From positions 32,883-96,882 of the forward strand of contig SUYV01000002.1 of the NCBI GenBank assembly GCA_015060255.1: DNA of 64,000 nt, given 5' to 3'. Of this stretch, positions 1 through 64,000 are shown one piece after another. A program made the position numbers and the translations under genes. Within the stretch, counting starts at the first letter, position 1. Every line of letters begins with the position of its first letter. The notes under the pieces are model-generated. The model saw only the letters and a list, made by a program, of their open reading frames with translations, was not told where the DNA came from and did no database searches. The stretch comes from Bacteroidales bacterium. GTDB lineage: Bacteria > Bacteroidota > Bacteroidia > Bacteroidales > UBA932.

Positions 1-837
1 TTCACACGTGATGCGGCTGTGACCATAGGCAATCAGGCACTTGTGTGCCGTATGGCAAACAAGGTCAGGATGCGTGAGTCGTTCATCATGGATGCCATAT
101 ACCGCAACAGCGGAGCCTTCGAATGCTCTGTAATAGATGCTAACTACCTCCAGACCGATAAGTCCGAGGTGATTATGGAAGGAGGTGACATCCTTGTAGC
201 AAGGGAAGACATTCTTATCATAGGAAACGGTGTGAGGACGACGCCTCAGGGAATCGACTTCATGATAGACCGCTTCCGCAAGTCAGTCCCTCGCGGAAGA
301 TATAATGTCATAGTGCAGCAGCTTCCTTCAGAGCCGGAGTCGTTCATTCATCTTGACATGGTCTTTACGCTTCTGGACAATGACAAGTGTATGGTCTTCA
401 AGCCTCTGATCACGCAAGCCAATCAATATCAGACAGTTCATATCATCATCGAAGACGGAAGGGTGACAAGCATCCGCCCTGTTTCCGGACTGCTGAGCGT
501 GCTCAAGAAGCTCGGCATGGATCTCAAGCCTATAGTCTGCGGTGGTGCCGACGAATGGGACCAGGAGAGGGAGCAGTGGCATAGTGGCGCGAACTTCTTT
601 GCATTCGCACCGGGAAAGGTCATATCATATGCAAGAAACATCCATACCCTGGAGGAACTTTCCAAAAACGGTTTCGAAATCGTGAAGGCGAATGACTTCA
701 TATCCGGCGCAGCTGACTCTACGGTCTATGGAAATTCGCCTTGTGTGCTGACTATTGACGGATCGGAACTGCCACGTGGAGGAGGCGGTGCAAGATGCAT
801 GACAATGCCGTTGTCAAGAAATCCATTGGGAGTGTAG
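1..837 (+). CDS. Arginine deiminase / amidinotransferase family protein (5' truncated by window edge)
   Basis: Reading frame open from base 1 (FTRDAAVTIGN...); IMEGGDILV, HLDMVFTLLD and C-terminal GGGGARCMTMPLSR motifs typical of arginine deiminases. Confidence 0.85.
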   Translation, partial: FTRDAAVTIGNQALVCRMANKVRMRESFIMDAIYRNSGAFECSVIDANYLQTDKSEVIMEGGDILVAREDILIIGNGVRTTPQGIDFMIDRFRKSVPRGRYNVIVQQLPSEPESFIHLDMVFTLLDNDKCMVFKPLITQANQYQTVHIIIEDGRVTSIRPVSGLLSVLKKLGMDLKPIVCGGADEWDQEREQWHSGANFFAFAPGKVISYARNIHTLEELSKNGFEIVKANDFISGAADSTVYGNSPCVLTIDGSELPRGGGGARCMTMPLSRNPLGV

Positions 838-856
838 TAATTCATAAGAATAATGT

Positions 857-864
857 TATCTTTG
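857..864 (+). promoter_or_regulatory. Bacteroidetes -7 promoter element TATCTTTG
   Basis: Matches TAnnTTTG consensus, ~34 nt upstream of the lipoprotein ORF start. Confidence 0.5.
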
Positions 865-897
865 TACGATATTCAATAAAACTTTTATAAAGGGACT

Positions 898-2676
898 ATG
901 AAAAGATTTTTCAGCCTGTTCATCCTCGTTGCAACGGCTTATGCCGCAGTTTCCTGCGAGCAGCCGCAACCCGTTGAAGAGAAGGCACCGATCGTCATCT
1001 ATGACGGTCCGGTAGACCTTGTCGATCAGGAGTTCGGTATGTATTACGGGGACCTCGGACACAATTCTGTCGGAGTATACAGCGTCGTATTCAGTGATGC
1101 CGTATGTTTCCGTGATGGATACGGCAATCCATATCTGGATTCGGAAGGAGACATGCTTGTTCTTGAATTCAATGCAAAGATTGTTGACGGTGTCGAGTCT
1201 GTCATGCTTCCGGAAGGTACCTATATGGTTGCAGCCGAGTCTGATAAGACTGTCAATACCGAAAATTCATATGTCAAGAGACTTGTAGGCAATACTCAGT
1301 ATCACTACGAACTTGTATCAGGATCGATAACGGTATCTTATAATTCTGAAGGCGGTTACGAGCTCCTTACCAATGACCTTGTCATCAAGAAAGGTGAAGA
1401 GACCTTTGAAGTGACCTATTCATACAGCGGTACGATCAAGTTCGATGACTGGAAGGTCGTGGCGGCGGGGCTTCAGTCAGTGACTGACGATATAATCGAC
1501 ATGCCATTCTCAGATATAGATGCAGTATATTATGGAAACCTGTTCGGCTACGGAACAGCCAACTATGTCATATCGCTTTCCACTGAAGGATTCGTGGAGG
1601 ATGAGACCGGCACATTGCCTGGCGTGATGATAGTGATGAACATGTTTGATGAACTGCCTTCAGGTGATGAAATTCCTATACTTTCTGAAGGAACATATAC
1701 GGTATATCCTTCATTCAACTCTCAGGAATTCAGCATGCTCTATGGAATGAACATGGATGGCATGCCTTTCGGTACATATCTGTTCCAGATTGATTCGAAG
1801 GGCGCCCAGGCGATGGATTTCATTATGGAAGGAAATGTAAATGTTTCACGCTCCCAGGTCGGATACAATGATGTGTATACTTTGGAATACGAGTTCACGA
1901 CTCCGTCGAAAAGAAAGGTCAAGGGAACCTGGACCGGCGCGATGGAAATCACAGATGCTTCTACAGACAGCGACCGCGTGATTCTTTCGACACTTGAAGA
2001 TGATGTGGAATGTGACATGTACAGGGTAGAAAGAGGTTATCTTTCACATATAGAGACTCTTCATACTACTTCAGCCGAAAATCCTATCGATATCGCAGAG
2101 GCATGGCAGCTTTGGCTGCAGCCGAGGATGTGGACGGAAGAGGAGAAAGAACTTCCTTGGGATGAACGTATCGAGGCGTGGGATCCAAACGGCGATATCA
2201 TGATATTCGAATTTATCATTCCTCTTGGAAGCGGCGGTGACATGGCTCCTGAAGTCAATAAGGAATATGTATATACGATACAGCCTAATCTTGCCATGGA
2301 CGAATTCCTTTATAACATGAGTGTGAGCAGGATGGGACGTCCATATGATGACATATTCTATGAGCCGAACTGGGGAGATTACTATTATATGACAGGAACC
2401 GATGCTCGTCGCGGATTTACATGGGATGGCGGTTACAGAGGAAACTGGTATCTGCATTACATGGAAGGAACCTGGCAGAATATGGATGAGATGGCTCCTG
2501 CGGTCAAAGGAACAGTCTCAGTCAAGAGGACTACCGAGTATTCGGTAGCTACAGGTGGACGCGAGGCTCAGTTTGAGCTTGTCTGGAATCTCTATGATGA
2601 TTCTGAGGCCTCAAATAACATCTCAGGAGAATGGTCAGGCCCGATTACGATATATAGCGGTGCTGAAGAAATTTAA
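898..2676 (+). CDS. Hypothetical lipoprotein with internally repeated beta-rich domains
   Basis: 592-aa ORF, lipobox AAVSC, three apparent tandem domain repeats. Confidence 0.85.
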   Translation: MKRFFSLFILVATAYAAVSCEQPQPVEEKAPIVIYDGPVDLVDQEFGMYYGDLGHNSVGVYSVVFSDAVCFRDGYGNPYLDSEGDMLVLEFNAKIVDGVESVMLPEGTYMVAAESDKTVNTENSYVKRLVGNTQYHYELVSGSITVSYNSEGGYELLTNDLVIKKGEETFEVTYSYSGTIKFDDWKVVAAGLQSVTDDIIDMPFSDIDAVYYGNLFGYGTANYVISLSTEGFVEDETGTLPGVMIVMNMFDELPSGDEIPILSEGTYTVYPSFNSQEFSMLYGMNMDGMPFGTYLFQIDSKGAQAMDFIMEGNVNVSRSQVGYNDVYTLEYEFTTPSKRKVKGTWTGAMEITDASTDSDRVILSTLEDDVECDMYRVERGYLSHIETLHTTSAENPIDIAEAWQLWLQPRMWTEEEKELPWDERIEAWDPNGDIMIFEFIIPLGSGGDMAPEVNKEYVYTIQPNLAMDEFLYNMSVSRMGRPYDDIFYEPNWGDYYYMTGTDARRGFTWDGGYRGNWYLHYMEGTWQNMDEMAPAVKGTVSVKRTTEYSVATGGREAQFELVWNLYDDSEASNNISGEWSGPITIYSGAEEI

Positions 2677-2681
2677 CATAT

Positions 2682-3143
2682 ATGGAAAGAACATTGGTAA
2701 TACTTAAGCCAGGATGCCTCCAGAGAGGTCTCGTTGGCGAGGTGATCTCGAGATTCGAGAAAAGGGGATTGAAGCTTGTAGCAATGAAGATGGTACAGCT
2801 TGATGAAGAAATCCTGAAAGTACACTATGCACATCTTCTTGACCGTCCATTCTTCCCTTGGCTTCGTGACGGCATGATGGCGGCTCCTGTAATTCTCTGC
2901 TGTTGGGAAGGATACAGCGCAGTCCAGGTTGTCAGGGACATGGCAGGAGCAACAAAGGCAAGCAAGGCTGTTCCGGGAACAATCCGTGGCGATTACAGCC
3001 TGAGTGCTCAGGAGAACATTGTTCACACTTCTGACTCTCTTGAGAATGCAAAGATTGAACTTGAGAGATTCTTCGTGGAGTCAGACTACTGCGACTACAA
3101 GTCGCCGCTTGATCCTTTCAAGTACGCTCCGGACGAATACTGA
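2682..3143 (+). CDS. ndk: Nucleoside diphosphate kinase
   Basis: TLVILKPG, PGTIRGDYS, NIVHTSDS active-site motif. Confidence 0.95.
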   Translation: MERTLVILKPGCLQRGLVGEVISRFEKRGLKLVAMKMVQLDEEILKVHYAHLLDRPFFPWLRDGMMAAPVILCCWEGYSAVQVVRDMAGATKASKAVPGTIRGDYSLSAQENIVHTSDSLENAKIELERFFVESDYCDYKSPLDPFKYAPDEY

Positions 3144-3157
3144 TCTTGTTTAGACAA

Positions 3158-3202
3158 AATGAAAGAGCTTACAGCAATGCTGTGAGCTCTTTCATTCTTT
3201 TT
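3158..3202. terminator. Bidirectional intrinsic terminator between ndk and gpsA
   Basis: AATGAAAGAGCT-ACAGC / GCTGT-AGCTCTTTCATT stem followed by T-run. Confidence 0.85.
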
Positions 3203-4173
3203 CTAGGACTGACTCTTCTGTAGAGCACGTCATATACCATGTCTGCGATCGGCATCTCGATATTATGCATTTCGTTGATTTTCTTGATACATGCGGCTGC
3301 ATAATAGCCTTCGGCAATCATTGTCATCTCGTTGAGCGCGCTCTTTACCGTGCATCCGTGGCCGATCAGCTGGCCAAGACGGCGGTTGCGGCTGAATGAC
3401 GAATACGATGTCACAAGCAGGTCGCCAAGGTATGCAGAGTTCATTGTATCCCTCTCGAACGGATAGCTTTCGTTGATGAACTTTGTCAATTCCTTTGCAC
3501 ATGCTGCTGTGAGTACTGCTCTGAAGTTGTCTCCGTATCCCAGGCCATAGGCGAGTCCTGAGGCTATGGCATAGATGTTCTTGAGAATTGCCGCGTATTC
3601 AATGCCGTATATGTCGGTAGAGTAGCTGACCTTGAAGTCATTGCTCCTGAACATCTCACCTATCTTCCGGGCATTAGCTTCGTCCTTGCAGGCAACGGTA
3701 AGGTATGAAAGCTTGTTTCGTGATACTTCCTCTGCATGTGAAGGACCGGATATGAGGCCAAGGTTGTCATATGAGAGTCCGAAGGCGTTTCTGAAGTATT
3801 CTGTAATTGTCGAGTTGTCGTCTGATACTATACCTTTGGTTGCAGAAAGTATGAACTTGCCGTCTAGTGACTCGGTGAGTTCTGCCATGACATTCTTGAG
3901 AAATGCAGACGGAGTCGCTATCAGGATGACTTCACTGTTTCTTACCACTTCGTTGATATCCTGTGACGGATGTATGAAGTCCGGATGAAACTCGACGTCA
4001 CTGAGGTATTTGGCGTTTCTGCCTTCTGTGAGAAGACTTTCCATCACTTCCTCATTTCTGATGTGCCACCACACCTCAATCCTGTTTCGCTCCAGTGTGT
4101 GAACCAGCGCTGTAGCCCAGCTACCGTAGCCGATCACACCGCATTTTGTATTATCAGATATATTGAATGCCAT
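3169..4173 (-). CDS. gpsA: NAD(P)H-dependent glycerol-3-phosphate dehydrogenase
   Basis: GYGSWATALVHTL Rossmann motif, ATKGI, GPSHAEEV, LKNIYAIASG motifs. Confidence 0.93.
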   Translation of the reverse strand: MAFNISDNTKCGVIGYGSWATALVHTLERNRIEVWWHIRNEEVMESLLTEGRNAKYLSDVEFHPDFIHPSQDINEVVRNSEVILIATPSAFLKNVMAELTESLDGKFILSATKGIVSDDNSTITEYFRNAFGLSYDNLGLISGPSHAEEVSRNKLSYLTVACKDEANARKIGEMFRSNDFKVSYSTDIYGIEYAAILKNIYAIASGLAYGLGYGDNFRAVLTAACAKELTKFINESYPFERDTMNSAYLGDLLVTSYSSFSRNRRLGQLIGHGCTVKSALNEMTMIAEGYYAAACIKKINEMHNIEMPIADMVYDVLYRRVSPRKRMKELTALL

Positions 4174-4199
4174 ACTTTTCGGGTTTTCCGTTAACTTGG

Positions 4200-4207
4200 C
4201 AAATATA
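4200..4207 (-). promoter_or_regulatory. -7 element TATATTTG (minus strand) for gpsA
   Basis: CAAATATA on + strand upstream of gpsA start. Confidence 0.5.
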
Positions 4208-4228
4208 ACTAAAAACTTTGTTATATGA

Positions 4229-4264
4229 AAAAACCAGTCTGAAGCTGACTTCGGACTGGTTTTT
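4229..4264. terminator. Intrinsic terminator downstream of V-ATPase operon
   Basis: AAAAACCAGTCTGAAG / CTTCGGACTGGTTTTT 16-bp stem with one wobble, tetraloop. Confidence 0.85.
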
Positions 4265-4286
4265 CAGTTATATTGATTATATTCTC

Positions 4287-4742
<456 letters not shown>

Positions 4743-4751
4743 TTATTGTTT

Positions 4752-6614
4752 TTATTCTTCTTTATCAGTTGTGAGGGGGCTGTAGAATTTTCCGGTACCC
4801 TCATATCCGGAATTCTTGAAATACTCTACGAATGTCAGACGGAGCGGGTGTACGAATGCTCCAAGGCATGACATCGCAAGATTGAGAACGTGTCCGAAGA
4901 TCAGGATCACTATGCAGAACACCCAGTTCAGAGCAGGAATAGGAATGTCAAGTATCATGGTACCCATGATGTTGAATGCATTTCCGAGCATTCCTCCGGC
5001 AAGCCCGAGAGCATATAGACGGATGTAGCTGAGCACGTCTCCAAGGAGTCCTGTGACCATGTTATATGTATCCCAGAGTCCTGATCCTATGTTCACCAGC
5101 GGGTTGCGTGCAGGAGTGTTGAATATGAAGATTGCAAGGCAGCTGATCACAGCCAGTCCTATTACAGCCCATTTCATTGCCATTGGTCCCATTACATTCA
5201 TCATTCCGAGAGCAGCTAGGATGATTCCACCTACTATCAGAAGTGTCCATCCCCAGGTGCTGATGGTGCTCTTGAAGCCGAATCTCTTAGTGAATCCGAT
5301 TGTCTTGACCACCATTGCCAGACAGATGTGGAATACTCCGATGCCCACAGCAAGAACCATCTGTGCAGGGAAACCGGCTATCTTTCCGTCAGGGAACCAG
5401 CCGTCAACGCATATCGCCTTGAGCCATTGTGGCGCCCAGGAAGCTTCCAGGATGCTCATTCCGAAGAATGTTCCAAGGAAGAATCCTATAACCAACGTTC
5501 CGATTCCGAGGAAGGTCACAAGCTTGTGCATCTTGCCAAGTCCGCTGTCTGCCATCTTGTATTTGAGGAACATGCCTATAAGGATGAGCAGGATACCATA
5601 TCCGGCATCTCCCATACACATTGCAAAGAACAGGAGGAAGAACGGAGCTACGATTGAAGTCGGGTCGAATTCGCCATAAACAGGCATTCCATACATTCCT
5701 GTAAGGACTTCAAACTGACTTGAAAACCAGTTGTTCTTCAATTTAATAGGTGGGTTGTCCTCTTCTGCGGCCTCCTCCTTTATATAAAGGATGCCCATTT
5801 CGTCAAATGCCTTGCAAAGTTCTGCATCATGCTCTACAGGCGCGAATCCCTCCAGCACGTTGATGCGGTTGTCCACTGCTGTTTCTGTAGACATTTTTGC
5901 AAGATAGAGGTCGAGGTCAACCAGAGTTTCTGTGCACTCAGCCTTTATCTGGGAGATGGCATCCTTGCATCTGAGGAGTCGTCCCTTAACCTGTATGATT
6001 TTTTCCGCTAAAGCGTCAACTTCAGCCTGTGCCTCTTTCCATGAGGCTTCAGGTGCGGCAACCGGATCGACAGGGAGTGAGTATTCGTCTCCTTTTGCAG
6101 TGACAGTAACAAACCAGATATTATTCTTGTCCTCAGATATTACCTCAAGAGGATATGTCTCAGCCCATTCTGCTGAATATGCCTTTCGGTTTACAGAATA
6201 GTACCTCACGGTGTAACCGAGAGTTTCAAGAGAATCCAGACGTGTTTTGTCAAAGTCGCCCCAAGGAAGCCTTGCCTTTACATCCTTTTCTGCTGCTGCC
6301 TTTGCAAGTTCAAGTTCAGCTGATTCTACGAGTGCCAGCTGTGCTTCCTTGACTGCGTCAACAGGAGTGGATGCTTCCGCATATGCCTTAGATACCTTTT
6401 CAAAGTCTGAATCCTTCTCATAGCTTATGCCTTCCAGTCTGCCGATCACTTTCTTGGCAGCAGCTACTGAGTCAAGCATAGCAGCAGAGCATTCATCAAC
6501 AGGCTTCGCAGAACGGGTGATGTCGACGACGCCGAGTTCCTGGAGCTTCTCCAGGAAGCCTTCAGTCTCCCCGCTGAGGAGAATGAAGGAGTATTTCATC
6601 ATTTTATCTACCAT
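4752..6614 (-). CDS. V-type ATP synthase subunit I
   Basis: ORF 4752..6647; likely start at MVDKMMKYSF (6614) or MMKYSF (6602); C-terminal multi-TM, GYGILLILIGMFL, DVLSYIRLYALGLAGG. Confidence 0.9.
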   Translation of the reverse strand: MVDKMMKYSFILLSGETEGFLEKLQELGVVDITRSAKPVDECSAAMLDSVAAAKKVIGRLEGISYEKDSDFEKVSKAYAEASTPVDAVKEAQLALVESAELELAKAAAEKDVKARLPWGDFDKTRLDSLETLGYTVRYYSVNRKAYSAEWAETYPLEVISEDKNNIWFVTVTAKGDEYSLPVDPVAAPEASWKEAQAEVDALAEKIIQVKGRLLRCKDAISQIKAECTETLVDLDLYLAKMSTETAVDNRINVLEGFAPVEHDAELCKAFDEMGILYIKEEAAEEDNPPIKLKNNWFSSQFEVLTGMYGMPVYGEFDPTSIVAPFFLLFFAMCMGDAGYGILLILIGMFLKYKMADSGLGKMHKLVTFLGIGTLVIGFFLGTFFGMSILEASWAPQWLKAICVDGWFPDGKIAGFPAQMVLAVGIGVFHICLAMVVKTIGFTKRFGFKSTISTWGWTLLIVGGIILAALGMMNVMGPMAMKWAVIGLAVISCLAIFIFNTPARNPLVNIGSGLWDTYNMVTGLLGDVLSYIRLYALGLAGGMLGNAFNIMGTMILDIPIPALNWVFCIVILIFGHVLNLAMSCLGAFVHPLRLTFVEYFKNSGYEGTGKFYSPLTTDKEE

Positions 6615-7224
6615 TGTTCTGCTCCTCCTCTTCTTCTTCGATTGCATGTCTGCTCTTCACGATCTTGGAAGCTGCCTTGGAGAGGTTCTCCTCGTCTTCC
6701 ATATATCGCTTGATCTTTCTGATGGCCTCCTGATATCCAGGAATCTGAACCTTCTCATAGAGGTTTACCTTCTGAGTGGTCTTCTTTCTCTGGAAATCGA
6801 GGATACGTGCTTTTTCCTTGTAGACTTCTGACTCTATGCCGAGTCGGGAGAGTTCCTTCAGGATAGCTACGCCGTCTGCATACCAAGCAGGCTTGGCAAA
6901 TGCATTGAAGTCGTTTATCTGATAGTATATCTCCTTCAGCTCAGGAGTCTTTACACCAGCAACCTTTACAGTCACCAGATCAATGTCAGTGATTGCGATA
7001 AGGCCTGGCTCGAACTCGTTCCAAAGTGCTGCAAGGTAGTCGTATCTCTTCAGGGCGGCATCAAGATCTTCAATAAGTTTCTCTGAATACTCCTTGGCCT
7101 TGCGGACCTCAAGACGCAGCGCCGACTCCTTGTTCTTAAGGGTAGGGAGGGCATTCTTACGCATCTTGAGCTGCTTGTTCAAGTTGTTAAGAGATGTCTT
7201 ATTATATTGAAACTTTATTGCCAT
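6604..7224 (-). CDS. V-type ATP synthase subunit D
   Basis: 206-aa coiled-coil protein in operon, start KFQYNKTSLNNLNKQLKMRKNALPTLKNKE. Confidence 0.9.
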   Translation of the reverse strand: MAIKFQYNKTSLNNLNKQLKMRKNALPTLKNKESALRLEVRKAKEYSEKLIEDLDAALKRYDYLAALWNEFEPGLIAITDIDLVTVKVAGVKTPELKEIYYQINDFNAFAKPAWYADGVAILKELSRLGIESEVYKEKARILDFQRKKTTQKVNLYEKVQIPGYQEAIRKIKRYMEDEENLSKAASKIVKSRHAIEEEEEEQNNGR

Positions 7225-7232
7225 AAAATTTA

Positions 7233-7260
7233 GATTTCTCCACTACGGTCGAAATGACAG
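7233..7260 (-). repeat. Dispersed palindromic repeat (TGTCATTTCGACCGTAGTGGAGAAATC type)
   Basis: On + strand GATTTCTCCACTACGGTCGAAATGACAG; related to the copy in lpdA. Confidence 0.7.
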
Positions 7261-7265
7261 TAGGA

Positions 7266-8585
7266 CTAATTTTTCCAATACTGATCGATGAATTCCTGCT
7301 TGATGCCGGTCTCCGCCTTCGAGAAGTATGTTTCGAAGAGTTCCCATGCTGTATCGAGCATTTCATCAATCTTGATGTTCACGTCAATCGCAAGGATTCT
7401 TGTAGCGTATGCCTTTGCATAGTCAAGACATCTGAGGTCATAGTCACTGAGGTCGAAACCGTTCTCAAGCTTGGTCTTTGCGTTCTGAGCATCTGCGTAC
7501 AGACGTACGGATGCGTTCATCACCTGGCTGTGGTCCTTACGTGTCTGCTTGCCCTGAACGAGCTGCTTCAGACGTGAAAGTGAACGGAACGGGTCGATGA
7601 TGACCTTTCCTGAGTCAGGATCCGCACGGAGGAAGAGCTGTCCCTCTGTGATATATCCGGTGTTGTCTGGGATTGCGTGAGTGATGTCACCGTCGTTGAG
7701 AGTTGTGACCGCGATGATGGTGATCGAACCTCCGTCAGGAAGCTGAACGGCCTTCTCGTAGATCTTTGCAAGGTCTGAATAGAGAGAGCCTGGCATAGAG
7801 TCCTTTGAAGGGATCTGGTCCATACGGTTAGACACGATCGAGAGCGCATCTGCGTAGAGGGTCATGTCGGTAAGGAGCACGAGCACCTTCTCGTTCTTCT
7901 CTACAGCGAAGTACTCTGCAGCTGTAAGCGCCATGTCAGGGATGAGGAGACGCTCTACAGGAGGCTGCTCTGTGGTGTTCACGAATGAAATGATCTTGTC
8001 AAGCGCACCGGCTGCCTCGAATTCATGCTTGAAGTAGAGATAGTCGTCGTTTGTAAGACCCATACCTCCGAGGATGATCTTGTCTACGTCCGCGCGGAGG
8101 GCTACCTGTGCCATCACGTTGTTGTACGGCTGGTCAGGGTCTGCGAAGAAAGGAATCTTCTGTCCTGACACGAGTGTATTGTTGAGGTCGATGCCCGCGA
8201 TACCTGTAGGGATGATCTGCGAAGGCTGTCTTCTCTTGTAAGGGTTCACTGACGGACCACCGATCTGTACCTCTCTTCCTTCCACCTCAGGACCTCCGTC
8301 AAGCGGCTTTCCGTATGCATCGAAGAAACGTCCTGCAAGCTCATCACTTACCTTGAGGGTAGGAGGGGCGCCGAGGAATGTAACCTCAGCGTTAGTAGGA
8401 ATGCCTTCTGTACCAGCGAAAACCTGGAGAGTCACGAGGTCTCCCTTGGTCTTCACTACCTGAGCAAGTCTGCCGTCTACGACAGCGAGCTCATCATTGG
8501 AGATACCCTGTGCACGGAGTGCTACAGTTGCCTTTGTGATGGCCTCCAACTGTGTGTATATTTTCTGAAATGCCTTAGTTGCCAT
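7266..8585 (-). CDS. V-type ATP synthase subunit B
   Basis: GPSVNPYKRRQPSQIIPTGIAGID, YSDLAKIYEKA motifs. Confidence 0.95.
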   Translation of the reverse strand: MATKAFQKIYTQLEAITKATVALRAQGISNDELAVVDGRLAQVVKTKGDLVTLQVFAGTEGIPTNAEVTFLGAPPTLKVSDELAGRFFDAYGKPLDGGPEVEGREVQIGGPSVNPYKRRQPSQIIPTGIAGIDLNNTLVSGQKIPFFADPDQPYNNVMAQVALRADVDKIILGGMGLTNDDYLYFKHEFEAAGALDKIISFVNTTEQPPVERLLIPDMALTAAEYFAVEKNEKVLVLLTDMTLYADALSIVSNRMDQIPSKDSMPGSLYSDLAKIYEKAVQLPDGGSITIIAVTTLNDGDITHAIPDNTGYITEGQLFLRADPDSGKVIIDPFRSLSRLKQLVQGKQTRKDHSQVMNASVRLYADAQNAKTKLENGFDLSDYDLRCLDYAKAYATRILAIDVNIKIDEMLDTAWELFETYFSKAETGIKQEFIDQYWKN

Positions 8586-10326
8586 TGCTCAGGAGATTTG
8601 TAAGTTGCTGTTTGTAATTTTCAAATTTCTCGCTCTTGAACTCGGAGTAGTTCATCTGACGGAGAGTGTTGATCACTTCCTTGAAGAAGTTGCGGCACTG
8701 CTCATAGTCTTCGAACTTGAATTCCTTGTCGCATATTCCGAGAACGAGTTCGAGCATATAGCTCTGACGCTCGATAGGGCAGAGTGCGTCGATAGCGTCG
8801 AATGCATCCTGCTGGAGGATGACGAAGTCGACAAGCTCTGACTTCCAGAACAGTTCGTGGTAGCTCATAGGCACACCGTCGTCACCGAGGATATTGATCT
8901 GGTCGTTTGCATCCTTACCCTTGCGGATGATGTTCTTGGTCTTCTCAACCATCTCGACCCAGCCTGGCTTGACCTTCTCTGAAAGATGCTCGCGGATTTC
9001 CGGATACTCGAGATATTTTGAATATGAGTCGATAGGGTTCACAGCAGGGTAGCGCTTCTGGTCTGCTCTGTTCTGCTCGAGGGCGTAGAAGCAGCGTGCT
9101 GCCTTCTTTGTAGACTCGGTCACAGGCTCCTTGAGGTTACCTCCTGCAGGAGATACGGTACCGATGAATGTTACCGAACCTGTCTGACCGTTGTTGAGAA
9201 CAACCATACCTGCACGTGCATAGAATGCTGAGATGATGGCTGAAAGGTCAACAGGGAATGCGTCTGCTCCAGGGAGTTCCTCCATACGGTTCGACATCTC
9301 ACGGAGAGCCTGTGCCCAACGTGATGTAGAGTCGGCGAGGAGGAGGACCTTGAGTCCCATTGCGCGATAGTATTCGCAGATTGTCATTGCAGTGTAGACT
9401 GAAGCCTCACGTGCTGCAACCGGCATGTTTGAAGTGTTACAGATGATGGTTGTACGCTCCATGAGGTGACGACCTGTATGTGGGTCGATGAGTTCAGGGA
9501 ACTCTGTGAAGATCTCCACAACCTCGTTTGCACGCTCACCGCAGGCTGCCATCACGATCACCTCTGCGTCACCCTGCTTTGCGATCGCGTGCTGAAGCAC
9601 CGTCTTACCGCAGCCGAAAGGACCAGGGATGAAGCCTGTACCGCCTTCTGCGATAGGGTTGAGTGTGTCGATCACACGCACACCTGTCTCCATGATGCGT
9701 GATGGTCTTGGTTTCTCCTTATATCCCTTGATTGCAACCTTCACCGGCCACTTCTGATACATGTTCACTTCTATGTCCTCTCCGGCAGCATTGGTCAGAA
9801 CAGCGATTGTCTTGTCGATGTTATACTGGCCGGCCTCTGCTACTGACTTGACTGTGTATTCGCCTTCGAATGCGAACGGAACCATGATCTTGTGAGGAAG
9901 CCATCCTTCCTTCACCTCTCCGAGCCAGTCTGCAGCGACAACCTTGTCGCCCGGCTTTGCTATAGGAGTGAAGTCCCAAAGAGTCTCGTGGTTGAGCGGA
10001 TCAGTGTATTCACCTCTCTTGAGGAATACTCCTGTCATTGTAGTCAGGTCGTTCTGCAGACCATCGTAGCTGCTTGAAAGAAGACCTGGGCCGAGAGTGG
10101 CCTCGAGCATCTTGTCCTCGAACTCCACTTCGTTGCCGTTCTTGAGTCCACGGGTGCTCTCGAATACCTGTACAGCCGCATTCTTGCCATTTACCTTGAT
10201 GACCTCGGCCATAAGCTTTGTGTCACCTACGGTGATGAAGCAAAGCTCATTCTGAGATACAGGTCCGTTGACTTCGACTGTAACGAGGTTTGATACGATA
10301 CCCGTAACCTTACCTGTTGTTTTCAT
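8575..10326 (-). CDS. V-type ATP synthase subunit A (catalytic)
   Basis: P-loop GPFGCGKTVLQHAIAKQ, GERANEVVEI, SSRWAQALREMSNRMEELPG. Confidence 0.96.
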   Translation of the reverse strand: MKTTGKVTGIVSNLVTVEVNGPVSQNELCFITVGDTKLMAEVIKVNGKNAAVQVFESTRGLKNGNEVEFEDKMLEATLGPGLLSSSYDGLQNDLTTMTGVFLKRGEYTDPLNHETLWDFTPIAKPGDKVVAADWLGEVKEGWLPHKIMVPFAFEGEYTVKSVAEAGQYNIDKTIAVLTNAAGEDIEVNMYQKWPVKVAIKGYKEKPRPSRIMETGVRVIDTLNPIAEGGTGFIPGPFGCGKTVLQHAIAKQGDAEVIVMAACGERANEVVEIFTEFPELIDPHTGRHLMERTTIICNTSNMPVAAREASVYTAMTICEYYRAMGLKVLLLADSTSRWAQALREMSNRMEELPGADAFPVDLSAIISAFYARAGMVVLNNGQTGSVTFIGTVSPAGGNLKEPVTESTKKAARCFYALEQNRADQKRYPAVNPIDSYSKYLEYPEIREHLSEKVKPGWVEMVEKTKNIIRKGKDANDQINILGDDGVPMSYHELFWKSELVDFVILQQDAFDAIDALCPIERQSYMLELVLGICDKEFKFEDYEQCRNFFKEVINTLRQMNYSEFKSEKFENYKQQLTNLLSNGN

Positions 10327-10349
10327 ACTGATTATCTGTGTTTTTGTTA

Positions 10350-10976
10350 TTATGCATTATATTCGACACCCTTGAATGTGCCGCGAACCTCGTCCACAAG
10401 TTTCTTGAACATCTCGCGGCCGGTCTGCTCGTCGAGCCTGAACCATCTTGCAACGATGTTCATCTTGGTGATGAATCCGAGAATTGCGTCAATGTCGAAA
10501 TAGTTGAATGTGGTCAGATCGCTTATCTTGTCCCACATCAGGTCGTCGATACCTCTTTCTCTTGCCAGGATGTCAGTCTGCGCAAGGACCGTTTCCATGT
10601 CGGCAGCTTCTTCAAACTCTGATGCTGCAGCCTCGAGAATCTTAGGATCTGTGTCTTCACCGAATGTGAGCACATCCTTGTCCGCTGGTCTTCCAAGAGC
10701 CTTGTTCAGATATTTCACCTTGGCATTACGGATGTTCAGGTCGAAACGGAAATAATTCCTTATGAACGCGTCGTCGTGCAGAAGAGCAGAGCAGTAGAAT
10801 CCAGCATCAAGCTTTTCGTCATTATAGCCGTCCATGAGAAATGCTATCGTTTCCCTGTCCTTTTCCGAGCAGAGGCTGACGATTTCTTCAATGTAGTCCT
10901 CCGGAGTCTTATCACCGAATTTCCATCCGGTGGTGATGTCCGGCAGACTTGCTATGATATATTCGTAATTGTTCAT
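10350..10976 (-). CDS. DUF2764 family V-ATPase-operon protein
   Basis: MNNYEYIIASLPDI start, position between E and A subunits. Confidence 0.8.
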   Translation of the reverse strand: MNNYEYIIASLPDITTGWKFGDKTPEDYIEEIVSLCSEKDRETIAFLMDGYNDEKLDAGFYCSALLHDDAFIRNYFRFDLNIRNAKVKYLNKALGRPADKDVLTFGEDTDPKILEAAASEFEEAADMETVLAQTDILARERGIDDLMWDKISDLTTFNYFDIDAILGFITKMNIVARWFRLDEQTGREMFKKLVDEVRGTFKGVEYNA

Positions 10977-11581
10977 TATCCGAAGAGAATCTTCTTGGTT
11001 GCAGGTCTGAGGTATTCTGAGATGAGGGCGTTGAATGTCTCCTCTGTAAAGCTGATGAAGTAGCCACCGTCCTTAGGACCGATTGTGAATCCGCCGGCTA
11101 TCTTCTTGGTGAATGAGGCCTGGACATCAGACTTGAGCACCTTTGCGAGCTCGGATGTTACGAAAGGCTCGAGGTCCTTCTTGAGAGCCTCTGGAAGAAT
11201 AACCTCGAGGTCTACAGGCTCCTCTGCGTTGAATCCCTTGGCAACAGCAAGGATCACTTCCTTTACGAATTCAGCTGAAGTAAGAGCCTTTGCAACCTCT
11301 GCTCCGGTCATCTTTGTGACTACGAGGGTCTCGATGTCCTTCTTGGTTGCAGCAACGCTCTGGCTTGCCGCCATCTTGAGGTCGCCCTGAACCTTGGTCT
11401 TAAGGTCTTCAGCCTCCTTGTTAGCGGCAGCAACGATAGCGGCAGCCTCGGCCTTCGCCTTGGCTACGATCTCTTCTGCCTGAACCTTTGCCTTGGCAAG
11501 GAGTTCCTCGCCTTCCTGTTTTCCCTTTGCCAGACCCTCATTGTAGAGCTTGTCTGTCAGTTCTTGCAATTTGTTCTGCAT
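10976..11581 (-). CDS. V-type ATP synthase subunit E
   Basis: Ala/Lys/Glu-rich N-terminal helix, first gene of V-ATPase operon. Confidence 0.88.
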   Translation of the reverse strand: MQNKLQELTDKLYNEGLAKGKQEGEELLAKAKVQAEEIVAKAKAEAAAIVAAANKEAEDLKTKVQGDLKMAASQSVAATKKDIETLVVTKMTGAEVAKALTSAEFVKEVILAVAKGFNAEEPVDLEVILPEALKKDLEPFVTSELAKVLKSDVQASFTKKIAGGFTIGPKDGGYFISFTEETFNALISEYLRPATKKILFG

Positions 11582-11629
11582 GTTTTTGATTAATTATGTG
11601 TATTTGATTAAATTTTCTTATCTATCTTG

Positions 11630-11637
11630 CAAATCTA
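11630..11637 (-). promoter_or_regulatory. -7 element TAGATTTG (minus) for V-ATPase operon
   Basis: CAAATCTA on + strand; TTGC about 19 bp further upstream. Confidence 0.55.
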
Positions 11638-11679
11638 ATAATAAAAGCTTGACAAAGCAACCTATTTTTCTTTTAAATA

Positions 11680-12636
11680 TTAAAAACATTCTTTCAGAAT
11701 GCTTACGATATTTTCGCTCTTGCCCATGGTGTAGAAATGCACTGCAGGAACGCCGTTGGCGATCAGGTCCTTGCACTGCATTGCGCACCATTCCGAGCCG
11801 AGTCTGTATACGGTTTCCTTGTCCTTTGCCTTCTTGATTTCCTCTGTCAGTTCAACGGGGATGTCCAATGAGAACGACTCCGGCAGCATGCTTATCTGTC
11901 TGAGTGTGGATATCGGCTTCAGTCCAGGTATGATCGGGACAGTGATGCCGGCCTTGCGGCATTTGTCGACGAAATCATAGTATACCTTGTTGTCGAAGAA
12001 CATCTGCGTGATGATGTAGTCTGCGCCGGCATCCACCTTTCTCTTCAGATTCACGATGTCAGTCTCGATGTTCGGAGCCTCGAAATGCTTCTCAGGATAT
12101 GCTCCGACTCCGATGCAGAAGAATCTGTCGTCGGTTTCAAGTCCGCGGCTTCTTCTGTATGAACTGCTTCCCTGATAGCTTCTGATGCCTTCCACCAGCT
12201 CGTTGGCATAGCTGTATCCTCCGGGAGTAGGAGTGAAACGCTTCTCGCTGCTCATGCTGTCGCCTCGGAGTGCTACGATGTTGTTGATGCCGAGGAATGC
12301 AAGGTTGTCCAGCTTGCTTTCGATCTCTTCCTTCGTCGTGCCTGCGCAGATGATGTGCGGAATGACCGTTATGTCATACTTGTCCATGATGGCGGCGCAC
12401 ACGGTCGTTTCGCTTATGCGATTGCGCACAAGGTGCCTGCTGAAGCTTCCGTCACTCTCTTCACGGAACTCGTATTCGTCCCTGTGGCTTGTGACATTGA
12501 TGTATTTCGGACTGAACTCCATGAATGGTGCGATGCTCTCAAGAAGTTCATCTTTGGTCATGCCCCTGAGTGGTGGGACTATCTCCAGTGAAGGGAAGGC
12601 CTTCGTACTGCCTGCCAGTATATCAGTTACTTTCAT
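11680..12636 (-). CDS. metF: Methylenetetrahydrofolate reductase
   Basis: FLEVVPP-type start (FPSLEIVPPLRG), ALRGD, ADYIITQMFFDN, PGLKPI. Confidence 0.95.
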   Translation of the reverse strand: MKVTDILAGSTKAFPSLEIVPPLRGMTKDELLESIAPFMEFSPKYINVTSHRDEYEFREESDGSFSRHLVRNRISETTVCAAIMDKYDITVIPHIICAGTTKEEIESKLDNLAFLGINNIVALRGDSMSSEKRFTPTPGGYSYANELVEGIRSYQGSSSYRRSRGLETDDRFFCIGVGAYPEKHFEAPNIETDIVNLKRKVDAGADYIITQMFFDNKVYYDFVDKCRKAGITVPIIPGLKPISTLRQISMLPESFSLDIPVELTEEIKKAKDKETVYRLGSEWCAMQCKDLIANGVPAVHFYTMGKSENIVSILKECF

Positions 12637-12639
12637 AGT

Positions 12640-15600
12640 CTATTTCAACATATGTCCTAAAAAACGTCTTGCTCTGTCTTCGTCCATGCCGCGGACAGAC
12701 GCATATCCGTCATATTGTTCCTTGCTTATTCTGCGTATCTCGCTGTATTTTGCCTCCGGATGCATGAATATGAATCCGCAGATGCTTGATTCGGGTATCA
12801 TTGCATAGCTCTCGGTCAGCTTGATGCCCAAGCTGAATCTTCCGGAAAGCATCTCCAGTATCTCGTCCTTGAGCGTGTGGTCCGGGCAGCTTGAATATCC
12901 TGCAGCCGGCTTAATAGTCTTTATTCCATCTCTATGAATCTGGTCATCAAGCCATAGCGATGCGGCCTCAGCCAATGTCATCCTGACCGTCTTGGCCACC
13001 ATGTCCTCATACTTGTTGCTGCAGGCCGGACAGCAGCAGCCCTCTTCGTGTGCTGCATTTCTCGGTCTGACGCATATGGTGAACACGCCGAAAGGGGAGC
13101 GTCTGCCGGAACTCTGCGGTATCACATAGTCGCAGAGCGAGAGGCCTTCTCCCGTTTCCTGTCTCATGAACGGGATCTTCCTTTCGCGTGTTATGATGTT
13201 CTTGCCGTCTGATGATCCAAGAATGAATCTGGCAGAAATCATTATCCTGTAATTTCCGAGAGCCAGCTCATCTTCGGCATCCTGCCTCAGCTGCATGAGC
13301 TCCATCGCTTCAGGCGATGCACTTCCATATTTGACGCCCCATATCGCATAGAACATCCTCCAGTCGAAATATCGCATCACTTCAGAAGGATCCAGCTCCT
13401 TGGCAGGAATGTCAAGCGGACAGTTCTCGAGATAGCTCTCGAGCGGGAACTTCCCTTCATATCCGTCATTTCCGACCGAGGTTGATTCTGAGTTCTCCTT
13501 GAGATCGTCTCCTTTTTCATACAGTTTCCTGAGGTGTTCCTGCTTTATGTGTTGTTCTTTCTCAAATGCCTCAGGGTCAAACATATATTTCTTTGCCATG
13601 ACGGCTGATGCTGATGCGTCAGCACCATAATATACATGTCCATAGAGCGGTGCGAGCTTCACTGCTGTATGAAGAGCCGAGGTCGTTGCGCCTCCGATGA
13701 ATAGTGGTTTTGTCATACCTCGTGCAGACATCTCCCTGCATATCTCTTCCATCTGATATAAAGACGGCGTTATGAGTCCGCTGACCGCCACTATGTCTGC
13801 GTCGAGTCTCTCCGCTTCGTCCAGAATGGTCTCCTTGTCGACCATGACTCCCAGGTCATGGACGTCGAATCCGTTGCATGTCAGGACTATGCCGGTGATG
13901 TTCTTTCCAATGTCATGGACGTCTCCCTTTACCGTTGCAATGACCACTACGGGTTTTTCGGACGCTTTGTCGTCCTTGCCCATATATGGTTCCAGGATCG
14001 TGACGGCATCCCTCATTATCTTTGCAGACTTCACGACCTGCGGAAGGAACATCTTGCCGTCTCCGAACAACTTTCCGACAGTCTCCATGCCGGCCATCAA
14101 CGGCCCTTCAATGATCTTCAGAGCGCTTTCTCCCTTGTCGAGGAGTCCCTTCAGTTCGGTTTCAAGGTCAGTCGACATGCCTTTGACAATCGCTTCTGCA
14201 AGACGTGCTCCGTGGTCTTCGTCAGCATGGCGAGCCTCGTCCTTGCCGTCCTTCCTGTCATTGCCTGCTTGACCGGCAATCTCCTCCTTCAGACGTGTCG
14301 CCTTCACGATCAGCCTTTCAGTTGCCTGACAATCCCTGTCGAAGATCACATCCTCCACACATTTCAGAAGTTCGGGCTCGATCTCGTCATAGATCTGAAG
14401 CATCGACGGATTGACAATGGCCATGTCGAGGCCGGCCTTTATCGCATGATAGAGGAAGGCCGAGTGCATGGCTTCTCTCACTGCATTGTTTCCGCGGAAT
14501 GCGAAAGAGAGGTTTGACACTCCGCCCGAGGTCAGCGCTCCCGGCAGATTTTCCTTTATCCATCTGACCGCTTCGATGAAGTCGACGGCGTATCTGGCGT
14601 GTTCGCTGATTCCCGTTCCTATGGAAAGAATGTTTACATCGAAGATTATGTCACAAGGAGCAACTCCGGCCTCTTTTGTCAGCAGGTCATATGCTCTTTG
14701 ACATATAGCGATCTTTCTGTCATATGTAGTAGCCTGTCCTTCTTCGTCAAAGGCCATGACAACCATGGCGGCTCCGAGTTCCTTGATGGCTTTTGCCTTG
14801 CTTACGAATGCCTCTGGTCCTTCCTTGAGACTGATGGAGTTCACTATACATTTTCCCTGAGCATTCTTCAGGCCTGCGAGCAGTGTCTCCCAATGTGACG
14901 AGTCAATCATCAGGGCGGCTTTGGCGACTGCAGGATCGTTGGAAACATATCTGACGAAACGCTCCATCTCCTTGGTGCTGTCCAGCATTGCGTCATCCAT
15001 GTTGATATCTATGATGCCAGCTCCGTCTTCTATCTGCTTCGCTGCGATCTGGAGAGCCTCGTCGTATTTTCCTTCTGCAATCAGTCTGGCGAATTTTCTC
15101 GAGCCGGCGACATTGGTCCTTTCTCCGACATTCGTGAAATTGTTATGCTTGACATCTACGGTCACGGCTTCCAGGCCGCTGACCTTCAGTGGTGTGTCGT
15201 CCATGGATAAGGCTGTTCTAGTGGACGGGCAGATGTCTCTGACGGCTTTTGCTATTGCCCTGATATGTTCCGGTGTTGTTCCGCAGCATCCTCCTACTAT
15301 GTTTACCAGGCCTTTTTCTGCCATGACCTTGACCTGCTGAGCCATGTCATCAGGACTCTGGTCATATCCGCCCATCTCGTTCGGAAGTCCCGCATTAGGG
15401 TAGCAGCTTATGCCGCATCTGCACCATTTGCTGATGTCTTCAATCAGAGGCATGAGCTCAGCTGCTCCGAGCGAACAGTTAAGGCCGAAAGCCAGGAGAG
15501 GGTAGTGGCTTACTGCTGCATAGAACGCTTCCAACGTCTGACCTGTGAGCGTTCTGCCGCTTCTGTCTCCGACTGATACAGAAATGATTACAGGAATCTT

Positions 15601-16200
15601 GTCGTGTCCTGGCTGAATGTCTGATATGGCTTTGAGGGCGGCCTTGGCGTTCAATGCATCAAAGCATGTCTCGATAAGAAGCAGATCGACGCCTCCTTGT
15701 ATGAGCGCTTCCGCCTGCTGACGATAGGCCTCATACATTTCATCAAAAGAATACGGTCTGAATGCCGGGTCCGACACGTCAGGAGAAAGCGACAACGATT
15801 TGGATGTCGGTCCCATGCTTCCGGCAACCCATACCTTTCGCTCCAGGCCCACGGCTGCGGCCATCTCAGCCGCTTCGTCTGCCGCCTCGCGGGCGATCCT
15901 GGCGCCTGCCAGAGCCATCTGTGCAGCAAATTTTTCACAATCGTATTCTGACTGTGAAATGACATTCGCACTGAATGTGTTGGTCTCTATGATATCGGCT
16001 CCTGCCGCAATATATTCCTTGTGAATCTGCCTGATGATCTCCGGACGTGTCAGGTTGAGGCATTCATTATTGCCCTTGAGTTCCTTCGCACATCCAGAGA
16101 AAAGACCGCTACGGTAGTCACCTTCAGTCAGTCCGTATTTCTGGATCATAGTACCCATGGCACCATCCAGAATCAATATCTTATTACCTGATGTAATCAT
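12640..16200 (-). CDS. metH: Cobalamin-dependent methionine synthase
   Basis: DGAMGTMIQ, GGCCGTTPEHI, GERTNVAGS, DVHDIGKNI, C-terminal activation domain. Confidence 0.97.
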   Translation of the reverse strand: MITSGNKILILDGAMGTMIQKYGLTEGDYRSGLFSGCAKELKGNNECLNLTRPEIIRQIHKEYIAAGADIIETNTFSANVISQSEYDCEKFAAQMALAGARIAREAADEAAEMAAAVGLERKVWVAGSMGPTSKSLSLSPDVSDPAFRPYSFDEMYEAYRQQAEALIQGGVDLLLIETCFDALNAKAALKAISDIQPGHDKIPVIISVSVGDRSGRTLTGQTLEAFYAAVSHYPLLAFGLNCSLGAAELMPLIEDISKWCRCGISCYPNAGLPNEMGGYDQSPDDMAQQVKVMAEKGLVNIVGGCCGTTPEHIRAIAKAVRDICPSTRTALSMDDTPLKVSGLEAVTVDVKHNNFTNVGERTNVAGSRKFARLIAEGKYDEALQIAAKQIEDGAGIIDINMDDAMLDSTKEMERFVRYVSNDPAVAKAALMIDSSHWETLLAGLKNAQGKCIVNSISLKEGPEAFVSKAKAIKELGAAMVVMAFDEEGQATTYDRKIAICQRAYDLLTKEAGVAPCDIIFDVNILSIGTGISEHARYAVDFIEAVRWIKENLPGALTSGGVSNLSFAFRGNNAVREAMHSAFLYHAIKAGLDMAIVNPSMLQIYDEIEPELLKCVEDVIFDRDCQATERLIVKATRLKEEIAGQAGNDRKDGKDEARHADEDHGARLAEAIVKGMSTDLETELKGLLDKGESALKIIEGPLMAGMETVGKLFGDGKMFLPQVVKSAKIMRDAVTILEPYMGKDDKASEKPVVVIATVKGDVHDIGKNITGIVLTCNGFDVHDLGVMVDKETILDEAERLDADIVAVSGLITPSLYQMEEICREMSARGMTKPLFIGGATTSALHTAVKLAPLYGHVYYGADASASAVMAKKYMFDPEAFEKEQHIKQEHLRKLYEKGDDLKENSESTSVGNDGYEGKFPLESYLENCPLDIPAKELDPSEVMRYFDWRMFYAIWGVKYGSASPEAMELMQLRQDAEDELALGNYRIMISARFILGSSDGKNIITRERKIPFMRQETGEGLSLCDYVIPQSSGRRSPFGVFTICVRPRNAAHEEGCCCPACSNKYEDMVAKTVRMTLAEAASLWLDDQIHRDGIKTIKPAAGYSSCPDHTLKDEILEMLSGRFSLGIKLTESYAMIPESSICGFIFMHPEAKYSEIRRISKEQYDGYASVRGMDEDRARRFLGHMLK
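14256..14285 (-). repeat. Palindromic repeat-derived segment within metH (TGTCATTGCCTGCTTGACCGGCAATCTCC)
   Basis: ATTGCC..GGCAAT palindrome; encodes EIAGQAGNDRK in metH linker. Confidence 0.55.
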
Positions 16201-16206
16201 AACCTA

Positions 16207-16214
16207 CAAATATA
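16207..16214 (-). promoter_or_regulatory. -7 element TATATTTG (minus) for metH-metF
   Basis: CAAATATA immediately upstream of metH. Confidence 0.5.
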
Positions 16215-16268
16215 GACATAATTCGTCAATATTCATAGCTGGTGCGTATGTTCTTGGTGTACAGTATG

Positions 16269-16314
16269 TTATCAAAAGTCCGTGCTCCCCAAAGGGAGCA
16301 CGGACTTTTGATAA
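16269..16314. terminator. Intrinsic terminator / perfect 21-bp hairpin downstream of decarboxylase operon
   Basis: TTATCAAAAGTCCGTGCTCCC CAAA GGGAGCACGGACTTTTGATAA. Confidence 0.8.
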
Positions 16315-16347
16315 TGTGTTGATGATCAGTTATATGTGCCCCAGTGA

Positions 16348-17490
16348 TTATCCGAGGAAACTGAGGAGGATGCCGGCTGCTACGGCAGAGCCGATGACTC
16401 CGGCCACGTTTGGTGCCATTGCATGCATCAGCAGATGGTTGCTTGGGTCGAATTCGCGGCCGACGTTCTGTGATACTCGGGCTGCGTCAGGAACGGCAGA
16501 CACTCCGGCATTTCCGATGAGCGGATTGATCTTGTTTCCTTCCTTGCAGAACAGGTTCATTATCTTGGCGAAGCCGACGCCGCAGATGGTCGCTATTATG
16601 AATGACATCAGACCGAGTGCGAAAATCTTGACCGATGTCGTCGTAAGGAATACGTCAGCCTGCGTAGAACAGCCTACTGTTACGCCGATCAGTATGGTCA
16701 CCACGTCGATGAGGGGACCGCGGGCTGTCTCTGCTAGACGCTTGGTTACTCCGCTTTCCTTCAATAAGTTACCGAAGAAAAGCATGCCCAGCAGCGGCAT
16801 GCCCGAAGGCACGATGAGGGCGGTGAGGATGAATCCCACGATAGGGAAGATGATCTTCTCCTTCTGACTTACCGGTCTTGGCGTCTTCATTCGTATGAGA
16901 CGCTCCTTCCTGGTTGTCATCAGAAGCATGATAGGACGCTGGATCACAGGCACAAGGGCCATGTATGAGTATGCCGACACAGCGATGGCTCCCATCAGGT
17001 GTGGGGCAAGCTTTGATGACAGGAAGATGGCTGTCGGGCCGTCAGCGCCGCCGATGATGCCGATTGCTCCGGACTCGGCAGGCGTGAAGCCCAGGTGAAG
17101 AGCTACGACATATGCTCCGAAGATTCCTATCTGTGCTGCGGCTCCGATAAGGAGCAGGCGAGGCTGCGATATAAGTGATGAAAAGTCAGTCATCGCGCCT
17201 ATGCCAAGGAATATTAGAGGAGGATACCAGCCCTTCTGAACACCTTGGTAGAGGATGTTCATTACGGATCCCTCTTCATATATGCCTATCTGAAGCCCTT
17301 CTGTAAAAGGAATGTTACCTATGATCATACCGAAGCCGATAGGTACCAGAAGAAGCGGCTCCCAATCTTTCTTTATGGCAACAGTGATGAATGCCACACC
17401 GATGGCAATCATTATGACATGCTGCCATGTCATGTTTGCGAAGCCTGTGTATTGCAGGAACTGCTGCAGGCTTTCTATAACTGTATGCAT
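16348..17490 (-). CDS. oadB: Sodium ion-translocating decarboxylase subunit beta
   Basis: GIGAMTDFSSLI, GGADGPTAIFLSS, NPLIGNAGVSAVPDAARV motifs. Confidence 0.95.
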   Translation of the reverse strand: MHTVIESLQQFLQYTGFANMTWQHVIMIAIGVAFITVAIKKDWEPLLLVPIGFGMIIGNIPFTEGLQIGIYEEGSVMNILYQGVQKGWYPPLIFLGIGAMTDFSSLISQPRLLLIGAAAQIGIFGAYVVALHLGFTPAESGAIGIIGGADGPTAIFLSSKLAPHLMGAIAVSAYSYMALVPVIQRPIMLLMTTRKERLIRMKTPRPVSQKEKIIFPIVGFILTALIVPSGMPLLGMLFFGNLLKESGVTKRLAETARGPLIDVVTILIGVTVGCSTQADVFLTTTSVKIFALGLMSFIIATICGVGFAKIMNLFCKEGNKINPLIGNAGVSAVPDAARVSQNVGREFDPSNHLLMHAMAPNVAGVIGSAVAAGILLSFLG

Positions 17491-17494
17491 AATA

Positions 17495-17920
17495 CTATCC
17501 TATAGTAACGATTGCTGCTCCTTCGAGAACTGAATCTCCCTTTGCTACATTCACAGCTGTAACTGTGCCGTCTGACTCTGCCTGGATCTCGTTTTCCATC
17601 TTCATGGCTTCGAGTATGGCTACGACCTGACCGGCCTTGACCGCATCTCCGACATTGACTTTCACTGCGATGATCACGCCTGGAAGAGGGGACGTGACTG
17701 CCTTGCCACCTGTTGCCGGCTTGGCCGCAGGGGCGGCTGGCTGCGGAGCAGAAACTGGAGCGACTGCAGGTGCAGCCTGCTGAACAGGCGCTGCCGGAGC
17801 ATTCTCCATCTCCACCTGATATGATGTGCCGTTAACTGTGACATCTGCGATGTTTCCTGATACAGAGTTTACTGCGACATTATATTCGTTTCCGTTGATC
17901 TTGAACTTATACTGCTTCAT
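17495..17920 (-). CDS. Biotin carboxyl carrier protein (biotin/lipoyl domain)
   Basis: EAMKMENEI biotinylation motif, Pro/Ala linker. Confidence 0.95.
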   Translation of the reverse strand: MKQYKFKINGNEYNVAVNSVSGNIADVTVNGTSYQVEMENAPAAPVQQAAPAVAPVSAPQPAAPAAKPATGGKAVTSPLPGVIIAVKVNVGDAVKAGQVVAILEAMKMENEIQAESDGTVTAVNVAKGDSVLEGAAIVTIG

Positions 17921-17922
17921 GA

Positions 17923-18306
17923 TTATTTCCTTTTTATTGTTATGATATAGCTTTCGTTGTCGTGGACAGTGTCGTTGAGGTATTGATGTAACGCAAGTCC
18001 TATGGCTGCATATGTCTCTCCGTTGAGTTCCTGGTCAAGCGCCATGGCTATTGCCGCAACCTCCTCTTCTGAAGGCGCGCCTTTGGCCGCCTTTCTCTTG
18101 AAGCGGCGCACCAGGCTCTTCCAGTCAACCTTGCCGTTGACTGCCTTGCCGACGAATGTGTATGCAAAGTACAGCACTACAAGGGCAGTGAACACCACTG
18201 CGACTGAGACCACGGTGATGATGATTCCATGAGGATCCCTTGCCGCCATCTCAGCGCTTTTGCGCACAACGTTCTCCGACACCTGCAATAACATGAATGT
18301 ATTCAT
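17923..18306 (-). CDS. OadG-like small decarboxylase subunit
   Basis: Single TM N-terminal, operon context. Confidence 0.8.
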   Translation of the reverse strand: MNTFMLLQVSENVVRKSAEMAARDPHGIIITVVSVAVVFTALVVLYFAYTFVGKAVNGKVDWKSLVRRFKRKAAKGAPSEEEVAAIAMALDQELNGETYAAIGLALHQYLNDTVHDNESYIITIKRK

Positions 18307-18317
18307 ACCTTATATTA

Positions 18318-19829
18318 TTAGAGTGGGAGGTTGTCGTGTTTCTTCCACGGGTTTTCCTGCTTCTTCTCTGCCAGCTGCTCAAGCGCGCGGATCACGCGGA
18401 ATCTGGTGTTGCGAGGCTCGATTACATCGTCGATATATCCATAGCTTGCCGCATTGTATGGGTTGCAGAACAGGTCGTTGTATTCCTTGGCTTCAATGTT
18501 CTTAAGGATCTCAACCGCTCCTTCAGCTCCCATCACGGCGATGTTCGCAGAAGGCCATGCATAGTTGATGTCTCCGCGCAACTGCTTGCAGCTCATTGTG
18601 ATATGCGCTCCGCCATAAGATTTTCTCAATGTGACCGTAACCTTAGGTACTGTTGCTTCTCCATATGCATATAGCAGTTTCGCTCCATGCGTGATGATGC
18701 CGCCGTATTCCTGCTGTGTTCCGCAAAGGAATCCCGGCACATCGACCAAAGTTACGAGTGGAATGTTGAATGCGTCGCAGAAACGCACGAAACGAGCGGC
18801 CTTGCGTGATGCATTGATGTCAAGCACTCCTGCAAGAATCTTTGGCTGGTTTGCCACAATGCCCACTGACCTTCCGTTCATATGTGCAAATCCGACTATG
18901 ATGTTCTTAGCCCAGCTCTTGTGAACCTCGAGGAACTTGCCGTCATCGACCATGCTGCCGATGACCTGGTACATGTCATATGCCTTGTTAGGATTGTCCG
19001 GGATTATTTCATTCAGGGCGTCGTCTACGCGTCCTGCCGGATCGTCGGTCTCGACAAAAGGAGCATGCTCACGATTGTTTGAAGGCAGGAAACCAAGGAG
19101 AGCCTTGATTGTTGCTATGCCCTCCTGCTCGTTCTCAGCCGCGAAATGCGCTACGCCGCTCTTGGTGCCGTGCACGCTCGCTCCGCCGAGTTCCTCCTGT
19201 GTGACAGTCTCACCTGTTACAGTCTTGACTACGCCAGGTCCCGTAAGGAACATATAGGAAGTGTCCTTTATCATCACTGTGAAGTCGGTCAGAGCAGGGG
19301 AGTATACTGCACCTCCAGCACATGGACCGAAGATTCCGGAAATCTGAGGAATGACGCCGGAAGCAAGGATGTTCCTTTCGAAGATCTCACCGAATCCGGT
19401 CAGTGAACATATGCCTTCCTGGATGCGTGCTCCGCCAGAGTCGTTGATGCCTATGAAAGGCGCGCCGTTGAGGACAGCCATGTCCATGACCTTGCATATC
19501 TTCTGTGCCATGGTCTCTGACATAGAGCCTCCTGCGACTGTGAAATCCTGTGCGAACACATATACAAGACGACCGTCGACAGTGCCCATTCCGGTCACGA
19601 CTCCGTCGCCGTCGAACTTCGTCTTTTCCATTCCGAAGTTGTTGCAACGATGCTGGACGAACATGTCGAACTCCTCGAAGCTGCCTTCGTCAAGAAGCAT
19701 CGCGATCCTTTCGCGTGCCGTGAACTTGCCCTTGGCGTGCTGCGCATCTATTCGCTTCTGTCCTCCGCCCATGCGTGCGGAAGCGCGACGCTCTACAAGT
19801 TCCTTGATCTTTTCCTGTTGAATACTCAT
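18318..19829 (-). CDS. mmdA: Acyl-CoA carboxyltransferase subunit (methylmalonyl-CoA decarboxylase alpha)
   Basis: [50 protein letters not shown]. Confidence 0.93.
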
Positions 19830-19871
19830 AATATTCTTATGGTCTTGATTGGGTTTTGTTATTCATCTTTG

Positions 19872-19879
19872 CAAAGATA
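19872..19879 (-). promoter_or_regulatory. -7 element TATCTTTG (minus) for mmdA operon
   Basis: CAAAGATA upstream of mmdA start. Confidence 0.55.
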
Positions 19880-19962
19880 GTATTTTTTAACTCTCTGCAA
19901 ATAAACACATACCACAGATAGGCACATTGCGCCACAAACATCATTTGCTGTGGTGAAAAACG

Positions 19963-19993
19963 AAAGATGACGGCAGAATGTGCCGTCATCTTT
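19963..19993 (-). terminator. Intrinsic terminator downstream of gltD-like gene
   Basis: AAAGATGACGGCA GAATG TGCCGTCATCTTT. Confidence 0.8.
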
Positions 19994-20013
19994 ATCTTTA
20001 TGTGGTGAAATTA

Positions 20014-21423
20014 CTATCGGTTCTGGATATATTCGTGAATTGCAGCAGCTGCTTTGCGTCCCGCACCCATCGCGAGAATTACGGTAGCTGCACCTGTCAC
20101 AGCATCACCTCCAGCGAATACGCCCGGGCGTGATGTCGCACCGTTCTCGTCAGCTACAATACATCCTCTGCGTGTGGTTTCCAGACCGGTGGTAGTCTTT
20201 GCAATAAGCGGATTAGGAGATGTGCCGAGTGACATGATCACAGTGTCTGTCTCTATGTCAAACTCAGATCCCGGTATTTCTACAGGACTGCGTCGTCCGC
20301 TTTCATCCGGCTCGCCAAGTTCCATCCTGATGCATCTTACTCCGCGTACCCATCCGTTCTCATCCCCAAGGACCTCGACAGGATTTGTAAGCATTGCGAA
20401 CTGTATTCCTTCCTCTTTGGCATGGTGTACTTCCTCTTTTCTGGCCGGAAGCTCGTTCTCGGTGCGGCGATATACAATTGTTGTTTCCGCTCCAAGTCTG
20501 AGTGCAGTCCTTGCTGCGTCCATCGCCACGTTGCCTCCACCGACGACAACAACCTTCCTGCCGGCGTGGATAGGAGTGTCGTAGTCATCGCGGTACGCCT
20601 TCATGAGATTGTTTCTGGTGAGGAATTCATTTGCAGAGAATACTCCGTTGAAGTGTTCGCCAGGTATGTTCATGAAACGTGGAAGTCCTGCTCCTGACCC
20701 GACAAACACTGCCGAGAAACCTTCTGAATCAAGAAGACTGTCGATTGTCACGGTGCGTCCTGCTATGACATTGGTCTCGATCTTTACTCCGAGTGCCCTT
20801 ACTTCATTGATCTCCGCGGCAACAACCTTGTCCTTCGGAAGACGGAATTCAGGGATTCCATACTCCAATACTCCGCCAGGACGATGCAATGCCTCGAATA
20901 TGGTAACGTCATATCCGAGCTTTGCCAGATCTGAAGCACAAGCAAGACCTGCAGGTCCGCTGCCAATGACTGCAACCTTATGGCCGTTGGCTGGAGCTGT
21001 TACCGGCTTGACACCGCCGTTTTCGCGACTCCAATCTGCAACGAAGCGTTCAAGCTTTCCGATTGCGACAGCTTCACCCTTGATGCCGAGAATACAGCTT
21101 CCTTCGCACTGTGTCTCCTGAGGACAAACTCGTCCGCAGATAGCTGGAAGGGAAGAATCTTCTGCAATGATCTCTGCGGCACGTGTGAAATTGCCGGCTG
21201 CCACTTCCGAGATGAATGAGGGAATCTTGATGCTTACAGGGCATGCATTGACGCAGCGTGGATTCTTGCAATTAAGGCAGCGTGTAGCCTCAAGCTGGGC
21301 CTCTTCTGCATTGTATCCGTAGCATACCTCCTCAAAATTGGTGGCACGCACTTTAGGATCCTGTTCTCTGACAGGTACTCTTGGAATCTTGTTTGCCATT
21401 ATCTGCCCCTCCCGATTCTGCAA
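20014..21423 (-). CDS. NADPH-dependent glutamate synthase-like protein (NfnB/GltD family)
   Basis: GSGPAGLACASDLAKLGYDVTIFEA, CxxCxxPxC iron-sulfur motifs, GGGNVAMDAARTALRLGA. Confidence 0.92.
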   Translation of the reverse strand: MQNREGQIMANKIPRVPVREQDPKVRATNFEEVCYGYNAEEAQLEATRCLNCKNPRCVNACPVSIKIPSFISEVAAGNFTRAAEIIAEDSSLPAICGRVCPQETQCEGSCILGIKGEAVAIGKLERFVADWSRENGGVKPVTAPANGHKVAVIGSGPAGLACASDLAKLGYDVTIFEALHRPGGVLEYGIPEFRLPKDKVVAAEINEVRALGVKIETNVIAGRTVTIDSLLDSEGFSAVFVGSGAGLPRFMNIPGEHFNGVFSANEFLTRNNLMKAYRDDYDTPIHAGRKVVVVGGGNVAMDAARTALRLGAETTIVYRRTENELPARKEEVHHAKEEGIQFAMLTNPVEVLGDENGWVRGVRCIRMELGEPDESGRRSPVEIPGSEFDIETDTVIMSLGTSPNPLIAKTTTGLETTRRGCIVADENGATSRPGVFAGGDAVTGAATVILAMGAGRKAAAAIHEYIQNR

Positions 21424-22262
21424 ACGTGATGTTCGCTGGCATCACGCTCTTCTGTGTTATACATTCTCTGACGACGCATCGCCTCGTCGAAATCTACCAG
21501 GTATCCGTCGAATTCCGGACCTTCAACGCATGCGAAACGTACTTTGCCACCGACAGTGACACGGCAGGCTCCACACATTCCGGTGCCGTCGACCATGAGA
21601 GTGTTCAGACTGACAATGACAGGAAGCTCCAGTTTCTTGCATGTAAGTGTTGCGAACTTCATCATGATCATAGGACCGATCGCAACCGCCTGGTCGTATT
21701 TCTTTCCGTCCTCGGTCACCAGTTTCTCAAGAAGTGCTGTGACGAGTCCTTTGAAACCTTCTGAACCATCGTCTGTGCATATGTGAAGATTGTCGCATAC
21801 GGCCTGCATCTCCTCCTTATATATAATAAGGTCTTTAGTCTTGGCTCCGATAATCACATCTACGGCCGCTCCGCGTTCATGCAACCATTTTACCTGTGGA
21901 TAAACAGGAGCAGTGCCGACGCCTCCGGCGATGAATACATATCTTCTTCCCTTGATATCTTCAAGCGGCATTTCAGTGAAGTCAGACGGAACTCCTAGCG
22001 GCCCTACAACGTCTGCAAAGCTTTCTCCAGCGTCATATGAACAGATCTCGCTGGTAGATGCTCCGATCTTCTGGGTGACTATCGTAACGGTTCCGGCATC
22101 CTTGTCGTAATCGCTGATAGTAAGGGGAATCCTTTCTCCCTGTTCGTCTGCTCTTACGATAAGGAACTGTCCCGGAAGAGCAGCTGAAGCCAGACGGCGT
22201 GCTTCTACCTTCATTCGGCATATGGTAGGAGTCAGCATTTCTTTTGAAACAATTCTATACAT
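21399..22262 (-). CDS. Sulfide/dihydroorotate dehydrogenase-like FAD/NAD-binding protein (NfnA-like)
   Basis: PLTISDYD, GGVGTAPVYPQVKWL, MCGACRVTVGG 2Fe-2S motif; overlaps gltD-like gene. Confidence 0.9.
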   Translation of the reverse strand: MYRIVSKEMLTPTICRMKVEARRLASAALPGQFLIVRADEQGERIPLTISDYDKDAGTVTIVTQKIGASTSEICSYDAGESFADVVGPLGVPSDFTEMPLEDIKGRRYVFIAGGVGTAPVYPQVKWLHERGAAVDVIIGAKTKDLIIYKEEMQAVCDNLHICTDDGSEGFKGLVTALLEKLVTEDGKKYDQAVAIGPMIMMKFATLTCKKLELPVIVSLNTLMVDGTGMCGACRVTVGGKVRFACVEGPEFDGYLVDFDEAMRRQRMYNTEERDASEHHVCRIGRGR

Positions 22263-22306
22263 GTCTTATGATTGAATTTTAGGAATATTGCATTATTCTT
22301 ATCCTA

Positions 22307-22314
22307 CAAAGATA
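22307..22314 (-). promoter_or_regulatory. -7 element TATCTTTG (minus) for NfnAB-like operon
   Basis: CAAAGATA upstream of 22262 start. Confidence 0.55.
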
Positions 22315-22321
22315 GTAAAAA

Positions 22322-22363
22322 AATAATACGAGTGACCAGGTTCTGGCCACTCGTATCATTATT
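22322..22363 (-). terminator. Intrinsic terminator downstream of yebC
   Basis: AATAATACGAGTGACCAG / CTGGCCACTCGTATCATTATT stem. Confidence 0.8.
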
Positions 22364-22376
22364 ATCTTAAAACAGC

Positions 22377-23108
22377 TTACGGCTGCATTGTAGTATATAC
22401 GTTCTGTACGTCGTCGTCCTCCTCGATGCGCTCGATAAGCTTCTCAACGTCAGCTTTTGCATCTCCCTCAAGAACCTTGAGGTCTACGTTAGGAAGACGG
22501 GTGAACTCTGCTGCAACGAGCTCGTAGCCGTTCTCCTCGATCCACTTCTGGATGCTGTTGAACGCTGTGAACTCACCGTAAAGAACGATTTCAGTCTCTT
22601 CGTTCTCGTTCTCCTCCTCGAAGATCTCCTCTACGCCATAGTCGATGAGCTCAAGCTCAAGCTCCTCGAGGTCGTATGGATTTGCGGTCTTCATGCGGAA
22701 CATGCACTTGCGGTCGAACATATAGTCTACGCTTCCTGAAGTTCCGAGCGATCCGCCGCTCTTTGTGAAGTATGAACGTACGTTAGCTACTGTACGGTTG
22801 TTGTTGTCGGTTGCGGCCTCTACGAGAACTGCGATGCCGTGAGGACCGTATCCTTCGAATACTACCTCCTTGTAATCTGCCTGGTCCTTGTCGGTCGCTC
22901 TCTTGATAGCGCGCTCGATGTTGTCCTTAGGCATGTTCTCACTGCGTGCAGTCTGGATGAGCGCACGGAGACGTGGGTTACCCGTAACGTCAGCGCCACC
23001 CTGCTTTACAGCTATAGTGATTTCCTTTCCGATCTTGGTGAAGACGCGGGCCATATGACCCCATCTCTTGAATTTTCTCTCCTTGCGGAACTCAAATGCT
23101 CTTCCCAT
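22377..23108 (-). CDS. YebC/PmpR family DNA-binding regulator / translation factor
   Basis: MGRAFEFRKERKFKRWGHMARVFTKIGKEI, ENMPKDNIERAIKRA. Confidence 0.95.
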   Translation of the reverse strand: MGRAFEFRKERKFKRWGHMARVFTKIGKEITIAVKQGGADVTGNPRLRALIQTARSENMPKDNIERAIKRATDKDQADYKEVVFEGYGPHGIAVLVEAATDNNNRTVANVRSYFTKSGGSLGTSGSVDYMFDRKCMFRMKTANPYDLEELELELIDYGVEEIFEEENENEETEIVLYGEFTAFNSIQKWIEENGYELVAAEFTRLPNVDLKVLEGDAKADVEKLIERIEEDDDVQNVYTTMQP

Positions 23109-23115
23109 AGTATGA

Positions 23116-23796
23116 TTATTTTGCTTCGATGCGGCTGATATACTTGTCTACGTCGTATGCCTGCATTGACATAGGGTATTCGTCCTTGATTCTCTTGTAG
23201 AAGGCGAGAGCCTTGTCGTTTTCGCCAAGCTGCTCTGCAACGATACCTGCGTCAAGAAGGTATTCGGCTGCAAAAGCATTGTCAGCTGCTGCAGCTGCCT
23301 TTTCAAAGTAGCCAAGTGCTGTGCTGTATTCCTCAAGATTTACATAGCAGTCACCGATGCATGCAAGAGCACGTGCCTTGAAGATCTCATCCTTGCCGTT
23401 GTATGCCTTGAAGTAGTCAAGTGCTGCCTCGTAGTTCTTGAGGTTGTACTCGCATACGCCTGCATAGAAGTTTGCAGACTTGCCTGCCTTGTTGCCATAC
23501 TGGTCAATGATCTGCTCGAATCCGAGAACATTACCGTCTCCGTAGAGTGCAAGTGCAAAACCTGTTGAGTCTGCTGCATTGCGGAAATTCTCTTCAGCAA
23601 ACGCCATCTGGCCCTGAGCCTCTGCTACCTTTGGCTGGTGGACAAACTTGTACCAGCAGAAGAATCCTGCTCCTGCAACGAGGAGGACACAAAGTGAGAT
23701 AAGGAGAGTCTTCTTGTTCTCGTTGAAGAACTGCTCTGTCTTTGAAACGGCCTCAACTACTGCCTCAGCCTTTTCGTTTTTGATTTCTTTAGCCAT
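23116..23796 (-). CDS. Tetratricopeptide repeat membrane protein
   Basis: N-terminal TM; TPR-like ALACIGDCYVNLEEYSTALGYFEKAA. Confidence 0.85.
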   Translation of the reverse strand: MAKEIKNEKAEAVVEAVSKTEQFFNENKKTLLISLCVLLVAGAGFFCWYKFVHQPKVAEAQGQMAFAEENFRNAADSTGFALALYGDGNVLGFEQIIDQYGNKAGKSANFYAGVCEYNLKNYEAALDYFKAYNGKDEIFKARALACIGDCYVNLEEYSTALGYFEKAAAAADNAFAAEYLLDAGIVAEQLGENDKALAFYKRIKDEYPMSMQAYDVDKYISRIEAK

Positions 23797-23858
23797 ATTT
23801 TAATAGTTTTATATTTGTCTTGAAACATCCGGTGCGGCTGCATCCGAAAAACAGGCGG

Positions 23859-23866
23859 CAAATTTA
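23859..23866 (-). promoter_or_regulatory. -7 element TAAATTTG (minus) for TPR gene
   Basis: CAAATTTA upstream of 23796. Confidence 0.45.
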
Positions 23867-23928
23867 TAAAAAAATGTCCAAACTCACAATAAAATCCACC
23901 CGAACGACTCATATGTTGAAAAAATTAT

Positions 23929-23936
23929 TACTTTTG
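23929..23936 (+). promoter_or_regulatory. -7 element TACTTTTG for small ORF upstream of nhaA
   Basis: TAnnTTTG consensus 15 nt before the 23952 ATG. Confidence 0.5.
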
Positions 23937-23951
23937 CGCCCGTTTCATAAA

Positions 23952-24305
23952 ATGAATGTAAAAACCATCATATGTCTGCTGCTGTCTATAGTCCTTTATG
24001 GGCTCATGGACAAGGAAGACGTGCCTGTCCGCGAAACGTCCGTGACATGTGTCGTGGAGACATCGCTCTTGTCGTCTGCAATGCCTTCAGGAAGAGAGGC
24101 CAATACCGTAGAACCTATGTCGGGCAGGGTCTCCAATGCACACGCAAGAAGGATAAGTGCCAGCGAAGTCATCCTGATTGCAAGGCCGTCCCGGAAGCCT
24201 GTATCACATTCATTTGTAAGTCTTTGCAGGAATTTTCTTCTTTTCCTTCCCGGCTATGAGGCGGTGCCTCACAGGCTGGCTATTCTTGGTAAGAGGATAA
24301 TTTAG
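23952..24305 (+). CDS. Hypothetical 117-aa secreted/membrane-anchored small protein
   Basis: Internal ATG of ORF 23820..24305 with signal-like MNVKTIICLLLSIVLYGLMD and a promoter -7 element directly upstream. Confidence 0.5.
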   Translation: MNVKTIICLLLSIVLYGLMDKEDVPVRETSVTCVVETSLLSSAMPSGREANTVEPMSGRVSNAHARRISASEVILIARPSRKPVSHSFVSLCRNFLLFLPGYEAVPHRLAILGKRII

Positions 24306-24328
24306 AATATATTGATCAGCAACCTGTG

Positions 24329-24350
24329 CCGGACAATCATCCTTGTCCGG
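24329..24350 (+). terminator. Hairpin between small ORF and nhaA (CCGGACAA TCATCC TTGTCCGG)
   Basis: 8-bp perfect stem; no long T-run, so could be attenuator or structural. Confidence 0.45.
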
Positions 24351-24386
24351 TTATCCATGTGTGGAGAAACTTAATTTTATAAAGCT

Positions 24387-25733
24387 ATGTCAAATTCAAA
24401 CTACAGTTTCCTGAGTAAGTTTAAAAAACACGTCAATTCGAGTGTGGTGTTGATATTCTTCACCGTACTCGCACTTATATGTGCCAATATCCCGGTAGTA
24501 AAGGATTGGTATTTTTCCCTTTGGCAGAACGAAGTCATGTTCTCTGTGGGAAATTTCAACTTCTTCAGCCATAACGGACATCCTATGTCTCTTGGTGCAG
24601 TCATCAATGACTTCCTTATGGCTATCTTCTTCCTCTCTGTGGGTCTCGAGATCAAGAGAGAGATCAGAGTGGGCGAGCTGTCCACAAAGGAAAAGGCCCT
24701 GCTCCCTATAATCGGAGCATGTGGCGGTATGCTTGTACCGGTGCTTGTCTTTGCACTTGTATGTCCGTCCGATCCTGCAATGCAGCGAGGACTTGCCATC
24801 CCTATGGCGACGGATATCGCCTTTTCGCTGGGTGTACTTGCAGTCTTCAAGACAAGAGTTCCCGTGGGACTTAAGGTTTTCCTTGCCGCACTTGCCGTTG
24901 CGGATGACCTCGGCGGCATCATCGTGATCGCTCTGTTCTATTCATCGGACATAAACATGATGTTCATGCTTCTTTCTGCTGCTTGCGTCGTGCTTATGGT
25001 TGTCGCTAATATTGCAAAGATCCGTTCGAAGGCATTCTATGTCACAGTCGGTCTTGTACTCTGGTATATGATGCTCAACTCAGGAATACATGCTACAATT
25101 TCAGGTGTTATCGTGGCATTCTGCATACCTGCTACACTCAAGAAGGGAACAGGCCACTATCTCGAGCGTATCAGAAAGAATATCAACAAGTTCCCTGTTA
25201 TCGAGGTGGATGACCTTCACAACACGGTCGTGCTGACCAACGAGGAGATACATACTCTCAAGAGCATCGAGTCAGCTGCCGACAAGATGATCAGTCCGCT
25301 TCAGGATCTTGAGGACAGCTTGCACTTCCTCATCAATTTCATCGTCATTCCTCTCTTTGCTTTTGCAAACGCGGGAATCGATCTCTCGCAGATGAGCGTG
25401 GGAAGCCTTTTCTCCGGTGTAGGTCTTGCAGTAATGTTAGGTCTTGTACTTGGAAAATTCCTCGGCGTATTCAGCTTCTCATGGCTTGCAGTGAGACTCA
25501 AGGTGGTCACCCTTCCGGCCGGAGCCGACTGGAAATCATTTGCCAGCGTATGTGTAGTTTGCGGTATCGGATTCACCGTATCCATGTTCATTGCTGATCT
25601 TTCATATGCAGGACTTGGAGCATCAGGTGTCGCATTGCTGAATCAGGCAAAGCTTGGAGTGCTTTGCGGATCTGTGGTGTCCGCGCTTCTCGGCTCTTAT
25701 CTTTTGAACCGTACACTTCCGAAGGAGAAGTAA
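24387..25733 (+). CDS. nhaA: Na+/H+ antiporter NhaA
   Basis: FFLSVGLEIKREIRVGELS, PMATDIAFSLGVLA, LPAGADWKSFASVCVVCGIGFTVSMFI. Confidence 0.95.
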   Translation: MSNSNYSFLSKFKKHVNSSVVLIFFTVLALICANIPVVKDWYFSLWQNEVMFSVGNFNFFSHNGHPMSLGAVINDFLMAIFFLSVGLEIKREIRVGELSTKEKALLPIIGACGGMLVPVLVFALVCPSDPAMQRGLAIPMATDIAFSLGVLAVFKTRVPVGLKVFLAALAVADDLGGIIVIALFYSSDINMMFMLLSAACVVLMVVANIAKIRSKAFYVTVGLVLWYMMLNSGIHATISGVIVAFCIPATLKKGTGHYLERIRKNINKFPVIEVDDLHNTVVLTNEEIHTLKSIESAADKMISPLQDLEDSLHFLINFIVIPLFAFANAGIDLSQMSVGSLFSGVGLAVMLGLVLGKFLGVFSFSWLAVRLKVVTLPAGADWKSFASVCVVCGIGFTVSMFIADLSYAGLGASGVALLNQAKLGVLCGSVVSALLGSYLLNRTLPKEK

Positions 25734-25734
25734 T

Positions 25735-26259
25735 CTAAGATAAAATCTTTCTGCTGATGCCTGTCTCAGGGAAATATTCTTCCGGGGCAGGCATTGCTGT
25801 ATCTGCCAGCTGTCTGGCAATAAGCATGTCTTTCATTTCTGCCTTATGCATCTCCAGGCCTTCGATCAGCCTTTCCAGCAACCTTGGGAAGAATTTTCGC
25901 AATTCAGTCAGGGTGTCGCAGATTGTCTCGCAACTGAACATGATGCTTTCCCTCTCATCCATAATGATCGGCCTTACCAGAAATGTACTCAGCATCGCCC
26001 CGTTTGAAGCTTTAAGAAACAGGCTGCTGCTTTCCTTGTCAATCGCGAAGAATATCCTGATTGACAATATGCCTTCCTCATATTCAACCACTGCAGTATT
26101 GTCTGCTATGCTGAACATTATGCAGTTTTTCTCGAAAGTAGGGTAGTATCCTTCCTCCATCATATATCTGAAGATGCTCCTCAGGCTCAGTGAGCCGTAT
26201 GCTTTCATGCCGTTCGTTTTCATTGTGTCCGTTTTTGGTACAGACATAGATAGGCACAT
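25735..26259 (-). CDS. Hypothetical protein (YbjN-like compact alpha/beta domain possible)
   Basis: 174-aa ORF convergent to nhaA; exact start uncertain. Confidence 0.6.
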   Translation of the reverse strand: MCLSMSVPKTDTMKTNGMKAYGSLSLRSIFRYMMEEGYYPTFEKNCIMFSIADNTAVVEYEEGILSIRIFFAIDKESSSLFLKASNGAMLSTFLVRPIIMDERESIMFSCETICDTLTELRKFFPRLLERLIEGLEMHKAEMKDMLIARQLADTAMPAPEEYFPETGISRKILS

Positions 26260-26336
26260 ATGATACCGAAGTGATTCATAAGACGATATTTTTCATAATT
26301 TTTCGAAAACAGGTGTCGTAATATCATCCTTTTTAT

Positions 26337-26344
26337 TAAATTTG
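26337..26344 (+). promoter_or_regulatory. -7 element TAAATTTG for lipoate ligase/glycine cleavage operon
   Basis: TAnnTTTG consensus 20 nt before lplA-like ATG. Confidence 0.55.
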
Positions 26345-26364
26345 GATGATTTTAAGATTGTCCG

Positions 26365-27066
26365 ATGAAGTACGTCACAATACCTGATAATGCTCAAAGG
26401 AGGCTCCCGTTCTATCTGGCGATGGAGGAATACGTTGCGGCCCATGTGGACGAGGAATCCTTTTTTATGTGGCGTGTGGCTCCGACAGTCATAATAGGAC
26501 GCAATCAGGTCCTGGAAAATGAAGTCAACATGGAGTATTGTCGTAAGGCTGGCGTCCTGGTGGTCCGTCGTAAAAGCGGCGGCGGGTGTGTCTATTCCGA
26601 CATGGGAAACCTGATGATTTCATTCATCTCCGACAGGGGAGATGTGTCTGCGGTCTTTGACAGATATATGTCTGCATTGGCCGCATCATTATGCGATCTA
26701 GGGCTCCCGGCGGTGGCTTCTGTACGTAATGACATAATGGTGGATGGAAGGAAGGTAAGCGGCAACGCGTTTCACCAGCTTCCGGACCGCAGCATAGTCC
26801 ACGGGACATTGCTCTATTCTACCGACCTTGAGGCTCTGACCGAGGCGATAAGACCTCCGGTGGAGAAGCTCCAGAGGCATGGGGTGGAGTCTGTCAGACA
26901 AAGGGTGGTGAATCTTGCGGAATACAAGGATGTCAGTCCTGTGCTGGATTCTGCTGAAACTCTGGAAGACCATCTGGTGTCGTGGTTTACTGACGGCAGG
27001 ATCGAGCTGACCGCGGAGCAGGTTGCGGAAATAGAAGAGATGGAAAAGGAATATCAAATATATTGA
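26365..27066 (+). CDS. Lipoate--protein ligase family protein
   Basis: PTVIIGRNQ, RRKSGGGCVYSDMGN, HGTLLYSTDL motifs. Confidence 0.92.
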   Translation: MKYVTIPDNAQRRLPFYLAMEEYVAAHVDEESFFMWRVAPTVIIGRNQVLENEVNMEYCRKAGVLVVRRKSGGGCVYSDMGNLMISFISDRGDVSAVFDRYMSALAASLCDLGLPAVASVRNDIMVDGRKVSGNAFHQLPDRSIVHGTLLYSTDLEALTEAIRPPVEKLQRHGVESVRQRVVNLAEYKDVSPVLDSAETLEDHLVSWFTDGRIELTAEQVAEIEEMEKEYQIY

Positions 27067-27069
27067 CAT

Positions 27070-28161
27070 ATGGAAGAGAATCTTTTGAAAACCTGTCTTT
27101 ATGACAAGCATGTGGCCCTGGGAGCTCTTATGAGCCCGTTCGGAGGTTTCATCATGCCTATCCAGTACACTAACATCACGGATGAGCACAATGCAGTACG
27201 CCAGAAGGCCGGAATGTTCGACGTTTCTCACATGGGTGAGATCTTCGTCAGCGGTCCGGATGCTGAGAAGTTCGTGAATCATGTATTCTCAAACAACATC
27301 GCAGGCATGGAAGACGGCAAGATCCTCTATGGCATGATGCTGTACCCGAACGGAACAACAGTCGATGACCTCCTGGTCTATAAGGAATTCGTTCCGGATC
27401 ATTATCTTCTTGTTGTCAATGCCTCCAACATTGCAAAGGATTACGAATGGCTCTGCGCACAGGCAGAAGGCTATGATGTCAAGGTTGACAACCAGTCGGA
27501 TGTATGGGGACAGATAGCCCTGCAGGGACCTGAGGCAGAGAAGTATGCGGTGGAGACCCTCGGACTGGCTCCGGCTGCAGAACTTGGATTCTATACCTAT
27601 TACAGGACAGATGACATGATCGTCAGCCGCACAGGATATACCGGTGAGGACGGATTCGAGATATATGCTTCTCTTGAGGTCATAAACAATATGTGGGACA
27701 CGCTTCTTGCAGCAGGCGTTGTTCCGTGCGGACTCGGCTGCCGAGACACTCTCCGCTTCGAGGCGGGTCTTCCTCTTTATGGCCACGAACTCAGCGATGA
27801 GATCACTCCGCTTGAGGCCGGACTGGGAATGTTCGCAAAGATCAAGGATAAGGCGGAGTTCATCGGTCGTGATGCTCTCGTTGCACAGAAGGAGGCAGGT
27901 CTGACACGCAAGAGCGTCGGCATCGAGCTTCAGGACAAGGCAATCCCGCGTGCAGGATATCCAGTTGAGGTGAATGGAGTGCAGGTCGGAGTCGTGACAA
28001 CAGGATACCGCTCGATATCGACTGACCGCAGCGTATGCGTGGCGATGGTGGACAAGGCATACACCGAGCTTGGGACTCAGGTGGAGATCCGCATCCGCAA
28101 GAAAGTGTTCCCTGGCGTAGTGACAAAACGCCGTTTCTATGAAACCAATTATAAAAAATAG
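27070..28161 (+). CDS. gcvT: Glycine cleavage system T protein (aminomethyltransferase)
   Basis: GMFDVSHMGEI, SRTGYTGEDGFEIY, GLGCRDTLRFEAGLPLYGHEL. Confidence 0.97.
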   Translation: MEENLLKTCLYDKHVALGALMSPFGGFIMPIQYTNITDEHNAVRQKAGMFDVSHMGEIFVSGPDAEKFVNHVFSNNIAGMEDGKILYGMMLYPNGTTVDDLLVYKEFVPDHYLLVVNASNIAKDYEWLCAQAEGYDVKVDNQSDVWGQIALQGPEAEKYAVETLGLAPAAELGFYTYYRTDDMIVSRTGYTGEDGFEIYASLEVINNMWDTLLAAGVVPCGLGCRDTLRFEAGLPLYGHELSDEITPLEAGLGMFAKIKDKAEFIGRDALVAQKEAGLTRKSVGIELQDKAIPRAGYPVEVNGVQVGVVTTGYRSISTDRSVCVAMVDKAYTELGTQVEIRIRKKVFPGVVTKRRFYETNYKK

Positions 28162-28169
28162 ATAAAATT

Positions 28170-28553
28170 ATGGCAAAGACAGTAGAAGGACTCTATTACA
28201 GCGAGTCGCACGAATGGGTAAAGGTAGAAGGTAATGTTGCTGTTATCGGCATCACTGATTTCGCACAGCATGCTATGGGCGACCTCTCATATGTTGATAT
28301 GCCTGAGGTTGACGATGAACTTGAGGCAGGTGAGGAGTTCGGTGCGGTAGAGAGCGTAAAGGCTGCCAGCGACCTTTTCTGCCCTGTTTCAGGAACTGTT
28401 GTCGAGATCAATGAGGCCCTTGAGGATGCTCCGGAGCTTTTGAACGAAGACGCTTTTGCAAACTGGATCATGAAGGTCGAGATGAGCGATCCTTCTGAGC
28501 TCGAAGGCCTTATGGATGCGGCGGCATACGAGGCAATGTGCGCTAACGAGTAA
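28170..28553 (+). CDS. gcvH: Glycine cleavage system H protein
   Basis: FGAVESVKAASDLFCPVSG lipoyl-Lys motif. Confidence 0.97.
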   Translation: MAKTVEGLYYSESHEWVKVEGNVAVIGITDFAQHAMGDLSYVDMPEVDDELEAGEEFGAVESVKAASDLFCPVSGTVVEINEALEDAPELLNEDAFANWIMKVEMSDPSELEGLMDAAAYEAMCANE

Positions 28554-28563
28554 TTTTACGGCT

Positions 28564-29910
28564 ATGGCATTCGCATATTTTCCACATACGGAAGATGATG
28601 TGCGCCAGATGCTGGACAGAATCGGAGTGGAGTCCCTTGAGGATCTCTACTCCGATGTCCCTCAGGATGTCATCTACCGTGAAGAGTACGACCTTCCGGA
28701 CGCAATGTCCGAGCTTGAGGTCCGTCAGTATTTCGAAGAGCTTGCAGAGCAGAACACAAACCTGTTCTGCCTTTGCGGTCTTGGAGCATATGACCATTAT
28801 TCTCCAGCCGTGATCCCTCATATCATTTCCCGTTCGGAATATCTTACAGCATACACTCCATATCAGCCGGAAGTATCCCAGGGTACACTCCGCTATATTT
28901 TCGAGTATCAGTCTATGATAACCGAACTGACCGGAATGGACTGCACCAACGCGTCCATGTATGACGGCGCGACAGCAGCAGCAGAGGCTGTGATGATGTC
29001 AATGGCGGCAACGAAGAAGAAGACACGTGTCCTTCTGTCTGAAGGCCTCCTTCCGCAGGTCGTTAAAGTGGTCAGGACGTACGCAAAGTATAACGGAATA
29101 GAGTTGGGATTAATCCCTTGCCATGAGGGTGCCACTTCATATGGTGCACTTCTTACCGAGCTTGCTGCCGGTGATGTGGCGGGAGTCCTTGTTCCGGGCA
29201 TCAACAAATATGGTGTGATAGAAGACCTGACAGGCTTTGCCGATGCTGTTCATGCGCAGAAGGGTCTGCTGATGGTGTATTCCGACCCATCATCGCTTGC
29301 TGTGATCAAGACTCCGGGCGAGTGGGGGGCTGACATTGTCTGCGGAGATTCTCAGAGTCTTGGCGTGCCTCTTTGCTATGGAGGTCCATATGTCGGTTTC
29401 CTTGCATGTACCAAGGACCATGTCCGCAAGCTTCCTGGAAGAATTGTGGGAGCGACACGCGATGTTGATGGAAAGCGTGCCTATGTCCTTACGCTTCAGG
29501 CCCGCGAGCAGCATATCCGCCGCGAAAAGGCGACCAGCAACATCTGCTCAAACCAGTCTCTGATGGCTCTTTATGTGACAGTATATATGTCTCTCATGGG
29601 TCCGCGCGGTCTTCGTGAGGTGAATGACCTCTGCTATGGCGGAGCACACTATCTGCACGACCGTCTCCTTGAGACCGGCCTCTTTGAGAAGGCTTTTGAC
29701 AAGCCTTTCCTCAAGGAGTTCACTCTCAAGTCTCTTGTCCCAGTGGAACTGCTGCAGGACAGACTTCAGATGTGCGGTGTATTCGGAGCAGTCGAGGTTG
29801 AACCTGGCCTTGTGAATTTCTGCGTTACCGAGAAGGTGTCAAAGGACAATCTTGATGCGGTATTATGTATAATCAAAAGTCTTTCAAGTGAGGAGGAGGC
29901 ACATGCATGA
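28564..29910 (+). CDS. gcvPA: Glycine dehydrogenase (aminomethyl-transferring) subunit 1
   Basis: [17 protein letters not shown] start within ORF 28516; N-terminal GcvP half. Confidence 0.95.
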
Positions 29911-31439
29911 AGTACTACGATAAACTGATCTTTGATCTTTCCAAGGAAGGAAGACAGGGATACTCTTTGCCGGTCAACAAATGGGAGACATCTGCTTCTG
30001 ATCTTCCTGCAGGCCTTCAGCGTGCGGCAGTACCGGCGCTTCCTCAGGTGAGCGAACTTGATGTCGTACGCCATTATACCAATCTGTCACAGATGAACTT
30101 CGGTGTGGATTCAGGATTCTATCCTCTTGGAAGCTGCACCATGAAATACAATCCGAAGATAAACGAAGAGATCGCGGCAATGCCGGCCTTCGCTGGTCTG
30201 CATCCGCTCCAGCCGGCTCAGACAGTCCAGGGAGCCCTCCGTTTATACAAGGATCTTTCGCATGCTTTGTCGGCAATAACCGGAATGGCAGAGTTCACCC
30301 TCGATCCGTTCGCGGGAGCGCACGGCGAGCTCACAGGCCTCATGATAATCCGCAAATATCATATGTCTCGTGGCGACATGAAGCGTACCCGCATCATTGT
30401 CCCTGACAGCGCCCATGGTACAAATCCGGCATCAGCAGCCGTGTGCGGTCTGGAGATAGTCCAGGTGAAGTCAAATGCAGCGGGACTTGTTGATGTTGAG
30501 GATCTTAAGCCGCTTCTTGACGATACGATTGCAGGTATCATGATGACAAATCCGAATACCTTAGGTCTGTTCGAGAAGGATATAAAGGAGATTGCTGCGC
30601 TTGTTCATGAATGCGGAGGTCTGCTCTATTATGATGGAGCGAATATGAATCCTCTCATGGGTGTAGTCCGTCCGGGAGACATGGGATTTGATGTGATGCA
30701 CCTCAATCTGCATAAGACGTTCTCCACACCTCACGGAGGTGGTGGCCCTGGAGCGGGCCCTGTAGGCGTTGCAGCCCATCTTGCATCTCATCTTCCTGTT
30801 CCGAAGGTCATGGAAGCGGAAGATGGAACTCTGTATATTGCAGATGGAACATGTCAGTGTCCGGCTTCTCCTGACGGAGCAGGTGTCTTTGGTGAGGAAT
30901 GCGGATGCTCTCCTGAATGCATGTGCGGATGCCAGGCCTGTGGACAGATATCGGGATTCATGGGCAATTTCGGTGTCCTTCTGAGAGCGTATACATATAT
31001 CCTGATGCTCGGAAAGCAGAACATCAGGATGGTGGGACCACTCGCCGTTCTTGGCGCCAACTACATCAAGGAGTCTCTCAAAGATTGCTTCAAACTTCCG
31101 ATCCCTACAGTCTGCAAGCATGAATTCGTCTTCGACGGTCTTCTGGACCAGTCTACCGGCGTAACGACTCTGGACATCGCCAAGAGACTGCTTGACTATG
31201 GTTTCCATGCTCCTACAATCTATTTCCCTCTGCTGTTCCATCAGTCGATAATGATCGAGCCGACAGAGACAGAGTCGAAGGAGACATTGGACGGATTCAT
31301 CGAGATTATGAAGCATATCGCGGCAGAGGCTTTGGCAGATCCGGAATCATTGAAGACGGCGCCTCATACAACTCCGGTGCGTCGTCTTGATGAGACAACA
31401 GCTGCCCGCCAGCCGGTGCTCAGATATAAAGACATGTAA
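29907..31439 (+). CDS. gcvPB: Glycine dehydrogenase (aminomethyl-transferring) subunit 2
   Basis: [45 protein letters not shown] (PLP Lys); contains Cys-rich insert. Confidence 0.96.
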
Positions 31440-31440
31440 T

Positions 31441-32841
31441 ATGAAGATCATCATCATAGGTGCAGGGCCGGGCGGTTATGAAACCGCCCTCCTTGCTGCA
31501 AAAAGGGGAGTGGAAGTTGTCCTTGTCGAGGCCGGACATGTCGGAGGAACATGTCTCAATGAAGGCTGCATCCCGACCAAGTCTTTCTGCAGGAATGCTG
31601 AAGTGCTGGACGAACTGCGCGATGCAGAGGCTTTCGGTGTGACCGGACTGTCATATGACTTTGACTTCAAGGCTGTCGCGGCACGCAAGAATGCTGTAGT
31701 AGAACAACTCCGTGGGGGAGTCGAGGGCTTGCTCGCCCACAAACTGATCACCTTGGTCAGGGGAAAGGCTTCGTTCAAAGACCAGCATACCATCTCTGTC
31801 ATTCCGAGCGATCCTTCTGTCATTTCGAGCGAGGCCGAAGGCCGAGTCGAGAAATCCCTCGAATACACCGCCGATTACATAATCATAGCGACAGGTTCTG
31901 TATCTGCTTCCCTGCCGATACCCGGAGCAGACCTTCCAGGCATTCTCACTTCCAAGGAAATCCTTGATCTTGAGGAAGTTCCGTCAAGGCTTTGTGTAAT
32001 AGGAGGCGGTGTCATAGGACTTGAGTTCGCTTCAGTCTTCCGCAGCTTCGGCAGCGAGGTGACCGTGCTTGAATACTTCAAGGACATCCTTCCTCGTTTC
32101 GACTCGGACCTGTCGAAAAGACTCAAGCAGAGTCTGGGAAAACGTGGGATAGAGATCAATACCCAGGCCCAGGTGACAGGAATATCTATTGATGACTCCT
32201 CAGTATACAAGGTCTCATACACCCGCAAAGGCAAGGAGGAAACCGTCGAGGCTGACAAGGTCCTGATGGCAGTGGGAAGGAAGGCAAATGTTGACTCGCT
32301 GAATCTCGCTGATGCCGGCATTGAATTCACGCCAAGAGGGATTGTTGTCGATGACAGGACCATGCAGACCAATGTTCCGCACATCTATGCAATCGGCGAC
32401 ATCAACGGCAAGATGATGCTTGCTCATGCTGCAACTTTCCAGGGAATCGTCGCTCTTGACCATATAATGGGCATTGAGAACAATATCGACCTTTCTGTGA
32501 TGCCAGCAGCAGTGTTTACGACTCCTGAGGCTGCTTCCGTCGGCATGACCGAAGATGAATGCAAGGAGGCGGGAAGGTCTGTAAAATGCCTGAAATCCTT
32601 CTTCCGTGCAAACGGTAAGGCGGTGACCATGGCTCAGACTGACGGCTTCTGCAAGCTGGTAGTTGACGCAGAAACAGGTGAAATCCTTGGATGTCATCTC
32701 TTCGGTCCACACGCTTCAGACATAGTTCAGGAAGTGTGCGCGCTGATTTCACGCAAGGCTACTATAGAACAGTTCAAAGATATTATTCACACGCATCCGA
32801 CATTGACGGAAGTGCTTCAGAGTGCGGCACATAATGGGTAA
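31441..32841 (+). CDS. lpdA: Dihydrolipoyl dehydrogenase
   Basis: GAGPGGYETALLAAKRG, GGTCLNEGCIPTKS redox motif; start MKIIIIGAGPGG inside ORF 31387. Confidence 0.96.
   Translation: MKIIIIGAGPGGYETALLAAKRGVEVVLVEAGHVGGTCLNEGCIPTKSFCRNAEVLDELRDAEAFGVTGLSYDFDFKAVAARKNAVVEQLRGGVEGLLAHKLITLVRGKASFKDQHTISVIPSDPSVISSEAEGRVEKSLEYTADYIIIATGSVSASLPIPGADLPGILTSKEILDLEEVPSRLCVIGGGVIGLEFASVFRSFGSEVTVLEYFKDILPRFDSDLSKRLKQSLGKRGIEINTQAQVTGISIDDSSVYKVSYTRKGKEETVEADKVLMAVGRKANVDSLNLADAGIEFTPRGIVVDDRTMQTNVPHIYAIGDINGKMMLAHAATFQGIVALDHIMGIENNIDLSVMPAAVFTTPEAASVGMTEDECKEAGRSVKCLKSFFRANGKAVTMAQTDGFCKLVVDAETGEILGCHLFGPHASDIVQEVCALISRKATIEQFKDIIHTHPTLTEVLQSAAHNG
31797..31861 (+). repeat. Dispersed palindromic repeat in frame within lpdA
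   Basis: TGTCATTCCGAGCGATCCTTCTGTCATTTCGAGCGAGGCCGAAGGCCGAGTCGAGAAATCCCTCGA; encodes VIPSDPSVISSEAEGRVEKSLE. Confidence 0.75.
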
Positions 32842-34327
32842 GATCAGAGTTCCGAATACATATGTGATCATATTCGCGGTTCTGCTGGTATGCGCTGTCG
32901 CGACCTGGCTAGTGCCGGGTGGCGAGCCGCAGACGTGGCAGGTGTTCTCTGCGTTGTATGAGGGATTCAGCCAGCAGGCCGGCATCATTGCCTTTGTGCT
33001 GATCATCGGAGGAGCATTCTGGGTTGTCAACAGTACCAAGGCTGTTGATGAGGGAATCATGAAGTTCATTTCCAGGGTCCAGAGTCTTGAACGGTTCGGA
33101 CTTGTCCGCAAACTGGGCGTAGGGAACATTGTGATCACTCTCGTCATGCTTCTGTTCGGACTCTTCGGGGCCGTATTCGGAATGAGTGAGGAGACGATTG
33201 CTTTCGTTGCAGTTGTTATTCCGCTTGCCAGGTCTCTTGGATATGATGATTTCGTGGGTGTATGCATGGTATATGTCGCCGCGCATGTCGGCTTTGCCGG
33301 CGCCATGCTGAATCCTTTCACGATAGGTATCGCTCAGGACATGGCATCGCTGCCGCTTTTCTCGGGAATAGAATACCGCATTTTCTGCTGGGTGGTATTG
33401 ATGGCAGTCGCCATAGCTTTTGTCTTATGGTACGCCAGACGCATCCGTAAGCCGGTATCGGAGGCTGCTGCGTCAGAAGAGGCTGTAGAAACCTCTGAAG
33501 AATCGGGCAAGGGCAGAGCATGGATCTGCTATGGTATTCTTTGCATAGTGCTGGTCCTCTTCTCGATATTCTATGCAGATGAGTGTGCGATAAAGCTCGG
33601 ACAGGCTTCGTATGAAGCCCCATGGCTGATGTGGGTGCTTACTTGCCTCTTTGCCATAGCATCTTTCTTCGCCTTGAGGAACTCGGCCAGAATGTATATC
33701 CTTAACCTTCTGATGTTCACAATAGTATTCCTCGTGGTCGGCGCTATGGGATATGGTTGGTATCTGTCTGAGATATGTGCCTTGTTCATGGCGCTCGCCA
33801 TCGCTGCGGGTTTCTCTGCAGGGTATTCTGCAGACAAGATTGCAAAGGAGTTCATTGCCGGAGCCAAGGATATATTCTCAGCAGCATTGATCATCGGATT
33901 TGCTGCCGGAATCATTGTGATCCTGAAGAATGGACAGGTCATAGACACGATGCTCGCCTCAATGGCGGCCGCTCTTGAAGGATCGGGCCGTGTCGGTGCC
34001 CTTGGGTCCATGTATGGCATCCAGACTTTCATCAACCTGTTCATCCCGTCTGCTTCTGCAAAGGCTGCTGTGACGATGCCGATCATGGCTCCGTTCTCAG
34101 ATATGATCGGAGTGTCCCGTCAGGCGACGGTGCTGGCTTTCCAGTTCGGCGACGGATTCACAAACATGATTACTCCATGCTCCGGAGTCCTCATGGCGGT
34201 CCTCTCCGTTGCGAAGATACCTTATGAAAAATGGGTGAAGTGGATATGGAAATTCATTCTCCTGCTTGTTGTGCTGGGCTTCCTGCTTCTTCTTCCTACT
34301 TTATTTATAGATTTACCAGGATTTTGA
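32834..34327 (+). CDS. YfcC / C4-dicarboxylate anaerobic carrier-like membrane protein
   Basis: ~12 TM, VPGGEPQTW..., GGAFWVVNSTKAVDEGI; start MGKIRVPNTY. Confidence 0.85.
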   Translation: MGKIRVPNTYVIIFAVLLVCAVATWLVPGGEPQTWQVFSALYEGFSQQAGIIAFVLIIGGAFWVVNSTKAVDEGIMKFISRVQSLERFGLVRKLGVGNIVITLVMLLFGLFGAVFGMSEETIAFVAVVIPLARSLGYDDFVGVCMVYVAAHVGFAGAMLNPFTIGIAQDMASLPLFSGIEYRIFCWVVLMAVAIAFVLWYARRIRKPVSEAAASEEAVETSEESGKGRAWICYGILCIVLVLFSIFYADECAIKLGQASYEAPWLMWVLTCLFAIASFFALRNSARMYILNLLMFTIVFLVVGAMGYGWYLSEICALFMALAIAAGFSAGYSADKIAKEFIAGAKDIFSAALIIGFAAGIIVILKNGQVIDTMLASMAAALEGSGRVGALGSMYGIQTFINLFIPSASAKAAVTMPIMAPFSDMIGVSRQATVLAFQFGDGFTNMITPCSGVLMAVLSVAKIPYEKWVKWIWKFILLLVVLGFLLLLPTLFIDLPGF

Positions 34328-34328
34328 T

Positions 34329-35438
34329 ATGAAAAGATTTACTCTAATTGCTGCTGTGGCAGTCTTTGTATCTATTATTTCCGGATGTAAGTCCGAGCCT
34401 GATTTCTGGCTTGGAGCAGACTTGGGATGGATTACGGAGTATGAGGCTAAAGGCCATAAGTTCTATAATGCTGCCGGAGAAGAAATGGAATGTACGGCTC
34501 TCATGAAGGAACTTGGGCTCAATGCGGTCCGTCATCGTGTGTGGGTGGACCCTTCTGCTCATGGCAACTGGTGCAGCAAGGAGGACCTTCTGGTGAAATG
34601 TCAGCGTGCAAAGGCTCTCGGCATGGCCATAATGGTGGACTTCCATTATAGCGACTGGTGGGCGGATCCGCAGAAACAGAATATTCCTGCAGCATGGAGC
34701 GGTCATTCATATGAGCAGATGAAGGAAGACCTTGCAGCTCATACAGTTGAAGTGCTCACTTATCTTAAGGAAAACGGCATCACTCCTAAGTGGATCCAGG
34801 TCGGCAATGAGACCCGCAATGGTTTCCTCTGGACAGTCGAGTCAAATGAGTACGGCTGGCCGAAGCTTGACGAGAACGGCAATACCACGATCATAGAATC
34901 TATGGGACACGTTGTGAATAACCCTGAGCAGTATGCCGGCCTCTTTGCAGCAGGATATGATGCATGCAAGTCTGTGTTCCCGGATGCCATAGTGATGGTA
35001 CATCTGGACAATGGTTTTGACAAGGATCTGTATGACTTCAATCTCGGGGTCCTCAAGGCAGGCGGAGCCAAGTGGGACATGATAGGAATGTCACTGTATC
35101 CATATTGGGCTATGGATGGGGGCTTCCGCGACGATGCTGAGACCACAATCACAGATTGCATTGAGAACATCAAGCACGTCGGCAAGAAGTTCGGATGTGA
35201 CGTGATGATAGTCGAGACCGGCTTCCTTGTTGATGAATCAAAGCCTGAGGTAATTGAAGAGAGCAGGCGTCAGCTTGCACGTGTAATCCGTGAGTCCATC
35301 GAAAATACAGACGGTATCTGCAAAGGTGTCTTCTACTGGGAACCTGAATGCCGCCCGTCACAGTATAAGCTCGGAGCCTTCACAGAGGACGGACATCCGA
35401 CTGTGATCATGGATGCATTCAAGGACTGGTCGGAGTAG
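34329..35438 (+). CDS. GH53 family arabinogalactan endo-1,4-beta-galactanase (lipoprotein)
   Basis: GADLGWITEYEAKG, NAVRHRVWVDP, DFHYSDWWADP, IQVGNETRNGFLW, VETGF. Confidence 0.95.
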   Translation: MKRFTLIAAVAVFVSIISGCKSEPDFWLGADLGWITEYEAKGHKFYNAAGEEMECTALMKELGLNAVRHRVWVDPSAHGNWCSKEDLLVKCQRAKALGMAIMVDFHYSDWWADPQKQNIPAAWSGHSYEQMKEDLAAHTVEVLTYLKENGITPKWIQVGNETRNGFLWTVESNEYGWPKLDENGNTTIIESMGHVVNNPEQYAGLFAAGYDACKSVFPDAIVMVHLDNGFDKDLYDFNLGVLKAGGAKWDMIGMSLYPYWAMDGGFRDDAETTITDCIENIKHVGKKFGCDVMIVETGFLVDESKPEVIEESRRQLARVIRESIENTDGICKGVFYWEPECRPSQYKLGAFTEDGHPTVIMDAFKDWSE

Positions 35439-35445
35439 CCTGCGG

Positions 35446-35553
35446 CTATGCCTCCGACCCTTCCTCTCCTGTGTTTACGGGCAATTCCTCTCCTGTAAGA
35501 TAACTGAAAATTTCCACTGCAAGACAAACTGAAATAATAACTGCGAGCCACAT
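35446..35553 (-). CDS. Candidate 35-aa single-TM small protein (MWLAVIISVCLAVEIFSYLTGEELPVNTGEEGSEA)
   Basis: Read manually from minus strand; AGGAGG RBS just upstream and TACCTTTG -7 element at 35582-35589. Confidence 0.55.
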   Translation of the reverse strand: MWLAVIISVCLAVEIFSYLTGEELPVNTGEEGSEA

Positions 35554-35581
35554 ATTTACCTCCTGTTTTAAGTTTATGAAG

Positions 35582-35589
35582 CAAAGGTA
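35582..35589 (-). promoter_or_regulatory. -7 element TACCTTTG (minus) for the small membrane peptide
   Basis: CAAAGGTA on + strand, ~29 nt before the candidate ATG. Confidence 0.5.
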
Positions 35590-35629
35590 AGGCTTAAATG
35601 TGCTAATATATGGCACACTTGAAATGATT

Positions 35630-36829
35630 ATGAAAAAACTGATATTATCCCTGTTTATCTTTGTCTCGGTCTGTTCATACGCGCAGAATCCAAAGACCCT
35701 TCTTGCTGATGACGATCTTCATACGCTCGTCGAAAGGATTATTGACCGTCGTGATTCTGTGAAGAATGACGGATATAAGATCAGGAAGATCAAGTCTCAT
35801 ATCAATCTTGAGTTCGCCGGGTCGGCCAATGCATATTTTACCGGAGGAGAGTTTGACGAGCTCTCATTCAAGATGAATCGTGTGAGACTTGAGATATATG
35901 GAAGACTTACAGATCATCTGTCATATCATTTCCGTCAGTCGTTCAACAGATACAGCAATCCGTACTCTGTGGAGAATATGTCTTCTTCCATCGAATATGC
36001 CAATATCAAATGGCGTTTCAACGACAGGTTTGATATTGTTGCAGGAAAGCAGTTTCTTGCGGTCGGTGGCTATGAAGGATATGTGAACGGTCTGCTTGTG
36101 AGGGAGTTCAGCGAATTCAACAACAACTTCGAAATATTCCAGACCGGATTGAAGGGGTCCATATACCTTACGCCTTCACAGCATCTGTATCTACAGGTGG
36201 TGAACCAAAGGAGCGGAACTGATGCCGATGCATACATATATGGTCTCCCGGAAGGTGTAGAACAGACAAAGTTTCCGCTTCTTGCCACTGTCAACTGGAC
36301 CGGATGGTTCGCAGATGGTGCGATTAACCTGCAATATTCAGCTTCTGCAGGTCAGCTGGCCAAGGGAAAGAACATATACTATCTGATGTGCGGAAACATA
36401 TATGAGAAAGGTCCGATATTGGCATATCTGGATGTGTTGTATCAGCGTTCAGGACTAGATACGCAGCATCGTATAACTACGCTGTCCAATGTTCCGGTTA
36501 CTGCGCAGAATACCCAATATCTCACGGTCATTGCAAACCTGGACTATCGCTTCCTTCCTAAATGGAATGCATATATCAAGGGCGCATATGAGACAGCCGG
36601 TGTCTATGAGGGTAATGGAATCTTCACAGCAGGCCGCTATATGACAGCATGGAATGCGCAGGGATGTATCGAATGGTTCCCGTTTGCTGAAGAAAAGGGC
36701 TTCAAGGTGTTTGCGCACTATGTATATAAGGGATTCAACCTTACAGAAAATGCGCTGGCAATAGGAGGCCATAAACCTCATACGCAGCGCATTTCGTTAG
36801 GTATTCAGTATGTGATCCCTGTTTTATAA
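35630..36829 (+). CDS. Porin (phosphate-selective porin O/P-like)
   Basis: Signal peptide MKKLILSLFIFVSVCSYAQ; beta-barrel strands, GYEGYVNGLLVREFSEF. Confidence 0.8.
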   Translation: MKKLILSLFIFVSVCSYAQNPKTLLADDDLHTLVERIIDRRDSVKNDGYKIRKIKSHINLEFAGSANAYFTGGEFDELSFKMNRVRLEIYGRLTDHLSYHFRQSFNRYSNPYSVENMSSSIEYANIKWRFNDRFDIVAGKQFLAVGGYEGYVNGLLVREFSEFNNNFEIFQTGLKGSIYLTPSQHLYLQVVNQRSGTDADAYIYGLPEGVEQTKFPLLATVNWTGWFADGAINLQYSASAGQLAKGKNIYYLMCGNIYEKGPILAYLDVLYQRSGLDTQHRITTLSNVPVTAQNTQYLTVIANLDYRFLPKWNAYIKGAYETAGVYEGNGIFTAGRYMTAWNAQGCIEWFPFAEEKGFKVFAHYVYKGFNLTENALAIGGHKPHTQRISLGIQYVIPVL

Positions 36830-38128
36830 TCAGTTCTCAGGAATCCCTTTATAATAAAGGTCTATAGTGCTTTCTGGCATGTCTGTCGCCTTTCCGGTAA
36901 GGATGATTTCCACTTCATAAACCTCCCCTTCATGGTTTATTTCGATCCAGTCGGTCTCTGCCGGATGTGGCCTGTAATCGTCTATATATGGCCATACCTG
37001 CATTGTGTCGAAAGCGAATTCCCATCCGTCAATGTCCTTGAACAGTTTCTTTCCGGCATTGATTATCTCTGAAGGGATAGTGAGGATAGGCATGTGCAGG
37101 TATGTGAAGTCTGTCGTGTATGCTTCGTCCGGCGAGAAGTAGAATTTTGTGCTGCTCGCGCCGCCTGTTACCATCAGCTTGACGATTTCATGCTTTCCGA
37201 TGTATTGACTTGAACTCTCAGTGAAATAGTCATATCTGTTAGTCTTGACAGTTTCCTTGGAATATGCACCACTGTATTGGGCTCTGAGCTGCTTGCCGTT
37301 CTTGAGAACGTTCACTCTTGCCTCCAGATTTCCATTTTCGGTGAGTTTTGTCATTATTGTACCTGAAGCATTGTCAAGGTCGAAGTCTGCACCGCCAAGA
37401 TACTCGAGTCTGAGTCCGTCGACTTTGTCAGATACTGTGAAGGTGAAGCTCTTGTTTATGTTTTCCGGACTCATGAGGATCGAGACTGCTTCATTGCCAT
37501 TTTCGTCAAGCATTGCTACAGACGAAAATCTGCCGTCTTCGCGGGTTGTGTATACTGCGGAAGACAGTCCGGTACGCTCCCTGTCAAATCCCCATTCGTT
37601 AGAATATTCGCTCTCGGTTTCAGTGACAAAGGAACCCTTGTATTCGCCTTTGAGCATAACTGCCGGAGTAGGACTGAACTTGGTCTGAAGGACTTCTGCC
37701 ATGAAATTCAAGGTAAGTTCTCCGTCCGTGATATCAGCCTCGATATAGGCTGTACCCTTGTTCCCATATGCAAATTCGAGATCTGTAAATCTTATATATG
37801 AATTCTTTGACGTCGTACCTTCGAATCTGTCTCTTTTGCCGAGATATGTCACATGAGTATTGAGAACAACGTAGTCCCCAGCTTCCTGGATGGCTGCTGA
37901 TGTCGTCAGACCGGAAAGGGGAGAGAGCCAGATCTCTACAGCATTGTCTCCCTTTTCATATTTTACAGCGGAGTTTATGTCGAAACGATATCCGTCATAT
38001 ATGAAATAGCATGTAGACTCATCCTCTGAAACTACCGGTGTTGTGTCGTCCGGTTCTGTGCATCCTGCGAGCAGGAATAGGGAGGTCATAAAGATAGAAG
38101 CCGCAAGTGCAAAGTGAGTGTTTCTCAT
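36830..38128 (-). CDS. Hypothetical lipoprotein
   Basis: LLAGCTEPDD lipobox, 432 aa beta-rich. Confidence 0.85.
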   Translation of the reverse strand: MRNTHFALAASIFMTSLFLLAGCTEPDDTTPVVSEDESTCYFIYDGYRFDINSAVKYEKGDNAVEIWLSPLSGLTTSAAIQEAGDYVVLNTHVTYLGKRDRFEGTTSKNSYIRFTDLEFAYGNKGTAYIEADITDGELTLNFMAEVLQTKFSPTPAVMLKGEYKGSFVTETESEYSNEWGFDRERTGLSSAVYTTREDGRFSSVAMLDENGNEAVSILMSPENINKSFTFTVSDKVDGLRLEYLGGADFDLDNASGTIMTKLTENGNLEARVNVLKNGKQLRAQYSGAYSKETVKTNRYDYFTESSSQYIGKHEIVKLMVTGGASSTKFYFSPDEAYTTDFTYLHMPILTIPSEIINAGKKLFKDIDGWEFAFDTMQVWPYIDDYRPHPAETDWIEINHEGEVYEVEIILTGKATDMPESTIDLYYKGIPEN

Positions 38129-38149
38129 AATAGTTATTGTTTATCGAGG

Positions 38150-38157
38150 CAAATATA
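38150..38157 (-). promoter_or_regulatory. -7 element TATATTTG (minus) for 38128 lipoprotein
   Basis: CAAATATA upstream. Confidence 0.5.
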
Positions 38158-38246
38158 GGAAAATTATATGCATTTTTTGCACTTTTAAATATTATGAGTA
38201 ATTTTGGTGGTAGAAATCAAACTTTAATCACTTAATACTTAAAATT

Positions 38247-38654
38247 ATGGCTTACAAAGTTATTGACATTGAAGGTGTAGGCGCTGTATATGCAGAGAAA
38301 CTTACTGCGGCTGGCGTTGTTACTGTAGCTCAGCTTCTTGACAAGTGCGCAGCACCAGCAGGCCGTCAGGCTCTTGCAGAGGCAACAGAGATTTCTGAGA
38401 AGGTTATTCTCAGATGGTGCAATCACGCTGACCTTATGCGTATAAAGGGTGTCGGTCCTCAGTTCGCAGAGCTTCTTGAGGCAGCAGGCGTTGACACAGT
38501 CAAGGAATTCGCTCATCGTAATGCAGAGAACCTTGCAGCAAAGGTTGCTGAGGTTAATGCTGAGAAGAACCTTACCAATCGTGTTCCTGTAGCTTCAGAA
38601 CTTCAGAGAATGATCGATCAGGCTAAGGAGCTCCCGGGAGTGCTTACTTACTAG
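38247..38654 (+). CDS. DUF4332 helix-hairpin-helix domain protein
   Basis: IEGVGAVYAEKLTAAGVVTVAQLL and IKGVGPQFAELLEAAGVDTVKEFA repeats. Confidence 0.9.
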   Translation: MAYKVIDIEGVGAVYAEKLTAAGVVTVAQLLDKCAAPAGRQALAEATEISEKVILRWCNHADLMRIKGVGPQFAELLEAAGVDTVKEFAHRNAENLAAKVAEVNAEKNLTNRVPVASELQRMIDQAKELPGVLTY

Positions 38655-38751
38655 TCTGGCATTGACATTGTATTATCTGAGGAAAATCAGTGCACTTACG
38701 TCCTCAGCAGTGGAACTGCAGACCAAACACTGAGGCTCCTCATATTTCAGC

Positions 38752-38786
38752 AACAAAGGGCTACCATCACGGCAGCCCTTTGTTTT
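38752..38786 (+). terminator. Intrinsic terminator
   Basis: ACAAAGGGCTAC / GCAGCCCTTTGT followed by TTTG. Confidence 0.7.
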
Positions 38787-38915
38787 GTGTACTTTAACTT
38801 GGAAATCTTTACTTAATTTCTGATGCAAAGGTACTCAACCATGTCGATATGTGGAATTGAATGTGATTAGTGTGACGAAAATGTGATATTTGGCTCGCTT
38901 CTGTGACTAAATTCA

Positions 38916-38969
38916 TATATTTGTGACAAATAAAATTTATTCTTACATTTGTCACATAAAATTTGTGAC
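38916..38969 (+). promoter_or_regulatory. Promoter/operator region of LytTR gene with three ATTTGTSAC arms
   Basis: TATATTTG -7 at 38916; ATTTGTGACAAAT palindrome 38919-38931; ATTTGTCAC 38947-38955; ATTTGTGAC 38961-38969. Confidence 0.5.
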
Positions 38970-38983
38970 TAAAAATAATACAT

Positions 38984-39778
38984 ATGCAGCAGATTCCCAG
39001 ACTCTTCGGCAGGTTCATCCCTCAGCTTCTACATATGCTCGCCCTGCCTTTGTACTTCTTCACCTTCGTACTGTTGTATCGTCCTATGGGGCTTTACTCT
39101 TTGCTGGGATCTGAATGGTTCGGTGTCCATGTCACAATACTCTCCTGCATAATATTCGCGTCCATAATCATTGCGAGGATCCTGTATTATTATCTTCCCT
39201 TGAAGCTGAACTACACCCTGTATGTGTTCTGGTGTCTGTTGGAAATCATATTTACATCATTCTTTGCCGCATTGTATCTATGGCTTGTTCTTGACAAACC
39301 AATGCCGTATTTCGATATTCTCGCTGTGTCATTCAAATATATTTTCCTGACTACACTTACGCCATACGCCATCCTTGCGCTCTCTATCCGGGTCCATGAT
39401 TATAATACAAAGGAATCAGATCCGATTTCCAATACAAGAAGGATGCGTTTCTATGATTCAAATCATAACCTCAAGCTGGTTGTAATGTCTGATACTGTTT
39501 TATATATAGCTGCTGAAGAAAATTATATACATGTCTTCTATCTCGACAACGACAAGGTCAAGTCATATGTTCTGAGAAGTTCTATGAAGGCTGTTGATGA
39601 ATTGTGCCTTTCAAATGGTCTCGTCCGTTGCCACAGGTCATATTACATCAACCCCTCCCATGTCAAGGTCCTGAGGAAAGACAAGGAAGGGGTCGTATTT
39701 GCAGAACTTGCTGCTGATGATGTAAGAGATATTCCTGTCAGCAGGAAATTCTATAATAATCTGTCTGAATTGCTTTAG
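38984..39778 (+). CDS. Membrane-integral LytTR family DNA-binding regulator
   Basis: N-terminal TM helices; C-terminal VLYIAAEENYIHVFYLDNDKVKSYVLRSSMKAVDE...LVRCHRSYYINPSHVKVLRK. Confidence 0.9.
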   Translation: MQQIPRLFGRFIPQLLHMLALPLYFFTFVLLYRPMGLYSLLGSEWFGVHVTILSCIIFASIIIARILYYYLPLKLNYTLYVFWCLLEIIFTSFFAALYLWLVLDKPMPYFDILAVSFKYIFLTTLTPYAILALSIRVHDYNTKESDPISNTRRMRFYDSNHNLKLVVMSDTVLYIAAEENYIHVFYLDNDKVKSYVLRSSMKAVDELCLSNGLVRCHRSYYINPSHVKVLRKDKEGVVFAELAADDVRDIPVSRKFYNNLSELL

Positions 39779-40386
39779 AACAGTCCGTAAAGCTGAGCGT
39801 CAATCTTGTCTGTGATGTGTGCAAAGTCTTCCGGACGATGTTCGTAGTCAAGATTGTCGGCTTCTATTATAAGTACTTTGCCTTTATAGTCAGCTATCCA
39901 GGCCTCGTATCTGTCATTGAGGTTGCTCAGGTACTCGATACTGATGCTTTTTTCGTATTCACGTCCTCTTTTCTGTATCTGTGACACGAGGGTAGGGACT
40001 GATGTCCTGAGGTATATAAGCAGGTCAGGCTCCCTGACCATCGACATCATGAGGTTGAAAAGCTGCATATAGGTGTCGTAATCGCGGTCAGAAAGGTTTC
40101 CCATCGCCTTGTTGTTGGCTACGAATATATGCACACCTTCAAGAATCGTCCTGTCCTGGACGATTACATCCTTTGACTTGGAGATGTCCACAAGATCCTG
40201 GAATCTCTGTGCCAGGAAATAAGTCTCGAGGTTATATGACCATCTTTCGATGTCCTTGTAATAGTCCTCGAGGTACGGATTATATGTGACCGCCTCGAAT
40301 TTCGGGGTCCATCCGTAATGCTCTGCGAGCATCTTTGTAAGTGTTGTCTTTCCGCAGCCGATGTTGCCGGCGATACCTATATGCAT
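39775..40386 (-). CDS. Deoxynucleoside kinase family protein
   Basis: MHIGIAGNIGCGKTTLTKML P-loop, QDRTILEGVHIF. Confidence 0.92.
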   Translation of the reverse strand: MHIGIAGNIGCGKTTLTKMLAEHYGWTPKFEAVTYNPYLEDYYKDIERWSYNLETYFLAQRFQDLVDISKSKDVIVQDRTILEGVHIFVANNKAMGNLSDRDYDTYMQLFNLMMSMVREPDLLIYLRTSVPTLVSQIQKRGREYEKSISIEYLSNLNDRYEAWIADYKGKVLIIEADNLDYEHRPEDFAHITDKIDAQLYGLF

Positions 40387-40403
40387 ATTGGGCCTGTCTT
40401 GTA

Positions 40404-41945
40404 TTAGAAGAGGAATCCTGTGTTGATGTAGAATGCTCCGTTTCCGTCCTGCTTGTTGAAGCAACGTGCATATTCGAAAGCCACGATGAAGTTCTGGTTC
40501 ATGATGAAGCGGAGACCCGCACCTGCAGATCCGTGGAATCCATCCTTGCGGTCGAATACGAACTTATTATACAGTGCCTGATACTGCTCAGCCTTTATCG
40601 CTCCTTCAATGACGTTGCCTGCACCTTCAATGATTCTCTGTCTGGCATCATCACTGAATTCCATATTGTATCCTCTGAACACGTGTGCGCCATCGCAGAA
40701 TGCGCTGAGAGCAAAGGCGATGTTCTGCTTCCAGAGTTTGAAATCAATGAATCTCCAACGGAACTCTGCATTGTAGAATCCTGTGTCAAGTCCCTGTACT
40801 CTGTTGAGCATCAGACCTCTGACAGTTCTGTATCCGCCGAATCCGTCATTGTCTGCCTTGATACCCATGTTTGTGTAGAACGGAAGGTTGTACCATGGGG
40901 CGGAGTTACCGAATGTGCCCTGATATCCGATCCTGTATGCGAATGTGAGCTTGTCCTGGACAATGGGAACATAGTGGCGGAATGTCGCACAGTATCTGTA
41001 ATGCTCGTGGGTTGTGCCGAGCCACTTGGGAGCTGCAATCACATGAGCCTCCGCCCAGATACCCTTTGTCGGGTTGTTCTCTACGTTTCTGCTGTCATAC
41101 ATGAGTCCGAGACGTATTGATGATGTGAGACCGCCTTCTGCCTCATCTTCAGGAATGATTCCCCATACCTTATAAAGATCGAAGAGGGTAGTGCCTCCTG
41201 GAATATAGAGAGCAGCGTTGTCCGAGTCGAGGATGACCTCAGGGTTGTCAAGGACGGCGTATCCCTTAGGTGTGAAAGGCTGTGCCTTTGTCCATGAGAA
41301 GTTATATCCTGCCTCCCAGTAGAAGTTCTTCAGTATTTCGCCTGTGAAGTCGATCTTTGCTTTTACGAGGTCGCGTCCGAAGCGGTAGAAGCCCTTAGGT
41401 AGCTTGCCTTTCTCCTCGAACTTCTTGAGCAGCTTCTGTCCGGCCTCGTTGTCATCGAAGCGGAAGGTCGGCTCGAGCATCGACATGTCGTAGTTGCTCT
41501 GATAGCCGTTGAATCCGTAGAAGTCAAGGGCTGCATCCTTGTAGTATCCTGTACAGATCGACATTCTGACACCTGGGATGAGGGTCTTGTTGTCGTAGTT
41601 CACGATGAACTTGTAACTGTTGATGGCGCTTTCCTTAGTGTATGCAGAGGCCTCGAAGTACCACTGCGACTTCGGGTTAGGATATGTGTCACCGTTTCCG
41701 AAGTTGTAAAGGTTCAGGAGGGCTCCGAACTGGAATCCGCGGTCAGCGTCGAAAGCTACGACAGGGAGAGGACCGAAGTTGGTACCGGTCTTGATGATCT
41801 CGCCTTTTTCGTTGTATGTTACATTTTTCTTCTTTTTCTTTTCTGCCTTTGCCTCAGTCGCAGTGTCGGTATTGACTGCAGTCTCGGCAATAGCCGGAGT
41901 GCAAAGCATTATTGTCGCCAAGGCGATGATGAATGTCTTTTTCAT
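40404..41945 (-). CDS. BamA/TamA-family outer membrane protein
   Basis: Signal peptide; GGYRTVRG and C-terminal barrel strands GAGLRFIMNQNFIVAFEYA. Confidence 0.85.
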   Translation of the reverse strand: MKKTFIIALATIMLCTPAIAETAVNTDTATEAKAEKKKKKNVTYNEKGEIIKTGTNFGPLPVVAFDADRGFQFGALLNLYNFGNGDTYPNPKSQWYFEASAYTKESAINSYKFIVNYDNKTLIPGVRMSICTGYYKDAALDFYGFNGYQSNYDMSMLEPTFRFDDNEAGQKLLKKFEEKGKLPKGFYRFGRDLVKAKIDFTGEILKNFYWEAGYNFSWTKAQPFTPKGYAVLDNPEVILDSDNAALYIPGGTTLFDLYKVWGIIPEDEAEGGLTSSIRLGLMYDSRNVENNPTKGIWAEAHVIAAPKWLGTTHEHYRYCATFRHYVPIVQDKLTFAYRIGYQGTFGNSAPWYNLPFYTNMGIKADNDGFGGYRTVRGLMLNRVQGLDTGFYNAEFRWRFIDFKLWKQNIAFALSAFCDGAHVFRGYNMEFSDDARQRIIEGAGNVIEGAIKAEQYQALYNKFVFDRKDGFHGSAGAGLRFIMNQNFIVAFEYARCFNKQDGNGAFYINTGFLF

Positions 41946-41948
41946 ATG

Positions 41949-43271
41949 TTACAGTTTTTTATAGTCTTTGATGATTCCTTTGAATTTCTTCCAAAGCTTC
42001 TTGTTTGAGAGGAGTCTGATGTTGGAGAACCAGCGTCTGCATCCTTCGATGTAGTCGTAGAAGTAGCTGTAGGTCGGTATCCAGAGCACCAGAAGGGCAA
42101 GAGCCAGCCACCAAGGCGCGAGGCAGAATGCCAGGACTGCGTAGATCGGGGTCAGCAAAACGGTAAGTGCGATCTTTACACCGAAGCTTACGGTATTTCT
42201 GAACGCCTTGTCCTTTACCTTTCCTCTGATGAACTCAGCTGCGGCCCACATCGGAAGAGACGTGATTGCGCCGAATATGAAGTATGGAAGGCCCAGCAGT
42301 GCAGCTATGCCCTTGCCTATGACGCTGAGAACAGGATTGCTCCTCTTCTTGAACGCATATATGGAAATGCCTTTCTTTTTTCTGCCGGCTTCGAACTCCT
42401 TGACTTCCTCGAGGATCTCCGCCATCTTTTCAGGCTTCTCCTCGAGAGCCTTCTCTATGTCTAGAGCGATCTCGCGGTTGCGGAGCATGTCCTCGTAGAG
42501 GCTCGATCCGAAATCTCCGTATCCCTTCTTGGATCCAGCGATGGAAAGCATCTTCAATAGAGCCCACTTCGCCTCGTAATTCTCATCATCAGAGATGAAT
42601 GTCATGAGTTCCGACATCCTTGAAGTGAGTTCTTTGCGGAGTGGCTCGATAATCTGCACGTCGTTTTCTACGTCATGCGTCTTCACGAACTCAGTTACAT
42701 TGATGGCATTGCCATAGTTGACAAGAGAAGTGCTTCTGTATCGAAAATAGTCTCCATATTCGATGCCGACAGGCACTATATATATAGGTCTCTCGCTTCC
42801 GAATTTCTCGTTGGCAGCCAGCGCGGCTCTGAATACGCCTTTGCCGAGAACCTGAAGCGAATGCATTGTCCTGTGCTTTCCCTCAGGGAACATGCAGAAG
42901 CGGACCCCGTTTTCGAGCGTCTCCACGATCACTTCCTGAGTGTCCTTGTTCTTGAGCACATTGCGAAGGCCGTCTCTCTGGCGTACCATCGGCAATATCC
43001 TCAGGAAGTACATGATCTTAGCTACAAACGGATTGTTGAATATGTCGGCTCTTGCTCCGAATACCGTGGATCCGTTGTATGCACGCAGCATCACCAGTGC
43101 ATCCATCAGGGTGTTGCAGTGGTTGGGAGTAAGCAGAAGCGCTCCGTCGGTCGGAAGATTCTCCTCTCCATGCACTTCGACTTTCCTGTAGCTGTGTCTG
43201 ATGCCCCAGTCGGTCCAGTTCCTCAGTATGTCATATGTGAGGTCCTTATCGTATATCCTTTTTCTTGCCAT
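41949..43271 (-). CDS. 1-acyl-sn-glycerol-3-phosphate acyltransferase family protein
   Basis: LTPNHCNTLMDAL (NHxxxxD), FPEGKHRT; start MARKRIYDKDL. Confidence 0.88.
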   Translation of the reverse strand: MARKRIYDKDLTYDILRNWTDWGIRHSYRKVEVHGEENLPTDGALLLTPNHCNTLMDALVMLRAYNGSTVFGARADIFNNPFVAKIMYFLRILPMVRQRDGLRNVLKNKDTQEVIVETLENGVRFCMFPEGKHRTMHSLQVLGKGVFRAALAANEKFGSERPIYIVPVGIEYGDYFRYRSTSLVNYGNAINVTEFVKTHDVENDVQIIEPLRKELTSRMSELMTFISDDENYEAKWALLKMLSIAGSKKGYGDFGSSLYEDMLRNREIALDIEKALEEKPEKMAEILEEVKEFEAGRKKKGISIYAFKKRSNPVLSVIGKGIAALLGLPYFIFGAITSLPMWAAAEFIRGKVKDKAFRNTVSFGVKIALTVLLTPIYAVLAFCLAPWWLALALLVLWIPTYSYFYDYIEGCRRWFSNIRLLSNKKLWKKFKGIIKDYKKL

Positions 43272-44236
43272 TATTCTTCGTTTGCTTCTTTTCTTCCTCT
43301 GATTTTCCATGCGTATGCAAGGGTGAGACCTGAAATGATGTGCCATACGCCCCACCATGCTGTGATCACAAGCATGCCTCCGTTATTGGCCCATGCGCCT
43401 GAATCAGGGAAGATCGCAGGGTTGAGAAGGAGGATCAGGCCGAGGCCTGAGTTCTGGATGCCGGTCTCTATGGTAACGGTCCTGCGGTCCTTGTATGGCA
43501 GCTTGAGCGCCGTACTTGTGCCGAAGCCGATGCCGAGTGCGAGGAGGTTGTGGATGAGTACCACGAGGAAAATGTATTTGATGCACTTCATGAATGCGTC
43601 GAAGTTTCCGGCGAAGATCGCAATCACCATTACAATGAATACAGCGATGGAGAAGTACTGGAAAGGCTTCTTGATCTTGGCTGTAATCTTCGGCAGGTAC
43701 TGTGCGCAGAGGATTCCGAGCACAAGAGGAATGCCGAGGAGAATGACGATGCTCTTGAATATCTCCCAGAAAGGAATGTCAAGCTCAGGGAGCACCATTC
43801 TCTTTTCCGCGAACTTGAGGTAAAGGCCGCCCCAGAACGAGAAGTTCATAGGAGTGGTGAACACGCAGGCTGCAGTGTTGAACGCTGTCAGCGACACCGA
43901 AAGTTCGGTATTACCTCTTGAGAGAGATGTGATGAAGTTGGAGATGTTTCCACCCGGGCAGGATGCCACGAGGATCATTCCGAGGGCGATCATCGGTGAG
44001 ATGAAGTTTCCAAGGCACATGATCAGCACGAGAGTGAGAGCCGGAAGAAGGACCAGCTGGCAGACGATGCCTGTGATGATCGACTTGGGATTTCTTATGA
44101 TGTCTATGAAAGTGGCGGGCTTGATTCCGAGAGCTACTCCGAACATTACCAGGGCCAGGACGACATTCAGGAGGTTTGAGCCTCCGCCCATCGTGACGTC
44201 TATTGCATCAAGATGTTGAATGATTTCTTCACTCAT
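43271..44236 (-). CDS. Bile acid:sodium symporter family transporter
   Basis: CPGGNISNFITSLSRGNTELSVSLTAFNT, ETGIQNSGLGLILL motifs. Confidence 0.93.
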   Translation of the reverse strand: MSEEIIQHLDAIDVTMGGGSNLLNVVLALVMFGVALGIKPATFIDIIRNPKSIITGIVCQLVLLPALTLVLIMCLGNFISPMIALGMILVASCPGGNISNFITSLSRGNTELSVSLTAFNTAACVFTTPMNFSFWGGLYLKFAEKRMVLPELDIPFWEIFKSIVILLGIPLVLGILCAQYLPKITAKIKKPFQYFSIAVFIVMVIAIFAGNFDAFMKCIKYIFLVVLIHNLLALGIGFGTSTALKLPYKDRRTVTIETGIQNSGLGLILLLNPAIFPDSGAWANNGGMLVITAWWGVWHIISGLTLAYAWKIRGRKEANEE

Positions 44237-44267
44237 TTTGTTGTAGGTTTTATAACGTTATAAAGAA

Positions 44268-44275
44268 CAAAGTTA
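44268..44275 (-). promoter_or_regulatory. -7 element TAACTTTG (minus) for symporter
   Basis: CAAAGTTA upstream. Confidence 0.5.
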
Positions 44276-44336
44276 CTAAATATTGCCAAATTGCCAAACT
44301 TCGCTCAAAGTAGTGGTATAAATCGCCAATTATTGT

Positions 44337-44344
44337 TAAATTTG
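44337..44344 (+). promoter_or_regulatory. -7 element TAAATTTG for 44361 operon
   Basis: TAnnTTTG 17 nt before ATG. Confidence 0.5.
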
Positions 44345-44360
44345 TCAACACCTAAACAAA

Positions 44361-46157
44361 ATGACTGACATGGGCTATAATGAGATTTCATCAAAGATAA
44401 AGACCAAGGGCCTGACTTTCCCTTCTTTTTCGGCTGTGTTCATCCATACTTTCACCCTTGATGACGGTTGGAGATTCACGCTCCCGGAATCGGCGTATCT
44501 GGCTGACTATCAAGGCCGTCTCGAGGATCTTATCGTTGACTCCAAGGCTGGAGGAAAAAATCCAGGACGTGTGTTCTCGATATCAGAGAGCGTAAAAAAG
44601 GATATCGTTTATATGGAACCGAATGTCGAGACTCAGGTCTTCTCTTCAAGGGAGTTCTCTGATGATATTCTCATGAGATGTTCGATGCGTGGCTTTGATT
44701 TCCGCATACCTGTAAGGGCGGACGTGGATGAGGATGAGAATGGAAATGTGGTTCCTGATTTCGAATCGGTTGATTTTGAAGGACATGCCAATGTGGAAGT
44801 GTCGGTCTTCTTCCAGAAGATCGTGTCTGTTACCTACAGATTTCTGTTCGACGGCATCACCTGCAGGACCCTTGTCGCTGAAGAAGATAATCTGGACAGT
44901 CCCTGCTCTCAGGCCATGCCGGCAAAGGAGCCTACGGTCGACCATCTTATAGCGCTTCTGGCAACATACCTGGGTGCCGAGTATTGGAGCGTAGATGACT
45001 TTGCGGGTGATTCGACAGGAACCATAGACCTTAAGAACAGGCTGATTGTCAGCAATATGCCATTGCGTAGAACCCCTGGTCCATGGATTCTTGACGAAGG
45101 TGACCGCGTGTTCGATGAAGTCGCACTGGCGTATAAGTCATTCATTGTGAATAATTGCACATCGCCTGATAATCCTCTCGAGCCGGCTCCGCGTAAGGAT
45201 GTGACCGTAGCGGAAGATTCTCGTTATGCCATGGTTGACATCTGGGAGAATCTCAAGCATGATTACTTCAATGGTGAGAAAGTGTGTGACCTGTTCGGCG
45301 CAACACATGAACCGAAGCTTTCTGAGGCAGGAATCATAGACCATATCAGATATAATCACAGGGAGGAACTGGTCGGTCTGATGACACTGTATCCGGCCGA
45401 ATGGCCTTACAGGACGGCAGAGGCCTTTGACGAAGTCTGCGGACCTAATGTGGCCATAGACTCTGACGACCTCGTGCTTGTCGGATCTCATATGGCTGTC
45501 GTGATCGGTACTTACGCCCGACGTGGAGGCGGTAACGGCAGTGTGAACTGGAAGAAGCTGATGGGCGAGAGAAAGATGTATCATGTCTCATGGAGCGAGT
45601 ATCTGCTTATCCTTCAGTTCGTTCTGGCGAAGAAGCATACTGTCAATCATGCAATCGATACCATGATAGAGGTAGCCATGAAGGCCAAGTCAGGTACTGA
45701 CAAGGAACTGATAGGCAAAAGCGCGAAGTCCGTGCTGGCAATGTCGAGGAAGGTCATGCAGCTTGATGTCATCAAGCATGCAAAATTCCCTTCGCATAAG
45801 GTGATGTATGACAGGACGGCCAAGCGCCTTGGCGTGGAGGATGACTTTGCCCGTCTGCATGAAATGTTCAGCATGATGAACGACAATCTGCAGGGTCTGA
45901 GCGATTACGAGGCGGTGAAGTCGGATTCGATGATGAACAATCTCCTCATAGCGATTTCCGTTGTATCAATATTCGAACTGGTGTTCCAGGAAGACGAACT
46001 GCCTTTCGTGGAGAGGTTCTTCAATGCGGATCTCGGCTGGCTGACTGCTGTGATGTCGATGCTTTGCGCCGTGTTGGCTGTCATTGCGCTCGGCACGCTC
46101 TTCTGGAGGACAAAGTTCTGCAAGAAAATAGTAAAATTGTTTAAGACAAATGGCTGA
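44361..46157 (+). CDS. Large uncharacterised protein with C-terminal TM hairpin
   Basis: 598-aa ORF with promoter; two C-terminal hydrophobic helices. Confidence 0.85.
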   Translation: MTDMGYNEISSKIKTKGLTFPSFSAVFIHTFTLDDGWRFTLPESAYLADYQGRLEDLIVDSKAGGKNPGRVFSISESVKKDIVYMEPNVETQVFSSREFSDDILMRCSMRGFDFRIPVRADVDEDENGNVVPDFESVDFEGHANVEVSVFFQKIVSVTYRFLFDGITCRTLVAEEDNLDSPCSQAMPAKEPTVDHLIALLATYLGAEYWSVDDFAGDSTGTIDLKNRLIVSNMPLRRTPGPWILDEGDRVFDEVALAYKSFIVNNCTSPDNPLEPAPRKDVTVAEDSRYAMVDIWENLKHDYFNGEKVCDLFGATHEPKLSEAGIIDHIRYNHREELVGLMTLYPAEWPYRTAEAFDEVCGPNVAIDSDDLVLVGSHMAVVIGTYARRGGGNGSVNWKKLMGERKMYHVSWSEYLLILQFVLAKKHTVNHAIDTMIEVAMKAKSGTDKELIGKSAKSVLAMSRKVMQLDVIKHAKFPSHKVMYDRTAKRLGVEDDFARLHEMFSMMNDNLQGLSDYEAVKSDSMMNNLLIAISVVSIFELVFQEDELPFVERFFNADLGWLTAVMSMLCAVLAVIALGTLFWRTKFCKKIVKLFKTNG

Positions 46158-46668
46158 ATATGTAATTACTGAAGCTCTGGTGGAAGATGAGGCGATGCTT
46201 TGCGATATGTTTCTGGAGCATATCACAGCTAACACAGAGTATATTTCGCATGGAGAAATCCAGATGGGAGTAGGCGAGGGCGATTTTGTGGATGGAAAGC
46301 TTGTTGCCAGGCCTTCGTCGAACGCCCGTCATTTCTGGATGAAATACATACACGGAAACATCACAAGTCCGGAGGATTCGGGTGTTTTCAAGGCTGTCGG
46401 TCCTGATGGCGACATCCTTGGATTCTGTGTGGTGGAGATCCAGGAGGATGGAGCGGATCCATATGGAATGCTATGCGACCTTCTTGTCAAGGGCGACTGC
46501 AGGAGCAAGGGAGTCGGAAGCGCTCTGCTCAAGACGGGGTTGGAATGGTTCGCGCAGAAGGGCATTTCTGACATATACCTTGAGTCCGGGTTGAACAATC
46601 ATTCCGCACACGAGTACTTCATCCATAAGGGTTTTGTAAAAGTTTCGGAAATATATAAACTGGCATAA
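46150..46668 (+). CDS. GNAT family N-acetyltransferase
   Basis: LLVKGDCRSKGVGSALLKTGLEWFAQKG, LESGLNNHSAHEYFIHKGFV. Confidence 0.92.
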   Translation: MAEYVITEALVEDEAMLCDMFLEHITANTEYISHGEIQMGVGEGDFVDGKLVARPSSNARHFWMKYIHGNITSPEDSGVFKAVGPDGDILGFCVVEIQEDGADPYGMLCDLLVKGDCRSKGVGSALLKTGLEWFAQKGISDIYLESGLNNHSAHEYFIHKGFVKVSEIYKLA

Positions 46669-46671
46669 CAC

Positions 46672-47421
46672 ATGGGAGGATTCCCTACATCATTCTTCGC
46701 TTTTCCTTTGAACCTGATTCTGCTTGCAGGATGGATTCTGGGATGCTCGCTTCTGTGGAGTCACTGTCGGAAGTCTTTGATTGTCAGATTCTTCCTCTCG
46801 ACGACAGGGACAATCTTTTCCGTTTGTGCATTCCTTATAGTCTGCCTGGTGATAGGGTTTACTGGCAACAGGGACATCGCATCTTCGTGGGTGTTAGTCT
46901 GCATCATGCTGCTTCTGCAGACTGTGCTGCTTTTCGTCATCATGCGAGGCTGGCGCGAGCAGACGGCGACCGGGGCCCGGCTTGGGGCCGTAAGGTGGCG
47001 TTTCCTGCTGCTGCATCTCGGCCTGCTTGTGGCCCTTGGCTCCGCTTTCTGGGGGGCTCCAGATGTGCAGACTCTTAGGATGAAGGCAGTGGCGGACATC
47101 CCGATACGTGAAGCTTACCAGATGGACGGAAAGCAGGAGTGGCTGTCATATGACATAGTCCTCAAGGGCTTTGACCAGTCCTCCTACGAGGCCTTGGTCG
47201 AAGTTGATGGAAAGGTTGCACAGATAAAGGTCAATCATCCGTATTCCAGGACTTTATCGGAAGATATATATCTTATGGGATATGATGAGCGGGGGTGTGT
47301 TCTGGAAATAGTGAGGGAACCTTGGAAGTATGGGACCATGGCAGGAATTGCAATGCTTCTGGCAGGAGCGCTGCTGCTATTCCTCAGGGGCCCGCAGAGA
47401 CAAAGACGTGTTAATGATTAG
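46672..47421 (+). CDS. Short ResB-like cytochrome c biogenesis membrane protein
   Basis: Multi-TM; RFLLLHLGLLVALGSAFWGAPDVQTLRMKA; adjacent to ccsA. Confidence 0.75.
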   Translation: MGGFPTSFFAFPLNLILLAGWILGCSLLWSHCRKSLIVRFFLSTTGTIFSVCAFLIVCLVIGFTGNRDIASSWVLVCIMLLLQTVLLFVIMRGWREQTATGARLGAVRWRFLLLHLGLLVALGSAFWGAPDVQTLRMKAVADIPIREAYQMDGKQEWLSYDIVLKGFDQSSYEALVEVDGKVAQIKVNHPYSRTLSEDIYLMGYDERGCVLEIVREPWKYGTMAGIAMLLAGALLLFLRGPQRQRRVND

Positions 47422-48238
47422 TGCTATGGTGACTTGGGAAATATTCATATGGTTCGCGTCTGCAGCAATAGCATTTGCATTTGCTGCGGCTGTCGTGTCG
47501 CTGTGCGCGAATGACCACTGGTCTGCGTCATCACTGCGCTATCGCCGCTTCCGCAGAATTTCGATTTTCCTGTCCGTGGTATCGGTGGCCGTTCTGGCCG
47601 CCTTCATCGCAGGACTGTGGGTGTCATTGGAACGTCCGCCTCTCAGGACGATGGGTGAGACGCGTCTGTGGTACTCGTTCTTTGCTCTGGCTGCCGGTCT
47701 TCTGACCTATGTCAGATGGAGGTACAGGTGGATTCTGTCTTTTTCCGCTGTCCTGGCGAGCGTGTTCATGATACTGAACGTGCTTCGTCCGGAGATTCAT
47801 GACCAGACGCTGATGCCTGCGCTTCAGAGCGGCTGGTTCATACCGCATGTAACAGTGTACATGTTCTCATATTCGCTTCTGGGATGTGCCTTCCTGCTGG
47901 CTCTAGCCGGCCTTTTCGGAAAAGGCAAGGACGTGATGAGCGCGGCCGACACGCTTGTGTATCTTGGAACGGCATTCCTGACATTCGGCATGCTCTCCGG
48001 AGCCTTGTGGGCGAAGGAAGCGTGGGGCCACTATTGGGCATGGGACCCGAAGGAGACATGGGCTCTTATAACATGGCTGTGCTATGTGCTTTATATACAT
48101 TTGAGAGTCATGGGCAGAGGCTCAAAGGCGGCGCAGTGCCTGCTTCTGATCTTTGCCTTTGCGTGCCTGCAGATGTGCTGGTGGGGTATCAACTACCTCC
48201 CGACGGCGCAGGACAGCATACACATTTATAACAGATGA
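47414..48238 (+). CDS. ccsA: CcsA/CcmC-type cytochrome c biogenesis protein
   Basis: WAKEAWGHYWAWDPKETWALITWLCYVLYIHLR tryptophan-rich motif. Confidence 0.92.
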   Translation: MISAMVTWEIFIWFASAAIAFAFAAAVVSLCANDHWSASSLRYRRFRRISIFLSVVSVAVLAAFIAGLWVSLERPPLRTMGETRLWYSFFALAAGLLTYVRWRYRWILSFSAVLASVFMILNVLRPEIHDQTLMPALQSGWFIPHVTVYMFSYSLLGCAFLLALAGLFGKGKDVMSAADTLVYLGTAFLTFGMLSGALWAKEAWGHYWAWDPKETWALITWLCYVLYIHLRVMGRGSKAAQCLLLIFAFACLQMCWWGINYLPTAQDSIHIYNR

Positions 48239-48261
48239 AACAACTAACTAGCGTTGGCTTT

Positions 48262-49662
48262 ATGAAAAGATTGTTGAAATGGGGCGCGGTTGTGCTGCTG
48301 GTGGCGGCTGCCGCGATGGTTGTGGTCTACAGGGCCGTCAACCAGGCGCCTTCTGCTGATCTTCCGCAGAATGAGCGCGTGTACGAGATCCTTGTCGAAG
48401 GCGGCTGCCTGAGCTGCCATTCTGCAGATCCGGAACTGCCTTTCTATGCAAAACTTCCTGTTGCAGGCAAGGTGGTGATGAAGGATGTGGACTCGGGATA
48501 TCGTGCATATGACATCACGAAGTTCATGGAGGCTGTCAAGGTGGACGGCGAAGTGAATGCAGTGGATCTTGCAAAGGTAGAGAAGGTCGTTCTTGACGAC
48601 CGCATGCCTATGCCGAAGTATTATCTTGTGCATTGGGGCAGCTCGCTTACATCCCAGAAGCGTGATATCGTGCTGGATTGGATCAAGGCGAAGCGTGCGG
48701 CTCTCTATGCCGACGGACTTCCTGAGCATCGCGCCAACGAGCCTGTAAGGCCGATTGATGCCTATGTGGAGTATGATGAGGCAAAGGCTGCTCTTGGCTT
48801 CCAGCTCTTCCATGACACTCGTCTGTCTGTTGATAATACTGTCTCTTGTGCGACATGCCACGCTTTAGAGACAGCAGGTGTCGACAATCACAGGTACTCA
48901 GACGGCGTCGGCGGCCAGGTAGGCGGTGTGAATGCTCCTACGGTATATAATGCAGTGTATAATTTCGTCCAGTTCTGGGACGGCCGCGCGGTTACTCTGG
49001 CTGACCAGGCTGCAGGTCCGCCTCTCAATCCGATTGAGATGGCTTCTCCGTCTTTCGACCACATCATTGCGAAGCTTCAGGCTGACAAGCAGTTTGCAAA
49101 GGCGTTCACTGCAGTTTATCCTGACGGCCTCACACAGGCGAACATCACAGATGCGATCGAGCATTTCGAGCGCACTCTGATCACTCCTGACTCAAGATTT
49201 GACAAATGGCTCCGCGGCGACGACTCTGCAATCACTGCAGAGGAGCTTGAGGGATATGAACTCTTCAAGAAGTATGACTGCGCGACTTGTCATGCGGGCA
49301 AGAACCTCGGTGGACTCTCATATGAACTGATGGGACTTCGCCGTCACTATTTTGCAGACAGGGGACTGGAGCTCACAGTGGAGGATAACGGACGCTTCAA
49401 GGAGACTCAGCAGGAGAGGGACCGCCATCGTTTCAAAGTGCCGGGACTCCGCAACATCGAGCACACATGGCCATATTACCATGATGGTACCCGCGAGACT
49501 CTGGATGCGGCAGTACGCGACATGGCTCTCTACCAGAGCGGAGTGGAGCTTACAGATGAAGAAGTCCACAAGATTGAGGCCTTCCTCCTCACACTCACAG
49601 GAGAGTACAAAGGTCAGCTGCTGACAAACAGCAACAGCCGCGACCTGATCGACGGACACTAG
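48262..49662 (+). CDS. Tri-heme cytochrome c peroxidase
   Basis: Three CxxCH motifs (CLSCH, CATCH, CATCH); LFHDTRLSVDNTVSCATCH, FKVPGLRNIEHTWPYYHDG. Confidence 0.92.
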   Translation: MKRLLKWGAVVLLVAAAAMVVVYRAVNQAPSADLPQNERVYEILVEGGCLSCHSADPELPFYAKLPVAGKVVMKDVDSGYRAYDITKFMEAVKVDGEVNAVDLAKVEKVVLDDRMPMPKYYLVHWGSSLTSQKRDIVLDWIKAKRAALYADGLPEHRANEPVRPIDAYVEYDEAKAALGFQLFHDTRLSVDNTVSCATCHALETAGVDNHRYSDGVGGQVGGVNAPTVYNAVYNFVQFWDGRAVTLADQAAGPPLNPIEMASPSFDHIIAKLQADKQFAKAFTAVYPDGLTQANITDAIEHFERTLITPDSRFDKWLRGDDSAITAEELEGYELFKKYDCATCHAGKNLGGLSYELMGLRRHYFADRGLELTVEDNGRFKETQQERDRHRFKVPGLRNIEHTWPYYHDGTRETLDAAVRDMALYQSGVELTDEEVHKIEAFLLTLTGEYKGQLLTNSNSRDLIDGH

Positions 49663-49746
49663 TCGTCATCCACGGCCAAGTCCTTACTATCATCCCGGAC
49701 CAGGTCCGTACCATCATTCCTGACCCAATCGTGGGAACTATAAACA

Positions 49747-49786
49747 ACCGGCGTGACATGAACCATCAAATTCATGTCACGCCGGT
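49747..49786. repeat. Perfect 16-bp stem hairpin ACCGGCGTGACATGAA/TTCATGTCACGCCGGT
   Basis: 8-nt loop, followed by CTTCTTTTT; likely terminator of peroxidase operon plus repeat. Confidence 0.85.
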
Positions 49787-49821
49787 CTTCTTTTTGCCCA
49801 TATTTTGCCAAATTCACCCAC

Positions 49822-49858
49822 CGGCGTGACACAAAACGTGGATTTCATGTCACGCCGC
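49822..49858. repeat. Second copy hairpin CGGCGTGACA/TGTCACGCCG
   Basis: Same word as preceding hairpin, 10-bp perfect stem. Confidence 0.8.
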
Positions 49859-49956
49859 TTCCTTTGGCACATCTGCCTGTCATCTGGATAACGAAATATA
49901 CTCTCTACACCAGGCTTAACTCTCGAGTATAATTGGATTTTTTCAGATTCATATAT

Positions 49957-52140
49957 TTAGAATCTTCTTTTTCCAAATACCCTAAAGTCTATACATACAA
50001 TTGCTGCTATAGCGAACAAGATGAAGCATATCCATAGGTAGATCTCTTTATTCGAAGTCGTGGCAGTAGTATTTTCAAATTTCACCTCAAAAGAATCTTC
50101 ACCAAGGTATTTGCCTTCAGCGATGAGACTAAGAGCCTTTTCCAGAATGATGTCATTCTTGGCAGTAAAGAATTCCTCATAAGTAACCGGAACCTCATAA
50201 TCCGGCAGAAGTCCTCGACCATAAGGCACTCTTTCATTCACAACATCATCGAAAACCTCTTTGACAAGCGGAATATGAACTTGAATCCTCGAGTTAGGCA
50301 GTTGTATGTCGGCAAACTTCATCGCTGTTACATAATGATATGCTGTACCTGTTTCTCTACCAACCGTAACTGCCCGATGATTTCTGACCAGTACTGATGC
50401 AAACACTGTTGCTGCAGAACACGACTGGTCGCTTGTGAGTATATATACTTTTCCAGGATAATGGACGAGAGAGTCCGGGGCGATATCATTCACCGGATAT
50501 TCTGAATCAGCGTAAAAACCTTTCTTTCCTTCAATCTGCTTGAATTCTTCAAATGGAGCAATGCTTTGGTCATAATTCAAACTGTATTTGAAACTCTCAT
50601 AAGAAGCGTTTGAATTGACCATTGCATATTGATTCAGAGCTACTGATGTTGTGTCGATGAATACAGACAGAAGCCTGTTCATTGCGGAAACATGACCGCC
50701 GGGATTCAGTCTCAAATCAATGATCATATTCTCCTTCTGCACATTCTCTCCTATCTTGCTTACTATGTCATCGACTTCTACATCATTCAGAGTAAATGTG
50801 TTCACGGTAAGCAGCACTGTACTGTCGTTAAGTTCCTTAAAATCCCAGTTCCTGCTATATGACTGCAACATTCTTTTATAATAATCCACCTCATATGATA
50901 ATGCAGGAATATATTTGCCACCGCGTCCTGATTTCTGCCAGATATCAACATATTCAGTCTCGTCGGAAAACCTGACTCTGGTAGTACGCGGCTCTGTCAA
51001 TCTATTATGATATATACGGTTCCAAGCCACAAGATTCAGTCGGTCGATCTTGCTTCTGACACCAGCATCATATCCGGTTGTCATTCCCTTGATACGTCGT
51101 ATAACGTCCGAGGCAGACTCATTATCCAATGAATCCACCTTTTTCCCTAAAAGATGCTCTGCCCCTTCCTGTGCTTGCGTAACAAATAATGAATCCCCGA
51201 TAGCGCCGAGAAGAAGATTACCTTTGTATTCGTCACCATCAACAGGTTCCCATGGATTAGGAGTAAGTAGGCTCAGATGCGAATCATGTGCAAGTTCTGT
51301 TGAAGTAGAAGACCATATCACATTCCAGAAATCCTTATAACTGATATCTGACTGTAACTTTGCCAATGAAGTCTTCTTGAATTCCTCAAATTGCTCCGGA
51401 GTCACGATGTCATAGAATGACGGAAACAGTTCCACATATGCATCCATAAGGATGTTGAAATCCTCCTGGGCCTGTTCTGGAGTCAAGATCTCTGGAGTAA
51501 TTATCTCGCCAGGAGCTACAAATGAGGTTTCAAGCCCGAATGGAGTCATCGGGTCATCGGGAGTGCCTTTGGCAGTAGAAACAGATAAGCAGATATGGGG
51601 CTCGTCAAAAGCCTTGTATGCATAACTGGCAGTTCCTAACAGATCACCCTTCTTTATTTTCATTCCAGTCTTGAAACGCATAGTTCCGCGCAGACCACTG
51701 ATGTATATCTTTCGACCATCAGATAATCTTATTCCGACCTGGCCGCTCAGATACTTTGGATTTATCTTACTGAGATCAGCCTTAGCTTTTACTTCCAGTA
51801 TTGCATCATCGAAAGTCCCTTCCACACTATAGCTTGTAGCCCGGATGAGACTATGGAGATAATTGATCCCCAATGACACAATCGTTCCATCTGAAGGGGA
51901 TAGAATTTCTGTTCCTTCATCAGCAGCAATGAATAGTTCGGCAAAATTAAGTTCCCCATCGACATAGTGCTGAGGCCTGGAAATGATATTGCTGCCCGCA
52001 TCTGTACCTTTGATAGGCCACAGCAACTGACCATACGAAGGGAGAGAAACAGCAAAAACCGTCAGAATTGTTAAGATTCCTTTCATTGTAAGATTCAGAT
52101 TTCGATAAATAGGAATTTTATTTAAGTTTAGAACTCCCAA
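49957..52140 (-). CDS. S41 family peptidase with N-terminal degenerate M23/LytM-like domain
   Basis: MIDLRLNPGG, SDQSCSAATVFASVL (S41); AADEGTEILSPSDGTIVSLG and GDLLGTASYAYKAFDEPHICLSV (M23-like). Confidence 0.85.
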   Translation of the reverse strand: MGVLNLNKIPIYRNLNLTMKGILTILTVFAVSLPSYGQLLWPIKGTDAGSNIISRPQHYVDGELNFAELFIAADEGTEILSPSDGTIVSLGINYLHSLIRATSYSVEGTFDDAILEVKAKADLSKINPKYLSGQVGIRLSDGRKIYISGLRGTMRFKTGMKIKKGDLLGTASYAYKAFDEPHICLSVSTAKGTPDDPMTPFGLETSFVAPGEIITPEILTPEQAQEDFNILMDAYVELFPSFYDIVTPEQFEEFKKTSLAKLQSDISYKDFWNVIWSSTSTELAHDSHLSLLTPNPWEPVDGDEYKGNLLLGAIGDSLFVTQAQEGAEHLLGKKVDSLDNESASDVIRRIKGMTTGYDAGVRSKIDRLNLVAWNRIYHNRLTEPRTTRVRFSDETEYVDIWQKSGRGGKYIPALSYEVDYYKRMLQSYSRNWDFKELNDSTVLLTVNTFTLNDVEVDDIVSKIGENVQKENMIIDLRLNPGGHVSAMNRLLSVFIDTTSVALNQYAMVNSNASYESFKYSLNYDQSIAPFEEFKQIEGKKGFYADSEYPVNDIAPDSLVHYPGKVYILTSDQSCSAATVFASVLVRNHRAVTVGRETGTAYHYVTAMKFADIQLPNSRIQVHIPLVKEVFDDVVNERVPYGRGLLPDYEVPVTYEEFFTAKNDIILEKALSLIAEGKYLGEDSFEVKFENTTATTSNKEIYLWICFILFAIAAIVCIDFRVFGKRRF

Positions 52141-52694
52141 GCGACTTTGAGTCCAAGGGATGTAAACCAGCCTTCAACATACTTAGCATCGTCTGTCACC
52201 AGATTGTCAGGCTCGTATACTCCCTTTATGAATACAGTTGTGGCTAATGCTGTCTTGCCAAGATCAAATCTGCAACCTGCACCAGCTTCTCCCATGAGGC
52301 CCCATGCCATACCAAGGTTAAATCCGGCTTTCACTTCAAATGTCGGGGATAGCTTCTTGTTATTCCAGATTCCTTTGATATTGGCAAATACAGGAACATT
52401 AATGCCTTTGAATGTCTTTCTTCCTATCCAGCCGTCCCAATCGGATTCTGAGGTATAACCTTCAATATAGCTTTCATTCTTCACCCATGCCTGTTCAATG
52501 CCGATTCCACCTCCCACGAATATAGGCCCGAACATTTTACCATGCGACGTGCTGAGTGACAGTACACTACCTGTTTTACTTCCAACAAATGCTCCATATC
52601 CGCCTTCGACAAAACCTCTATATGACTTTGACTGAGCCATAGAAGTCATTGCAGTAATGCAGGCAATCATTGTTATTAAAAGGATTTTTTTCAT
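52128..52694 (-). CDS. Outer membrane beta-barrel protein
   Basis: Signal peptide, YRGFVEGGYGAFVG, C-terminal LGLKVAWEF. Confidence 0.8.
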   Translation of the reverse strand: MKKILLITMIACITAMTSMAQSKSYRGFVEGGYGAFVGSKTGSVLSLSTSHGKMFGPIFVGGGIGIEQAWVKNESYIEGYTSESDWDGWIGRKTFKGINVPVFANIKGIWNNKKLSPTFEVKAGFNLGMAWGLMGEAGAGCRFDLGKTALATTVFIKGVYEPDNLVTDDAKYVEGWFTSLGLKVAWEF

Positions 52695-52718
52695 AGTCTA
52701 TCTGAATTGTTGATGTGT

Positions 52719-53447
52719 CTAAAATCTGAACGCCAGTCCTCCGTTGAAGGTGAAGAACCACTTTATCGGCTTTACAGTAGTGCGGATAACTTCGTCTGAG
52801 CCTCTTATGCCTTCCTGGATATGGTATCTGTAGTTGTTGGTGATGTTATAGTGGAACGCAGGCATCAGCTTGAGGTCGAATCTCCATATGCGGAAACTGA
52901 TATCGAATCCTGCATCTGCTGAAAGTGAGAATGATGACGGCTTTTCTGTCCATGTCTTCTCCCAATATCCCAGACCGCTATGGTGATAAGACGGATATAT
53001 CTCCCGGCTCTTTCCTGCAACATATCCCGGTGTCATGCCGGCATGGAACTCAATCCTGTCGAAGAGATTCATCAGAAAAGTAACGAGTCCATATTTCAAT
53101 GCATCACCTTCATCGTACACTTGCGTTCTGGCGATACCATGTGCTGCAGAATTGAGTTTGGCTGATGTCGTACGCGATCCTGTCCTGAATGTGACGGCCA
53201 ACGGTATGCTGAAACTGTTATCTATGTCGACAACAGTCGGAATGTACTGAAATCCGGTTCTAAATCCAACTCCATTAGGATAGTAATGTCCATAATGCAG
53301 TCCTACAACCACATCGCTTCCCATGTTCTTATACATAGGGACATTTACTCCGACTATGGCGAAAATCTCATCGTTTTCGAGAGGTTTCTGTGCACAAAGG
53401 GGAATTGTCACAAAGATTGCTAATACAATTATTTGAAGTCGTTTCAT
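52719..53447 (-). CDS. Outer membrane beta-barrel protein
   Basis: Signal peptide, C-terminal FNGGLAFRF. Confidence 0.8.
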   Translation of the reverse strand: MKRLQIIVLAIFVTIPLCAQKPLENDEIFAIVGVNVPMYKNMGSDVVVGLHYGHYYPNGVGFRTGFQYIPTVVDIDNSFSIPLAVTFRTGSRTTSAKLNSAAHGIARTQVYDEGDALKYGLVTFLMNLFDRIEFHAGMTPGYVAGKSREIYPSYHHSGLGYWEKTWTEKPSSFSLSADAGFDISFRIWRFDLKLMPAFHYNITNNYRYHIQEGIRGSDEVIRTTVKPIKWFFTFNGGLAFRF

Positions 53448-53513
53448 AGAGGGTAGTTATGTGTTTCAATATAGATGCAAAAAGTGTCTGGTACGTGACG
53501 CGCAGATTCGGAT

Positions 53514-53912
53514 TTACTTCGCATTATTAGTTTCTAAACTGATAAACAATTTCCTTGTAAAGAAGCCCACGAATACTGCTATGACGAATGCAATGCAATA
53601 AAAGGTTAAAGGTAGAGTTTCCATTATCGCATCCTTTGTTTCGAGCAGAGTCCAGCATACACACATATTGACGCACAGCAGGCCAACGAAATAACTTACT
53701 CTCTTTATATCAGTTAGTTTATCGATCTTAGTTGAAATCGCCCTAAACGGCTTACCCATAATAGATAACCCCAAATATGACCCTGCAATCAGCGTAGCAA
53801 CTCCAGAACCAATCAAAGACAGATTCATCGGAGTTTTTGTTAATATCAACATTAAGAAGAATGCGACGAACAATAGCAAGATAAGTGAAATGGAAATGAT
53901 GAACTTCTTCAT
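53514..53912 (-). CDS. Hypothetical membrane protein (4 TM)
   Basis: 132-aa hydrophobic ORF. Confidence 0.75.
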   Translation of the reverse strand: MKKFIISISLILLLFVAFFLMLILTKTPMNLSLIGSGVATLIAGSYLGLSIMGKPFRAISTKIDKLTDIKRVSYFVGLLCVNMCVCWTLLETKDAIMETLPLTFYCIAFVIAVFVGFFTRKLFISLETNNAK

Positions 53913-53922
53913 AACTAAATTG

Positions 53923-53991
53923 CGATTAATCTGCCTAAAGTTAGATAAATTCGTTTGGATTATAAAGGATTACTGTTATGAATCATTGTGA
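53923..53991 (-). repeat. 69-bp duplicated promoter segment, copy 1
   Basis: 64/69 identical to 55874-55942 by manual alignment. Confidence 0.85.
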
Positions 53992-54042
53992 GCATCAGCG
54001 ATCTTTCGGAAGCAGGTCGTTCATCGGGAGTGCGGGAGAAAG

Positions 54043-54153
54043 CGTCCGGTAGAAAAAAGGCTGATTTTATGTCGGACGGTGCCTGTTTCAGGGGATTATA
54101 CACCATTTTCGGGACCGTCCGACATGTTTTCATGCGATCTGGTGATGGACGGT
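54043..54153. repeat. Cluster of GGACGG/CCGTCC inverted repeats
   Basis: CGTCCG 54043; ATGTCGGACGGT 54069-54080; ACCGTCCGACAT 54114-54125; GGACGGT 54147-54153. Confidence 0.7.
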
Positions 54154-54189
54154 CCGGAAATGGGAGAGTATCTTGCAGATAAGTACAAA

Positions 54190-55152
54190 TTAAAAACTGT
54201 TTGAGAATGACTCCGACAGGAACCTGATCCTTTGGCGCAGAGACTCCTGGGTTATGTCAGCCTTGAAATTGATGTCGTATCCATGGAATGTCCCCTTGTT
54301 GTCCAGCAGGACGGAGTGGTCGCAGGTCGGACTGATAGCTTCGTAGATCATCACTCCTTCATCATGCAGACAGTCGAACTCCTCGACTTCCACGAAGAGA
54401 TGCTGCACATCGAATTCCGTGTGACGGTCAAGAGGAGACCGATATTCCTGGCCAGCCAGATACCAGTCCCACATCTTGGCGTTGTTTACTGAGTTCCATG
54501 CCGGAGTGTCATCGAATCTTTTCATCGACGGAGTAGTCTGCGAGTCATCCACTACAGGATATACGAGCATGAGTCCGGCAGGCCTTTCAGAAACCTCAAG
54601 TGACAGATAAGTGTCCATCGCCAGCAGGCCGCCGGCGCTGTCTCCTCCTATCATCATTCTGGCAGTATCTATCTTTAACTCTTCAGCATTTGCAAGAAGA
54701 TGCCTGTATCCTTCCAGACATTCGTTCATGGCAGTAGGGAAGGAGTGCTTGGGAGCGAGACTGTAGTCGATGCCTACAACTCTGCATCCTGCACCGAGAG
54801 CATATTCCTGTTCCATGACATAATGGTTGGTATATGCCTTGAAGATGAATCCGCCGCCGTGAATGTAGAACAGGCATGGCGTGGTCTCATCAGCCTTTGA
54901 GCGTGGAATCATGATGTGCATCTTCACATCTCCGACCTTGAATGATTCATAGATTATGTTCTCCTTGTCTATCTTCTTCGGCATCAGGTCCATGAACACT
55001 GATGCGACCGGTGCGATCGCTTTGCTCACCGGCGGATTGAAGTTAGAAAGAATCTTCAGCTGATGATCGATAGCATATTCTTTTCTGCTTTGTCCAGATG
55101 AAATCATGCTTGACATGATGCACAGAATTATGGTGAAATACCTTTTACACAT
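54190..55152 (-). CDS. Alpha/beta hydrolase (HSL-type) with signal peptide
   Basis: YIHGGGF, GGDSAGGLLA motifs. Confidence 0.92.
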   Translation of the reverse strand: MCKRYFTIILCIMSSMISSGQSRKEYAIDHQLKILSNFNPPVSKAIAPVASVFMDLMPKKIDKENIIYESFKVGDVKMHIMIPRSKADETTPCLFYIHGGGFIFKAYTNHYVMEQEYALGAGCRVVGIDYSLAPKHSFPTAMNECLEGYRHLLANAEELKIDTARMMIGGDSAGGLLAMDTYLSLEVSERPAGLMLVYPVVDDSQTTPSMKRFDDTPAWNSVNNAKMWDWYLAGQEYRSPLDRHTEFDVQHLFVEVEEFDCLHDEGVMIYEAISPTCDHSVLLDNKGTFHGYDINFKADITQESLRQRIRFLSESFSNSF

Positions 55153-55855
55153 TGTTTATCCTTCGTTTCAGCGCAGAGAACGCCTTCTGGTATAATGCGG
55201 AATCATTCATGGTTGTGAGCATTTCCTTGAAACGGCTCATCGGGATTGTGAATGTGAGTTCGTTTGCAGGAACAAGCGGACGGGCTGACGGGTCGAGCAT
55301 GCCAAGGAAGCATCTGCGACCGCCTGAACGGTTCTCATCTACAGCAAATGTTATTATTGAGGCGCACCCTGATGCAAATAGGGTAGTGACTGCATCTGAG
55401 TCATTGTTGTCATAGAAAGCCCAGGTGCAGAGTCCGGAAAGCATGTCCGGAGTTGCAAAGAAAATCAGAGCCTCGGCATCATCCCAGTTCTCCAGTTTAT
55501 CCACTCTGACAAAGTTCAGATATGGCTTGTCTGTAAGTGATATCTTCAGGGAATCCACATAGTCAATGACCATTTCCTTTGTCTTCTTATAGTGCTCTAC
55601 CTCGGAAACAAACACCGGAACCCTTTCCGGCATTGGTCTGAATGCAGTGTACAATCCACCTCCTCCGCATAGCACATTGTCTGCTGACAGTGTCAATGCT
55701 CCTCCGTTCCGGACCTTGGAAATTGCTCCTATCATGCATTTGGGAACAGGCTGGATTTCAGTAGCCGGTGCAATATTGTATGCCAAGGCTATAGGAAGCG
55801 GAGCAGCATCACCGAATGCTTCCCTGTAACTTTCAATGAATTCTGATATTGTCAT
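55145..55855 (-). CDS. DUF169 family protein
   Basis: CGGGGLYTAF, ASGCASIITFAV; translationally coupled to the hydrolase. Confidence 0.8.
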   Translation of the reverse strand: MTISEFIESYREAFGDAAPLPIALAYNIAPATEIQPVPKCMIGAISKVRNGGALTLSADNVLCGGGGLYTAFRPMPERVPVFVSEVEHYKKTKEMVIDYVDSLKISLTDKPYLNFVRVDKLENWDDAEALIFFATPDMLSGLCTWAFYDNNDSDAVTTLFASGCASIITFAVDENRSGGRRCFLGMLDPSARPLVPANELTFTIPMSRFKEMLTTMNDSALYQKAFSALKRRINNV

Positions 55856-55873
55856 TCTTTTCTTTAAAAATCC

Positions 55874-55942
55874 CGATTAATCTGCCCAAAGTTAGAGAAA
55901 TTCGTTTGGATTATAAAGGATTACCGTTGTGAATCAGTGTGA
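55874..55942 (-). repeat. 69-bp duplicated promoter segment, copy 2
   Basis: Contains TAACTTTG -7 element (55887-55894, minus). Confidence 0.85.
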
Positions 55943-55992
55943 CATTCGCTACCAATGGGAAACTGGTTGCTAATTGGGTACAGTGGGGCGTT

Positions 55993-56024
55993 TTGTCCAC
56001 GAAAAGGGGAGGTTGGGTGGACAA
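55993..56024. repeat. Inverted repeat TTGTCCAC/GTGGACAA
   Basis: 8-bp perfect arms. Confidence 0.75.
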
Positions 56025-56043
56025 GGTGTTGAATATTCTGGTT

Positions 56044-56075
56044 TTGTCCACGGGAATGGGCGTTTCCGTGGACAA
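56044..56075. repeat. Inverted repeat TTGTCCACGG/CCGTGGACAA
   Basis: 10-bp perfect arms, same word as preceding. Confidence 0.8.
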
Positions 56076-56093
56076 TAGGGTGGAAGGCAATTT

Positions 56094-56729
56094 TTACATT
56101 TCAGCCATCTTTCTGCCGGCATCGAATGCCTTCTGCAGGTCCTCTTCCCAATGTGCATCACGCCATTGACGTTTTGCCTCTTCTGAGAACCCTGCGAGTT
56201 CATAGCGGCTGTAGTCATTTACCTGATATGTGTTGTATGCTACGATCTTCTGCGGCTGGCCGAGCGCTCTTGTGATGCAGTATTCCATGGAGCCGAAGCC
56301 GTTGCTGTTGTTCCTTTCAGGTGTTCCGTTCAAGGTCTCTATCAGGACAACAGGCATCTGTTTCGGTGCAGTCATGCTGTAGTCATTATACGATAGCCAA
56401 GGGAAAGACAATCTCTCCATAAAGGTACGCATCTGGCCGGTCACTTCGCCGAAGTAGATAGGGGAGCCAAGTACAAGGCCGTCCGCCATGGATATTTCCT
56501 CGAGAACATGTGAGAGCCCGTCCTTGAATCTGCAGACGTTGGATGCTCTGTCTTTCAGTTTGCAGGCCATGCATGACATGCATCCTTTATAGTCCATATC
56601 GTACAGGCGAATTGTCTTGACCTCGATGTGTTCGCCGGCAGATTTTGCGCCTTCTGCGAATTTCTGCAGCATCTGGGCTGTGTTCATGTTGCGGCGTGGA
56701 CCGCCGTCTATGATTATTATCTTTTTCAT
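56094..56729 (-). CDS. Flavodoxin-like NAD(P)H-dependent oxidoreductase
   Basis: IIIDGGPRRNMNTAQMLQKF, GLVLGSPIYFGEVTGQMRTFMERL. Confidence 0.92.
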   Translation of the reverse strand: MKKIIIIDGGPRRNMNTAQMLQKFAEGAKSAGEHIEVKTIRLYDMDYKGCMSCMACKLKDRASNVCRFKDGLSHVLEEISMADGLVLGSPIYFGEVTGQMRTFMERLSFPWLSYNDYSMTAPKQMPVVLIETLNGTPERNNSNGFGSMEYCITRALGQPQKIVAYNTYQVNDYSRYELAGFSEEAKRQWRDAHWEEDLQKAFDAGRKMAEM

Positions 56730-56769
56730 ATCCTTCTGTTTTTTCTTATTGCTTGAGATATTCATGCCA

Positions 56770-57441
56770 TTACCATATAAATGGAATTACCTTATACTTT
56801 ACACGCTTCATATACTCCTTGTAACCGTCCAGACCTTCTGAAAGGACTGTCTCCTCATTCCGGATCCTCTTGGCGATCACGGGTATGTATCCGAGCATGA
56901 TGATGAATGATATCGGAGATCCGAGGACCAGCGGCATTGATAGAAACATGATGACTGTAGCCATATACATCGGATGGCGCACAATGCCATATAGTCCGGT
57001 ATCAATGACTTTCTGTCCCTCCTGAACTTCGATGGTTCTGGAGAGGTACTCGTTTTCCCGCAATACTTCCGCATATAATAAGTAGGAGAGAATAAAGAGG
57101 GCAGCGGCCGTCCATACAGTCCAGTCCGGCAACATCCACCAATCGAACCTCCAGTTCAGACCTGCGTTGACGAATGATAGAGTGAAAAGCAGACCACTTA
57201 ATGCCACAACTGCTTTCTGCTCTTCTTCTTTCTCTTTGGCATTCAGTCTTTTGCGGAGCAGGTCCGGATTCTTGGCAAGCATGACGATTCCTGCAATGAG
57301 CATTGGTACAAACAGGACGCCCATCAGAAGCCATCCCTGCCAATAAGCAAATGATCCTGCAGGCAGAAACACCAGCAGTCCTATCAGTAAGATCCCGGCA
57401 AGAAATTTAATCAATGCTTGTGTCAATAATGTCCTGTTCAT
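56770..57441 (-). CDS. Isoprenylcysteine carboxyl methyltransferase family protein
   Basis: GLYGIVRHPMYMATVIMFL, NEE..L...F..Y..Y motif. Confidence 0.88.
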   Translation of the reverse strand: MNRTLLTQALIKFLAGILLIGLLVFLPAGSFAYWQGWLLMGVLFVPMLIAGIVMLAKNPDLLRKRLNAKEKEEEQKAVVALSGLLFTLSFVNAGLNWRFDWWMLPDWTVWTAAALFILSYLLYAEVLRENEYLSRTIEVQEGQKVIDTGLYGIVRHPMYMATVIMFLSMPLVLGSPISFIIMLGYIPVIAKRIRNEETVLSEGLDGYKEYMKRVKYKVIPFIW

Positions 57442-58174
57442 ATTGCATTCGTGTTATTCTGCTCGCTACTTCTTCCGGGTTGTCGACGAGAATCTGACCA
57501 TGATTCATGCCCTTGAAGATTTCAATCTTTGTATCAGGATACAAGGTCTTTAGATGTCTGACCTGCGGTTTAGCAACGAAGGATTCCTTTGTTCCGTACC
57601 AGTAGTGAATGTCTTGTCCAGAAATGCTTTCAAGCTTTGTTGTATATACTGAAGTATAGCCGTCAAGGACCGCTTTGCTTCCACCAAACGGATATGTTTT
57701 CTTGCATTCATCAAGCAGGACATCGAAATAATGTGAATGAAAGACCCATCTCCAGAATCCAGTCCAGTGATAGCACGACCATACATTTGCACACTGGAGA
57801 TATTTCAATGGTCCCACAAGCCAACGGGGAAGTGGCAGCAGTGGTGCAGCGTCCAATATCGCATGCTCTATCGTCACCTCATTTCTTTCAAGAATCCTAG
57901 ACAGGATTTTGCCACCGAGAGACAGCCCATAGGCGATGTCAAGATGTCCTCCAAGAGATTCGTTGATATATTCGACCACCTGCCGAGCCTGATCGTCTAT
58001 TGAAGTGAATTCCGTATGCCTGTTTAGCGTAAAGCCATCGACTTGAACCGCAATGACGTGAAACCGGTCCTCAAGCATACCGATAAGAGGCCGGAAGATC
58101 TCGTATGAGACTCCCAAGCCTGGAATCAGCAGGAGGGCAGGCGCTCCGATATTGCCGAAAGTCTTAAAATTCAT
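57407..58174 (-). CDS. Alpha/beta fold hydrolase
   Basis: PGLGVSYEIFRPL, GLSLGGKI, GMNHGQIL. Confidence 0.85.
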   Translation of the reverse strand: MNFKTFGNIGAPALLLIPGLGVSYEIFRPLIGMLEDRFHVIAVQVDGFTLNRHTEFTSIDDQARQVVEYINESLGGHLDIAYGLSLGGKILSRILERNEVTIEHAILDAAPLLPLPRWLVGPLKYLQCANVWSCYHWTGFWRWVFHSHYFDVLLDECKKTYPFGGSKAVLDGYTSVYTTKLESISGQDIHYWYGTKESFVAKPQVRHLKTLYPDTKIEIFKGMNHGQILVDNPEEVASRITRMQYEQDIIDTSID

Positions 58175-58247
58175 GGAGTTCTATATATGTCGATTTATGT
58201 GGGTAAAATTATGATATTCAGATGAGAAATACAATGTTTATTTATCA

Positions 58248-58255
58248 TATCTTTG
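58248..58255 (+). promoter_or_regulatory. -7 element TATCTTTG for GNAT gene
   Basis: TAnnTTTG consensus 23 nt before ATG. Confidence 0.55.
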
Positions 58256-58277
58256 CAACCGATAAAATTCATATGAT

Positions 58278-58874
58278 ATGATTATAGAGAGATTTACCGA
58301 AGAGGATATTCGTGAGGCGGCACATCTTTCATATCCAGTCTGGGGCGAGGGTCATGCTGCCAACGGGCAGGGCGAGGAGTTCGGACTGCTGATGTGCGAG
58401 TATATCATCCGCTATGGATGGTATGGCGCACCATTCGCTTTCAAGATTACCGACGAGGGCAAGATGGTGGGCTGCATCCTCGCAGGCAATATCGAGCAGG
58501 ATAACGGTTACAACGAGTGGCTGGATACCATGATGCCGACGTTCAATGAGCAGCAGCGAGATGAGGCGTTGGCCCTGCGTGATTACTTCGGCAAGACCTC
58601 GCCAAAGGTTTATCGCCACATGCGTGCAGATAAGGATCTGTATCTTTCGTTCTTCATCTCTGCCGTGCAAGGATGCGGCAAGCGTTTGCTTGCGGAGATC
58701 GTGGCGTTGGCAAAGAGTGAAGGCTACGAGAGCCTCTACCTTTGGACTGACTCATCGTGCAACCACGGCTACTACGCCCATCACGGCTTTGAGATGGTAA
58801 CTGAGTTCAAGTCTGACGAGTGGAAGACCGACTCCGACGATTACCTGACCTACATCTATAGAAAGAGTTTCTGA
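58278..58874 (+). CDS. GNAT family N-acetyltransferase
   Basis: AVQGCGKRLLAEIVALAKSEGYESLYLWTD...YYAHHGFEMV. Confidence 0.9.
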   Translation: MIIERFTEEDIREAAHLSYPVWGEGHAANGQGEEFGLLMCEYIIRYGWYGAPFAFKITDEGKMVGCILAGNIEQDNGYNEWLDTMMPTFNEQQRDEALALRDYFGKTSPKVYRHMRADKDLYLSFFISAVQGCGKRLLAEIVALAKSEGYESLYLWTDSSCNHGYYAHHGFEMVTEFKSDEWKTDSDDYLTYIYRKSF

Positions 58875-58955
58875 TAATTACCGATTTATATATACAACGA
58901 AGCCCGACACATGTGTGCCAGGCTTGTAGTTTGCTGATTAATGGTGGATATATAT

Positions 58956-59639
58956 TTATTTGAAATACTCAATCTGCCTGGTTATAGTAACATCCCCGTT
59001 AGGAGTGGATATGTTGATGACTAAAGGATTGGAGTATTCATCAAAGTTATCGTATGTAAGCTCGGTAATCAAGCAAAGTTCTTCAGCAAAATTGAAGTCA
59101 TAATGTGGCAGTCCGTTACTATAATATAGATATTCTTCGATGTTATAGCCGTTCTCAATACCTGCAAGAGCGACAAGTTCATTGTTTTTATAGCATCGCA
59201 CTTTTGTAAACCTTCCAGTGCTTCTATCCCATTCATACTCTATTTTCTTCTCCACATTACGAGTCACTTCTCCATTTTCCGTAATTGAAAAGGTTCTGGT
59301 TTCCGTCCTATTGTCGTATTTAGTCCAATCATCCGGGAATACGAAATAAGCATATGTTCCACAAATCCACGGAAATAACATCGACCTTGTATCTGCGGTC
59401 GGCTTCCATTCTTCTCCATTCCACGAATGGTATATAAGTTTACCGGATTTGTCAAAGGTATATGATTCTATGTTTGTGCCGAACTCACTTTCTATGGTTT
59501 CCGTTACTGTCTTAACATTTCCCTTAAGAAGCAATTGCTTATACATAGGTATATCAGGCTGCGCATAATAATCAGTCACGCAGTCTTCACAGCCCCAAAG
59601 GCAGATGGCCGTAGTCAAAAGTGTTATTATACGTTTCAT
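58956..59639 (-). CDS. Hypothetical lipoprotein
   Basis: AICLWGCED lipobox. Confidence 0.75.
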   Translation of the reverse strand: MKRIITLLTTAICLWGCEDCVTDYYAQPDIPMYKQLLLKGNVKTVTETIESEFGTNIESYTFDKSGKLIYHSWNGEEWKPTADTRSMLFPWICGTYAYFVFPDDWTKYDNRTETRTFSITENGEVTRNVEKKIEYEWDRSTGRFTKVRCYKNNELVALAGIENGYNIEEYLYYSNGLPHYDFNFAEELCLITELTYDNFDEYSNPLVINISTPNGDVTITRQIEYFK

Positions 59640-59651
59640 CTCTATTCAGTT

Positions 59652-60164
59652 TTAGAAATACAGACAAAGACCTATACCATTTTCTGTAGAGCCCAAAGCA
59701 AGCTCCGGTGTATAAGGAAGATTTGCATTGTATGTATCACGGATTCCCTTAAGCTGCTTCTTTCCGGAATTCATAAGCAAGCCTCCTGTCAGATCGAAAA
59801 CGGCTCCTATGACCATCAGGCTTCCTCCTATGACGAATCCTACACCTGAAGATGGAGCATCTGGATTATAATTTTTATTAGATTCCGCCGCATTCGCAAT
59901 AAAAACAATAGCACCAAATGTGGTGACTGTACCTCCGAAGGATAGAACTCCGACTCCTGCATTCCACTTCCTTCGTCCGCCCTTGAAGTCTTTGTACATA
60001 TCGTTGTCGAACAGGTCTCTGGCCGCAGCCTTCTTCACCTTGTTGCCATCAAGATAGAGATTACCCGATTTGTAGTCAAGCGTCCTCACATCTGCTATCT
60101 GTGCTTTTCCATAGAATGACGATAGAGCAAACATTGCCAAGATAATCAGTAAAATCCTTTTCAT
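59652..60164 (-). CDS. Hypothetical secreted/membrane protein
   Basis: Signal peptide, two hydrophobic Gly-rich segments; -7 element CAAAGTTA at 60191-60198 (minus). Confidence 0.75.
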   Translation of the reverse strand: MKRILLIILAMFALSSFYGKAQIADVRTLDYKSGNLYLDGNKVKKAAARDLFDNDMYKDFKGGRRKWNAGVGVLSFGGTVTTFGAIVFIANAAESNKNYNPDAPSSGVGFVIGGSLMVIGAVFDLTGGLLMNSGKKQLKGIRDTYNANLPYTPELALGSTENGIGLCLYF

Positions 60165-60381
60165 AATAAACCCTCCATTTATGTTTAAGGCAAAGTTACA
60201 GACTATCTATTCAAAACTTTTCAAAACGGCCTATTATCCGACTAACAAAATACACCCACAAACACCTAACTATCAACACATTAAGCTTATTTGTATTTTC
60301 AAGTTTCTAACAAGAGATAAGTAGATAGCGTGTAAGATGCTGGATATCAGCATATTATCGCTCTACCGCAATTTACACCAT

Positions 60382-62070
60382 TTATGCCAACCTTTCCAAT
60401 ATGTATGACGCAATTTCAGGCGACAATCTGGATATCTTACCCTTTATACGTCCTTTCTTCATGTAGATATTGGCAGTGGAGTCACCTGTAAAGACACTGA
60501 TCGCCTTGGCGGAAAAGCCGGCAAACAGAAAGCATAGTAACCTATAATCCATTTCGTTAAGATTTGTCATCTCACTACGAAGGATATTCATCACATCACC
60601 CTTATATTCATTTACGATCTTTTCCAACTGCGCAATGTGTTTTTTATCTGTCGTGAGATTTTCAATCTCATTTTTCACCTGATGATAAATCGCATCTTGA
60701 TCTCTGCTGCTGCCGTGAGTCTCATAATATGTGTTACTTAATTTATCGAGAAGCGCAAACTGTCTTGAAAACAACATCGTGATCTGTTCTGACATTTCCT
60801 TCAGCAACTTGTCCTGATGTTCTTTATCTGAGGCGGACTCAATCAACTTATCGTTAGTTACTGCCAAAGAGACTTTCAGTTCATCTGCCAGTTCCATATA
60901 AGCTGAGATCTGATTATCTTTTAAAATCATACGGCGACGATACACCAGCACCAATGACAGGATTGTAAATATTGAGATGACTATCACAATGTACATTCTA
61001 TACTTGTTGTTCTGCAGCAGTTGTTCGTTATAAGCTGACTTTGTTTCAAAATAGTCGTTCCTGATTGATTGCAACGGCTTTTGTAGCGCAGCTCTGACTA
61101 TAGAGTCCTGCAAATTGAAGAGACATTCGTAATTATCCAATGCCATTTTATAATTTCCTTGCTCATTGCTTACAATGTAGGCCATGTGATATATCATACA
61201 ACTGTCTCTTGAATTTTGAGTCAAGGCCCATGATGCTTCGAGCAACCTATGAGCTTCGCTATAATTGCCGTTCAATGCCGCATCATAAGCTTTTGCCGTG
61301 TTTATTATCAGAGTCCCTTTAATGTCTGTAAAATGACCGCCGTTCAGCAAGTCATGCAGTGAGGAGATGTCATTCTCGGCCTGATAGACAAGACATAACA
61401 CCTCCAGAGCATTCAGATAAACTCCGCTGTCATTATTATCTGAAGCCCATGATAAGACCTCTTTAAGTGTTATTTCCGCTTGAGGATAATCCTCCAATGC
61501 ATAATAGGTATTACCGATGTCTAAGTTAGTATAATTGACATGAGCAGTCTTACCTGCTCTACTAAAATAATCATATGCTTTATTAAAGGCTGCCAAAGCC
61601 TTGTTGAAATCCAGAGAACGATGATTCAAGGCTCCTAATTGAGCGTACAAAAGCCCTTTTACATAATCGTCATCTATATGATCAAGCAATTGCTCCGCCT
61701 CTGTATATGAATACATGGCGTCAGTGTCCCGACCGGCATTCTGCTGAATACGTCCTATGTAATAGTACGCTTTGAACAGTTTGATGAAATCACTCTTACT
61801 TTTATAATGATCAACAACACCGAGCATGATGGAATCATCGGTTTCATCGATGTAACATTTATCCTTTGCTTGTGCCAACAGCAAGTGATAGTGGTTTACC
61901 TCATTGCTTGTCAATGATGATATATCGATCGATTGCAGAACCTGTAGTGCACTGTCAGGACGTTCGTTAATGTATGTTTCGATATCTTCTAGTTTACCCT
62001 TGTCAGTTGAACATAAAGTGCATAACAGTATTATTGCGACACTAAACATATATGCAAGAAAACGTTTCAT
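60382..62070 (-). CDS. TPR-TM protein with C-terminal helix-turn-helix-like domain
   Basis: N-terminal export signal, TPR repeats, single TM YIVIVISIFTILSLVLVYRRR, coiled coil, C-terminal NEMDYRLLCFLFAGFSAKAISVFTGDSTANIYMKKGRIKGKI. Confidence 0.85.
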   Translation of the reverse strand: MKRFLAYMFSVAIILLCTLCSTDKGKLEDIETYINERPDSALQVLQSIDISSLTSNEVNHYHLLLAQAKDKCYIDETDDSIMLGVVDHYKSKSDFIKLFKAYYYIGRIQQNAGRDTDAMYSYTEAEQLLDHIDDDYVKGLLYAQLGALNHRSLDFNKALAAFNKAYDYFSRAGKTAHVNYTNLDIGNTYYALEDYPQAEITLKEVLSWASDNNDSGVYLNALEVLCLVYQAENDISSLHDLLNGGHFTDIKGTLIINTAKAYDAALNGNYSEAHRLLEASWALTQNSRDSCMIYHMAYIVSNEQGNYKMALDNYECLFNLQDSIVRAALQKPLQSIRNDYFETKSAYNEQLLQNNKYRMYIVIVISIFTILSLVLVYRRRMILKDNQISAYMELADELKVSLAVTNDKLIESASDKEHQDKLLKEMSEQITMLFSRQFALLDKLSNTYYETHGSSRDQDAIYHQVKNEIENLTTDKKHIAQLEKIVNEYKGDVMNILRSEMTNLNEMDYRLLCFLFAGFSAKAISVFTGDSTANIYMKKGRIKGKISRLSPEIASYILERLA

Positions 62071-62189
62071 ATGATAACAGATGGCATTGTAAAACTAAAT
62101 CTATGTATGATGATACATACCGTATTCTACGATTGTAAAGGTATAAGATTCATCGGAGAATGACAATATTTCGCCAGATTATGTTAATT

Positions 62190-62610
62190 TAAGTGCAAGC
62201 CGAGAGGAATGGAAGCTTGCTTACATTTCCGAGGCGCAGCCTTAAATGCCAGCGAAGCTGGAATCTAGCGGGCCACGAAGGGAGACAGTCCACTCCGCAC
62301 TGCAGTAGCGAAGGCGGGGATGTTATTGACGGGAGGATTGTTGACATTATGCTGGAGCTTGCGGAAGTATAATGGCAACAGTCCGATTCCTTATGCCCAT
62401 AGGGGCAAGTCTTCTGACAGCTGTGCTGGCTGAAGTCTTGCACGGGCTTTTACATTGTGCGTGGGCTTCGGCGAGAGTTTGAGGATCTGCTTGCAGTCCT
62501 CATATTCTCGCCTGTGCGGTGGGTATAGATGGTTGCGTTCTTTCGCTAACGCTCAAGCGACTTCGTCGATGGCTGTGGTTTTCGTAGAAAGGCGCAAAGG
62601 GCAAGTGCTG
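62190..62610. ncRNA. Candidate structured non-coding region / dispersed element
   Basis: Dense stem-loops with no supported ORF (see findings). Confidence 0.35.
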
Positions 62611-62656
62611 CTTTTATATTGTAACCGTGAATAAATCCATATTTGATTATATTCAC

Positions 62657-62664
62657 TATCTTTG
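62657..62664 (+). promoter_or_regulatory. -7 element TATCTTTG for 62713 gene
   Basis: TAnnTTTG consensus. Confidence 0.5.
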
Positions 62665-62712
62665 TCAGTGAAATTTGTTGTTGAATAACTCGGATAACAT
62701 CTAACTTTTCAG

Positions 62713-63651
62713 ATGCGTCGTTTTGAGAATTACATATTCGGTGTGATACTGGCGGTGTGCCTTTGTTCCTGTTTCCACACCAGTGATGTAGGCAGGGTGC
62801 TGGATCAGGCTGAGATATGTCTGAGCACTGCGCCTGACAGTGCGTTCGTTGCACTTGATTCGCTGGACAGAAGTCTGCTCAACACAAAGAAACTGCAGGC
62901 ACGTCACGCACTGCTGTACTCTCAAGCTCTGGAGAAGGTGGGCATAGAGGTATATGACGACAGCATAATCAATATTGCCATTGATTACTATTCTTCAGTC
63001 GGAGATGACGAAAACATGCTGAAGGCCCGGGAATGTCTGGAACATATAAACGCGAATGCCCTGCTGCTGGCTCCTACCGATACTCTGAAGATCCAGAATG
63101 CCCGAATCATAGAGGAACGGTATATGGACAAGAGGATGCTCGTCGAGAAGGACGATCGTATCCGTAAGATCATAGTTCTTTCTTTTATTCTTCTGGCAAC
63201 ACTTGTGATTGCAATCCGATATATTGTGAAGATGCTGAAGAACCGTCCTGATGAAAAAGCCATGTCGGTGATCCGGCATCGCCTTTCTGTTCTGGATAAA
63301 GTCATAGCATCCCGCATTTCGTCTGACGAGAAGCTGTACCAGAGTTCGGAAGAGGAAATCAATGTGCTGATGGAAGACCGTGAAGAATTCCTATGTTCTA
63401 CCAAAATCGTGTTCGAGGAGAGTCATCCCAAGTTCATTGCCTATCTGAAGGAGAAAGGACTTACCGATTGGGAAATCGGATATTGCTGTCTTTATACTCT
63501 TGGACTTAAGGGCAAGGATATCGGCGAATATATTCAGAAGAAGCGTCACTATATCATCAGCCACGAAATCCGTCAGAAACTCAGTCTTGGCAAACACGAA
63601 ACCAATATCAGCATCTATCTGAGGAACCTTCTGCTTGACTTGGAGCGCTGA
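62713..63651 (+). CDS. Short TPR-TM regulator-like lipoprotein, paralogous in layout to 60382 gene
   Basis: LCSC lipobox, single TM, C-terminal GLTDWEIGYCCLYTLGLKGKDIGEYIQKKRHYIISHEIRQKL. Confidence 0.8.
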   Translation: MRRFENYIFGVILAVCLCSCFHTSDVGRVLDQAEICLSTAPDSAFVALDSLDRSLLNTKKLQARHALLYSQALEKVGIEVYDDSIINIAIDYYSSVGDDENMLKARECLEHINANALLLAPTDTLKIQNARIIEERYMDKRMLVEKDDRIRKIIVLSFILLATLVIAIRYIVKMLKNRPDEKAMSVIRHRLSVLDKVIASRISSDEKLYQSSEEEINVLMEDREEFLCSTKIVFEESHPKFIAYLKEKGLTDWEIGYCCLYTLGLKGKDIGEYIQKKRHYIISHEIRQKLSLGKHETNISIYLRNLLLDLER

Positions 63652-63796
63652 TGTAAGACTTTTCAGAATCTTACGGGATAAATATTTTTCTTCTATATTG
63701 ATATTCAGTAATATACGTCGTTGATTCTTTGCTCAATACTATATGATGTAAAACTTTTTCCGGATAATTTTGTGGTATAAACCATACGGAAAAACA

Positions 63797-64000
63797 ATGA
63801 AATCAAAGACAATCACTCTTGTTGCTGTATCGCTGTTTGCAAGCATTACAGCAATTGCTCAGGAAACGGAAATTCACCAGTCAGACTCTCTCGGAACAGT
63901 CAGGAAACTCAACGAAGTCACCGTTGTCGCGCGGCAGGAACTTATCTCCACCGACGCAGATAAACTTACATATAACGTACAGGCAGACCCTCAGGCAGAA
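63797..64000 (+). CDS. Outer membrane beta-barrel / TonB-dependent receptor-like protein (3' truncated by window edge)
   Basis: Signal peptide MKSKTITLVAVSLFASITAIAQ, LNEVTVVARQELISTDADKLTYNV. Confidence 0.75.
   Translation, partial: MKSKTITLVAVSLFASITAIAQETEIHQSDSLGTVRKLNEVTVVARQELISTDADKLTYNVQADPQAE

Follow-up and report, generated by a model that had tools for sequence, protein, structure and literature searches.

A TGTC-tagged hairpin repeat in frame in a Bacteroidales dihydrolipoyl dehydrogenase and a GIY-YIG nuclease as its candidate mobiliser

Results

The insert in lpd. The 64,000-nucleotide stretch of Bacteroidales DNA analysed here (the window) carries on its forward strand the gene lpd for dihydrolipoyl dehydrogenase (LPD, E3) at 31441..32841 (466 aa plus stop; coding part 31441-32838), a clear E3 with Pyr_redox_2 and Pyr_redox_dim domains, directly preceded on its 5' side by gcvPB (29907-31439). 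A first reading of the sequence alone had proposed that a dispersed repeat is inserted in frame in this gene, and the repeat is indeed present at 31797-31856 within the 466-aa reading frame, where 60 nt encode the peptide VIPSDPSVISSEAEGRVEKS. The insert, on the plus strand throughout, begins with 21 nt (31797..31817, TGTCATTCCGAGCGATCCTTC) made up of a truncated 5' half-unit, TGTCATTCCGAGCGA, and the 6-nt spacer TCCTTC, an arrangement shared with other arrays, and continues with a complete 39-nt TGTC-tagged hairpin repeat (31818..31856, TGTCATTTCGAGCGAGGCCGAAGGCCGAGTCGAGAAATC); both half-units are exact repeat matches. In the complete copy an unpaired TGTC tag (31818..31821), invariant in 50 aligned copies that were, however, collected by means of this tag, precedes the 5' stem arm ATTTC (31822..31826), which pairs with the 3' arm GAAAT (31851..31855), both arms being backed by covariation. 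The same insert is found in two other metagenome-assembled genomes (MAGs; L066 and L067), whose LPDs are 97-98% identical to that of the window. The only other window copy, near 7245 (TGTCATTTCGACCGTAGTGGAGAAATC, 7233..7259, minus strand), is intergenic, precedes a start codon and is the same in two relatives.

Copies across the genome. That the repeat is dispersed was borne out by a search for the half-unit pattern TGTCATTTCGAGCGA with up to 2 mismatches, which found 66 places in the 2.05-Mb MAG versus 3 for a reversed control. Eight of the 66 lie on a single contig (C37) that shares a stretch of 3,039 nt, 100% identical, with a contig in the MAG of another species (G000 contig C37 4338-7376, L005, and G200 contig C6, L442), which suggests that one contig was binned twice, and these eight copies may be mis-binned; the contig of the window is uninvolved. 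Copies lie in frame in eight genes including lpd, the seven others encoding chorismate synthase (aroC), an ArsP_2 permease, an M3 peptidase, methionyl-tRNA synthetase (metRS), MurB, a HutI-like amidohydrolase and an outer-membrane barrel protein. The identities of these host genes were confirmed with Pfam, and the encoded peptides differ among the seven other proteins. A second repeat family, TGTCATTGCGAGGAGCGTAGCGACGTGGCAATC, with the peptide CHCEERSDVAI, also occurs in frame in metRS and murB (L168), and in a relative murB has acquired an additional 5' half-unit on the upstream side.

Among 49 complete copies or array units of the window's own genome, an ORF of 70 aa or more has its start codon within 60 nt downstream in the sense orientation in 36/49, in the antisense orientation in 13/49 and in both in 7. 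Most intergenic copies are sense-oriented between a stop and the next start (for example L009, L014, L160, L165, L169 and L178); at the L165 site, the stop and start codons overlap (TAATG) in relatives that lack the repeat. Comparison with the close relatives G198 and G199 revealed empty sites, copy-number changes (at aroC, L026, L160, L164 and L170) and, in L025, L032 and L180, a different repeat type at the same place. In the L180 case, compared with L343 (G198), a single intergenic site holds TGTC-type repeats in one species and CGTCATCCCCGGCTTGACCGGGGATC-type repeats in the other. No target-site duplication was evident in pairs of empty and filled sites, and the 39-mer had no match in plasmids or phages.

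Hairpin structure. The inner arm bases are complementary in 157 of 161 copies (73/73, 70/74 and 14/14) that were gathered without demanding such complementarity. From 50 distinct 35-nt copies the structure reads TGTC, 5 bp, GA/GA, 2 bp, GA/GA, 2 bp and a triloop, with one bulge; under it 98.2% of cells are paired, 62 double changes occur, and the covariation score is 0.42 versus 0.12 for shuffles and at most 0.07 for slid versions. The first two stem pairs (AT) are constant in the 50 sequences, the letters AT and ATC being part of the collecting pattern. Nearest-neighbour folding gave the shorter forms no unusual stability and favoured another pairing register; covariation, and not thermodynamics, supports the GA/GA register.

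The LPD loop in relatives. The sequence-only reading placed the insertion where LPDs normally have a short turn. Homologues bear out an insertion: the nearest PDB chain lacks about 13 of the residues found in the window LPD, and alignment of relatives, mostly herbivore-gut Bacteroidales MAGs, reveals a 10-residue loop (for example HTVIV-GEEEYSADYIIIATGS) in L072, L074, L076, L077, L079, L090 and others versus 27 residues in the window. The loop is hypervariable in general: some relatives have 25-47 residues and no recognisable repeat, and loop length alone is therefore no proof of a repeat. In L374, L383 and L392, repeat-free loops of 33-47 residues occupy the same place and are either old decayed repeats or other expansions. 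An AlphaFold2 model of the window LPD (mean pLDDT 91) places the insert in a disordered surface loop between two strands (117-121 and 140-143), residues 125-136 being the sole stretch below 50.

Repeat-filled loops occur in the window and in L066, L067, L068, L069, L070, L071, L347, L349, L351, L353 and L357, with five stem types (ATTTC/GAAAT, ATTCC/GGAAT, ATCCC/GGGAT, ATGTC/GACAT and ATTGC/GCAAT). An LPD tree requires at least 10 state changes (5 in presence and 7 among repeat-bearing rows), with the qualification that sparsely filled columns, and with them most of the loop, were removed, that several nodes are weak and that three decayed copies were typed by eye. Many non-ATTGC copies begin at the same LPD codon, pointing to an old insertion with subsequent remodelling; the two ATTGC copies lie in another frame and look independent. 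The window combines an ATTCC-type half-unit with an ATTTC-type complete copy. In L068 the same long loop holds the complete repeat in its ATTCC form, so that the two arms seem to have changed in concert at this site. That the site is empty in some relatives and filled with five covarying stem types in others points to a loop that has been colonised and remodelled repeatedly.

We also considered that the extra residues are kept as a useful feature of LPD, given that the insert stays in frame in three closely related MAGs. We reject this explanation as very improbable, the least likely of all those ranked: close relatives have an empty loop or one with unrelated sequence, the repeat encodes other peptides in the seven other proteins, and the LPD insert is predicted to be disordered.

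Polarity of the half-units. The tandem half-unit in lpd, taken in the first reading as a sign that the element inserted or duplicated there, proved to be an instance of a general and strictly polar pattern. A 5' half lies within 70 nt upstream of 47 of the 151 complete copies with distinct flanks, a set that includes some orthologues from different species; 5' halves downstream, and 3' halves in either position, are absent throughout. Every array that ends in a complete copy reads half...half-complete, with periods that vary by locus. The spacers resemble the upstream flank of the array (4.4 of 8 positions match versus 2.6 in shuffled sequences, with 0/20,000 shuffles as high), although part of this likeness may stem from degenerate earlier units counted as flank. 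Because the spacers resemble the upstream flank and the halves lie upstream only, flank and 5' half seem to have undergone a local, one-sided duplication. A difference in hairpin stability between the strands was rejected as a cause of the polarity, since the DNA folding energies differ too little. The same upstream pattern was seen in 3 of 21 hairpins of other CGTC/TGTC types. At G200 C26 85200-86500 (L443), about ten full-length tandem copies with a 52-bp period lie beside a GIY-YIG gene, an array unlike the half-unit arrays elsewhere.

The polarity bears on an explanation without any dedicated enzyme, by which the repeats would spread and be remodelled through replication slippage, hairpin template switching and short-homology ectopic conversion. 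Template switching is known to homogenise the arms of inverted repeats (PMC8604942, PMC8794818), and the empty LPD and outer-membrane protein sites themselves look like repeat ends (GTCATT...GAGGAAT; GACAAATC). Slippage at a near-symmetrical hairpin should, however, also give duplicates of the 3' half, and none was seen.

A GIY-YIG gene between inverted hairpins. A dense repeat array in G200 contains, between repeats, a small GIY-YIG gene (PF01541, E=1.1e-19), whose product of ~95 aa has no further Pfam module. All seven Bacteroidales GIY-YIG genes detected in the loci examined are framed by two inverted hairpins with the tag outward, the reading frame opening shortly after the left hairpin and closing at the right one or close to it. 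For other taxa, a tblastn search of plasmid records with the nuclease returned 34 records, from which 16 loci, not all of them independent (several are from Rhizobiaceae), were examined. Under a strict automatic rule, which asked for inverted, tag-out hairpins no more than 130 nt away on each side, 7 of the 16 were framed (two Shinella, Neorhizobium, Rhizobium CIAT894, Aeromonas, A. lipoferum and Sphingobium). Inspection by eye showed slightly degenerate inverted pairs in S. meliloti and Novosphingobium; in Planktothrix and N. gonorrhoeae there are clusters on both sides of the gene, those of N. gonorrhoeae forming no neat inverted pair; the frames of Sinorhizobium K101 and Spirosoma are partial; and in Photobacterium and R. 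tumorigenes the hairpins are farther off and on a single side. The S. paeninsulae locus, a weak hit, had no hairpins. Conversely, none of 133 control genes (annotated genes of four of the same records, not size-matched) was framed and 6 had a hairpin on one side.

ATTTC-framed nucleases are 82-91% identical to the nuclease of L443 and ATTCT-framed ones 65-68%, so that the nuclease clade follows the hairpin type. In L068, L072, L076 and L080 the composite of hairpins and nuclease gene also sits between gcvPB and lpd, a position where the window and other relatives lack it. A scan of viral contigs for the GIY-YIG protein gave nothing. Based on these associations we propose the GIY-YIG nuclease as a candidate mobiliser of the repeat. 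If no dedicated enzyme were involved, the cassette would be a hitch-hiker, and some other cause would be needed for the close framing by inverted hairpins that this conserved nuclease shows in several phyla; we consider this enzyme-free explanation unlikely, though the strongest of the alternatives.

GTAG REPs are thought to be moved by RAYT, and a RAYT or IS200-like Y1 tyrosine transposase could likewise move the present repeat in trans. Y1_Tnp genes are present in 17 of 18 genomes, the repeat-richest genome has the most (7), the genome without Y1_Tnp has no exact copy of the three counted stem patterns, and flavobacterial relatives of the repeat form REPIN-like inverted pairs. Conversely, no family copy was found within 1.5 kb on either side of ~60 Y1_Tnp loci, the few TGTCAT matches being unrelated sequences, and Y1_Tnp genes also occur in genomes without the ATTTC-type repeat. 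As a linked mobiliser RAYT/Y1 is rejected on the absence of linkage at these loci, in line with the published lack of transposase linkage (PMC3733652), and its action in trans we judge somewhat less probable even than spread without a dedicated enzyme. The sequence TGTCATTTCGACCGAAGGGAGAAATC, found in L420, L422 and L424 (same class, genus g35), forms inverted pairs of ~100 bp with a variable centre, resembling REPINs.

Discussion

Our results favour the proposal, to which we assign a probability of roughly 0.6, that the hairpin lodged in lpd, an essential metabolic gene of this gut bacterium, is a TGTC-tagged REP of Bacteroidota that has spread as the non-autonomous ends of a GIY-YIG composite, has grown by local duplication and is tolerated by LPD. 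Under this proposal the hairpin would have entered, in frame, the tip of a tolerant LPD beta-hairpin loop; the insert would have grown by local duplication of the upstream flank and the 5' half, and would be translated into an unstructured, tolerated linker. The composite would consist of two inverted hairpins around the small endonuclease gene, whose putative product would recognise the hairpin and nick it on the tag side, and repair of the break would copy hairpins to new sites and duplicate flank and 5' half, while correction by template switching, or substitution by other copies, would keep the arms complementary. A broader proposal, for which we see about even odds, is that a new kind of minimal mobile element gave rise to the CGTC/TGTC REPs of bacteria at large, dRS3 and RPE-4/6 included, as its non-autonomous descendants; in this element a stand-alone, tag-side-nicking GIY-YIG nuclease, as a substitute for a transposase, would lie between two inverted hairpins.

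A nuclease gene framed by the repeats, with a hairpin type that matches its clade, turns the question of what moves these repeats into one that can be tested at the bench. The framing of a GIY-YIG gene by CGTC-type REPs appears to be new, no work linking GIY-YIG genes with REPs having been found in a search of open-access journal papers. The strict polarity of the tandem copies likewise appears to be new, and gives a hint of the initiating break behind half-unit duplication. The LPD loop constitutes a natural allele series, from empty to 41 residues, in a central and easily assayed enzyme, with which the cost of selfish DNA carried in frame can be measured. Lastly, annotators should be warned that peptides such as VISSEVEKS, CHFERSREI, DFSTSLEMT and CHCEERSDVAI result from translation of repeats.

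CGTC REPs are spread over many phyla, with hundreds of copies in some genomes, and to our knowledge no enzyme has yet been tied to them. By its sequence features the present repeat is a member or close kin of this superfamily, which has been reported from Bacteroidetes and includes dRS3 of Neisseria as well as RPE-4 (CGTC-4) and RPE-6 (CGTC-1) of Rickettsia, and whose repeats were reported without linked transposase genes (PMC3733652). The resemblance extends to the unpaired CGTC/TGTC/CCTC tag (here TGTC ahead of the paired arm), to a stem that opens with complementary AT, and to small, dispersed copies that also lie within genes (eight here) and have no linked Y1 transposase. In contrast, CGTC REPs have a stem of 8-9 bp and a loop of 4-5 nt, a CCA tail and head-to-head dimers, whereas the present repeat has 5 bp followed by GA/GA and more pairs, a bulge and a 3-nt loop, ends in C, usually then T, and occurs mostly as single copies and polar half-unit arrays. 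The analogy with Rickettsia drawn in the sequence-only reading was apt, RPE-4 and RPE-6 being filed in the CGTC-tagged superfamily (PMC3733652), which the repeat matches in most, not all, features: both are palindromic repeats in frame in many unrelated proteins, but they differ in phylum and, as compared by description, in stem and loop sequences. With GTAG REPs, RAYTs and REPINs the family shares short tagged palindromes and a nuclease-type gene flanked by its own repeats, but has a TGTC tag and a framed GIY-YIG nuclease in place of the GTAG tag and linked Y1. Lastly, homing endonucleases of the I-TevI type likewise carry a PF01541 GIY-YIG domain in a compact, selfish-looking cassette; the protein described here differs from them in its length of ~95 aa, in lacking any other Pfam module and in being framed by inverted hairpins that are also abundant alone.
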